64,000 bases of DNA from NCBI GenBank assembly GCA_026874595.1, contig CM049317.1:36922401-36986400 (forward strand), given 5' to 3'. This DNA comes from Sipunculus nudus (Eukaryota > Annelida > Sipuncula > Golfingiida > Sipunculidae). The notes under the pieces were generated by a model, which saw only the letters and a program-made list of their open reading frames with translations, was not told the origin of the DNA and made no database searches. This document shows, one piece after another, positions 1 to 64,000 of the stretch (position 1 is its first letter; the number at the start of each line of letters is the position of its first letter). Made by a program: the position numbers and the translations under genes.

Positions 1-3000
1 GTTCAATCAAACGGTCACCAATATTAGTCCCATCAGGAACCTTTGTCCAAACATTACCCGATTATATGGTATCCTAACGATCTTTAAAAATCCATTGTAT
101 AAAATATTTCTGAACATGAAGCCTCTTCGTTGATCAAGACACTGTATTGGATATATTTGTGGATGGACGTTTATGTAAATTTCTTGAAGAAGCTGATATT
201 GAACTCAACTCTGCGGCACTTAAATGCACGCTTAAACAACATACCATTGACTAGAAAATATATAGGCTTCTTCATTGGAATCATAAAACGTCTGTGATGC
301 TTTATATTGGAATAATCTCATTTATTTAGGTTATATGCGCAACATACGAATCTGTTCAATGAAATCTTACATTTGAATATATTTAAGAAAACTTTAGTCA
401 CATCAAGGGTGTCTGTCAGTTTTATGTGTTACCAGACTATATTATTCAACAAAATACATTGGCAATAATTGAAACATCACACCGCATATTATTTTTACAA
501 ACTGACAGTATGGTTAGTATGAGAGGCTTAATTAAATGTTATAAGCTATCTGTGTTTCATGGAAGTAGTCCCAACAGTAATACCCAGGCAGATAAATCAT
601 GAGTGACATGTGAGCCATTCAGGCGCTGATATGGAGTTTGGTGTAACATTTTTCCCTGTAAGCTGTAACTAAAGTTTGCAGCTATATCATATTAAAAGGA
701 GTGGGACGTGTGTAAATTGATATTCATATTGTTTGTCATATGGATATCATTATATTGTTATTTATTTGAAATGCCATACATGTCTCCCCCCCCCCCCCAA
801 AAAAAAAAAAAAAAAAACTTATTCAGAAATATCAGATTATTTCATGAGCAATCTTACACGACAAAATGGAAAGGACATGGTTTAAAGACTATTTGTAGAA
901 AATACACGCACAACCAAATGACAATGTGTTGGCATCCTGGGCTCTATCACATTTAGTACAACCAAACAAATCACAAGAGTGAGATTCTTGCATTTGACTC
1001 AGCCTCGTTGTAAATTGCAAACTGAATAATGAATATAAGACATATCATTCGTCTTTTAACGAGACTCAGTCATTATACTTTAATTTACCTTTATGTCATA
1101 TATGAATTGAACAGCGTTGTTACCACCACTCTGGATACATACATACATACATACATACATTATTTATACATTATATATAAACATATATTGAAATATGTAA
1201 GGATGTATGCCGGAAGTTGAGTTTATCTTTGTTACTGTTTTCATATGTTATTTGCCTTCAAATATTACATCTAACAAAACAATAAAACGAATTTATATTC
1301 TGATCGCTTTCTTAATCTGGATGTCTTTGATAAGTGGGATTCATCCAGTGTAAACAGAGGTAAACGTATTTTATAAGGGCCTTTACTTCTATTTATTTAT
1401 TAATTAATATATCTTTATTCAGGGTGGCTTGTTCAGAATAGACTGATCTTCCACAAGGCCCTGAGAATAATTGAAATTGTAAACATGATCAAATAGCATG
1501 GCAGTAATATACAAGCAAACATATATGTGCAGACTATCGTAACTGAATATAATATATATTGTTAGTTCCTGTGCTAGCATGACCATTTTAAGAGTTTATT
1601 ATAGAATATTATATAGATAATAATAGGCTATTTAGCTTAGGTGACACTCAGAGGAGAAAACAGAGGATATATATATAGCATCTCCTCTAATAAAGATGTA
1701 ACATGTTTTCTATCTTCAGTAACTGCATATGGACACATTTACATATAGCGTACTTTTTATTTTCACTAAAGTCAGATGTATTATCATTGCAGGAAGCATT
1801 AGAACGATGACATCATTATGTCTCTTTTTCATACATCCAGGAAAATGATAGGTCCATTGTCGGTATACTTCTAAAGTTGTCTTGCGTAATCTTTATACAG
1901 TCAAACAACATGCGCATTTTATGCATCATTGGGTCTTTAAATCAATCCCGAGCAAGAATAATGAACCGCGTCAGATTGAGCTTTTTTTTTTTTCCTGTAG
2001 GTGCGAGTGAACAGCACGCGTCGTATCGAGATGCTTCTCGGAGAAACGGAATTATCTTGTAATTGAGAGGATACCATTAGCAGGTACATGCGAAGTTTGC
2101 TTCAACTGGCCGAAATATATTATAGGTAGCAATTTATTTTCAGTTGACTATGTTCTGCGTATAAGTAATACTATTGGCCACCAATGAGTATATACTAAGA
2201 ATAAAAGTATTATATTTTGAGGTATAATTTGAGAGTATGAGAGATACATAGCCTCTTCTCCGGTGTCTTTTACGTTTTGCGAGGTCTGTGTGATTGTCGA
2301 AAGACAATTTCTAGTTTTAACCCTAACCTTGTATAAAGCGTGCAACCAATTCCTCGTTCTCTCTGACGGGCCATATACACCATACCCGTAACAACCTTGT
2401 AACCTCCCGGTTTTCAAATAGGCCAGGCATAGCAACTGTACACATGGTGCTTGACAGGACACCTTTGTGACTGGACAAACAAGCAACGTTAATACATGAA
2501 TCCTATTGCTTGTTTTTATAGAAATACCGTCATGTCCAAATTAACGTTACTATCTATATGAAGTTATGCTACTGTAGAATGAAGGATCTCTTTGAAAGGA
2601 TTTTTTTTATGTTTTGCTTCATTTCCCTTCAAAACCGTATTTGTAGACGTTATTCCTTAGCAAATACTGGTCCTAAATATGAAATAATTGACATATGTTG
2701 TATTAGTATATAAACTGAAAGTATTTATTTATTTTAATACAAAACCTAATTGGTAAGATTTTATTCTTTTTTTGATATTAAAAAAAAATAATCACTCGTT
2801 AAGGTCTATCTTGACTCACGAAATAAAAAACGCCTTGGAATTTTCAACTAAATGTTCGAATAATTGAACAATGTATTCTGTACTTACATTAGATGTGCTG
2901 GAATCAATATTTTTTTATCAAATACTCAAACTCATAAATTCAACGAACTTCAATACAAATAAAATGTCTAAAATGTAGACAAAGCTTTCAGAAAATGTAT

Positions 3001-3310
3001 ACTTCATGGGTAGCAAAGCTGCATATTTTTTCAGTCCAGAGGATAACTAAAAGTCAGATCATACTCATGGACCAGTACTACTACCTTAAATTATTACATT
3101 TAACTTATGACTTAAATTTGGGCTTAAGAGATAACGACCTATGAAATAAAAGTGATCTTATTTCTTGATTGTATTCTAATGTGCATAGTTGTAAATTTTC
3201 ATTCTTGTGCAAATAATACTTGATAGGTTTCTGTCTAGATGTTGCATTTTCTAATTTTCCTTCTGTATGCTTTTTTTGGTCAATTAGGCCAAAACAAAAT
3301 TTAAGGTATG
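1..3310. other. AT-rich region, no gene recognised
   Basis: I see no recognisable coding sequence, RNA gene or transposon core here. Open frames are short (at most 112 codons), lack family motifs and run through simple sequence: a C-tract followed by an A-tract near 787-818, and a tetranucleotide (CATA)n run at about 1136-1160. Possibly intergenic or intronic. Confidence 0.5.
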
Positions 3311-3545
3311 GTTCTCAGGCACCGCCCGCATCAATTTTACACCCCCGCATCAAAAATTTTTAATTTGATTTTTCAAAGTAAGTTACAAATTTTGAGCTAC
3401 AACCGCTTGGACATTTCTTCCAAGAAGATAAAATCATACAGTTTCCTTTGTTATGTAGTACTTTTACGTGTTTAGCAAAATAAATTTGTTATTATCATGC
3501 TTTCCCCGTATCATTTGACATTTTTATCGAAACATACAAACAAAT
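3311..3545 (+). repeat. dispersed repeat, copy A
   Basis: This stretch is similar in the same orientation to 53,125-53,375. Shared landmarks in order are GTTCTCAGG, an ACCCGC-like C-rich start, 'TTTTGAGCTNCA', 'CGGACATTT', 'TTTACNTGTTTAGCAAAA' and 'TGACATTTTTATCGA'. It has no obvious terminal inverted repeat and no ORF. The class is unknown; a degenerate SINE or MITE is possible. It sits just outside the left arm of the large inverted duplication. Confidence 0.6.
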
Positions 3546-5048
3546 TAAAATAAAAAAAAAACCGCCCGCCCGCAGTGATTTCTGAAAAAACGTACATGTA
3601 TTTCAGTCATCACCATGGTCGCAACCACATGAGATAAATGGAACCCTTTACCAGAACCGCTAGACCGAATCGCTACTCAAATAATACTGAATCCAGTTTC
3701 TCATATTTCAAATGAGTTAGCAATAAGCACATGCACTGAAATGAGGGGAAATCCAAAATGATTTCTCAGTTTAATTTGTTTCTTGGAAATACGTGATAAA
3801 ATAAGTTATACATGGGCGATCGTTACATTTCGGCGATTTGAGGCCTCCCAGGAATGGTGTCGAACTTTAAATCTATAAGCGAACCGAGAATATTTGTGAA
3901 GACTGCAAAACCGTAGAAGTAAGTATATTGGTTTCTCGTTTAGCAAGTCTTTCTCCCATGTTTTGGCAGTAACATGACGGTTTGCTGGCTGTTCACTCAG
4001 CGGCCCAAATCAATTTTATGAAAAGGGGTATGTCTAGCTTTGCTTTTGATAACGATGTTTTTGCAATACGGAACAAATGGAATGTATAATAACTGAAAGC
4101 TGTCTTTGTCCCAATTCTTTGAGGAAGAACTCGATCCACAATTTTAGTATATGTAGCACATACCCAGGTTGTCAGCCATCTACAGTTGAGCGTTATCAAA
4201 CATGCCGCACTATATTAATGCATTTAATAAAGCTCCCTTATATCATGGTTAATTACAGACTTTTACCTATTAAAAAGAATAAACGATGCGTTGAATACTC
4301 TTAGTTCATTATTTCCCGTATGTAATATACACACATTTCTAAAATAGTTTTAAACATGTGGAATCAGAAATGATGATCTCTTTATTCTTTCTTTTAAATA
4401 TTTCCCGTGTTTCACATACTTTAGACGTAAAAATGCAACTAGGACATTTTTTCGATTATTTTCTATGTTTACATAGCATCTTCATCTTCAGTACAGCTAG
4501 TTATACGAGAGATGCTACAAAACAATGTACTGTACTTCAAGAACACGTCATTAAAGTGAGGCGAATTAAAAAAGTCTCTGAGTATTGCGATACGCAAAAA
4601 ATATGTATTAATTTTGAAAAATCTTGTTTCTTAGGTTATTCAGAAAATTTCAAATTTGTACAAACGCAGTATTACAAGATGGACAAAATAGGCCGAATAT
4701 GAGAAACAAACAAATAGATTGGGGAGTGTTCGGAAAGATATACAAATTAAAAACTTTTCCAAATCAAAAGGGCCAGTATTTTGTTAATATAATTTGTGAA
4801 AAAAAATAGTATAACTAAACCAGAAAGAAACAGGCGTAACTGTCGGGAAGCATACAAATAAGATGAGAGAGGAAATTCATTCTTGATATTTCCGAAATAG
4901 ATTATTAAATAACTGTCGTTAAACTGTTGAAATTAGAGTGCAGAAGTAAATAGGAATTCTAACAAATTTTCTCCGTGGAATACTGATGAAAATTTACTTG
5001 AACATTATATCATCAAATATACCTATATTTTATCATCACGTAAACAAA

Positions 5049-7602
5049 TAGGGACTGCATCCTTGTTGTTTACATCCGGGCAACTGCTGGCCTGGTCAGG
5101 GGGTTGGTAGGCTTTTGCCTACCCCTTATATGTAGGTTATCCTTTGTGTAGTGTTACATGTGCGACCAGTATCTCTCTATCCACACTTATGTGCACCAAT
5201 CAATTTGTTGGCAAATAAGTTTATGCAACACAGCATATTTACACAATGTTAGTAATTATATAGTGGTCAGCTTCCCTTTCCTGTCATTTACAAAGTTACA
5301 ACAGTTAAACGGATATAGGGCTATAGCAGCCAAAGACAGCTTATTTGTGGTACGTATCACTAAATATATAGATTAATATAGCAGTTTGTTTTATGCAGAA
5401 TCTTCTGTCTAAAGTCTAAGAAGTATTGTCTCATAAGAGTGGGTATTCATTATCTCATCTTTTTTTTCCATTAACAATTCCAAACTTAGCTCTAGGACCC
5501 CTTTTATGTACATATCCTGAAAGCTGAGAATAATATATGCACTCCACGTTTTGCTTTAAACAATATTTTACTGCAAAATAGCAAGAGGATAAGAAAACAG
5601 GGCACCGCCCTATATTAATTCTTCTCCTCACAGACGAATTATTGATTCACATAATATTATAAACACTATGTTTTTTAACAAAGGTTGACATCATCTAGAT
5701 TTTAGAATATTTTATGTTTCATATAATTCATTTTATAAAAAAATATTTATTTACATAATAATTTGAGCAACATGCAAAAGAGTGACAGACTTTCTAAATT
5801 ACAGTATGCTGCTTCATTTAAATTTGAAATCTAAAAGCATTATAAGTAATCAATTAAATGAAAAAAAAAATAAAAAGTAATTTTTAAATTTGAAACAATA
5901 TATAAAATATAAATTTATCTCAAATAAAAAGGAATTATGTACGAATTTGTAATTTGAAAAAAAAGAATATAGGTAAAACACCCCCACCTCAATGTTGTAT
6001 AGTAATGGTAATTGTATTTTAGAATTATTTTTTTTTTATTTAAAATTGAAATGTGAAATTCCTTTTTCAATTTATTGGGGGAAATAAATATATGTTTTTG
6101 CGCTGCAAAAGCAAAGTCATGTTGGTTGATATCTAAACATTATCAGTGCAAGTCGCTAGAAGATTGAATTTAAAATGTTTGCACAAAGGTATTCACACAT
6201 TACGACAAGTAGACCGACACGTATTAGCTAACTGTGAATTTCTTTGGGAAAATATCAGAAAAAAAATGTGCTTAATGATATGTTTAATATGTTACCGCCG
6301 CTTTTTTTTAGGTCATACACATATATGCATGATGTGCGAGGTTTAGAATTCTAATGCAATTATCATCGAGGAACTAGTGTTCTTTTTACTTATGTAACGT
6401 CAGTTATGTGGAGTAATTAATATGATGATATGCAATAAATGGACTAATATCCGTCCATCATGTTTACTTGTGAAATTTGAAATGTCAAATTTCTTTTTTC
6501 TTTAATTTTCATAAAATGCATGTTAGTTAAGATAAAACAGAAATTAAAGCATCATTTTTATAAGGTTCCATGTGTTTAAATGAATTCTCTTTGACACTTA
6601 ATGGCTGAGAATATAAACACATAAACGTAAACAGTTAAAAGTAGATAAAATCAAATTTTGACATCAGCTGTCTTTGTATATAATCAGTTCTAATAATACT
6701 AGAACAAATTAATTAGATTAGGAACAATGACAGTAAAAATTCCATGCATTTTTCCTATTGTCATTCAGGTTGAACGGGCCATGTGGAGGCAAGCCGTCAT
6801 ATAGATTTCCTAATTAACAGATAACTTAATGATTGTTGTTATTAGTGCCATTTTTAGCAGGCTGTGATTACTTATATCAAAAGTACATGTATTTACAATT
6901 GTAGTAATGTGCTATTGTGACTGTACATAAGCTCTCAGAGTGTGCTTATGTAGAAGGGTGGTTCATGTAATTAAGTAAAGATGCACAAAGTATTATCATT
7001 AATGGATATTACTTAATATGAGTTTACAATTTAATTGGCTTAGGTTTGCAGCCTGCTTGGGCTTGGTAAATTGGTACTAATGAAGAGTCAGGGGCACTTT
7101 TTTTTCTGACAGAAGGCTGACAATTTGGCTAAAAAAAGGGGGGTATTAGGCCTATAGGACTGTCATTACAGCTCCTGTATCGGGCTTGATCATACTCCAT
7201 CTGGTGTAGCATAAATATATCAGTTACATGATACAAGGCAGTAAACTAGTGATTCTTTAATGAAGCATGTCCATAGTCAATTGAGAAAATGGGGGTTAGT
7301 GCGTGTCTGCAAGTGGATCATTGCATAGACTCAGCATGCAGCCTATAGAAGCTTAGACTAAGTCCCTTTTACTGCTAATTGGCACATCCAACAGCTGTAC
7401 AGCTCATTGGTGTATGTTATCTTGCAATTAATTTTATAAGAACGACTTATTTTATGCAGAATATTAACAATATAGAACACAGAGTAGGCCCAGGGAGGAA
7501 GGAATGCAACTGATACAATCAGCATCCCTAAGTGTTTTGCCTACCAGCACTGCAAGTGTTGCCAAATCACGTGGTCTGTGACGTCACGATGTAGTCCCCT
7601 GT
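5049..7602. mobile_element. 2.55-kb insertion with imperfect terminal inverted repeats and 5-bp target duplication
   Basis: Present in the left arm, absent from the right. The paralogous right-arm site (around 43,977-43,985) has a single ACAAA; here ACAAA occurs at 5,044-5,048 and again at 7,603-7,607. The ends are inverted repeats: TAGGGACTGCATC at the left, and ACAGGGGACTACATC read inward from the right, with TGGTAGGC recurring about 50 bp inside each end. A perfect 7-bp hairpin (GGTAGGC, TTTT loop, GCCTACC) lies at 5,106-5,123. No transposase motif is visible, so it is probably a non-autonomous DNA transposon of unassigned superfamily. The motif at 6,078-6,125 (containing GCGCTGCAAAAGCAAAG) recurs at about 16,093-16,142. 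Confidence 0.6.
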
Positions 7603-7978
7603 ACAAAGTTATACATCGCCGAATATGGCTTTGTTTGATTTTCTTGTAACAATTGAAGAACTGGCTTTCCTAATTCAAGTAAAATGTTCCCATACACCAA
7701 ATGGCCAAGTACAACTTTAAAGACAAAATTTGACTGTTTAAGTTTCTTTAATTATTCACATTTATTCTTAATTATTATCGAAGACCTTATTATTTTTATA
7801 CTTGAGAAAACAATCAGAGTGAAAGTCCATTTTATATATCAGAAACCATCAAAGAAGTCTCGTTAGTATTCTTAAGGCTGGGGTTGATAACTTTATATCA
7901 GGGCCCTATTTATGCATCCCGCAAATGTTCTTAAAAGATGTGAATTCTTGCGGTTACTGACATTTTGGTTGAGGAATA

Positions 7979-7981
7979 TAA

Positions 7982-8016
<35 letters not shown>

Positions 8017-8018
8017 AA
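7979..8018. repeat. (TA)n microsatellite
   Basis: Interrupted (TA)n run in the left arm. Its right-arm counterpart is the (TA)n tract that holds the pogo-like MITE at 42,394-43,231, so this is the empty-site version. Confidence 0.9.
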
Positions 8019-10027
8019 ATATCAATACATATTTGTATGTATACTCCCCTTCATCGGCTGTTAGAGGGTATCATATTGTAAATGCGAAATATATCAGAAT
8101 ATAATGCAGACTTGGCTTCGTTACCCTTTGTTATTTTTTTGCTGACATACAAAATATGTGCTTCTGAATAAATATGGCAAACATTGTGAAATGCATGTAC
8201 CTTTTTTTGTTCAAAACGTTTTATGTAACCTAGACTTATAAATGTCAAATTTTCTTCGAGCCTGCTACTATATAGATCCGGATCGAAAAATATGTATACC
8301 TCTAAAGAATGCCACAATTTATTAAACAATTCAACTTCCCTAACACTTATCTGCTGTAATAAATCAAAACGGAACGTAACCATTAAATATGAACAAGGAT
8401 ACATTTATCCCAGTACATGTCAACTGTCCTGCAGTCCCATGTGTAGGTGAAAGGAATAAATATTTTGTAATATTACGTTTAACCGCTCTAATATTCACTC
8501 CCCATACGGTCCACAAACCCTATCAGTATCATCAAAGGCTGTTTAAAACATTTGCCCAATTGTTAACCCATGAACAACATAACACGGAGATGGGCTTTAT
8601 TACCCCAAGCTTACACAGCTAGTCTGAATCTGAAAAGTTCGCGTTCAATTTCGCATTTTTGAATGACACAGCCAGCGATAGCTAACTTAGCAGAAATCTC
8701 CATCCAGTCGTTATGCCTGTCCAGTTTTTTTTTTTTTTGTATAGTGCAAGTCATAGAAAGAAAACCTTAACAGTGTTTGCAGATGAAATCAGTAAGCCCG
8801 ATTTGGACTTGTTCGCTGCGTAAGCTTTGTTGTACTGATAGAAAACAATCGGATTTTTTTTTTACGGAAGAGATAAAACTGTCCAAAATATCATGTGGTC
8901 ATGAACTCACTACATTTTAGCGTTCATGTAAATGTATCGTGCATAACGTAACTTGCTAACATTGATCTAGATATATTGCCGTAAACTGGTCGGAAGATGA
9001 CAGAATGTTTTCAATCAGTAGGTCCTCACAACAAGTCAACTGAAGTGTTTGCGTCAACATTACCCTAGTAAACAATGATTATAGTATATTGTTTTAGGAA
9101 TCTTTATTTAGTGTATCCCATATAAATGATTAATTTACTGTTCCCCACCAAGGGACATAAAGACCAGTTTGACAAGAAACTTAAAAATGCAAATCCTGGG
9201 CGCTTTAGAAATCAATTGGAATCTCGTTGATCTCACAGTACATCATTTTTAATAAACAACTGAGAATTCAATCCTACGAGTGTGAGTCTTCATTGGTGGT
9301 GAGATCATTTTCATTGTTGAAAGGCATTTTGAGTTAACATGGAGTAACGCACATGTTTTGATCTCTCTCTCTCTTGCCACGAAACTTATAGCATGCAGAT
9401 TGTGTGAGAGCCACCTCTCTGGAATAAACTGTGGATTTTCACATATGGCGTAATGTGTTCATATAATACATCACTGTGTTTATGAATACACGGAACTGGG
9501 AGAATGCAGGACCCTGCTGGATTAAAATAATAGCTAAACTTGACATTTTCTCCAAGGTTTGTATGATAATTAAGCCTAGGCACAATTGGAGTGCTTAGAG
9601 CACCCAAATGTTGGCTGCCATACATTTGCATTTGGGTTGATGGTCACTGATTTGCACCTTTGCAAGTGGTTGGGGTTATGACTCCAAGTAGGTCTATCGG
9701 TACGGTACAAATGTTTGCTGAGCTATTATTGGCGTTACTAAGTAGCTCATGTACTGCTTTAGATTTCACACACAAATACATATCCCATATATATGTTTTC
9801 ATTAATGTAAGGATTATCTAATACATATAAGATAATTTAGTTCACTTTTGTAATCAATGTTGTCTGAAACCGCATTGTGTATGACATTGTGTTATACTTC
9901 CTTTTAATGTGACCATGCTTGTGTCGGAATAAATACTACTTAATGTACACATCATTTTGAGTGATTTTTGCATGGTTTTATAATTGCGTGGAGCCTACCA
10001 GCGAAGACAGCCGAACTGCCCTCAGCA

Positions 10028-10575
10028 AAGGCCGGAATACCTTCGTGATCGCTTGGTGTTCAAGCAGGCGTGTGACAAAACCGAACAATGAAGGTTTATT
10101 GTTCATATGAATTACGCCTTCTCTCAGTGACGGATTTAAGGCATGATATATGACCCAGTCCCTGGGCTTCTTGCTTAATCAGTAAATGTAAAAAACATAT
10201 GACCCTTGATTTAAGAAAGGGGTCCAATCCAGAAAGATTAAGGACAAAACCTAATAAAATGTTCCAAGGTCTTAAAAAGGAGGGGATCCGTGCAAAAAAA
10301 ATTGGTCTGACACCCTGAAAAAGGTTAAGACGGCTAAATCGGAGGGGGTGGGTGGTTCGGACCAATTTGAGAAAATTACTTATCTCATTTTATACATATA
10401 AAAAGCTCGGTTACCGGGTTTATCAGCTAGTAAGAGACAAAACACTTTAACTTGCTCCAGGTAGAAAGTGAAAATTCAAAAACTATTTTAATTCAAGAAA
10501 ACTTCTCAACATGTTATTCATGTTATGTCTATTCGGACATTTCTGTCCCCGAATAGGCACAATATGAGCTAAAGT
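10028..10575. other. ~0.55 kb present in left arm only
   Basis: The left/right alignment jumps here: CCGAACTGCC at about 10,011 matches the right arm near 37,360, and matching resumes near 10,600 against about 37,310. Either an insertion in the left arm or a deletion from the right. No terminal repeats or coding motifs could be fixed; the 89-codon minus-strand frame inside has no recognisable domain. Confidence 0.45.
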
Positions 10576-11654
10576 AACCCTCCGCTCTGAACAAGTGAAT
10601 ACGTTTTGCAATATAATGTGGTTAGTTCTAGGAATCGTTAGAAGGCGTGAAGCAATAATTTTCGATACATCAGTAATAAACTGTATCTGCCCACAAAGTG
10701 CTATGTTGATTAAAACTTTTCTCAGACGATGATTTAGTTCATGGAAGTCAGGTCATGGGCGGCAAGTAAAGATGCTGGTCAGTTACATAAATATCATTAA
10801 TTATATATCAGTGCGGTTTTCACGGTATACTTTATGGCGGCTGCCTGGGATATATGCATAGAAAGGCCGGAACCAAATGTTTTGCAGGCCAAACAGTGTA
10901 TAATAAATCGAGATATACTCGGGTATAATGTCCATTTTCATAATGTTTAACATTAGCTTTTGGGGTCTCTGCGTACCAGTCTTCTATTTTTATATATAAT
11001 AAGAACATATGTGTCTCTCAAGAGAGTTCCTACAAGATTCAGGATATATTACGCATTATGGTGTCTTCTACGTGTTAATATGCTCTTTTTAAAACTTATC
11101 ATCATACGTGTTTTTTAGAAATATAACTAATATTTGGTTAGCGAGCGTCATGTGAAATTTCACAGAGGTTTCGGGCAGTATTGTATTTTAATTGGATACG
11201 TTACGTTTTCGGGTAAGAATCGTACAATGTGTGGCAAATGTTGAGACAAAGACAACGACGTTTTAATAAGGGAAAGAAACTCATCTTGATCAGCCACTCA
11301 GGAAAACCATTGCATCAGCATAAATGTAGTTTTGTGCTATTCAACGGACATGCAGACTCTTTGTTGTTCATTTAAGCTTATTATGGTAACAGTTACAATA
11401 TGTTTTTTGTAGAGTCTAGGGTGTATGGTATGTAAATATTTAGTATATACATTGGTATGTCATTGTTATCTGCTTTGCACCTTCAAAAACAAGATTTATA
11501 TGAAGCAGTTTCATTTTGCTTGCATTGGAAATATGTTCAACAGTCCCATTCAAATTTAAATAGTTTAACAAAATTCCAGGACGAAACATTGCCATTTTAA
11601 TTAGCAGACTTCTATATTATTGGAACATTAATGAAAGTACTTGAGTCAGATGGA

Positions 11655-11910
11655 ACTTAAGGTCACAAACGGAGTCATGCAAATGAAATACTTTCTCCCA
11701 TTTAAACTAATATTTTACATGATATTTCAATAAGTGTTGATCTAAATTATAAAGCCATTGGATGTTGTACAAGTTATGTAAAATATAATAACATATTTTA
11801 TGCGGATGATGTCGTCTTGTTTCACACTCTATGAAGGGGCTTCATTGCATAATATCATCTTTACTAAAACCGAAACAGTGTGTATGCATGTTCTTTTATA
11901 AAACAAATCA
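11655..11910 (+). pseudogene. non-LTR retrotransposon reverse transcriptase fragment
   Basis: Translating across frame changes gives a GV-Q-LSP-LF-like segment starting near 11,671, then KAIGCC, then FYADDVVLF with the YADD catalytic box of reverse transcriptase (motif C) at 11,799-11,810. After a stop and frame change comes a segment resembling the conserved 'I-FN--KT-CM' stretch that follows motif C in LINEs. Only about 85 codons survive, with at least two frame disruptions. The strand and the non-LTR class are well supported; the clade cannot be set. It lies just inside the inner end of the left arm and has no right-arm counterpart. Confidence 0.75.
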
Positions 11911-11914
11911 ATGA

Positions 11915-14280
11915 AGGGTCATTCTTTTCTCTGACAAATCGCCTGCCTGTGCTGGGTAATATCTTATGACTTGCCTGATGATAATGACATATAAGAAAAA
12001 TAATATCTTTATACTGTAAGTTTCATTTATCGAATCTGAGATTGTTATTTTCGGTCACAATGAATATTCACAATGGCTGGTGTTTTTCAGTTGATTGGGT
12101 TGTTTATTTATTGTTTAAGTTGAAGGTTTCTGTTTCGTTTCTTTCATTAACAAACCTTCTATATAAATGACAAATAGACATACCTGGTCGCATATTGTGT
12201 TGTCAATCGGAGTACGTTTTGCTAATTTATTTTTATCTTTTTTTTACATCCGTACCACAAACAGACCGATTTAGTGAGAATGTAGGGTAACCTTAACAAC
12301 TGAGGTTATTTTAGATTGTTCACATCTACAGCATCGTAAGGGAATGACTACACTTCAAAGTGTTGTCAATACCTCTTAGGTATTCAAGATAATTTGTATA
12401 ATATTTTCCCCAAGTTAGGAAATACCGAGTCCCCTGGCTGGGATAGTTTATAAAATCAGTACAACAAAGGTTACTACGCTGACAGTTCCAGTTGAGTTTT
12501 GTTCATGGTACTCGTGTTTTGACACACTTCAGCTGCCATTTTTAACAGATCAATTAATTGCCTTTCAGGAATCTTAACGCCTATTTAGCAGACGCATATG
12601 GCCCTGCCCCAGATATATACGTATTATTGGATATAGCAACCAATTAGTTAACCAAGTAGTTAACTGAATACCGTAATCTTCGTGACGATGATTGTATTCT
12701 TATCACATGAAAACTGGCTGCATACGCCTATGGTCACATTACACGCTCAGGCCGTGTGGATGCCTATGGATTTTTATCTGGGTCCGTCGATGAATATTAG
12801 TATTGTTAGCATAATAGCCGTTCTTGTGTCGGGTTTGTGCCGGTCGAGATAATCTTAGTGGATTTGACTTGACTGAGCTGAGCTAACTACTCGGTTTTTT
12901 TTTCACCGGCGTAGCTTTTTAGTTCACCCGCGTAGCTTCTGATAGATGACGCGGCAATAGCCCCTACGCAAAAACGGGTTACATTCCTCATGATATATTA
13001 AGAATATAAGTTATCACACCGGATCAGTCCCGCCACATTCAAGACAAAACGGGTGATTTTCGAAAGGAGTCACGACGTTGTCCATGTTAACAGTCCAAAA
13101 TATGTATCACTATTTTTTCTGGATAGGAATATGAGGTTATAAATACTTCAATAAGCCTGGGGTCATAACTATCCAGTGATACCAAATTTGTTATCTTCAC
13201 TTGAGACCAACAGCAGCTGGGAGAAAACAGTTGAACAAATTTATGCAATTCTCAAAATTCTCGCTCTCTGAACTTTTACTCAATTTCTGATGAAAGTTAT
13301 TAAAAAGGGGCCTCGTAAGACTAAATGCAGGTACGTATTTTAATGACACGTATCTAGCTACTGCAAACCTGCAAAACATAGGAGGTATGTATTTTTATGG
13401 CACCTATCTAGCTACTGAAAATCTGCAAAAAATAGGAGTTTTTCCTCATACAGGTTATAACTGGTGAAACTTTTTATCTACATAAAGGTTGTTTTTCGCA
13501 AAACCTTAGGGGAACGGGGTACCTAATATTGCTTTAAATGCCACAAATAAACTTTGGTCGCCTGAATGAGTATTTATTTTAAAGTGCATTTTCATACCCT
13601 TTAAACAAGCCAATTTACGTATTTATCACTTTGGCGCTAGATATGAAACAATTTGCAAGAGTCCAAGCAAACCTCATAAAATAAACATCCGAATACCTAT
13701 AATTTGTGAGAATAACCTTGGAAGTTGTAGTATTGGTAGACACGACTAATGACTTCGCCATTTACTAATAGTGTATTATTTACTAAACCTTAGAACTGAT
13801 CATATTAGGTTACCCTATTCTCAGTCTTAAATTTCGTATCCAAGCTTCGCGTGACGTTGACAATGACGAGTTCCACTGCATCATATTGTCGTTATATAAA
13901 CAGCTAGTTCATTACTATGTATAAAAAATACTTATGCGTAATATAAAATAATTACAGTTTTAGAATTATATGAAAGGCAACCATGTTTTTTTTTGCAGTA
14001 AAATACAAGTTTGTAAAAAAGGGAAAAAAATCAATGTGGATTCAAACTCGTGTGACACATCATCGAGTACGAAGGACCTAATCATACACCAAGGAGAGAT
14101 ACAAACCCTCGCGTGTGCCACTGGATTAAAAGAGTTACATCAGACATATGATCAAACATGATTATAACTTGACGTTTTATAAATTTCCATCTGTTATTTC
14201 CAATAATATATCATTGGTCGATCCGAATGTCTACAGGACCGCTATTGATCCACTGGACCTAACTGGTCCTGCTGTATACA
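11915..14280. other. no gene recognised
   Basis: AT-rich sequence without a supported gene. It contains a short direct duplication (listed separately) and two copies of a GCGTAGCTT motif near 12,910-12,945. Confidence 0.45.
13329..13438. repeat. tandem duplication of a ~54-bp unit
   Basis: Two adjacent units share GGTA-GTATTTT-ATG-CAC, TATCTAGCTACTG and CTGCAAAA-ATAGGAG landmarks with a few substitutions. Confidence 0.8.
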
Positions 14281-14285
14281 GATTC

Positions 14286-14370
14286 CATCTCTCTCTCTCC
14301 CCCTCTCTCTCTCTCTATTTATATTATATATATATATGTATATATATGTATATATATATATATATATTTG
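14286..14370. repeat. compound (TC)n/(TA)n microsatellite
   Basis: CT-rich run followed by interrupted TATATA/TGTATA sequence. Confidence 0.9.
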
Positions 14371-14569
14371 TGTGTGCGCAGGTGTCTGTTTACGCGCATG
14401 TTATCTTTGAAGAAGGTACTAACTATAATTAGCCAATTAACTGAGTTTTTATGGCCCTTCGACCGGGTGGACTTCACACCTTTGCTAACAGTAAATTAAC
14501 ACCTAGAACCAGCTCAACCGGACCTCCCTGAGACTGTTGCAGGCCATGGCACAAATGGGATATTTGGCA

Positions 14570-15255
14570 TTGCAAGAAATGTGTTAACAATATCAAGTTC
14601 TACTGAAATAAGTCATCACTACAGCGTTTGATCCATACATTTGTGACCAGTAAGCTTTATTATGGCAATGCCCCTTTGATAGGATTGCCATAAATGCTCA
14701 TACAGAGGCTTCAGATAGATCAAAACTGTGAACCTGGAATGCTGTGTGGAATTAGGTAAACGTGAACATGTCGCCTGTCTTGCAAGCCCTACATTGGCGG
14801 CCGCTATGTCAACGGATTAAAGTCGCTATGTCAGTGTTCCAGGCAAAATATAGCCTTGCTCGAATATATCTCTACGATCTGATCCAGTCTTATACACCTG
14901 AGCGCATTGAGCCAAGAGTTACTGTGTATTCCATCTAGAAGGTCCGCCCTAGTTTTGTAGGAACTCTCTCCCACTGGGGCTACGGCAAACTTATAATTTA
15001 TACACAATTAAAAATAAGCTTAAAACTTACCTGTCTTTTCAATATTTTGGCTGTTTATCGTATTATCTTTAGACTCATTCAGCACACTTGTGGTGACGCA
15101 TAATAGTTGCTCTTTTTTTACAGCAGGTTGTAATGGAAAACGTATGAGTAGTGATTTAATGCAGTTTTAATTTGTCAAGTTTTTTTTTTTTTGTAAAGCG
15201 TTATCGAGCACTTCATGCTTTCTAAAATTAAATATTATAATTATCATTATTATGA
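14570..15255 (+). pseudogene. 3' end of a CR1/L2-like LINE
   Basis: Interrupted frames resemble the C-terminal part of LINE reverse transcriptase. Landmarks in order are a 'SSTEIS...SIH' start, 'LLQRLQ', 'AARMLCGIRK'-like and 'VLQALHWLPVCQRIKF'-like text (visible as PYIGGRYVNGLK and neighbours in the wrong frames) and 'FQAKYSLA...IYLYDLIQSYTP' (LIQSYTP is directly readable). The 3' part has the typical tail: a T-tract at 15,181-15,192, then TGTAAAGCG, AATTAAATATTA and an ATT-rich end at about 15,250. It is 5'-truncated, as is usual for LINEs, and contains many stops. No target duplication was found. Confidence 0.65.
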
Positions 15256-15489
15256 AAGAATGCAATTTAATTGAGGTATTTCCTACGCAGTGATTATATT
15301 TAAATTAACTAAAACAGCAATGCAGGCTGCACGTATTTCGTCGTGGATCATTATGTCTCCATCCCACCCAAACCCCCCCCCCCCCCTTCCTTACTTGGGA
15401 GAAATGTTGTTTTCGGTGCCATCGACTGTCGTCCATCCGCGTTGTACGTCGTCGTCGTCAGTCGTTCTCGTCGTCTGTATTATATCTGG

Positions 15490-16142
15490 GAACGCGATAA
15501 CTTTTGAACGGCTTCCTATTTCCCTCCAAAATGTGAAACACTCATTGTTCCTACCCTATTTCGTACACATTCGAATACTGGTGACCGTGATCTTCAAGGT
15601 CAAATCTGCGGGAATGAATTTTTGTTGTACCCCCCATAACTTTCAAAGGGCTCCACATTTTGTCCTAACATTTGGTACACAAATTATTTCTTACCAAGTT
15701 CGTGGCCGAGTTCGAAAACCGGTGACTTTGACCAGGATCTTCAGGTCTAATCAGCCGAATTATAATAATTGTCTTGTGAACGCGATAACTTTTGAAGGGC
15801 AGCATATTTTCCTTCAAAATTTCTAACACTCATTTTTCCTACCAAAATCTAGGACAGGTTTGAAATCGGATGACCTTTGCCTTCATCTTCAAGGTCAAAT
15901 ATATGCAATCCTAGGGTTATTGTCAGCCCGATATCTTAAGAAGAACTGAAGATTTGTTCTTCTCATTTGACACACCAGTTCTCGAAAAGCGGTGAACTTA
16001 ACCTTAATCTTTAAGGTCAACTCTTCTGAAAGCTAGATTCATTGTTTTGCGATAATGCTTATTTTACCTCCAATGTTTTGGGATGGCCCATAGGGGGAGA
16101 CATATATCTATTTTTACGCTGCAAAAACAAAGCCATTCTGGT
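15490..16142. repeat. array of ~145-bp monomers plus conserved tail motif
   Basis: About four degenerate monomers. AACGCGATAACTTTTGAA occurs at about 15,491 and 15,778 (about 288 bp apart), and CTTCAAGGTCAAA-like motifs occur near 15,592, 15,739, 15,890 and 16,009, about 120-150 bp apart. So the unit is about 145 bp, with alternating monomers more alike. The array ends at about 16,093-16,142 in a GGGGGAGACATAT...CGCTGCAAAAACAAAG motif that also occurs at 6,078-6,125. The 178-codon frame over this area is an accident of the repeats and the preceding C-tract. Confidence 0.7.
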
Positions 16143-16677
16143 CGTGAATCTGCTTTGAAGATGGAAAAGACATATTCATTAAATGTAGGTGTGGTGCACA
16201 TGGAATAGTTAATTAAAAAGGCATGATGGAATTATGATCTATGATCACAGAACTTCATGCTGTTATGGTTATGGGTTCTCTCCTGGAGCTATCGGTGATC
16301 TTTATTATTATTATTATTACTATTATTATTATTATTATCTTGTATGGCATTGACCTGTTTGACACAAATATGCTGCCTGTTCGGTGTGTGTCGTGTGGGA
16401 TTAAAAAAAAAATAATGGAGTTGGTATTGGAAAACCTAGTTTATACAGTGCATTAACAAGTAAGTTTATATTAATTTGGAAACATCGAATCATAAAGTGT
16501 TGTCAGAGATACGGAGGTAAAGTTGTATGTTGTTGCTGTCATCCGGATTGTTTACATCAGTGCCGAGGAGGCTGGTGGATTATTCAATAGTATTTTGTTT
16601 ATCATGTAAGCAAATGGACATACTCTACTATGATTATTTATAATTAGATGACAGAAGGTTCTGGAGAATTCATGCAA

Positions 16678-17160
16678 TGTGTAATTTCTAATACGTAAGT
16701 CCAGAAGGTAAAAATCCCGAAGGTGCCAGTCTTGAGAAGAAAGAAAGACCTGATCTTTCTAGGGACTCTCAGAGTTTCGTCTACCCAGATATAAATAGGT
16801 CGATTAGTGGCCGGTTAGTTGGGGAATGAATTTGAAGGCCAGGTGAACCCGTGATTGGTCGTTTTATGTCAACGACAGATTAGACGGACACCGAGCGTTT
16901 TGTAGTTGTAAAATACCGCGAGGACATTATTAGTCTCGGAGACAGTATTATTGTTACAACTGACCAGGGCGTTAGAAGATTACGTGATTTATACTTTGGT
17001 GAAGACGTTGTTATTGTGAGATTAGAGCCAGTCAACGACGGCGGTGGCAAATTGTTGTATGATACCTGAATAAACCTGTTTTTTTTTTCAATTCAGACGA
17101 GTGATATTTTGGACTTTTCCGAGTGAAAGAATATATGTCCACTGCGTGTGTGGTGTGACA
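16678..17160 (+). mobile_element. probable solo LTR
   Basis: The interval starts TGT and ends ACA. It holds a TATA box (TATAAATAGG at 16,791-16,800) and an AATAAA signal (17,069-17,074) followed by a T-tract, which is the promoter and poly(A) layout of a retrotransposon LTR of about 480 bp. No second LTR, primer-binding site, polypurine tract or 4-6 bp target duplication could be confirmed. The exact 5' border is uncertain. An ordinary host promoter with a nearby poly(A) signal is the alternative. Confidence 0.4.
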
Positions 17161-17403
17161 CTGTTTGTTACCGATGTTCATCGTTGTCTAAGACACAGTC
17201 AAGTTATATGGCCAATATAGGTATTTATTTGCTAATTTGGTTTCAGCAATTGTAACATCATCGCCATAATAGGCATGACCAACATTAAATTAAGACGCAA
17301 CTGAGAAAATTGCTTTATATAAACCTTCATGATAATTAGTAAACACTACTTATTTAGGCGCACTGGTTATTTCCCACCCACTCTTTCGTCAAACATCTCT
17401 CGG

Positions 17404-17422
17404 TATATATATTTATATGTAT

Positions 17423-17461
<39 letters not shown>
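17404..17461. repeat. (TA)n microsatellite
   Basis: Near-perfect TA repeat with a few TGTA interruptions at the start. Confidence 0.9.
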
Positions 17462-17466
<5 letters not shown>

Positions 17467-18259
17467 ACCAAAATAATGATTACTTCTGTCTATTACATGT
17501 GAGTTTACAAAAATAATAAGAATGTCCATTGTGTACTCGCTTTGTTTCTTTTCACAGATAAAAAAAATGTTTCACTGAAAAAATTTTCTCAACATTAATA
17601 TAACATGACTAGTAAATGATTTACCTGTTTTATACAGACATCATACGTGGAATGAAACTTCATTTCGTCAGGGGAAACTAAATTGTCACATTTCAACCAA
17701 CTGTGAACTTTTATTCAGGAAACATATAAGGAGGTGTTTACAACGAGTATCATAAACAAACGGTTTTTTTTAACTGAAATTAACCATTATTATGACAGAC
17801 AAAAATGTTTCCGAGGAAACAACGAATACAATATGGGAACATTTCTGTTAGTGTCTTGTTAAACAACACTTACTGGGATAGATCAAGTTATTATTCTAAT
17901 AATAATTTAGACTGATAAGCACCTTACTTTTTGTGTGAATCTGATTTACCTTTTGTCAAAGAATTCTTGGAGTTTACATAATCCAAAACAATTATAATTA
18001 CGATACTCATCCCAAATTACTAACGCTGATTTTTTTAGCAACAATTATAACCAAATTGTGTATGACTTCCTAAATGTACAAACAAAATCTTGGCCTTTGG
18101 ACAGTAAAGAAGTACTTCTGGAGTGAAATGTAATGGTGTGCGACTTTCGAAATACCCTGTAAATGTAACAAAAAACTTTATCCGTCAAAACAATAACAAA
18201 TATACATTGAGCATTTGAAAGACGGTGTGGGTATTAAAGACTAGATGCGCCAGTGGAAA

Positions 18260-18690
18260 ATCCACGGTCCTGTAAATAAATAGTTGTGTTATGAGATGGT
18301 CAGGACCGAATGTCGCATATTTTTACCCTCAGCATTTCGCAGGGACTTTTCATCACGTGGTTTACTTTCATGGTATTAAGATTACTTGTATAACAATTCT
18401 CCAGGAAAATCCATCCTCTAAGAAGTCAACAAAGATGGGAAATTTTGCTATTCAACAAATCACAAATCGAACTACGTTTTAACAAAGATATGACGCATAT
18501 ACAGAGTCTACAAATTATGAGTGAGACTTTTTCCCGATAAATAATATTGGTCCGACAACACGATTGCAGGATTGATGAAAAAAAGAGAAAGATATTTCGT
18601 GTAAATTGAGGCTTTGAGGAAATAACGAAAAACGGTGTTTTTAGTTGTCATTTAACTATAGTATTATACATGTAAAGGGGCACGTGCATG
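18260..18690 (+). repeat. direct duplication, copy 1
   Basis: Matches 20,940-21,350 in the same orientation, offset about 2,700 bp. Landmarks: GGAAAATC-ACGGT, GGTCAGGACCGAATGT-GCATATT, ATGAGTGA and ACGAAAAAC-GTGTTTTT. No shared open frame, so it is probably a dispersed non-coding repeat or an old segmental duplication. Confidence 0.65.
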
Positions 18691-19068
18691 TACGTTGTTG
18701 AAGTTAATTGTACGCAAAAAATGCAACTTATAGCTGCTGTCACGAGAGAACTGTGTCCAAGGTATTGTATTGCATTATCAAGTAGGAAGAATAACCAGTT
18801 GACTGTTTAAATTATTTATTGTTATCAATAAGGAGTATCAGGTTTAGGTATTAGCATAATAACTGTGGTAAGAGAGCACACTTGTCTCATTTAATGTTAA
18901 TTTCAGTACAGTATATTTCCGTCTGTTTAGCGGTCCCTTTATTAATGAGTGTTTGTTATACATTTTAAAAAAAGAAAACATGTTTAGTTTGGTTTTATCA
19001 GAATATTATCTCTGGAGGCGTGTCCATCTTAAAAGTTATGTTTTTTAAGGTCAGCATAAAAAACATGA

Positions 19069-19145
19069 TGATTGGCCAGAAGACGGTCAGTACTTGTGAT
19101 GTCAGCGAGCATTTATAAGACGTGATCAAGAAGAAATACACTACA
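19069..19145 (+). promoter_or_regulatory. promoter-like cluster (CCAAT, CRE-like, TATA)
   Basis: ATTGGCC (inverted CCAAT) at 19,071-19,077, TGATGTCA (CRE/AP-1-like) at 19,097-19,104 and ATTTATAAGA (TATA-like) at 19,111-19,120 are spaced as in an RNA polymerase II promoter. They are followed by several hundred bases that are visibly richer in CpG than the surroundings (about 19,130-19,560). A start near 19,140-19,150 would be expected. Downstream, an ATG at 19,386 opens a 67-codon frame, and a donor-like CAGGTAGAG lies at about 19,507, but no protein family is recognised. This could be a real first exon, an LTR fragment or chance. Confidence 0.3.
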
Positions 19146-20939
19146 GTTGCCTGATCAGCGCGCCAGTATGATGCAGCTCGACGATGTCTCTAGTACGAGG
19201 CATTAGAGTCCGGACAGCTGAGTGATAATGTTTATAAGCGGAGATAGTTGCTGTCTGAGGAATGCAACGCTGATTACTCTGTAACGGACTTCAGAGCGCG
19301 TATCGTATTTTGCCGACGGACTGGTAATCTGGCGATTTATACCCGTTGTGGGCGCTTCGAGTAACAGACCGAGGACATTCTTTAAATGCGTAACTGTGGA
19401 AGCACAGGATGTCGCTGTGTGCAAGCCTATTCAGTTACCTACAGCGGGATGGACTGTTGGTGGTTGGAGCTCCGTGTATCTAAGTGGACTAAACGAAATG
19501 TGTACACAGGTAGAGCGATAAACGAGCAGAGCGGCTCAACATTCCGATGTCACGTATGCGCAATAGTCATATGTTTTGGAACAGTGTAAACAAGGGACTT
19601 ATCTGTGAAGTGTCATTAATGGACTCGATGGTTTTTCTGTGCTTATTAACGGATGTTTGTAATCATCAGTGCTTATATATATGGCGTACCTCTCCAAAGA
19701 AATGTGTCTTCTTTCTTTTATATATGGATTTGTTTTGTTAACTCCTGTCTTGTTGATCTTTTGGAGTGTACGTAGGTATGGCTTTCAGCCAGTTGGTTTG
19801 ACATTTAACAGAACCTTGTTGTCCACATCTTTACCTGTGAAAAATCTGCCAATGAGAAATGGCAGGCAGAGATAACTATATTTGAAATTATTAAATGTTT
19901 GCCTTTGTTGACTGTCATGGAGTAAGTAGGTCTGATCAAAAACTGACATCACTCCTAAATAAAAGGCAAACATCTTTTAGTGCAAGTGTGTTACAAAGAA
20001 ACAATTTCATAGTCTATAAGCACATTAACGACAAAGGCTACGTACTGGTTTTACTATACATTTATAGATGGCTAGGGTAAACCATATGGGCAATCAGTTA
20101 TATATTGGAGAATCAGAATTACCATCAGATTAATTTTAAACAAAATCATTATGACAAAATATGTTTTTTTTTTCATGTGTTGAAACCGCCCGTTCGAAAC
20201 CGCATTCCTTCTGTCACATCGGCCAGGTGAAACCGGATTTGAAGCCCGATTGTATTTACTTATGTAAACTGAACACATGCCTGATAAGAAGATTATGGGG
20301 AGGTTTTAGACTCTGACGGCAGAACCTGTTTGTTATTAGAATTCCCGTCGGTTTAAAGATGTACTTGTAGTCTGTTTCCAATAACCCTGAACATTGCAGA
20401 TCCGAAAAGAAATTATGTTTGCCAAACCCCTACCCCGAACTGTGTTTCACTTGTGAAACAACAATTCGTTCATTGAACACATCTAATTGCCGAACATGAT
20501 GGAAATATACTTATTAACATATATAAACCCATATAAATGTATGTCAAATGGCCTAATTCAACAAAACTAAGTGACTCATTACTCCGTTAAGAGGGTAGCA
20601 TAGCGAAGCTTAAATTTACGGCTTATTTAATTTGAGTAGGGCAGAGCATGTTTACTAGTCATAGTGCTAACGGGCTAAATAGCTCCAAATAGCCCTGCTG
20701 CTACCTGAAAAAAGCGTGAAGGAAGAGAAATAGGGGCACCTATGGGAGTAATATTTAAATAATTGATTATGCAGCTCAATAGGAAGTACACCCGCAAAAG
20801 AATACAATCTTGTCCTAGAAGATACAAGTGTTTATAGACGATAAGTGTACAGAATTTTGCCACCCTTCTTGTAACAACCGTTCCCAGTCAAATCAGATAC
20901 TACACCATTGTGTATGACAAAAACTGCTTAATCGATAAT

Positions 20940-21350
20940 TGTATAGACCAAGTGTACCCTTGGAAAATCAACGGTTCTATATGATAAATATTTTTATTTT
21001 GAACTGGTAAGGACTGAATTTTGCATATTGTAATCATGTACTTTTTGCAGGAACTATTGTTCATGATATAAAGATCAGCAAAGAATGTCAAATTATACTA
21101 TTTAAAAAATCTAATGGGGATGTGGACGCGAGGTATATATAGGATATGGGGATTTTTCGAACGATAAAAAAAAAAACATGTGATAGTGATTGTATATATA
21201 TAAGCCATCTATACTGTGAAAATAATGAGTGACTGTATTTAGAACAGTGAAAGATAATTTGCATTAATTGAGGGTCAAAGGACATCACGAAAAACAATGT
21301 TTTTGTGTTGTAGGCAATTATGGAAATCTTAGGCAATACAAATACATGTC
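20940..21350 (+). repeat. direct duplication, copy 2
   Basis: Second copy of 18,260-18,690, same orientation, interrupted by an A-tract at about 21,167. See copy 1 for landmarks. Confidence 0.65.
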
Positions 21351-24300
21351 ATTGAACCCTCTTGCACGCGAAAATATTACTAAAAACAACCGGGCTTAGG
21401 CAGGCCAAAGCAAAAAGAAGCTAACAGTATTAAATGCTTGGTCTGAGCTCGTTCGTTGCGTTGTGTTAAAGGAAATAACGTAAAAACGTAAAATCTATTC
21501 TAGAAAAAATGAAGAGGGTTAACGTGAAACCGTTTGAAGAATCCAGTAAATTATGTAGGTAATCCTGTTTTAATCATCACCAGTTTAAATACTGGGTGTT
21601 CAGCTTACACTTACTGAAACGTTGAGAGTATTATCGACTCACATAACTGGGAGAATTCAAATATTTCGAACTGAATATTGTTTATCTTATTAAAACAATC
21701 AAATGCATATGTACTCAACATCAGAAAGAATTTCCAGACCCATTTAAAACATGTGTGAAGGAAAATGTATGACAATGGTTCACTTCCCATTGCCAAATAT
21801 AAATCAGCCATTTTCATCCAATTCGCTCATTTTAATGTTACTTAATGTTCCTTTCATTTTTGACAGAAAACAATTAGTACATATTGGTTCCTCTTAATTA
21901 AATATTATTCGAGTACACAGAACATATTACCTCCGTATGTATCATTTTATTCACAGGAGAGCCGTGTATGATTAAAGCTTTAAGTATTTTAAAAAGTCGT
22001 ATACGAAATGGTATACAGCACAAAGTATTTCCTCTTACAGACGTCCAGGAACAAGCCCATTTCAGGAGATGAGTCGCTTGTTTCAACAACATGATTGTGG
22101 ACAAAGATGTGCCCATTTAGCTAAGGAAAAATGCAGCTCAGTTGTGAATAAGAGCTCGCTGGTGAAACGATGGTATCAGACGTATTTTTATCGTACAAAT
22201 CCTAACAGGTAATGATATTATATCACATGTTCATAAATATTAAAACATATAAAACATGTTCACGTATTAAAATATATATAACAATTCGGATTAAAGGTGG
22301 AGTTTTAACTTTGCCTGATAACAATTTTACGTGATCGGTAGGATATAAAAAGATATGCATTTACATGTTATTCTAGATTACTAAGCGGCCACTCAGACGC
22401 TACTTTTAATGCTCGGATTTCATTAAGAAAAGGTAAGATGTCCGCTTTTCTTATAAAGACCTGATCCACTGCTGGTGACATCAAGCAACAAATAATAGTC
22501 GCATCAAACAATACTGGTAGTGTCGTGGGTAAATACTGGTAGTATTGTGGGTTTTAAACGTATGCTTTCAGATGTTGCCCTCACAATATGGATGATCAAT
22601 GGAACTCTAAAACAACACATAATCGTTAAGAATATTGTATAATGGGCGTCTAGAAGAAAATTCATGGATTCGTTAATGTAACCTTTAGAATATTTTTGGA
22701 TATAGATCCATTGGAAAAAAAGTATGCCATGCTCTTTGGTTGATACAGAGGTTGTTCATAAACGTGTGCAAAATTTTATGAAGCTGTGAGGTTACTTTAA
22801 ATATGTAGTTTTGAATTTCACAAACTATGAATCAAAGCCCTTTTTTTAGTTCTTTGTTCAATTACAAAGAAAAAAAATATTTTCATGTAATTTTTTAGTC
22901 AAAATACCATACACGACCTGTTGTATCAATAAGATGATTTGGAATATCCTGCAACAAGATTTGTTTAAGGCTGGTCAACACATTAATTTGGAAACCACAC
23001 ATATTGTGGATTTTCTAATCGGTCTGGCAAAGCATGATATACCAGAAATCAATGTGATAACTGGATCTATACAAGAAACATCGACATGTTCTCTGCAAAT
23101 CATTTGTTGCACTCCCAAACTAGCATACATGGTTATAAGTTTCAACCATTAAAATCATTAACATTCCTTAAATCTTTATTGATTTAACATAACACCAGAA
23201 TCTATGCTTTTTCAATACATTCCGCATGCGTTTGAACTTTTAGAACTTTTTTCTCATTTTAATTTATTAGATTATAAATACACTGACATTCACTTGAAGA
23301 GGTCCTATACCATGCCATGCGATTGTTGAATCCAGGGTCTTCGATCAGAGTGGTTTCCTCCAGAGATTCATTTCTTTCCTTCGGCGTATAATCCAAAATG
23401 CATCAGATGGTTATTAAACACTATAGCCTATACCGTGACTAGAGGATTTTATGGGTTGTTTGAATACTTTGGGAAGTTCACAAATTCCTATATAAAATTA
23501 TTTTTTTTTGGTACAATGGAAAAATGAAATTCATCTTAATGGGAAATAAACATATGCATTAATTATCGATATTTTATTTTAAGGTCAATTTACATTTAAA
23601 GTGCGGAGAGGCATTGTATAAAGCTTATATTTACTCTTATAAAAACGGCTTACTATATAAGGATAAATCACCAGCGTGATTCAAAGGGGTTATATGGATT
23701 ATAACAGTAAAGATTTGTTTATAAAAAAATAAAGCTAGGAACAAAGTTAATATCATATCGATTTTTTTTAAATTGACATGTTGAGAAACTGTAATAGCCA
23801 TATCAGTAATAGCAATATCATCATAGCCTCCTATGATGAAGAAAAAGGGTAAACCTAGTATTTACAAAATCCCTTTAAGGGGTCATGCGTGACCAGAAAA
23901 AAATGCAGGGCTCATACACTGACAATTATTCGTAACAGTATTATCGGTCGATGACAGAATTGTCAGTTTATGTTTTCTTGTGACTCGGGTAATGTTCTTG
24001 CACAGGTATCATCAGGGACTAACTGGTATCAGCGGCTGTTTTAAAATATCCTTCAGATATGTATAAATTAAAGGCATAACTTAGGTGAGTGAAATCGATG
24101 ATAAATGAGCGAACCTTACTCAGTATACTGCACTATAGTGCCTTAGTTGCAAAGCATCCTGTGTGATAGAAATCACTAAAAGAACAAAGTAAGCAGGAAA
24201 AATTCCGTTTCCTGTATTGCACTGAAATTTGTTTCATTTATCAATACAAGAAAAGTTGGTCGCCGATGATTTCAACATTGTTTCTCTCCTTCATTCATGT

Positions 24301-24730
24301 TATGTGACACGTTTTATATGCAAGACCTAGACGTATTTGGTTTTGTTTATATTGATAAACAATTAGATTTAAGGATATACTTTCACATAAGTCTGAAATC
24401 ATTTTTGTTTGCATATAAGCCATTGAGTCCATAAAAAAGAACAATCACATAGCATTCATTAATATCGAGGAACGTGCGTCATGTAGCTGTTTATCATCTA
24501 GCAATTTCTAGCATTTGCGTGCTTGTACTGAAATTAAAAAAAAAATGGCCGGGTATTAAGGGGGTGGTCTCACGTGAAGCATATCTGAAATGAAAAAAAA
24601 AATCCTGTCGGAAGCAAGGTATGTGAGTCTGCCTTGATTTCAACAGAGATTACTGATATTACATTTAATAAGTATCACAATTACTTGTGGGAGGGGCAAC
24701 AATTAATTCGTTTGTAAACAAAATTATTTT
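21351..24730. other. no gene recognised
   Basis: AT-rich sequence with only short unsupported frames (up to 72 codons). The centre of symmetry of the large inverted duplication falls near 24,530, at its right border. Confidence 0.45.
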
Positions 24731-24733
24731 AAG

Positions 24734-24793
<60 letters not shown>
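24734..24793. repeat. (CA)n-(TA)n compound microsatellite
   Basis: About 19 bp of CA repeats followed by about 40 bp of TA repeats. Confidence 0.95.
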
Positions 24794-24795
<2 letters not shown>

Positions 24796-25426
24796 TTAGT
24801 TCTGAACCTGTGATGTCGCCCTGCAAATGTTTCAGTGTACCTCTAGAAAGCGACTTTACAGAATAGTTGTGTTTTATGAACCACATCTTGTTTGTATCCA
24901 AGGAGACATTCATCGTCGACTTGGGCAACTATATCAAGCCAAACAAATGAGTTTACTTTCATTGGCAGAAATGAGGTATCAACGATACATTGCTTGAGCT
25001 GGAGCATATTTAGGTAAGAGAAACCTGTGAGCCCGGCCATACTCGTAGTTCACTGCCAAGAACAGTGGTGTCACCCACATAATCCGACCATAATAAGGCT
25101 ATTTATCATTTCAGAATATTCAGTCAAGAAAAAAACTACTGAAAAAACATTACCTGGTTCTTATTTGACAATTATATGGAATCAACGAGGGGAAAACGGA
25201 CTGCCTTATGTTTTGATGAGAAGCTGACCATGCTTTAATGGTACGTCTATAATGCCAAACTTGCCGTCAAACACTGCCATTAACTCCATTGCCGATAAAA
25301 AAAGAAGAGTAGAAAGAAACCTGTTGAAAACTAAATTAGGTCACCAGATATATCTAAACCAACGAAACGTAAACGCATGCGAACAGCAGCCGACGAGAAG
25401 CTGGAGATTAAACACATTCACTAAAT

Positions 25427-25471
25427 CCCCCCCCCCCCCCCCCCATGCCTCCTGCATGTGGGGGGGGGGGG
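25427..25471. repeat. C-tract/G-tract inverted repeat (hairpin)
   Basis: A run of about 17 C is separated from a run of about 13 G by a short segment that is itself inverted (CATGC, CTCCT, GCATG). Together they form a long C:G stem with one bulged T. This could adopt a cruciform, triplex or G-quadruplex/i-motif. Tract lengths in such sequence are prone to sequencing error. Confidence 0.85.
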
Positions 25472-26765
25472 GATCACTATTGTGGGATGCTCCCAAACCC
25501 CTGTATGCATTCTCATTCGGCCCATATTCTCAGGTTGCAAACGTGATTTTACACTTGTGACTATTCCGTGGCGATGTTCCTGAATCTGGATCATGTGAGG
25601 GATCAATACCAAAATTACCTAAATGGCCCGCAAATTTCATGCAACTCAGTCTATGATTTCGTGAGTAAAAATTTACAGAAACGCACGAACTTGGATGCCC
25701 ATTGTTAGATGCTATTTGTTATTGGAACTCACCCATGAACGAGAGCACACGTTTAAAAAAAGCTCTGGGAACAATGAAATTCCATTGCTGAAGTTCTCCC
25801 TAACCCATAAATTCTCGGCGCCGGACCATGACCTGAACAGATACTATTGGCACTCTTGAGTGACGCGTAGGAGGCTTGCCGTATTGGCATTCACTTAAAG
25901 TTGCCCATTCACCTAACATTGGAAAAAAATAATTTATGTAATTTCTGTCTTGTAATTTCTGGTGTGTATATTACTGTTCTGAGGAAAATTCTGGTTATGA
26001 AAAGTTCTTATCATGCCTCCGTGAAGGATGGTTGAACTATATTTATCAACGTGTTTGTAAACACAGCTTCGTTGACAAACGGTTAACACCTGTAACCTAA
26101 GGTGGAAGGCTGCATATATGCAAAGGTAACTTGTTGCAAAACACCATTTGCAAAGCTCTGGCGTATCTCGTTGCCGTCAGAAGCCCTTGTGTTTAGAGTG
26201 TTTAGGCGCCCCCCCCCCACATAATATAAAGACGTTGACATAAACAAAACAAGCAGCCTGTGTGCGGTGATACCCACATTTTTAGGGCTATTTTTGTAAA
26301 AGCTCCAAGGAATTACCTTTAGTTAATAATGGTTAGATAGGTGATTGGGCCGCTTTAATGTTTTGCCTATGTTACGTTCGGACATAGGAAACTATATATG
26401 TGTGCATATTCTTTGATGTAGCTTCTGAATAGAACCGATTTTGTCTTGCCCCATTCCCGAAAGTCCCTGAAAAATTTCTAAGTTGTGAACAAACACCCAC
26501 ACAAATACACATTTTTAAATTGTCAAAAAAATATGGCCAGGAACAGCCAGGTTGCAGTATTAGCACACGACACATTAAAAAAAATCGCAAAAAAAAGGGA
26601 ATATTTATACGTTAGTGTTATTCACCTTTGTTAAAACAGACATATATAGACCAACATGCATTATTTTCTGTCATTTATGTATATCTTATAGGTTTTATTT
26701 TTTTTAGATTTGTATTGCGCACTCTTTTACCGGAAATAGGTAAAGGATCGATTCACTGCATTACA

Positions 26766-26817
<52 letters not shown>
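26766..26817. repeat. (TA)n-(TG)n compound microsatellite
   Basis: Short TA run followed by about 40 bp of TG repeats. Confidence 0.95.
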
Positions 26818-26818
<1 letters not shown>

Positions 26819-26859
26819 CTGTGTTGATCGATACTTGTTATCTGTGGACGAAAACTGAT

Positions 26860-28190
26860 TAAAATTAATTTTAAGAGGGTTATATTGAGACCATAAAACT
26901 CAGCAACACGCGAGACAATACCCAGCAGGCAGCTCTGCTTAATCCGACAATTATTTTAAGTATTATGATCGAAATATATATGCCCCTTAGCTTACATTCT
27001 TCATTAGCTTACATATATACAAAACATTCATTGTTATTCAATGTTATATTATGGGAATGGTTTATAGGCCTAAAGCACAGTTTCCCAGTTCCAGGTCATT
27101 TGGTAAAAAATATGTTTGTGTAGGCAGGTTATTACTCAAGTCACTTGTTAATTCTTATTAACTGGAGCTTCATTGCTTAAATTGATTCGAAGTAAGTTCA
27201 GATATAGAGATGTAGATGTCATATATTTTAAATGTCCAACAACACATTTTTTTTATAAATTAAGGTTCAGATATGACTAACTGGAAATAATTATACCCTA
27301 TAATCACAATCCAATACCCCTTGTGGAGCAGATAACTGTATACATAACATTTGATATACCTCGAAAAGCAATCGAGTATAAAATCCTTAATGAGTGAAGT
27401 AATTTTGCCACCATTTAGCACACGATTCACCGTTTTCAAACGATTACCACAAAAAAAAGGTCTGGAACGTCAACATATATGTATCACACTTAAATTTGTC
27501 ATCTCTAAATGACCTTGTGGTTTAAGTGGAATTAACTGTTTTGAGCAATCACATAAACCCAAAATGATGAAGTCGTGCTCGGTGAAATGATTGCACTGTC
27601 TTTTACCGTTCAGCGTCTGAGAGAGAGAAATAATATTCAAGAGAAATGTAAGAGTCCACTTTAGTCGAATGATGATGGCACCACCCACTCTTGTTGTAGT
27701 CTTTTTAGGTCTGATGATATAGCGTTCAAACTCGCATGGATACCGTGCCTGGGAGAGGACGGGCATAAACATTTTAATATCTAATGCGCACGAAATATAT
27801 ATCGCGTACGCATGGGATACTATTTCCTACGCCTCGTGCGCACGAAATAAAATAACCGTATACAAGTTCTCTCCTAGCAGGTGAACATGCATTTTGTTGG
27901 CTGTAAGAACAAACAGTTCCCCATGGGCAATGAAGCTCAGCTGAAATTGAAATATAGGTGACGCATATGTTAAGTATATAATTTTATGATCGGCTAAAAA
28001 TATGAACCTACAAAAATGATTAAATGACCTCCAGAATGCTCAATATTAGGCGTTTTGTCCAAAGGCCTTAGACATAAGGATACACAAAACTCTTTTTCCG
28101 TTTCCAGGAAGATTTTACCAAGAAATTTTTACCTAGGAACTATGTCGAACTGCTTTGATTTGGGTCCATGTAACGTATCTGGTGCTAAAT
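26860..28190. other. no gene recognised
   Basis: No coding or mobile-element signature. A short direct repeat GCGCACGAAAT occurs twice (about 27,785 and 27,839), the second copy overlapping a small CGTGCGCACG palindrome. Confidence 0.45.
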
Positions 28191-29080
28191 GTTCACAGAA
28201 TATAAGGCACAGTGACCCCATTTCGGGTTTCTGAGAACATTTCACAGGGCCCTCCAAGAACCATATTTTTATCAGAAGATTTTTCGGTCAAACTGTTACC
28301 ATGCCCGTCAGACAACGAGGGCCCTAAAAGCGTGTTCTATCACACATAATATAAACACAGTAAATATCATTTTGGTTGTCCCAGGAGACATAACAAACAT
28401 TTTTCTGGGTCCACTATTTAAGATTATGAGAACGTCTGATTATCAGAGTGCTCAAAATTAGGTTCCCCCTCGTACCTCCTACAACATAGGGCATCATGAG
28501 CTCATCTCAGGTGCTGAATAAGGTTTATAAGATTCTAAACCCAACGGATACAATTTTTATGCCCCGTCTGACTGTCTGGGTGCACGAAATCCAGTTTTCC
28601 GCTCGTAGATCGCGGAATATAGGTCACCATAACCTAGATTTGAGGTTTACAGATACGAGTTGTGCCCATCTGACGTTTAATGCGCACATTCGACATCTTT
28701 TCCAGATATGTTGCTGAAATTTAGGGTTAGTGACCTAACTTTATCGTCAAAAGAAAATTTGCACAGCACCTCCCAGAATGTTGCGTTGGAAGTTTTAAGG
28801 CCTAACAGATACGATTTGTGTCCATCTGACATTTAAAGTACTCGTATGACATCTTTTTCCTATGGGTCCCAGAATATAAGTCAGGGTGACTTAATTTCAT
28901 ATTTCCAAGGATATTTGTCCAGGAACTTCTTAAATGTTAGTTCGCAGAATATAGGTCACCATGACCTGATTTCAGTTTTCAAAAGAGATTTGCCCAGAAC
29001 CTTTCTCGATATACATTTGAATTTTCTAGAAATAACTGTTGCGATTTGTACCCTGTTAACAGACGGCCGGCCGGACTGAC
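28190..29080. repeat. degenerate tandem repeats with GAATATAGGTCAC motif
   Basis: GAATATAAGG/GAATATAGGTCACCATGACC-type motifs occur at about 28,197, 28,615, 28,872 and 28,947, interleaved with CCCAGAA/CCAGGAA and GTTT(T/C)CA boxes, with a fundamental spacing near 75-80 bp. The block ends in ACAGACGGCCGGCCGGACTG, an end sequence similar to those of many molluscan satellite-bearing elements. Frames inside are repeat artefacts. Confidence 0.55.
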
Positions 29081-29636
29081 GACGTAGTCAAATGTGCTGA
29101 AAATGGAAAAAAAAATAAGCGTGAAAAATGTATTTGTTTGTAGATCTCCCATGTCTGTAAAATGGGTACTTAATTTAGATGGAAGACGAAAGCAATTGCA
29201 TTAGGAGGATAACCATATTCAAAACCATAAAACAAGTACATTTTGATTGCTGTTATACGGCTGGATGTTTATATGTGTTCTAAGTGTCTGAGAAAATAAA
29301 GGAACACGATCCTTGCATGTATATTTATATAAAACGTATGATATGTATTGTGATTCAATTTTTTTTAATAATGTTAATTGTAATTTAATTTAGTATTACA
29401 TTGTAATATTTGTCAAAAAATGAAATAGATGACAATCTCATCTGATAGACCAATTTTTTTAAACTAATATCATTTTGTGATGTTTAGCAAACACGATATT
29501 CAAATCAGTTACATTTAGCTTGCGGATATATGAAATAAAATATCATAGAGCATGAGAAAAGGTGGACCAGGGCTCTAGAATAATAAAGCGTGCTATTAAT
29601 TCTTATGCTCATCCGACCGGTCTATAATTGTTATTC

Positions 29637-29638
<2 letters not shown>

Positions 29639-29688
<50 letters not shown>
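29639..29688. repeat. (TA)n microsatellite flanking the foldback element
   Basis: Perfect TA tract directly abutting the left end of the foldback element. Confidence 0.95.
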
Positions 29689-29692
<4 letters not shown>

Positions 29693-30310
29693 AGAGACGA
29701 GATTGAAATCCAGGCGGATTTTAAATTCGCCTAGACGAGATTGCGATTGTGATCTCGCCTAGGCGAGATTGCAATTGTGATCTGGGCTAGACGGATTTTA
29801 AACTCGCCTAGACGAGATCACAATCGCAATCTCGCCTAGGCGAGATTAAAATCCGTCATGGAGCAGGCCATGATTTTAATCTCGCCTAGGCGAGTTTAAA
29901 ATCTGTCTGGTGTCATCCAGGCGAGTTTAAAATCTGCCTGATATCACCTGGGCGAGTTTAAAATCTGCCTAGGCTAGATTAAAATAGTGATCTGATCTAA
30001 TTTCCCAATAAATTATACATTGTAATTGACTTATGAAAGATGTTTTCAGTCGGATTTTCAATATTTTAACATTGAATGGTAACGTATAGTTCACAAGTAA
30101 TATATTTATTAATATTTACGGAATATTATATTATTAATCAATAATTAACATTAATTGTGGAAATGGAATATTTTATATTATATATTTTTTATTAATATGG
30201 TTATGTATAGTTCACAAGTAATATATATTTAATAATATTTACAGAATATTATAATATTTATGTAATAATTAACATTAATTTTTTTATTTTATATTTTTAT
30301 TTATAAACAA
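29689..30310 (+). repeat. left arm of foldback element (palindrome ladder)
   Basis: The first ~310 bp consists of repeated CGCCTAGGCGAG and GATTTTAAA/TTTAAAATC blocks, so the arm can fold on itself as well as pair with the right arm. The inner ~300 bp is very AT-rich. Confidence 0.8.
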
Positions 30311-31255
30311 TGTAATAAGAAACTTACATTGGTATTGTATATGGCATATTCAAATGATATATGATGTGGGCTGCTGCTGATTATTTACATAATAATGTTG
30401 TTGTCAATATTAATTTGAAGGGAAACTGGTATTAGTAATATTAGTAATGTAGTGTTTTAAAAAGACAAAAGGAACATAGCTCATTTATTTTTATTAATAT
30501 AATTCAATGCATGTTCACATGCATAAATGATCTATTACTCTATGAATCTAGAAATCATATTTTTTTCTGATATGATATAATACTGTCCAAAAAAAGGCAG
30601 TTATCTTGTAACACAGTCTACATAAATATTGAAGCTTCACAAAATGCATAAAAAAACATTAAAAAAAGATCAGAAGAATATTATATACTTTATAAGAAAA
30701 GACTAAATAAGACAAAGAAATATTCACTTGCATACATCTGTGTATCAACTTTTACCTTTTCTCATATGATGTTTAATTACCTATAAAAAGGATGGTGTAT
30801 CAAAATCCATCATAAATACAGATACCCTGCATATTTTGTACCATAAGTGTACATGTTTTGACTGTTGAGTGTTGAATACCTGGGTGAAAAGAAACATTTG
30901 AACCAGATCAACCAACTAATTTGTTCTGTTTGTCCTGTAAGAATTATCAAATAGGATGATTGTTTATGTTAATGGGCAATATACTCATTAAATAGTGAAG
31001 TAATAGCTATCCACACTAATCTATCTATCTGTCTATCTATCTATCTATGATTGATTCAATATGCAAGTGGATGACTTTTTCCCCCAGATTTGCTCTTCAT
31101 AATATCTCATAGGTGTGCTTCAATAAACCTCCTGTTACTCTCTAATTGCCATATATTTAAATACAATTACAAATTATTTTTTTGTAAAAATTATTAGTGA
31201 TATTTACAATCCCAAGGTTGTTAAGAAAACTAGAGAAAAAAAAATAAAGATTAAC

Positions 31256-33010
31256 TAGATTACGGGTAGTCGACAAGCGACTACGTGTATCCGCCTAAAT
31301 CAGAGTGGAAAGGGTGAAGTGAGGCATGGATTAAGTGACAAGGGGAAATAGAGTGAAGTGTTGCATATTAGCATGGATGTCTGCAGCCAAATTGTGTATG
31401 AAGGTTGCCCCCCCCCCCCCCTACCACAAAATCCAGAAAGCCGTCCCAGTTGTATACATATGCAAAATTTAAGGCAGATAAGTCAAACCACTACATGTAT
31501 ATGAGTGATTTTAGCCCGTGGCAGACAATCAGATGGATGCTGAGCAAAAATGGTTGCAGGTGACGGCACCAGTTTTGCGTATGATAAAGAGCTATGTGAG
31601 AACTATACACATGCAAAACTTTGGCCCAATCGGTCAAACGGTTCCCAAGATATGAGCTTGGATGTCTGCTGCATAAACTAGAATGCAGGTGGCTCCACCT
31701 GTCATAAAATCAAGAGAGCTGTCGGGGATGTATAAACCTGCAAAATTTTAGCCAGATATGTCACACCACTGCCGAGATATGAGTGATTTTATCCCATGGC
31801 AGACAAACAGACAGGAGCTGTGCAAAAATGGCTGCAGGTGGCGCCACCAGTTTTGCGTATGTTATAAAGCTCTCCAAGGGCTACATTTGTGCAAAAAATT
31901 TTCCTGATCAGTCAAACAGTTCCCGAGATATGAGCTTGGATGTCTGCAGCGTAAACGTGAATGTAGGTGGCGCCACCTGTCATAAAATCAGAAAAGCTAT
32001 CCAGGATGTATACGCATGCTGAATTTCAGGTGAATTAGTCAAGTCACTGCAGAGATATGAGTGATTTTAACCCAAGGCAAACAAACAGATGGACACTGTG
32101 CAAACATGGTTGCAGGTGGCGCCACCATTTTTTTGTGTATGTTATAAAGCTCTCCAAGGGCTACATTTGTGCAAAAAATATTTCCTGATCGGTCAAACGG
32201 TTCCCGAGATAAAAGCTTGGATGTCTGCAGCGTAAACGTGAATGTAGGTGGCGCCACCTGTCACAAAATCAGAAAAGCTATCCAGGATGTATACGCATGC
32301 CAATTTTCAGGTGAATTAGTCAAGTCACTGCAGAGATATGAGTGATTTTAACCCAAGGCAGACAAACAGATGGACACTGTGCAAACATGGTTGCAGGTGG
32401 CGCCACCAGTTTTTGTGTATGTTATAAAGCTCTCCAAGGGCTACATTTGTGCAAAAAAATTTTCCTGATCGGTCAAACGGTTCCCGAAATATGAGCTTGG
32501 ATGTCTGCATTGTAAACATGAATGTAGGTGGCGCCACCTGTCACAAAATCAGAAAAGCTATCCAGGATGTATACGCATGCCAAATTTCAGGTGAATCAGT
32601 CAAGTCACGGCAGAGATATGAGTGATTTTAACCCAAGGCAGACGAACAGATGGACACTGTGCAAACATGGTTGCAGGTGGCGCCACCATTTTTTGTGTAT
32701 GTTATAAAGCTCTCCAAGGGCTACATTTGTGCAAAAAAAATTTTCCTGATCCGTCAAACGGTTCCCGAGATATGTGGGTTTATGTGTGGAAACAGACGCA
32801 CAAACTGACGCAGAGCGCAGAGGAAAGGTCAGAGGTCAAAACAAAATCGGGGCGCAGCAGTTCACATGTGACCCGAACATAATCCCGGGTTTTGTAAAAT
32901 TCTACCCAGTGGTTACGGAGGAGTTCTCCGGAAACCTACGCGGCAGCGGCGGCGGCGGCGTGCAGCTGAAAACATAGTATCCGCAAAACTCTTTTTTGGC
33001 GGATACAATT
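31256..33010 (+). mobile_element. Helentron-like non-autonomous element with satellite core
   Basis: The left end has a 7-bp hairpin (GTAGTCG 31,266-31,272 / CGACTAC 31,278-31,284) followed by GTATCCGCC at 31,287-31,295. The right end has a hairpin GTATCCGC (32,977-32,984) / GCGGATAC (32,999-33,006), so GTATCCGCC at the left is the inverse of GGCGGATAC at the right. Between them is a tandem-repeat core. A 5' subterminal repeat, a satellite core and a 3' hairpin is the layout of Helentron-associated elements (pearl and DINE types) known from bivalves and insects. It lacks the CTRR end of canonical Helitrons and has no Rep/helicase. Confidence 0.5.
31515..32780. repeat. dimeric satellite array, ~280-bp higher-order unit
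   Basis: The landmark CCCATGGCA/CCCAAGGCA starts at about 31,515, 31,793, 32,071, 32,352 and 32,632, a period of 278-281 bp. Each unit contains the perfect 12-bp palindrome GGTGGCGCCACC (or a near copy) twice, about 140 bp apart. The two halves share GAGATATGAG and TC--TCAA-C landmarks, so the unit is a dimer of diverged ~140-bp monomers. The 60-86 codon frames on both strands here are by-products of the repeat. Confidence 0.85.
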
Positions 33011-33049
33011 AATGTTTGCAAATAATTGGTATAATAAGGATGCTGTAGA

Positions 33050-33591
33050 CCACATGAAACACATCAAAGGTGCAAATAATAATCAAATATCTATTTCATA
33101 ATTCTGTTTCCAAAATTAATGTTAATTATCACATGAATAATTATTACATTACTGTAAAAAGTTAATAATTACATTAATACTATAATATTCTGTAAATATT
33201 AATAAATATATTACCTTTTAACTTTATATAACCATTCAGTGTTAAAATATTGAAAATCCGACGGAAAACATCTTTCATATGTCAATTACAATGCTTAATA
33301 TATAAGGAAATTAGATCAGATCACTATTTTAATCTCGCCTAGGCAGATTTTAAACTCGCCTAAGTAATATCAGGCAGATTTTAAACTCGCCTGGATGACA
33401 CCAGACGGATTTTAAACTCGCCTAGGCGAGATTAAAATCCTGGCCTGCTCCATGATGGGATTTTAATCTCGTCTAGGCGAGTTTAAAATCCGTCTAGCTG
33501 AGATCACAATTGCAATCTCGCCTAGGCGAGATCACAATCGCAATCTCGTCTAGGCCAATTTAAAATCCGCCTGGATTTCAATCTCGTCTCT

Positions 33592-33595
<4 letters not shown>
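33050..33595 (-). repeat. right arm of foldback element
   Basis: Inverted counterpart of the left arm at 29,689, with the same CTCGCCTAGGCGAG ladder from about 33,320 to 33,595 and abutting (TA)n at 33,596-33,623. Confidence 0.8.
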
Positions 33596-33627
<32 letters not shown>

Positions 33628-33850
33628 CACGTGTATTATCATACAATTTTTTGAAGGGCACAGGCTTTGTTACGGCCCCTATTGAAATAACATCCCCTAT
33701 TGTAATAATGATTACATTAGTGGTTACAAATGAGCTGTTTCTCATAACCCCTATTGTAATAGCGTGCACTGTTGTTAAAATTATTACATTAGGGTTGTAT
33801 TTGCAACCCCTATTGTTATAAGATATTTATTACAATAGGGGTAGCGGTTG
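33596..33850. repeat. (TA)n followed by CCCCTATTG-type repeats
   Basis: After the (TA)n tract come several copies of CCCCTATTGTAATA and its inverse TTATTACAATAGGGG (for example about 33,678, 33,694, 33,750, 33,808 and 33,828), forming a small inverted-repeat-rich block, possibly a MITE remnant. Confidence 0.5.
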
Positions 33851-34295
33851 CAATGGTTCTTGCACACCAGCTTTGGCAAAAAAAATATGTGAACACTGTG
33901 ATACCACACACAAATCGATGCCTATTTACAATGTAATTAATTTAAATTGTAATTTATAATGTTATAAATATTAAATGTTGTTCCATCGATTCATGAATAT
34001 TATTATCCTTTGACCAAATTATATTTTTGATTTCAATAAACACTTACAGTTACAGTTACAGTGATAAACTGTTATATACTGTTGAAAGGGCTGATAAGTC
34101 GCTGCCTTTGCCCGTAAGTTAAATTATTATTAATATAATATTGTATGTTATATATAAATTATACTATAATTAATGTTATATATCAAATTAGTAATATATC
34201 TAACTAAAAATAAGCCACGTATGACTGTGAAATGCACAGTTTGTGGAATATGCAGAGTCCAGAAGCGAGCCCCTCGATGGAAAGACTAGAAATGC

Positions 34296-34590
34296 TGTCA
34301 TTTAGTGACCAGAGATGTGTCCAGAGAGGTGCTGCCACCTAGTGACCAGAGAGATGTCTAGATACGTGCTACCATCCAGTGTCAAGAGAGGTGTCCAGGA
34401 AAGTGCTGTCTCTTATGTCCAGAGAGGTGTATAGAGAAGTGCTGTCAACCGATGAGCAGAAAAGTGCTTTCAGCCGGTGACCAGAGAACTGCTGCCAGCT
34501 TGTGACCAGAAAGGTGCTCCCAGCCGATATCAGTAGAGGTGTCGCCAGCCGAGGTCCAGAGAGTTGCCACCTACCGTGGTCCAGTATTGT
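34296..34590. repeat. ~28-31 bp minisatellite
   Basis: About ten degenerate copies of a unit resembling GTGCTGCCAGCCGGTGACCAGAGAG. The minus-strand 107-codon frame across it shows a matching repeated peptide (STFL-TS) and is judged an artefact. Confidence 0.75.
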
Positions 34591-34689
34591 CAGCTCAGGA
34601 TATATAAAGATTTTTAACGGACTCTGTGTTTTACTAGGGTTTTTAATAGTGTGTGTACCAGTGCATCTTGCGAGGTGAAACAGGATGGG

Positions 34690-36510
34690 CACCCTATCTG
34701 GTAGATGGTTTTGAATTCTGAATACTGTTGGTTGATTTTAATATATACTCCTTGTTGCTTAGCCACTGCCTTTTGTTATGCTGTGTGCCTTAGGGCTGAT
34801 ACGTTGGGTGAGCCATCAAATACCACACAATCTCTAATGTACCATGGTAAACCCGGTTTACCGACAACCCTGTCCAACATTTGGTGAAGGGGCCTTTTCA
34901 AAGGGCCCTAGAGGGGTTTCTTTTATCGGATGATTTTCATAAACTTTCACATTGCTATAGTCATATAAATCCTTCAAATTATTTTGATAGTATATGGATT
35001 ATTTACAATATATGTTATATTATATTGTCATAAATCAAGCAATGATGGTGTTTTACCCAAGTTTCTTATCTGAAACACAATCTCACATAACGAGTGTGTC
35101 TTTTCTGAAGTATCATTTCATGGAGTCCCTGCGTATCCATTTTTAAAAATTTTTCAGAATAGGTCCAGTATTTCGGCGGGATCAATGTCTTCTGTGGGGT
35201 ACTTGTTGCATTGGGTAGAGTGTGCATTACTACTGTCTTCCATGACTGTCGGATAATCTCTTTAACATGCTTGTAATCTTACTTGTGCAATTATCGTTTG
35301 GGTTCTAAGTATATCACTGTAAATTTCCTGGGGATACCATTATCGTTCAGACTGTCTGTGTACCGTGCATGTTTTCTATAGATAATATATTAAGTTGTCA
35401 GACAACCATCTTACCATACTTACGGATGTACGACTTCAGTACGTTGTTTTCAGTGTTTAGAAAGACGTGTAACAAAAATTATAACATTTTCTGTTTTAGA
35501 CATGTTAATTCAATGTTATTCCATTGCAAAACGTATACCCTAAATTTTAAAAGGTCTTGAACATTAAAATTCTTGACATGTACGAAACTGAACTCACTTT
35601 CTAAAAAACCTCGCCAACACCCACATGCTAAGATAATAGTGTACAACTAGTATATTTCCGTTGTAAGCATAGAGACATAATTTTTTTACAATATGTGTCT
35701 TTACACGTATCCTTTCAGCATTTGGTCAAGGTTACCTTGTGTGAGAATGGATATATTTTTACTGCAGTTACCCTAACCCTTAAAAATCTTAGGAGTTGGA
35801 TAGAAAAACTGTAACTGCTAGCCGCAGTATTATGTATAAACTGACAACACACTACCAATTTAAATCTTTTAAGTTTACAAACATAAATCATAAACTATGC
35901 GTTTCACCTGCATTGGGCGGCGACATCATTTTAAAGAACATTAATTTTATAAACATATCTGTAGTATGGTACATAAAGAATGAAGCTGCGATTCCAGATT
36001 CAGTTCTGATTTCCATTGTTAAGACTGACCAAACCTTGGGTCCATTTATTCGAATAAATAAGGGAATAATTATTTGTAAAGTTTAAAGTTAGAGCTGTGA
36101 TAAATAACCAAAGAATCAGTCAAACATTGCGTTCACATTCAATTTAATGATACAGAGAATGTATTAATTCACGTCCAATTGAATTCGTATTATAGAATAT
36201 CCTCTTTAAAAAGAGATGTATATTACTACAACCCCCATTCTGGTACTAATATGGTTTTTAACAGCGCGGTAATATCATTTTGACGAAATGTTACGTAAAC
36301 ATTACAAAAATGTTACGATGAATATCAAATAAGACACTGGTTTTAATAAAAGAGTTACTTTAGCAATTACCGATGTTTCCACTATTTAGAAATTGACACA
36401 ATCCCTCATCGTACACCATACCTTACCATGCGCATTGTATGTCCATCGACTCATATTAAAAATAACAACCTTTTAACGTAACGGATTCCTAGGCTAGTAC
36501 AATAAGGACT
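34690..36510. other. no gene recognised
   Basis: AT-rich, short unsupported frames only (up to 96 codons). I could not align this interval to the left side of the spacer, so the inverted duplication appears to stop near 36,510. Confidence 0.45.
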
Positions 36511-39086
36511 TGTGATGAATATTTAATTTCAAATGGGACTGTTGGATATTTTCCCAAGTCAAGCAAAATGAAACTGTTTCATATAATTCCAGGTTTACGA
36601 ATGTGTAAAGCAAATAACAATGACATACCTATGTATATACCAAATATTGACATATCATACACCCTAAGCTCTACCAAAACAGAAGATTGTAACAGTTACG
36701 ATAATAAGTTTACTGAACAACAAGTCTACATTCCGTTAATAGCACAAACTTACATTTATGCTGATGCATTGGTTTTCCTAGATTGGCTAGTCAAGATGAG
36801 TTTCTTTGCGTTATTAAAACGGCTTTTAAGAGCTTCAACATCCTCCACACATTGCACGATTCTTACCCGAAAACGTAACGTATCCAATTTAAAATATCAT
36901 ACACATACTGCCCAAAACCTCTCTGAATCTAGTAGCATCTCACTTGAGAGACACGGATGGTGAACGTATTATGAAAAGAAAAAACAAAAAAAAAAACTGG
37001 TACGCAGTGACCACAAAAGCTAAGGTTTAACATCAAGAAAATAGACATTTTACCCGAGTATCTCTCGGTTATTATATAATATTTGGCCTGCAAAACATTT
37101 TATTCTGGCCGTTCGATGCATAAGTCTTAGGCACCCCCCTTTAAATAAATCGTGGATACGGCACTGTTATATAATTAATGATGATTTGTAGCTGACCAGC
37201 ATCTTTGCTTGCTGACCTGACTTCCATGAGCTAAATCATCGTCTAAGAGAATGTTTAATCAGTGTAGTACTGGTTTATGGTCAATTATTGCGCCACACCT
37301 TTCTTAGAAATGATAACCTTATAATTTAACTGTACTCGGAACGTTTGAAAGGCAGTTCGGCCGTTTTCGGTGGTAGCCTACAAGTTATTTTAAAACCACG
37401 CAAAAATCACTCAGAATGTTTACATTAAATATTATCTATTCTCATATAAGCAAGGTCACTTTAAAAGGAGCCATAACACAGTATCATACACAGCGCGGTT
37501 TCAGACAACATTGAGGACAGAAGTGGGATTAAACTCTCTTATATGTATTTGATAATCTTTACATGAATGAAAACATATATAAATTACCGTGAAATATGTA
37601 TTTGTGTGTGAAAGATAAAGTAGTAAATTAGCTACTTAGTAACGCCAATAATGGCTCAGCAAACATTTGTATCGGACCTCCTCGGAGTCAGAACCCAAAC
37701 CGCATGCATAGGTGACCGTCAGTGACCATCAGCCCAAAGGCAACTGTATGGCAGCACAAATCCGGATGCTCTAAACACTCCAATTGTGCCCAGGCTAAAT
37801 TATCATACACAGCTTGGATAACATGTCAAGTTTAGCTATTCGTTTAATCCAGCAGGGTCCTACAGTCCCCCAGTTCTGTGTTTTCATATACACAGAGATG
37901 TATTATGTGAACACATGACGTCATATTTTAAAAAAACCTATAGTTTAATCCACAGAGGTATCCCACACACAATGTGCATGTTAGGGATTTCGTGGCAAAA
38001 AGAGAGATATCAAAACATGTGCCTTATTACATGTTAACTCCAAATGCCTTTCAACAATGAAAATAATTTTCCCACCTCTGAAGTCTCACACTCGTTGGAT
38101 TGAATTCTCAGTTGTTTATAAAAAATGACGTACTATGAGATGAACAATATTCCAATTGATATATATGTACACACACACATATAAATTCAATCTATAGTTC
38201 ACATGTAAGGTAATAGAATGTACAAGACCACTGTATTTGATATTGCTGTCAACATGTTCACATACTATTTTAAACAGGGATTAAGAATATATGACAGGAA
38301 TCACTAAAATAGTGCACAGAACATGCACAGAAAAAATAAGCTTGCAGTAATGACTTCCCGAAAATCCTCCTTTTCAAACACTAAAACTTTCGTGTATTTA
38401 TACAATTTTCTAAAATTCCCAGAATTTGTATTTTTAATTTTCATTTACAAACTGGTCTTGATGTCCCCTGGAGAGGAATGATAAATTATTTATTTATATA
38501 TTTACTAAATAGAATTTTCTTAAACAATATACTATAATCGCTGTGTATTAGGGTATTGTTGCCGCAAACGTTCCATCGTCAGCATGTTGTGACGACCGAC
38601 TGATTGAAAACATTATGTAATCGTCCGAAAAATTTACGGAAATATATCTGGATCAATTTTGGCAAGTTATGTTAGGCACGATACTTTGACATAAACGTTT
38701 AAAAAAAGTGAATTGATGACCGCATGATATTTCGGCCAATTTAACTCTTCGGTAAAAATTGATTGTTTTCTATCAGTACAACAAAGATTATGTAGAGAAC
38801 AATTCCAAATGGGGCTTACTGATTTTATCTGCAAACACGGTTAACGTCTACTTCCTATGACTTGCACTATACAACAAACTCAACAGGCATAAAGAGTGAT
38901 GATTTCCGCTAAGAAAACTATCGCTGGCTGTGTCTTTCAACAATGCGATATCGAACGATATCTTTTCAGCTTCAGACCAGCTGAGTGAGCTTGTGGTCAT
39001 AAATCTCATCTCCGTGTAATGTTTTTTTTTATGGATTTAGACTAGACTAGATCTAGTATTTTGAGTCACTAGACAGACACGGTTGA

Positions 39087-39103
39087 GGTGGTCTGGGACC
39101 ACC
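39087..39103. other. hairpin near one end of the 2.79-kb insert
   Basis: GGTGGTC, loop TGG, GACCACC form a perfect 7-bp stem. An outer stem AGACAG (39,071-39,076) / CTGTCT (39,112-39,117) encloses it, giving a compound stem-loop about 30 bp from the insert terminus. Confidence 0.6.
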
Positions 39104-39465
39104 GCCCCGGCCTGTCTCTTTAGACTATTATTTTGATGCCGAACATTGCTACACAAGCCAAGCCAAGGAGCCGCCAAGAGCCACCAGCATGCACCCGCAC
39201 CGGTGACCGAGAAAGTTACATCATCCACACTCACAAAGCCCCGAGCGGGCCACTCACCGCACGGTTACCAGCAGCAAAGCCGCTGCCCCCAAGAACCCGG
39301 TCGCGAGCGACATCCCCGAGCAGAATGCCCACCACAACAGAGAGACCCGAACACAAGCAGGGAAACCCAGACCGCCGACAGAACAACTCCTACCGCGAAG
39401 AGCCGGACTTCCTGTGACTTGGATCGGGCAGGCTGTCTTGGCTTGGTCTTCAGCTTGTCCCCGAG

Positions 39466-39497
39466 CAGTGGGCCTAAAGTTGTCTGTTTGCCCACTG
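39466..39497. other. hairpin 1 of a covarying pair
   Basis: CAGTGGGC (39,466-39,473) pairs with GCCCACTG (39,490-39,497) across a 16-nt loop starting CTAAAGTTGTCTGT. See hairpin 2: same loop, compensatory stem changes. Confidence 0.75.
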
Positions 39498-39652
39498 TCA
39501 GGGATTCTTGACTTGTCTTGCTTGTCTTGACTTGGGTTCCGGCTGTCGGGGTGGTCTTGTCTTCTCTTGGCTTGTCCCAGGGCTACCAGTCTTGGCTTGG
39601 TTTTGGTCTTGAGGCTTGGTCTTGGGTCTTGAAGTCTTGGTCTTGTGGCAGG

Positions 39653-39684
39653 CAGCGGACCTAAAGTTGTCTGTCTGTCCGCTG
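39653..39684. other. hairpin 2 of a covarying pair
   Basis: CAGCGGAC (39,653-39,660) pairs with GTCCGCTG (39,677-39,684), extendable to a 10-bp stem with flanking GG/CC. The loop differs from hairpin 1 at one of 16 positions. Two stem pairs differ, both by compensatory change (T-A to C-G, G-C to A-T). Confidence 0.75.
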
Positions 39685-40511
39685 CCAGGTCTGTGAGTGA
39701 TTAATTAGGCCTAAATAGGAGGGGTAGTCCTAAAAAGGACTGCTGGGGGTCTTGTCTGGTCTGTCTGGAGCTGTCCCGGTGTAGGTCTGGGTAGTCGTCT
39801 TGGTAATTGCTGTCAGTGGGCGGATGGGATGTGCGCTCGTCTGGGTGCCCTCTAAACTTCCGCTGGTGGTGTAGGGGGGGCTGCCGCTGGACTTGCGCGT
39901 CGGTGTCGGATGCTGTTGGTGGTGGTTGTCAGGGGTAGTTGTTGTCCGTGGTGGGGGGGGGGGGGGGGGCGTAGATTTCTTTATAATTTTCTAAGTATCA
40001 CATGGGATTTTTTAAGAAAATACCTCATGATCATTTACCCTTATATTGGCCTAAAGGAGATATCTATAGGAGATATCTTTATAGTTAGAAATCTGGCCGG
40101 CCGGTGGGGCTCTCAGTTTGTACTTTTATATTAAGTATCACATAAATATTTTTAAGAAATATTTATGATCATGTACTTTTATAGGAAATACTTATAAGAA
40201 GTATTTTTATACAAGCGCAGACTGAGAGGAAGGGGGCAGGGATAGTTGAGGCTGGTGGCGGCATCAGTTTCCATCCACTTGCTAGCGGCCGGCTTCAGTT
40301 TCCATGCCACTGGTCTTGCCGGAAAAAGCTGTAATTACTAATAAACTCTATAAATATATCTTATATATGAGCGTCGGATAACCAGATATTGCGTCGATAT
40401 TGTGAAAAATACAAAAAAACAAAAGGGTGAAAAACCGGTAAAAATCGTAAAAAAGTCGGGTTAGTGTGCTTGAAAAAATGAGGAGTGAGGTGGTGTATTT
40501 ACATGAATTGT

Positions 40512-40515
<4 letters not shown>

Positions 40516-40542
<27 letters not shown>
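40516..40542. repeat. 27-base T-tract
   Basis: Uninterrupted T run within the insert. If the insert is transcribed from the minus strand, this would be an internal A-tract, hinting at a composite origin. Confidence 0.9.
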
Positions 40543-40679
40543 GTTAAAAGTTAATGGTGTTTAAAACAGTATGGTGCATTTTATATATATGGGTTTAGTA
40601 TGGTTCTATTCTAATTGAGGGTGTATTAGTATTGATTAGTGGAGCGGTGTTGTGTCGGTGGATATGTATTTCTCCGAGT

Positions 40680-41480
40680 TTGTATGTTTGTCCTGTATGT
40701 TTGAATGTATTTTTGATATTTGTGGGAAGGTAGCTCGCGACCCGACCGAGCCTGCGGGTTACTCATCCCGTGTTTTGGTTGTGTATTGTATGTGATTTGA
40801 TTACAGATGAATATGTTTTTAATAAATCTCGGACAATAGTAGTGTCCCGGTATGGGCACTTTGTCTTTGATTTATGTTATTGTGGATTTTATTAAACTAT
40901 TGTATCCTTTTTGAGTATTGTTGTTCTAAATTCCTTGTAGTTTCTGTTTTTATATTGTTTGTTTTATATTTGTGGGGAGGTAGCTCGCGACCCGACCGAG
41001 CCTGCAAGTTACTCGTCCCATGTCTGGTAATGTTATGTGTGTGGTTTAATTGAAGATGATTATGTTTTAAATAATTCTCAGACAATAAAAGTGTCCCGGT
41101 TTGGGCACTTTGTCTTTGATTTATGTTGTATTGGAATTTAATAAACTGTTGTATTGTTTGGTTGATGGTTTGTTTTTATTTTATTGTATATTTGAGGGAA
41201 GGTAACCCGCGACCCGTCCGAGCCTGCGCGTTACTCATCCAGATATATAGTTTTTTGTTTTAGGTTTTAGTTAAAGAAGTTAATGTGTCGGTTTTTTATA
41301 TAAATCTCAGACAATAATAGTGTTCCTGTTTGGGCACATTGTCTTTGATTTATGTTGTTTATGGATCTTAAATAAACTATTTACGCTGTTTTTTTATAAA
41401 TCTTAGACAATAATATTGTCCAGGTTTGAACACTTTGTCTTCGATTTGTGTTGTTTTGTTTTTAATAAAGTGTTGTTTGA
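40680..41480. repeat. tandem array of 220-250 bp units
   Basis: GGTAGCTCGCGACCC or GGTAACCCGCGACCC occurs at about 40,729, 40,979 and 41,201, and GACAATA at about 40,832, 41,081, 41,310 and 41,406. So there are three full units plus a partial one with spacings of 249-250, then 222-229, then 96. Each unit has an AGTGTCCCGG-NT-TGGGCACT imperfect hairpin followed by TTTGTCTTTGATTTATGTT and an AATAAA-like box. On the minus strand two units encode a similar peptide (QARSGRELP), but frames do not continue through the array. Confidence 0.8.
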
Positions 41481-42337
41481 TATGAGGATGTTGTTTTGTT
41501 GTTTTTAAGGTGTAATGGGAGGTTTTATTTTACTAGAGTGATAAGTGATCGGTTTCGGGCGGGAGCGGTTTGCGCTCTTTTAATTGACCTCTAATTTTGT
41601 GATGGATTTAGTGGAGTGAGGTTTGTTTTTGTGCGAGTTCCTTTATTGTATTATTTGTTCGTGTGTAGTTTTTATTCGTTGTCATGTCGGGGCGAGTGTT
41701 TTATTTTATTTTTGAAGGGTGAGTCTTATTATCCTTTTGTTAGGAAATGGGTGGTTTTGTGGTTTATTTTTATTGTTATGTTTTTTGGGAGTCGGTTTGG
41801 CCGGGGGGCGAGGCGGATATGCTAATTAGGGGTTTTTATGGATTTACAATGGGGCGAATGTTTTAAACACCCCTTTATGATATTGACAGGGTTTGTGGAC
41901 TATACGATGACAGAATATTAGGGCGTTTTAACGTAAGATCACAAAATGTTTATTCGTTTACAGCTACACATGCTTCAGGACTGTAGAACTCTACTGGGAT
42001 AAATGTATAAATCTACTGGTAACGTTACAATTTGATTTGTTTACAACAAATAAGTGTTGGGGAAGTTGGCCTGTTTAGTCGATTTCGGCATTCTTTAGAG
42101 GTATACATAGTTTTCCATCCCGATCTATATAGTAGCAGACTCGCACGTAATTTTTACATGTTACATAAAACGTTTATACCAAAAAAGTATTTCGCACTAT
42201 ATGCCATATTCGGCCAGAACCACTTATTTGGTAAAAAAATGTCAGTAAAAAATTAATAACGGCTAATGAAGCCAATTGTGCATTATATTCTTACATATTT
42301 CGCATTTACAATATGATACTCTCTAACAGCCGAAGAT

Positions 42338-42340
<3 letters not shown>

Positions 42341-42393
<53 letters not shown>
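42341..42393. repeat. (TA)n microsatellite, left of pogo-like MITE
   Basis: TA tract that continues at 43,232-43,292 on the other side of the MITE; the two were one tract before insertion. Confidence 0.95.
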
Positions 42394-42396
<3 letters not shown>

Positions 42397-43228
42397 TGAA
42401 ACCTTGTTGTGCCGAAGTCGGATGTGTCGAAAAACCGGATGTGTCGAGGTGTTTTGTTGGTCCCAAGCTAATATTTCTATCGCTTAACTCGAAGTCATGA
42501 TTGGTTAACAGTTGTGGAATGCCCGTAAATCAAGACTGGGCCGTGATGACCAGTCATAAATAATAAATACCGACCAGGCTCCTACTCATCAAGCGCGATG
42601 GCTCTGTCGACTCTGTCAAGGTCATGCCGCTTTAATGTTTGGACAACAGTTGTTCACGGTCCAACAATCATACCTACGGCCGCTATGACTAGTTACACAA
42701 TAAATACCGGCAAGGATCTTACTCTTCACGCGCGATGGCTGACAAACCTAGTCCGTTGTTTACTTGTTCGGCCAATTTGGTACCCATGAACATGCCTTTC
42801 TTCTCTTGCCGACAAAGCATCAATGAGAAGTTATTGATAAACCAAACATTATCAAATCCTTACCTTTCATGTGTCTTGGATAAAGTTGAACTGAAATGAT
42901 CAGAGGCCAATCATTTATTGATTTGTATGCTTTTATACACGTACATGTATGTGCTCTAATTTTAATTTCCTTATTTACCTAATCCTAATTTTGGTGGTAC
43001 TTATATGTTTTTTATTATAAATAAAAATTGTATTTAAAAATTTGAGTTGTTCTTTCACGAAAACATTTGTGAGAATCATATGATATAGGCCCTATATACA
43101 TGTGCAGTATTCATCGATTACAATCGAGGCTGAAGAAGGTTGAATATATTGAACATCGGTTGTCTCGAACCCCGGTTGTGTCGAAGTAAATTAACCAGTC
43201 CCTTCGACTTCGACACAACGAGGTTTCA

Positions 43229-43231
<3 letters not shown>
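42394..43231. mobile_element. 838-bp pogo/Tigger-like MITE
   Basis: Terminal inverted repeats: CAGTGAAACCTTGTTGTGCC at 42,394 and, read inward from 43,231, CAGTGAAACCTCGTTGTGTC, continuing to CGAAGTCG (about 28 bp, two mismatches). TA flanks both ends inside a (TA)n tract, and the left-arm counterpart (about 7,979-8,018) lacks the insert. CAGT-starting repeats and TA targets are typical of the pogo branch of Tc1/mariner. Subterminal GTGTCGA motifs recur. The 63-codon frame inside shows no DDE or HTH motif; non-autonomous. Confidence 0.85.

Positions 43232-43292
<61 letters not shown>
43232..43292. repeat. (TA)n microsatellite, right of pogo-like MITE
   Basis: Other half of the split tract described at 42,341-42,393. 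Confidence 0.95.
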
Positions 43293-43294
<2 letters not shown>

Positions 43295-43694
43295 TAAACT
43301 AAATGTCAGTTACCGCAGGTATTTACATATTTTTAAGAACAGTTGCAGGATGCACAAGTAGAACCCTGCTGTGAAATTATCGACCCAAGCCTTAAGAATA
43401 CCACCGGGAATTCTCCTGACTCACAAATTCGATTATTGATAGGAGAACATTATTGCTAACATTATATAAAATATTGGTTTGATAATGCACCTTGTTAAAG
43501 AAAAAAAGTATCATGTGAATTCTTTTCTATTAAAGTAAGCAAACAAAAAAAAAACGAACAATGAGCCCCCTCAACTAGGCTGCCTGCTTGTGATGGGACA
43601 GCCATCTCCCTCCTTTCTACATAACTGTGAGTAAACAAACACCAGTCTTGACAAGCCAGCCGAAATCTTACTGATTTATATTGAATTAATGCTG

Positions 43695-43699
<5 letters not shown>

Positions 43700-43762
<63 letters not shown>
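43700..43762. repeat. (TA)n microsatellite
   Basis: Perfect TA tract at the border of about 0.34 kb present only in the right arm. Confidence 0.95.
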
Positions 43763-43765
<3 letters not shown>

Positions 43766-45165
43766 GAAATTCACTCTTGGATATAGGTACAAATATATGA
43801 TTTGATGTATATAATAAAATTTTAGATATGTCTTTAAGGTTGTACTTGACCATTTGGTGTAATTCTATTTGCTTGTTTTTCTCAGTATCATGCGAACGTT
43901 TCACGTGTAGTAGGAAAGACGGTACTTCAATTCTTGTAAGAAAATCAAACCAAACCATATTCGGCGATGCATAACTTTGTTTTTGTGAACATGCTGCTAA
44001 AATATAGGTATTTTTCTTCCATTGATGATATGATGTTCAAATAAATTTCTCTCTAAACTTTTTTTATTGCTTCCCGACAACTACGCCTGGTTCTTTCTGG
44101 CTTAGTTCTTATTTTTTCACAAATTATATAAACAAAATACTGTCCCTTTGAATAGAAATATGTTTTTTAATTTATCTTCCCGAAGACTACCCATTCTATT
44201 CAGTTGTTTCTCACGATTAGCTTATTTCATCTACCTTGAAATACTGCGTTTGTACGAATTTGAAATATTGTTTATAATCTAGGAAACTAGATTTATCAAA
44301 CTTAATAAAATTATTTTGCATATCGCAATAATCATTCTTATAATAATTCGCCTCATTTTACTTACGTCTTCTTTAAGTTAAGTACGATGTTTTATAGCAT
44401 CTCTCGTAAAACAAGCTTTACAGAATATGAAATTGTTATGTAAACACAGAAAAGAAATAAAAAAATGGCCTAGTTGCATTGTAAGATCTAAAGTATGGGA
44501 AGTATTTAAAAGAAAAAAATAACGAGATAGCCCATCACTTCTGATTCCACGTGTTTAAAACTATTTAAAATATGTGTTTATATTACAAACAGAAAATAAT
44601 GAACTTAGGTATTCCATGCTTCGTTTATACCATTTATAATAGACAATTTTCTTTTTAACCTCCTCTTTAGAGCCTTCTCTGCAATATAAATTCATTCATA
44701 TTTGAATAATTACACTTGCCGAATTTGGAGAGAGTTTCTTATATTCTTAAACAATATTGCAGAAGTTTGATTCTTCTTTAGAGGTAAGATTCTGTAATTA
44801 ACCGTGATATAAGGAGATTTATTAAATGCATTAATTAAGTGTGGCGTGTTTGATTATGCTTTACTGTAGATGGCTCACAACCTGGGTATGTGCCACATAA
44901 TCTATAAACTGTGGACCGAGCGTTCCCATAGTTAACAAAATTGAGGGACATTCTGTAAGTATGTATTCCATTTACAGAAATTACATTTGTAGAAATATCG
45001 TTATCCAAAGCGAAGTTAGACATATCCCTTTTCATAAAATTAATTTTGCCGCTGAGTGAACAGCCAGCATACCGTCAAGATACTGCCGCAATAGGGTTTG
45101 AAGGCATGTATTATGTTCGCTTGCTAGTGACGACCTCTCTTACTTCTACAGTTTTGCAGTCCTCC

Positions 45166-45195
45166 ATATATATATATATATATTTATATACATAT

Positions 45196-45249
<54 letters not shown>

Positions 45250-45254
45250 AGAGA
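45166..45254. repeat. (TA)n-(GA)n compound microsatellite at outer end of right arm
   Basis: Interrupted TA repeats followed by about 30 bp of GA repeats. The match to the left arm ends exactly at its inner edge. Confidence 0.95.
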
Positions 45255-46689
45255 ACGTTTTTTATTAAACATCAGCAGACTAACAGATAAGTGTCTCCTT
45301 GGAATTTTGCAGACATTATTTTGAATGTTTAGTAATTTAGTAATTACGTAATATGATTTTAATTAAACTGCACGTTTTTCAATTTTTTTTTTAATTTGTC
45401 TTTTTATAATTCAGAAATGAACTGATTTTTCATGTTTGATTGCACAATACTGAAATTAAGCTGTTTCAAGTAAATTACGATACCTGAAAACTGATTGAAT
45501 GCAATAAGGCTTAATTAAGGAAATATTTGTATGTAACCCCAATATCTGATTGATATAAACTGTTGTACAACGTGTATGATGGTCTGATGAAAAGAGTTAT
45601 CTGATCTATTGCAGCTGATCCGACACAAATCCGTCAGGATTCCCTCCCCGTTGCTTTGAACAACATAACCATACCCAATAACATTAGTAATAATAGTATT
45701 TCCATCCTGTTATCCTGCAAATCATTGCCACGAGTACTATGTATAAATACATTCATTCTGGTCAGGTTTGGCAGTCTTACTATGCATAAACATTTATATC
45801 ATTTTTAAGAACATATCTCAAATGAAAGGAGACTATAGACCGGTTTATATCCTTTGTATCATATGACTTGTACCATAAGATAATGAATGTAATGAAGATA
45901 ATGAAGTTCAAATTATCTATTATTGCTTCATTCAGTGCCAAGGTAAATATTAAATATTTCTGAACAATAATAATTGGTAAGTGGACGAGCTTAATCTTAT
46001 GGTGATGTAAAACAATTAAACCCTTTAGTACTGAAAGCTTACCGGCATCGGTAGTTTAATAAAAGCAATATGTCCATATGTCTAGCTTCCAAATCATCCA
46101 AGAACACAGAATGGGACATGCCCAATATAGACCTTCATAAGCTAACCCTTTGTCGTGAAAAGACAAAATATTTAACAACTTTTAAATAAGCAGGAAAAAC
46201 ATTTTGGCATTACTGAGAGGAACAACTGACAGTATCCATTGTAGACATATTCAGAAGTCTGACATAAGTATCAGGGAAATGAAACTTCTCCAACTTTCCA
46301 ATAAGGACAATACCTTCGTACGTATAATGTTATTATGTCATTTTATAACAGAAATGTGTGTAACATTAACATTTTACAAAAAAAGAGGGGTTCTGCTTTG
46401 ATAGTGCAGTCTAGTAAATATAATTTCCTATGACAGGTGACCGTCAGTCGACTACGTCTATAAAGAATTTTTATTGGTCGAAGTGGTTATCATCTCCACC
46501 AATCCATGGAAGGGGAAATTTGTTTTGGCATTCTTTTTGTTCTTCTTCTTTTTATCATTATTATCAATTTTATTATTATTCTGTCATTTTGGACAATTTT
46601 ATCGATGCTTACTCAGCATATACCTTACTTTTAATTTAGCCGTGTTAAAGTAGCCCTTAACTTATTTTTCAAGGTCACAGGGCTTAAAA
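45255..46689. other. no gene recognised
   Basis: AT-rich, without supported coding or repeat structure. Confidence 0.4.
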
Positions 46690-47235
46690 AAGTGCGACTT
46701 ATCCAAGGTTTTATTGTCGATTTACTTACCCATTTTAAGTCATTTGAAAGCATTTTAGGAACGCAACCTTTAGTTTCTCTTCGTCTAACGCTTCTGCAGT
46801 CGTCATACGTGAATAAACCTCTAGAGCTCTTCCTTTTAACAGAACACTCAAAATAATTCCCCAAGTATCACGCTTCTATCCCTGACTGGTCGCAAAACGT
46901 TCGAATCTTTCTGTATACGCATCACAATCATCTTTATCGTGGTCATACGCAGGAATCTTTACAGGCGGTGTCTTTATTAAATCGACATTACCACAGTCAA
47001 TGCCTTTATCATGTCTATTTTGAGAGCGCAAAAGTGTAAGTGCCTTTTCTTCTGTAATCAAATTTAACTCGTGTTCACGATGAGCTTTTTTTATGTCAGT
47101 AGCGTTCTTCACGTTCTCGGTCTTGTTTTTCTTTCTGTTTTCGTTCACCTCGCTTTTGCTCGACAATTTCCGCTAAGTCTAGCATCTCTAAAACCCAGTT
47201 CTTTACCTAAATCTAGATCTCCCTCAGATCCATAT
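46690..47235 (-). pseudogene. Ty3/Gypsy-type gag fragment
   Basis: The minus strand reads a charged helical N-terminal part rich in K, R and E (47,166 downward), then PAYDHDKDDCDAYTERFERF, the conserved gag start of Gypsy-like elements (D-DAY-ERFERFA--QGW). After a stop in place of the W and a frame change it continues as WGIILSVLLKGRALEVYSRM (capsid N-terminal domain) and a LKVAFLKCFQMT-like segment. Gag forms the retrotransposon particle. No protease, reverse transcriptase or integrase follows downstream, so only the 5' part remains. Upstream, 'DLGKELGF' and 'EMLDLAEIV' are readable in different frames. Confidence 0.75.
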
Positions 47236-47620
47236 GTTCGAATTTATTAGGAAACGCAACTGTTAAACATAACGTTATACCACTGATTGCGGCACAATAA
47301 AATAAATCTAACAACTAACACACAACTACGATACCTTAGGCTACACGAGACCCCTAATCTCCTCGAAATTAAAATAAAATCACGAGCACTATCATGCCTA
47401 CTCTTTCACACTATCAGTTCAGTTTGCTTCATATAAAAGTTTCCCAGACAAACCATCCCAGAACACACTCCAAGTACCTCGCATACGACTGTTTTACACC
47501 TTGTTATTGCTCTGCGTGTCGGTATGTGTCTGTTTACCATAAAGTCCCCGTGACGGAAGTCCAATCATGAGCCGCATCACGCGATGTTTCAGCCAACGGG
47601 AACATGCATTACATTTTCTG
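47236..47620 (-). other. possible 5' LTR/leader of the Gypsy relic
   Basis: It lies immediately upstream of the gag relic, where the leader and 5' LTR should be. On the minus strand it has an ATTGGAC CCAAT-like box (about 47,560) and TATA-like TTTATATGAAG (about 47,430). No terminal TG/CA pair or primer-binding site could be fixed. Confidence 0.25.
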
Positions 47621-49261
47621 GGCCAAATCAGTCAGAGCAACTCCTGATTGTCACTAGTAGTATCGCCAGGATGCACACGGTCCCACTCGCTGTGTTTATA
47701 TTGAAACCTAAGGTCGCGCCCGGTCCACTGTTTTTAACACTCGTTTACAGGAGTAAACAAACAGTTTCGGGGCAGTCTTTTGGCAGGTACAAATTTATTT
47801 CAAAGAGCAGAAGAAGCTATTTTTCTTATTATTTTACATGCTTTATACGTGATTGGGGCTTTTTAAATATCACCCACTACCTTTTTAAATGAACCCTAGC
47901 AAGAGCTGGTCAGATAAATATATTCATTCGCGACCCTGTGATGGCAGTTGAACGTGAATTACCAAATAAACAAGAGATAATTTGGTTTGCGGTGACCCCT
48001 GTTTGTGGTCCCTGGTTCAAGGCATGTAATGATCACTTAAGTGCATATAGAAAACAGAGGATTAATAATTAATAGTCTTCCAATAATCGAGGGCTGTGGC
48101 TAAATGCGACTGGTGCAATTAATATTTTGTCATTTTTTGTCATCCAAGGCTTCATGTCGTGTGACAGATTTAAATTGCCAATAGTTCTAATATAATAACT
48201 GCTGAACGTATCACCTAAAACATTACTAAAGCATTCAGTGGTCATCGAATAAAAGAAATGTTAGATTTTACTCAATGGCTATATAGACAAAATTGCCGTC
48301 TTGCTCTGTAAATACAGCCAAAAAAAACTTATTTTTTTACCCAATCCTAATGTGTTTTTGTATGTCTCTGCTACATGGGTGCAAAGACAAGAGGAATTTG
48401 AATCCCAAGGCCTACGTATAAGGTTTATAACATCGTCGCCATGCTAGTGTTGATTGAAGAAAATACCCCGCTACCCTTGCAAATATGGCGGACTTACAAC
48501 ATAAAAAAAGAGCCAAAACTCATGTTAACTTGGAATATGAACAATTGGGTTGTCCAGAAAACCTTAGCTGCCATATTAAGAACTTTGGTTCCTATCAGAA
48601 CAAGCTTGTAATAAACAACCTGTATGGTTACTGAGTAAAATATCAAATAAATATCTAAGACTGGATGAAGTTTTTTCAATCATACTAAAAATAATGAAAT
48701 ATTGAGTGTTTAAGATTTTTAGAGGTAAGGCAGCTTCATTTTTGTATTAAGATGTCACCTATTGGACGTAGTCGTTTGAAAATTTCGTGCAAATGTTACA
48801 GTAAGCAAGATTTCTGTCTTATATGAACTGGTCAAAGCAAATATGCATTATGTAAGCTCATATGTTATCGATAGAAACACAATAAACGGAAAGCCCTATG
48901 TATCACACAAATCAGAAGAAAGGGTAAAATAGAGCAATTTAATTTAACATTTCAGATGAGGCACAACATTGGATTCTCAATCTAAACTCATCAGTAATAA
49001 GGAATATAGATATTTGATCCTAAAACATTCGATCACAAACATTTGCTTTTTAATCAGTAAAATCTACAAATGAAAAATAAAAAATAAGTCAAGATCAAGA
49101 ATTCGAATATAGTAAAGGATAGGTATTTTCTCACGAATCTTATTAGAATGTAGACATGATTATGTCGGTAGGTCAAGGAAAATATAGAACCTACAGTTCG
49201 CATGCTCCACGTGCATCTAAATAACATATAGAGCTGATAGCTATTGATATTCGTAATATAT
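47621..49261. other. no gene recognised
   Basis: The 102-codon plus-strand frame at 47,584-47,892 shows no family motif. The rest is AT-rich. Confidence 0.4.
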
Positions 49262-49613
49262 ACTAATAATTATGATAATAATAATTTATTTTTAAAGCGT
49301 AAAATCCACGGCGTTGTGTTCTACAACGCTATTAAAAGCAGGCCATGGTATGCAAACATTCATTATAATAAAGATGCCGACTAAAATTTTGATAATACTT
49401 AGGCTACATAAGAAATGCACCTAATCCAGTTATATACTGCGATATGAATTTAAGGCAATAAAATACATTAAAAGAATAAAAAGTAGCTAAATTAAATCAC
49501 ATTATAGAAATAAAAATCTGCACAGTCTTCAAAATCGCAGGCCATCAAAATCTAGCACAAATAATCAGGTCTTCAGGATTTTTTAAACCTTTACTCTTGT
49601 TTTAATCTTGTTT

Positions 49614-50538
49614 GTAGACCGATATAAAAACTTCAGATTACCACATCTTTCAGGTTACCCCTCTGTAATCTGAAATCGATACCCCCGAGGATAGACTGAG
49701 CATGATTTCAGATAACCCCCTACAGTTCAGATTATCCCACTCGCTGATAAAGCTAACATGATTACTTTTTGTGTAAGTAGCAGCTCACCGCCCCTGATAT
49801 ATTTATTAACAGCATCCTCAGCTGGCTGGTGATATAGTGGTCAGCTCCGTCGGGCCATACATGTGTCTCTCTGTCCGCAACTACTTAATAACACGTAATC
49901 TCTCAAAAAACTTTACTCATTTTAATTACCTTAGCAGGTGTGTCTCATGGATCTCCTCACTGAATCAGGTTTTGGTGGCCCTATCTAGATTTTAATACTT
50001 TTGTACTTTTTATATGATGTTTAATGCCCGTCTTAAAGACGAATCGTATTAAAGTACTGGCATATATGTTGGTCCGTCCAATAACCACTGGACGATAACC
50101 AGGAAGACAGCTGCATTATGCTTCTCAGTTGCCGTATTTCGTGGTCACAAAAGATTACATTTAAATTATGGATGTAATTATCATTTTAGTTAATGTGCAA
50201 GGCTTCATATTTCATTTATAGTTGGTGTATTTATAATCTAACCGGAGAGAGAATGTTTTGTACTTTTCATACTGCAGGGATAATGACAATTTGATAATAA
50301 TAATCATCATCGTTAATTTTACTATTGTTATTATTATAAATAGTCATAGTAGTAGTTTTTGTTGTTCTTGTTTTCAAGTAACTTAAGTTAATGTGTAAAA
50401 TAAGTATCTAAATAATAAACTTTTTTTTTTGGGGGGGGGGGGGGGTAACCTGAAATGGGGGGGGGGGGGGGGTATGAAATCGATTTTAGATTACCCCCCG
50501 GTTATCTGAAAAGGGGTTAATCTGAAATCGCTACACCT
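49614..50538. mobile_element. ~0.9-kb inverted-repeat element (MITE-like) inside the LINE
   Basis: The ends are inverted: at the left GTAGACCGAT...TTCAGATTACC...TTTCAGGTTACCCC...TAATCTGAAATCGAT, and read inward from the right GTAGCGATTTCAGATTAACC...TTTTCAGATAACC...TAATCTAAAATCGAT. So about 60 bp of imperfect repeat is built from repeated TTCAGATTA-CC motifs. G-tracts at 50,431-50,445 and about 50,458-50,472 lie in the right arm. LINE sequence is present on both sides. No transposase; target duplication not resolved. Confidence 0.6.
50431..50472. repeat. paired G-tracts
   Basis: Two runs of about 14-15 G separated by TAACCTGAAAT; G-quadruplex potential. Run lengths may be unreliable. Confidence 0.8.
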
Positions 50539-52760
50539 GGACTATGCCATGTTTGGTCTTGAAACGTAGTATGGCCATTTAAATTTTATGCGCTTACTCA
50601 CAGGGAGCCAGCGCAGCTCACGGAATACTGGTTATAATGCGATCATACTTGTCACATCTATTTAGTATACAGGCTGAGTTGTTCCGAACTCGCTGAAGCC
50701 CCTGAATTAATAAAGACGGATACCCAAGAAATAAGGCATTTCCATAATTTAACTAGGCAGTGACAAAAGCATGGATCGGGCGCTCAAAACAACATTGATC
50801 CCAATAAGCTTCTGTTTTATATATATATTGATGAGATGCATGTTAGCCACACTGCAAATGGTGTTCACGTGCTCCTTCCTGGTGGAAGGAATAATAACAA
50901 GTAGAATCAACAAGTAGAATCATCAGCATACATGTTATGACAACCCCGCTCGTGCAGTATTTAACCTAAAGGAGAAGTGTATATAGTTAAGAGGGCATGT
51001 CTCAAGACGGAACCCTGGGGCACACTACAGTCCACTTTTTGTATTTTAGACTTAATCCCTTTTTATCTGGACTGTCTGGCGACGCTTTCAAATATATGAC
51101 GCGAACCATTCTAGGGCTGTGCCAGTGACTGCCATAGACCGAAGTGTATCAAGCAGAATCAGATGACTGACCGTATCGAAGGCAGCTGAGAAGTCTGTCA
51201 TGACTAAAAGTACACAATTATTTTCTCCAAGCACATTGGATGTCATTGTGAACCCTCAATGTAGCAGTCTCTGTGTGAACCCCGATAAGCTGATTGATAA
51301 GGCTCCTCCAAGATATTATCCACAAGAAATGTTCGCAGTGAACCCACAACTGTCTCCATTACCTTGGAAACAAACGCTAAAATTATATAATGGTCTGATT
51401 TTTTTTAACGCTTCAGGATCCAGTGCTGACTCGGGGTGACGAGAGCTATGTGTGTAATAATTACTACGGTTAATTCCTTCAAACATGCCTTAAGCAGTCT
51501 GGTCGGTATGGGGTCAAGGTCGCACTGCTTGGGAGTAAATGCGGAGAGAATACGCCCCACTTCGTCCAGGGTGGCGGGAGCCAAATTCGTCATGGGGGTA
51601 ACTACGCAGGTACTCGAAAATCTAGACACGTAGTAAGAAATTTCCGCTCGAATGGACTACCTGATATCGTGTAATCTGTAGACAAAGAAGGAACTAAAAG
51701 GTTCAACAAGGTAGTCACTTGCTTCCTTGGAAAGGGTACAGTCTTATCCTTACCCAGCAAGGTGTTTACCACTATGAACAACTGCTTTAAGACTATGGAA
51801 GCTAGTTTTTTTACCTTTGAGCTCTGTTCAATGAACATGTCACGATGGACTGTAAGTTCAGTTTTTTCTCCACAACCATTCCAACTATCCACGTAATTGC
51901 TTTGCAGCTCTGGCGTCATCTGTGTACCATTCAGCATATTTTCTTATGGTAATAACTCGCGTTTTCAAAAGGGGCATGGGCATCAAAAGTGAAGACAGAT
52001 CTGTGTTATAGAATCGGACGAGATCATTCAGAGAATGGACACTAAAATCAGTAGACAGCACAGATCTCTGAATGTCACTGGCTAGATCAATCAAATTAAA
52101 AGTTTTGAGCTTCCTATACGAGACAAATTTCTCTACTTTGACAGTTTCTCGATACGCAATAATAAACCAAAGCGCTCAATCAAATTACGGAATTTACTTG
52201 CATTTCTGTCATCGTTTCTCACATGTATGATAAAATCACAGAGGATTGCAATTTGTTAAGAACACGTGATATGTTGTTCAAGGAAATCAGCAAATTCAAT
52301 TAGAAAAGTAAGTAAGAGCATTTTTATCGAGCAAAAGGAGGCTTACACACCACGCGTACTCTGGCTGATTAATCACTGAAATAAAACAGGCTGAAACCTC
52401 AAACGATGAAAACCGGCCTTTGTTGTTGATAGGCACACGTTTAACATCAATGTTCTGATGATAAACAATTGCTTTGCTACCACTTCTAAGCTTATTGGCT
52501 TGTTGTAATACTCTATATACGGGAGGGGTCATATCTCGATCATATTATCACGAGTGTCAACCTTGAGCTAGGTTTCAATAAGGACCAGAATATCTACTCC
52601 AAGGTGAACAATGAACTCTTTCATAGCCGTTGTTTTAATACAGACTGACAAGGGATTTAGAAGACATGTAAGTTAATACTCCCGTTAACAGCCGTTGCGT
52701 TAATCTTAGACAGAATAGATACAGTTTATTATATCCTGTCAGTTATATGGCAATAAAAAT

Positions 52761-53124
52761 TATTCTGAGGAAATACAGAGTTGAAAGCTTCATTCATTAG
52801 TGTATTAACGAATATTAAAACTGGAAAGCTCACAATTTCTCTCACATGCCCCGATCTTTCATTGTAATCGAGCGACTGAATCACCTTATTTTATGAATGG
52901 GGAGACTAACCAACGATCAATAGAGAAGGGATTTGTTTAGCTGGTCAAAAGTGTTGTTATAAAACCATGTTTGGTAATGATGGCATGAGCAATTACATAT
53001 CTCCCAAACGTAGTCAAACCACGCATTGCCTTACATTTAGAGTAAATTACCTAAAGCAAGGTTTTGAGATTGAAAGAGGTCAGAAGATATACATTGATTT
53101 TACCATTTAGGCAAAAGAAAGTAA
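52761..53124. other. no gene recognised
   Basis: Short gap between the LINE relic and dispersed repeat copy B; nothing recognisable. Confidence 0.4.
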
Positions 53125-53375
53125 TGTTCTCAGGCCCCACCCGCGTCAAATTATATCTCCTGCATCCAAAATTTTAATTTTGATTTTCAATTAAAACTTG
53201 CCAATTTTGAGCTCCAGCCCCTCGGACATTTTGTTGAAGAAAATAAAAAAAAATACAATTTTTATAACATGTTCTAAATTAAGTAGTGCTTTTACCTGTT
53301 TAGCAAAAAAAACATTTGTAATTTTCATTCTTTTCCCTCGTCATATGACATTTTTATCGACACGTGCAAATAAAG
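53125..53375 (+). repeat. dispersed repeat, copy B
   Basis: Same-orientation copy of 3,311-3,545; see copy A for landmarks. It ends about 45 bp before the older Harbinger-type element. Confidence 0.6.
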
Positions 53376-54208
53376 GTAGAGCCTTATGCCATATTTGTGT
53401 TAGCTGTGTGTGAACTTTAAAGCTCCACTCACACATGCACCAACGATCGGTTTACGGCATGTAACGACCACCTGCGACTTGAAATTCGTAGGTAGTCTTG
53501 GAACGGTCTTGCCACAAGTCCTAACCCCAGACTATACTGTTTCTGTGTTTAATTGCTCCATAACTGTTTCAGCGATACTTGTGCGTCCCTTGCATCTCCT
53601 AAAATGCAGCATTAGGGCATTTTCTTGCCTGCCTTCCCTCTGCTGCTCCTGTGCCACCAGCGCGACCACTCCGCCTTCATTCAACAAACACGCAAATCCT
53701 TGTGCCTCCCTCTGCGTCCTTTGAGCCATCTTTGAGCAACCCACCACCTCGGCGACATTAGTGCCATTGTTTTGAACATGTTCAAAACTCACGGCGACCA
53801 TGGCGTCCATAGCGATGTCAGAAACTCCTGTGTACCACCTTTGAACAACCTAGGCAACCATTCTGCTTTCTTTGAGCCTCCTACGACGACGCACACGGGA
53901 GGCAGAAAGGTCGCTTTTCTGTGTAAAGCCCCCATTACACGGGAAGGAGACCTAACGGCGAGCATAGCGACCTAGCAGATTGGCGTTGATCGCCATGCAA
54001 GGGAAAAACCGTCCATGTGTGACGGCTATGCCGCTGTCAATAGGCTTGCACGACGTGTACAATTGCAATTTTCGGCCGTTTTATGCCGTTCCTACCACGT
54101 TGTATGACAATGCTACACCGTCGTTTATGATCAAACTGCGTTCCCCTTACGTCCGCATAACGTCCCTTCTACCCACTGAAGAGTTCAGTCCACGAAAGGG
54201 CTGCGATC

Positions 54209-55646
54209 ATGATCATCCCGCAGCAACCGGCCCCCGATCCGTCTGCGATCAAGACGACGGAACTGCGCGCGCGGTTGGATGCTACTGCGCTGCTTCAGAC
54301 TAGCAGTCGGTGGATGCCATGGTCCCCATTGTTGACTAGTACACATAACATGACCAGTGAAAGAAAGTTTAGTGGTGCCACACACGTCAGCATGGACAGA
54401 AGTGACATGCTACAACTGGCCTGTCTGCAAGGCCAACATATCATGATGCTCCACGTACAGCTGGCAGTGGCCAAAAAGAAGCAGCAGGACCGAAAAAGGA
54501 GACGTAGGGCCATGTTGGTTAGACCATTGCTGTCTGTTGAAAGAAGATTACAGTTCGGCCACTACACCAAGCTCATGAGAGAGCTCGGATTTGAAAAGAT
54601 GAACAGTCATTCTTTAATTAACTGAGGATAGAGCCTGCTATGTTTGACGAGTTGCTGGTGATGGTCGGTCCAGCAATCCGCAGGCAAGATACTGAAATGC
54701 GTCAAGCCTTGCAATCTGGTCTCAAATTAGCCATCACCCTGAGGTACCTGGGCACTGGTGACAAGTATGACTTCAGAGTGGCCCGTAACACGATTAGCAT
54801 CTTTGTGTCCGATGTCTGCCGTGCCATTACAAGGGCCTACGAGGACGCGATGATCAAGTGTCCAGCAAAACAAAAGGAGTGGAGACAAATAGCTGTTTAT
54901 TTCGAGAAGAGATGGAACATTCCCCATGCCTGTGGTGCTCTGGATGGCAAACACGTGGCCATAAGATGTCCAGCAAACACGGGCATTCTCTATCTTAACT
55001 ACAAGGGATTTTTTGTGGTGTTGTTGGCCCTGGTGGATGCCCAGTACACGTTCCTCTGAACAGATGTTGGTGGAATGGGGTCCATGTCAGAAAGTCAAGT
55101 CTTCAGTGCATTAGAACTGAAGGAGTGTCTGGATGATGGTAGCATAGGATTTCCACGGCCTGAACCTCTACCTACTGATAACGCCGACACTCTGTACTTC
55201 ATCCTCGGGTACGATGCTTTCAGGATGCGTACATACTTGATGAAACCCTACTCAAATAGAGTTCTCACAAGAGAGCAGTGAATCTTTAACTACCGTATAT
55301 CACGTAGCAGACGGGAAGTAGATAATGGCTTTGGCATACTAGCTCAGAGATTCCAAGTACTGCTCACCACCAAGCAGCTGGCGCCGCAGCACGTTCGTGA
55401 TGTGATTGAAGTCTGCGTTCGCCTGCAAAACGTGATGAGGGAACGTTACACAGCTCGTCACGACGTGGCCCTCCACCAAGAGGATGACGAGCATAACGTC
55501 ACCCCTTGAGAGTGGAGGGCGAAAGCTAACATGCACGAAATGGAGCAAGTGACAGGCCAAAACAGTATCACCACGGCAGGAAATACTTAATGTTACACAT
55601 TAACAGTGCAGCTGGATCAGTGCCATGGAAGGACAAGATGGTATGA
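54209..55646 (+). pseudogene. Harbinger transposase (DDE, DDE_Tnp_4 type), broken
   Basis: This is a nuclease that cuts and joins transposon ends. Conserved stretches in order: DMLQLACLQGQHIM, the basic QDRKRRRRAM...VRPLL, RRLQFGHYTKLMREL, then (after a frameshift near 54,620) LRIEPAMFDELL, LKLAITLRYLGTGD, RVARNTISIFVSDVCRAI, GALDGKHVAI (first catalytic D), NYKGFFVVLLALVDAQY, DVGGMGSMSESQVF, GYDAFRMRTYLMKPY (second D), FNYRISRSRREVDNGFGIL and AAGSVPWKDKMV at the C-terminus. Breaks: frameshift near 54,620, TGA at 55,057, 55,279 and 55,507, frameshift near 55,584, and a short deletion before FRVARN. The position where a catalytic E is expected (VENAFGIL) reads D. The start is unclear: M at 54,209 or the internal M before DRSDML. 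Confidence 0.88.
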
Positions 55647-55649
55647 TAG

Positions 55650-56889
55650 GACGAGGAGTATGCTTGCTGGACAGTAACATGAAAGAACTTGATCAGCAAC
55701 CGTGAACTTTTGAATTAATAATAGGAACGATGATTGTCATCTGAAGTACAACCAACTGCTAATGTGACAGACATTATATGAAAAAATATGTTACGAAATG
55801 CAAATAATGCAGCACACGGTAACAATAAACAGATTAGCAGCAATATGTAAGGCAACTTTGAGTGTCAGTGTCAGGTATGTACTGTCATAATGATTTATAC
55901 CAATAAGAACAATCTAAGCCGACTAAAGGTCGAGCGCATGCAGATAATTGACAACAGATAGACAAACATACATATTATGGAAATCAAAGACAAATAAAAT
56001 TAGCAATAGTCTGTATCAAAATGACAATAATTGACAAAACTAGACGACCAGAGGGCGAACGCTTGCAAGAAATGACGTGGAAAAAAATCAACGGGCAATG
56101 AAGAAGAGGCAGAAAATAAGCTATAGTAAATTTGTTTAGTATTTAAAGTTATAGATTTAAGGCCAAAAACTGCTAAGTTAAAGTGGTTCGACTAAAGTGC
56201 CCCCTAGTGGCAATATACAGAAAATTAAAATCAACTTTCTAGATATTATTCCTAGACTTAACATGTACCAGTTTCAAATGGATTCCTGCAAAACTGTGGC
56301 CTGTAGATTGGTTTATGTATGACACAAAAACCATGAAGCAGACAAAGTTGAGGACACCTGACACACAGACAGACATACTGACAAAGTGACACAAGATTGT
56401 GACTAGATGACTTGATGAAGAAGACTCAGAGAAAGAAAATAAGCTATAGTTTAAGTAATTATGGTTCTTAATTTTGAAACTATGGCTAAAATATGATATA
56501 TTGTAATGGTTCCAGTGTAGCGCCCCTTAGCGGTCATATTCCGATGATAAAAATTACTCTCGATATATGTGTCAGACATAAGATGTACCAGTTGGAGATG
56601 TATATCAGCAAAACTGTGGCATTTAGTTTGGGGATATATTCCCACACAAACATATATACGCACCTGACTAGTATGCATTCAACATCGAAGATGTAGGGAA
56701 AGCAAAACTATGGTCTTGTTTGGCTTTAAATGTGTGACAAGGACATTGCATATTCCTTGTGTCAGTTTTATATATTAACACACATGGAGGCAGACGCCCA
56801 GTATTGCAAATACAACAATATGACAATTCATCAATAATGCTCGACAGTATATAGGTTTTTACTGGCGTGACCGGCTAAATCTGTCACAA
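55650..56889. other. spacer between convergent Harbinger genes, with tandem duplication
   Basis: Non-coding. Two ~312-bp units in tandem (about 56,104-56,415 and 56,416-56,680) share AGAAAATAAGCTATAGT, GCCCCCTAGTGGCAATAT / GCGCCCCTTAGCGGTCATAT and GCAAAACTGTGGC. Confidence 0.6.
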
Positions 56890-58506
56890 TTAAATGTCAC
56901 TACAGGAATCACAGTTCTTTGAGACATAAACCACACTATACTCAGCCATCAACGCGTGAGGATGGTGGACTTGGGGTTTGGAGTACTTGCTCAGCCTGCT
57001 CTTACTTGGTGCTTGTTCATTTTCCTTGATCAACTGTTGCCCCCTTGGCGATGCCGACAACACAGAACTGACACCCATGGACTGTCCACGGATGACTGTA
57101 TTTGGTGCTGTGGTCAGGGTGCAAGTCTGCTGTCTGGGAGGTGGCGATGAAGTCGTCCGCACGGGGTTGATGCTGCTGCCATAGCTGATATTTCCATGGA
57201 CCCATCCATATTCCTGTGGACCCAACACAGAGATAAGGTTGGTGATGTGTGATGGCCAATAGCAATGTGATGCATGTCATGCAGGCTTTAATGTCTGACG
57301 AATGGGATGGTCAGTCTCGGAGGGTGCACGTACATGTTCATGTTGCTGGTGCTCCGCGCCCAAGGCCTCGTATCGCTGATGTACCAGTACATCACTTGAT
57401 ACAGCTCCTGCTGGCAGCGCCTCCAGACACGGTGATCCAGGTTGTTCAACGCGGACCGGATACATTCCGCAAAAGCATCCCTCTCTGGATCACCAGCCCT
57501 GTTTGTCCTGGTGAGGAGCTGCTTCTGCATGTGCAAGAGCTTCTCTACCCTCTCCTCAATTCCATCTAGCCTAGTATCCTTGACAACAGTGGTTGTGCCT
57601 GTTGCTGCAAATGCACCTGTAGTTGTAGGCACCGGACTTTGCGTCAATTCTGGCATGACACCATGTGGCACCACCTCGGAGGCTGTTTGAGTGTTGATGG
57701 CGGTATAACCTTTCTCATTGAGCTGCAAGTAAAGCATTCATTTTTGTTTATTATTATTTTTCATTTCACTATTTTTTCTTGTTGTTATTGCTATTATTAA
57801 TTTTATTATCATTTTTATCTTTATTATTATTATTTTTATTAATTTATTAATATTTTATTATAATTAATTTATTAATATTTTATTATTATCATTATCATAT
57901 TTATTATTGTTTTGTTTTTGTTTTAATTCATTTTGTATTTCTTTTGAGTCAATTCAGACAAATTCGTATGCTACAGGTATATGTACGCTGACAACAGTCC
58001 TTGGCCTGACCTCCACGATATGGGGTGCGAGGAACTCCAGTGACCCCAAGATCCATTGGTCCCTTTCTGTCAGCTCCGGATCCTCTCGCCCTGACTTGCC
58101 TTTCCGGAGACGGCCGAATCTGGTCCGAAGACTCCATCTCCTGGCCAAGTTCCTCAGCTTTCTGACGCCAGAGTTCCCCCTTCCTCACTGTGTCCTTATA
58201 TGACTTGAGCTTCCGATTGTACAGTTCATCATGGGCTGCCAACCACTCAACCATATAACTATCCTTACTAACAGTCAGCATGGCATGATGTTTCTCCTTC
58301 TTCCTCTTGGGGTCTATAGTCTGACTGACACCTTCAGTCTCAGCAGGAACTTGCTCCTGGATGTTATCGGCTTCATCTGTATTTGGCGTCTCTTGCATAC
58401 ATTGTTCAGATTGGCCAGGCTCTGAACTTTCGGTGGGTCTAGGTGACCTTCTGGCAGTTGCTCTCGGGGCTCTTTTTCTGTCTTGGTTCTTCTTCCCACG
58501 TGTCAT
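56890..58506 (-). pseudogene. Harbinger accessory protein (MADF-like DNA-binding), broken
   Basis: The second Harbinger gene; its product binds the transposon ends and helps the transposase enter the nucleus and integrate. Start at 58,506 (MTRGKKNQDRKRAPR, basic). An acidic linker leads to a MADF-like domain: SYMVEWLAAHDELYNRKLKS, YKDTVRKGELWRQKAEELGQ, then after a frameshift near 58,145 SLRTRFGRLRKGKSG and LTERDQWILGSLEFLAPHI. A likely intron follows (donor near 57,986, TTATT-rich body, acceptor TTGCAG at 57,723). Exon 2 (57,722 downward) reads LDGIEERVEKLLHMQKQLL and DAFAECIRSALNNLDHRVWR, ending in a BESS-like QELYQVMYWYI. A frame change near 57,280 leads to LGPQEYGWVHGNISYGSSIN and a serine-rich tail ending at 56,890. 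Confidence 0.75.
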
Positions 58507-59529
58507 GTCGAGCAGACGTGTGTCGGTTTTCAATACTAGTTCACACTGTTGACCTACGTACATGCACAGTGACAGCCTTCTCTCACTTGGTCGGCTGTGC
58601 GGGCGCCCCGAGGTATTTGTACTTTTTCCGAGGTCTCGGTAGCAGCGTTGTTTGCGCCAGGGCAGCAAAGCGAAACGGATAGACCGATGCTAAATAGACC
58701 GACTGCGCTTTTAATCCACGGCGACCCCGCGGCGGAAATTTCGTCCATGTTCAAAACTGGTCGCCACTCATGGCGTTCAGGGTGACCATATGACGACCCA
58801 AGGCGACACTATCTCACCCCCAAGAAGTTCATGAAAACTTAAGGCCACTCTGACTGCTCTCTACGGCAATCAGTCCCAATTCGGTGATCGCAGGGAGATC
58901 GCTTTCTCTTGTGACGGGGGTATAAAGGTCCCTTTAGGTTGTCTGAAGTGGTCGTAGGTACTCCTAACCAGTCGTTAGTGGATTGTAAAATTTTCACAAT
59001 CCTACGACTTATCGGCAGTTTACTTGGAGAATCGGTCATACTCTTTTGTTGTCGTACGACTAATTTTCCATAGTCGTAGGTAGTCTTATGTGATCGGTAG
59101 CCATCCCAGCTACCGAGCTGCCGCAGACTGGTACCAACTTGTCGTACCATAGGTCTTGAGACAGGCTACTACCAGTTACCGAGTGCTGAGTGTGTGGGAT
59201 GGGTATATCCTCTCAAAATAGTAGAAATTTTAGTCTACGTCTGAGTACCGAGCTGTTTTATGTATATTGTGTCCCTGGATATTCACAATATAATCTGTAT
59301 ATCGAGCAGACCAAATAAATAATAATAATCACATTACATGATGCAGTTTACATGTCGATATATCTATGATTTTTTTTCAAATATCGATATACTTTGAGCA
59401 AAATGGAAAATGTACGATGTTATAATAATACATCTGTTGTATAGAATATATAACCAGTTTACGTGACAGAACGGCAACAATTTAGTGGTCTACACTACCT
59501 GGTTTGAAAAATATAAAGGGGTGCACCCT

Positions 59530-59531
<2 letters not shown>

Positions 59532-59606
<75 letters not shown>
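59532..59606. repeat. (TA)n microsatellite
   Basis: About 75 bp of perfect TA within the right flank of the older Harbinger-type element. Confidence 0.95.
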
Positions 59607-59608
<2 letters not shown>

Positions 59609-60020
59609 GGTCTACAATTAGCTATATTCCTCCGTTTACTCTCATTATAATTCCATGCAGTCGCACCTACTCTTAAGTTGTCTTTGTGGTCGTACGACCG
59701 CTCGCACAGTTAGGACGAGGACTCGTACGTACCAGTCGGTAGTTATCGTACGACCGCTCGGTAGTTATCGCACGATATATCGTCTCCTTCAACTATCGGT
59801 CGGTTGTAATCTTACGACTAGTCGTAAGGTCGTATTAGATGCAGTCAGACCGGACACTTCAACTCTCACCGGTTGATTACGACCGCCCGTAATATAGCCC
59901 CATGTGTGACCCCAAAGCTAATCCCATGCCACAAGTCGCAGGTGATCGGCAACCACTAGTCCTGATCATGACGTCGTAGGTGATAGGAGGCGATCGTGGG
60001 CATGTGTGACTGGGGCTTTA

Positions 60021-60772
60021 GAGAAACAATTTATTACAATATTTACAAAATAAGAATAATATAATATAATATGAACGGATATATTCAGATGTTCGTTTGT
60101 TGTTTCCCATAAGGCAAATGAAAACTATTCTGTTGTCACTCTCTATGGATATAAAACTTAATCATGAGAGTAAGTGCGATCTCTTAAGTCGTAGGAAAAG
60201 TTAATAAAAGAAAATACAATGTTTTAATTTGCCTATGGATCACCTTTAGTCGCTTTGTTATCCGGTTGGACCATGAAAACGTTTGGCTGAGAGTCCAGTG
60301 GTTCCACAATTTCTGCATTTTTAAAGCCCTGGAATCACAAAGGCAGTAACATACCCTTGAAACTTTTATTTGTGACATATATGGCATCATATATGCAAGA
60401 ATATATCTTTGAAATTAACATTTCAAGTTTCGATGCTTCATTTGCTGAAAATTCGATTTAAATTATACAACGTGTCCTTGTATTATAACGAGCTTTAAGT
60501 TCATATTTTCTTACGTATCTCTGAAAATATTGGACAAATAAATTTAGCTAGCCGATAATAGGTCATTCTGTAAGGTAATTCCTGCACATTAATAACATGG
60601 TACTTGATTTGTTGTAATAGCCAGAGGAGCCTTCAAAATATATCATAACAGAGGTCGATGACGGATAACGGGAGAAGTTTGTAAATAACAATTCATATTC
60701 CTTATGGTCACATTACCTGCTCCGGTTGCACTGATGCATGTGGATTCTCCGCTTGACCAATCGGAAATTAAA

Positions 60773-60835
<63 letters not shown>

Positions 60836-62417
60836 TACCAATATAAGTGTTTGTAATAGTAGTAATGCTATTAATCAGTGTGACTGCGATCAGAATGCTT
60901 CCTCAACGCTGACTGTTACGAATAAATATACAATGCTTCAATCATATATAATGCTTCAAAAACCAGCATTCTACAGGAAGAATAATATTCCTCATATTAA
61001 TTCACTTGATATGATCCGGTTTTAATTATTTTAGCTATATAGGCAGTATAATCGGGGTTATCTGTTTAGTTTGATTATTAAATGATAAGAGTTATTGATT
61101 CCCCAGGATTGTACGTTTAAATGTAATGACAAATTTAAAAAAGATTTAATTAATTGAAGAAAGGCCGCATACCGAAAGTGAAGAAACACTTTTACATTAA
61201 TTGATTATAAACATTATGTTGAGCAGGGCCTCTGTCCTTGTTTCCAGTGGCGAAAACCGAGCACAAATCTTGCCCATTGCTATTAATTCACTTAAACATG
61301 CTTGATGTCAGAGCGTCCCATCGCATCCTCGAATTTCTAACGGTAGGGCCGAGAGCATCAATCATGACGCTTGCAGCAGTCCCCACTGCCGACTACTTCA
61401 AATAAACCAGTCACAAACTTTGCTGATAACTCAGGTAACATGCAATATACCACCATATATAGCAATATCATGAAATGATAGTGGCCTAAAGATTATTTTT
61501 ATTCCTTCAACCTTCGGCTCATATACCCCTTATCCTTTGCACTGGCCAAGAATTCAAGATTTCATGTGACTTTTCATCATTTTTGCCTGAGTGACCATAA
61601 ATCTCCCGTTTTCTTCCTATAGAGGGTCCTCGCTTTCAAGAATTCTTTCAGATCTCACTATCATTTAAGATATATTAAAATATTTTAATTTAAACACCAA
61701 TTTGAATATCGTTCATAAAGAATATTGTATCATTAGCATGGTGTGTTCTAAGTCCCATTTACATAATTTATACCGTATTTATATTTTCCCAGTATATTCC
61801 GGGGAGATTCAAAGGACGACGTGTATTAAAGTTTATTCACCAAAATAACCTCTCAATATATTTTCTGTTCCTGCGGGTGTATTTAACAGCTTGACCTGGC
61901 AAAATGTTTCGGTGAAAGAACCGACATAATCCTTTTAATATCCATATTCATGATTGTGATCTGCATAGAGTACATTACTGCACAACGCGGTGATATTATC
62001 AGCCTTGGTGAAATACATTAATCAGTTAAGTTCTTTTAGTAAGTCATTCTTCCTTTGATAGCCATCCAATTCTTTCTTTTTGTGCTGACATAATTATTTA
62101 GATTTTTTGACATGTTATCACTCAATATTCAAACATCTACTTAAATATTAGTTTACAGAGAATTATGCATGTTGCTATCCAGTGAAACCTTGGTGTGGAT
62201 GGTGGACAGTATGTAATCTAGTTTATATGTTAAGCCATGGAAGAATGGCCAGCATAGTGTATTGTATCCTTGATACTCTCACACACAGTCATTTTTACAA
62301 ACATTATATAGTATATGAATATAAACTATATCGACATTTCATGTTCATATTTAAAGATCATATATCAAACCACGTAACTATTAAATGTGCAAAATTTATA
62401 TATTTATTTATATTATT

Positions 62418-62483
<66 letters not shown>

Positions 62484-63560
62484 CCATAATTATATAAAAT
62501 AGTCAGAAACTTTCAAGGGTCAAGTGCAAGAATCTTCTTCACGTAATTTGTATGGTTGTACTAAATGATTGAGAGGCCAGGATGGGTATACGTTGCCCTC
62601 TCGTTGTGCGTGCTATCACAAGAAATAATCTTTTACCCATATCCTTTCCACTGTGACCTGAAAGTTTGCTTATGAAATATTCTGATATTTCCGAATCCGA
62701 ATTTTATTTGGGAGAATGAGACATGTATGGCATATCAAATAAATAACAATGGAATGATACCCAAATGACAGAAACGAGCAGTCGTGGTACAAATACACGG
62801 AAAATATAAAAATGTAAGTTGAAGAGAAATCCCTAGGGAATTCATAGTATGTCGACATGAATGCGAGCACTGACTTACACGTTATTTGAAAAATAAAATG
62901 TTTAGTAATTGGCATAATAATAGTGAACATTAATGAATGCCTTGCTCTCTCTTTGAATGTATTTAGAAACAAATGTATTCATACTTCCTACGTGCATTTT
63001 TTCGGTTAGTATAGTGTGCATATGACATTTGCTTTTAAGTCGGTCATAATGCAGGCGTTCATGAAAACTTCACTTTACAGAAAACAGCGGTTAGAGACGC
63101 TATTAACAAGTCTGTGCAATATGAAATAGCCAATTCACATATAATTGATAGAAAATACTCAAAAATAACATCCAATTATTGTATTATACATATTTATGAC
63201 ATATATTCATGATAATACCGGAAAGCTACGAAATAAAGTACAACATCTTTGTTGAACGCTATCGGCTTGCAAGGGTTTATACAAAAAGTACGCGTTAGGT
63301 TCGTCTCCGCAAATTCTGACAATGGCCATGATATAAAAGACCACTAAATTGAACGCTTTCTTATGAATGCAAAATTATAATTTTGACGATTAAAATGTTA
63401 TTAACATTATAAAGCTTTGTTTTAAATGTATAAACATATTAAATCAGAAGAAAAATACAGAAGAGGCACAAAGTCAATTGTGCACATCACAGCATCACTT
63501 CGATAATGCCGTGGGCCTGGTTTTAATAATAAACTATTGGCATAGCGTTATGGTAAAATC
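60021..63560. other. no gene recognised
   Basis: AT-rich, with an (ATT)n tract at about 60,771-60,835 and a (TA)n tract at about 62,417-62,481. Open frames of 95-106 codons run through these tracts and are not supported. Confidence 0.45.
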
Positions 63561-63561
63561 T

Positions 63562-63979
63562 AGAACAACGTGTTTTTTTAAGTTTTTTTTGTGCAAGTAA
63601 CCGCCTCCATTTTTAAGGCTTTGCATAACTAATTATATGTACATCTGCAGAGTTCCAGTCCGGTTTCGGACTACGTGACAGGGGCTTGTATCCGATATTT
63701 CCGGGCGTCAACCAGGTTCGGTATACCATTCCTGCCGGGCCTGGGTTTATGTCATCCTCATGACTGGGTCATAACACAGATCGAGGGACCACCGAAAGGC
63801 GCACTCGTTAGTGAGTGAAACAGGACTGATGGGCACAGTCTCCCCATTAAGTCACCCTGGGTGGGGTCCGACCGTGAAAAATCTCACCGACTCGGCTGAG
63901 ATTCGAACTCACGACCTCCCGGTTTTAAGTCCTGTGCTCTACCCCTAAGCCACAGAAGCCAGCAGAAGAACAACGTGTT
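63562..63979 (-). mobile_element. full-length tRNA-derived SINE with 13-bp target duplication
   Basis: AGAACAACGTGTT flanks the element at 63,562-63,574 and 63,967-63,979. The minus strand (63,966 to 63,575) begins with a tRNA-like head: GGCTTCTGTGGCTTAGGGG, an A box (TGGCTTAGGGG, 63,952-63,942), a TTAA-containing anticodon-like region and a B box (GAGTTCGAATC, 63,910-63,900) at tRNA spacing. It has a ~240-nt body and an A-rich tail. RNA polymerase III would transcribe it. The head does not close a 7-bp acceptor stem with the expected partner, so it is not a functional tRNA. Leu(TAA)-like origin is a guess; the central domain family is not identified. Confidence 0.85.
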
Positions 63980-64000
63980 AAAAAGCCGGTCATATTTTGA

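Follow-up and report, generated by a model that had tools for sequence, protein, structure and literature searches.

A 2.79-kb non-coding insert in the Sipunculus nudus genome, very probably a 5'-truncated copy of the 3'UTR of an AP-endonuclease-type LINE

A long non-coding insert flanked by a long target duplication raises the question of what it is and how it arrived. Such an insert of 2,793 bp (39,040-41,832) lies between perfect 14-bp copies of TTTTTATGGATTTA in the 64,000-nt stretch of Sipunculus nudus DNA that was analysed as a whole (the window). The initial annotation had taken it for a structured non-coding RNA element mobilised in trans, of a kind that could not be assigned. Our analysis makes it almost certain that the insert is a minus-strand, 5'-truncated copy of an AP-endonuclease-type LINE of about 9.1 kb, which has two long ORFs and a 4,054-nt 3'UTR.

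The insert, its borders and the empty site

The 14-mer TTTTTATGGATTTA occurs exactly twice within the window, both times on the plus strand, and its two copies abut the insert at either end, confirming the borders first proposed. In shuffled controls with up to one mismatch allowed, the mean was 0.28 matches and 6 of 100 shuffles held at least two; chance is nevertheless untenable for the pair, because the two copies are placed exactly at both insert borders and an empty site exists. The features of the locus are as follows.

39026..39039, unstranded: target site duplication TTTTTATGGATTTA, the copy adjoining the 3' tail of the element
39040..41832, minus strand: 5'-truncated LINE copy (very probable assignment) comprising the last 2,793 nt of the 3'UTR
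39040..39050, minus strand: 5-nt repeats forming the 3' terminal tail, read as (TAGTC)n on this strand
41829..41832, minus strand: 5' truncation point (minus-strand CCCC), next to a stable hairpin that longer copies contain
41833..41846, unstranded: target site duplication, the copy adjoining the 5' truncation point
8564..8577, minus strand: empty counterpart of the insertion site within the inverted arm, minus-strand sequence TTGTTCATGGGTTA

The window carries an old inverted duplication (about 4000-11600 versus 36500-45100, with about 76-82% identity), and also, at 31365-32774, about 4.6 tandem copies of a 280-bp repeat unit. The left arm of the inverted duplication lacks the insert: the alignments 7983-8574 versus 42393-41835 (76%) and 8573-9211 versus 39026-38407 (79%) run straight over the insertion point, leaving a single diverged copy of the site at about 8,564-8,577. 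The uninterrupted paralogous site described earlier is thus real.

No ORF of at least 150 aa was found in the insert, and tblastn of ORF1 and ORF2 of the LINE described below gave no match in the window at E <= 0.01, in agreement with the earlier statement that the insert is non-coding and carries neither reverse transcriptase nor gag. The window likewise contains no tRNA and no Rfam family at gathering score, which bears out the earlier remark that a plain SINE layout is missing; a SINE, which would carry a pol III promoter with a tRNA, 5S or 7SL head, was ruled out, as neither a tRNA nor an Rfam head was found there. When Rfam was run over 11 fetched loci, some of them holding longer copies, the sole match was one tRNA outside the element, and a known ribozyme at the ends was ruled out, no ribozyme family reaching the gathering score.

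Copies in the genome and the probable parent LINE

The search for further copies that the initial annotation had proposed was run against the insert's own genome (1.43 Gb, 153 contigs) and returned at least 130 matches, a lower bound because 40 of 391 candidates were scored; 38 loci (L009-L046) were then fetched around listed copies. At the left end, 43 of 47 rows, the window copy included, match at 90% or more and start within 4 nt of GACTAGACTAG, and the remaining four match at 74-77%. The rows outnumber the distinct copies, because at least two copies are each covered by two overlapping loci. This common left border consists of GACTA repeats, which on the minus strand form a (TAGTC)n 3' tail. 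The right end behaves differently: among 37 rows, one is the window copy, two are partial matches short of the border, and all 34 rows outside the window that reach the border continue past TTAGGGG with ATGC(C/T)AGCTGC. Further alignment was made for 27 of the right-border continuations. Since the left border is common and the right border is overrun by other copies, the element has a fixed end on the left and a truncated one on the right; a fixed 3' end with variable 5' truncation is what is found in LINEs of the AP-endonuclease type.

The termini that were expected to be shared therefore hold on one side: other copies end at 39,040, with the GACTAGACTAG end as 3' tail, and do not end at 41,832, where the GCTAATTAGGGG end is the 5' truncation point of this copy. 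The earlier reading had taken the plus strand while the element lies on the minus strand, which is how these two ends are to be understood. A cut-and-paste DNA transposon or a Helitron, with ends that resemble those described here by chance, would likewise explain why the insertion is clean and an empty site exists; we ruled it out and give it practically no chance, as the right border is not common to the copies, the single shared end carries a 5-nt repeat tail, the duplications vary from 11 to 14 bp, and elsewhere the insert sequence follows a reverse transcriptase gene. An rDNA-like or satellite unit was also ruled out, because copies lie on many contigs and the long ones have target duplications and coding frames.

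When followed past its right border, the insert sequence joins a LINE, so that the insert corresponds to the distal 2.79 kb of the LINE 3'UTR. The LINE with the same 3' end whose search had been suggested was found in two long copies (L047/L027 and L050/L042), both containing the join between ORF2 and the 3'UTR, and the C terminus of ORF2 (its last 14-45 residues) stands upstream of the 3'UTR in 6 of the 38 loci (L010, L018, L024, L029, L030 and L043). The proposal of an unassignable RNA element mobilised in trans is not supported. In L047 (contig C7), gag-like and endonuclease/reverse-transcriptase frames follow past the right border, interrupted at about 6,350-8,620.

One copy, in locus L050 on contig C17, has both frames open. 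Its ORF1 is open over 593 codons between stops and shows, by pattern, two CCHC zinc knuckles at residues 412 and 431, as in AP-endonuclease-type LINEs with a zinc-knuckle ORF1; no Pfam family was detected in it at E 0.001. ORF2 (L050:3028-5934) is open over 969 codons between stops and encodes an AP-like endonuclease followed by a reverse transcriptase, the ORF2 layout of that LINE type (Pfam RVT_1, 3.8e-41; Exo_endo_phos_2, 2.7e-20), and 11 PDB sequences match it, L1 ORF2 and R2 proteins among them. The ORF2 frame overlaps the end of ORF1 and has no methionine before residue 86, which already lies within the endonuclease match (residues 48-250); the C17 ORF2 may therefore need another way of initiation, or this copy may be damaged. 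L050 overlaps L042 exactly, which places 4,054 nt between the ORF2 stop codon and the tail. The whole element measures about 9.1 kb (5' end near C17:8,908,445, 3' end at C17:8,917,590), of which the 3'UTR makes up about 44%.

Over the 400 nt adjoining the truncation point, the C17 copy and the window copy are about 81% identical. Among the matches listed, L010 is one of the nearest relatives of the window copy (94% over query 4-1665); of ORF2, L010/L052 retains no more than the final 90 aa, which are 93% identical to L050. A point against the assignment is that the subfamily closest to the window copy yielded no copy in which both frames are open. The open frames of the C17 copy may yield working proteins.

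Target duplications, start points and RNA structure

Four long copies are flanked by duplications of 14 bp (C17), 13 bp (C7), 12 bp (C6) and 13 bp (C16), and across the copies duplications vary between 11 and 14 bp where readable, with none detected by script in most rows. For the 31 rows that have both of their ends within a locus, the script scored repeats of at least 11 bp other than mere tail repeat. Such repeats appeared in 6 of them, namely the window copy, L015, L017 and three rows sharing one tRNA-Asp target (L022, L026 and L032); in the other 25 it returned tail repeats, shorter matches or nothing, many starts being alignment breaks or copy junctions. For L015 the border repeat is 14 bp by eye; its target is a tandem repeat, which makes the longest repeat found by the script exceed the duplication. 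The 3' end of the tRNA-Asp gene (L022:4295-4367, L026:4248-4320, L032:4282-4354) holds copies with an 11-bp duplication, and on contig C2 these recur at intervals of about 7 kb, probably reflecting one insertion that was amplified later.

Copies are also found stacked on one another. In 9 of the 38 loci (L014, L017, L020, L021, L036, L037, L038, L039 and L041), the 5' terminus of a second copy in the same orientation lies about 14-35 bp past the 3' tail, a head-to-tail nesting that perhaps arose by re-use of the duplicated target site; in a tenth, L034, the 5' terminus beyond the tail is in the opposite orientation. In L016, L021, L023, L031, L044 and L045, no gap separates the 3' tail from the truncated 5' end of a further copy, an arrangement to be expected if template jumping or tandem duplication had taken place.

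In longer relatives, the truncation point of the window copy is adjoined 5'-wards by a hairpin of -38 kcal/mol (z -7.0, 90-nt stretch, L044). We mapped 20 start points, hand-chosen from the rows of the duplication script with locus edges and presumed alignment breaks left out; four lie beside hairpins (L001, L033, L037 and L039) and the others do not. A strong paralogous hairpin starts at about L042 position 717, and L033, L037 and L039 begin where it ends, at positions 757-763; the upstream flank of L039 is the same as that of L038. With four of 20 chosen start points so placed, stalling of the enzyme at the hairpin may perhaps have caused the truncation of the window copy.

Start points also bear on the possibility that a promoter within the LINE 3'UTR drives a non-coding RNA, which the LINE mobilises in trans as a long SINE-like derivative. 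Near-common starts are seen for L021b, L036, L038 and L031 at L042 positions 1166-1176, and L021a (798) and, ambiguously, L016 (810 or 1182) begin at, or close to, the corresponding position in the repeated unit. The window copy, however, begins elsewhere (L042 position 1514), several of those copies are clustered against other copies, and L038 and L039 have one upstream flank with different starts, so that the starts are not all independent; moreover, truncation at RNA structures could make hot spots without any promoter. We regard such a derivative as very unlikely and retain the truncated LINE copy as the reading of the insert.

Within the window copy, the 3'UTR contains two repeated units, D6 in four copies and D10 in three.

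40818..40882 (copy a), 41067-41131, 41296-41360 and 41392-41456, minus strand: hairpin repeat D6
40718..40772 (copy a), 40968-41022 and 41192-41244, minus strand: repeat D10, a weaker hairpin

D6 folds better than its shuffles, with z of -4.1 to -5.6 on the minus strand, which is the strand of the LINE transcript, and -1.3 to -4.7 on the plus strand; D10 is weakly better (-1.3 to -2.6 and -0.1 to -0.8, respectively), and the first 921 nt of the insert, read in plus-strand sense, show no folding advantage over their shuffles (z -0.01). After near-identical rows were dropped, 8 of 50 full-length D6 matches and 11 of 71 D10 matches were kept, and covariation was weak, with two-sided changes in 1 of 20 D6 pairs and 1 of 16 D10 pairs. 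Given the strong z-scores and the weak covariation, D6 is likely to be structured, short of proof by covariation.

Origin of the insert and its relation to known LINEs

Target-primed reverse transcription with 5' truncation is a standard LINE outcome and fits the arrangement observed directly (borders, duplication, empty site, common 3' tail and, in other copies, the 3'UTR downstream of ORF2), and the earlier suggestion of this route is upheld. The review PMC2881922 attributes 5' truncation in LINEs to incomplete reverse transcription. In the proposed sequence of events, the enzyme of the LINE would nick the target, reverse transcription would be primed at the (TAGTC)n 3' tail, and 2,793 nt of the 3'UTR would be copied before a stop beside the very stable hairpin; the insertion would leave the 14-bp target site duplication. 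The copying was presumably done by the enzyme of the same LINE.

We take the element to be an AP-endonuclease non-LTR retrotransposon, possibly Jockey/I-like. It resembles AP-endonuclease LINEs with gag-like zinc knuckles in its CCHC motifs in ORF1, its endonuclease and reverse transcriptase in ORF2, its short-repeat 3' boundary, its 5' truncation and its target duplications. Its 4,054-nt 3'UTR with repeated structured units may set it apart from them. Drosophila telomeric LINEs HeT-A and TART form head-to-tail arrays, and HeT-A has a long non-coding 3' part; our LINE shares the head-to-tail copies with both and the long non-coding 3' part with HeT-A, whereas the copies that we read have target duplications and its long copies encode an endonuclease. 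According to PMC2881922, short sequence repeats are one kind of LINE 3' boundary, and I-factor ORF1 has three Cys-His motifs, in contrast to the two knuckles seen by pattern here; Pfam at E 0.001 detected no RNase H domain in ORF2 of L050, which distinguishes it from the I factor as that review describes it. We did not find the element in the literature searched, including the accessible text of PMC10294476 on mollusc LINEs.

The structured 4-kb 3'UTR is mildly unusual, and so is the nesting of copies head to tail. LINE 3'UTRs usually contain a sequence or structure that the enzyme recognises (PMC2881922). A further idea is that the repeated, structured 3'UTR is a functional module that has its own transcript start or a stall and template-jump signal, and that would give rise to shorter RNAs, mobilised by the LINE enzyme and joined into head-to-tail arrays; we consider this unlikely.

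Reading the insert as a truncated copy of a LINE with a very long 3'UTR disposes of a misleading clue: other inserts that are long, non-coding and bordered by a long target duplication can have this origin too, and reading the wrong strand conceals it. The LINE family offers a natural data set for stops of reverse transcriptase on structured RNA and for head-to-tail stacking.
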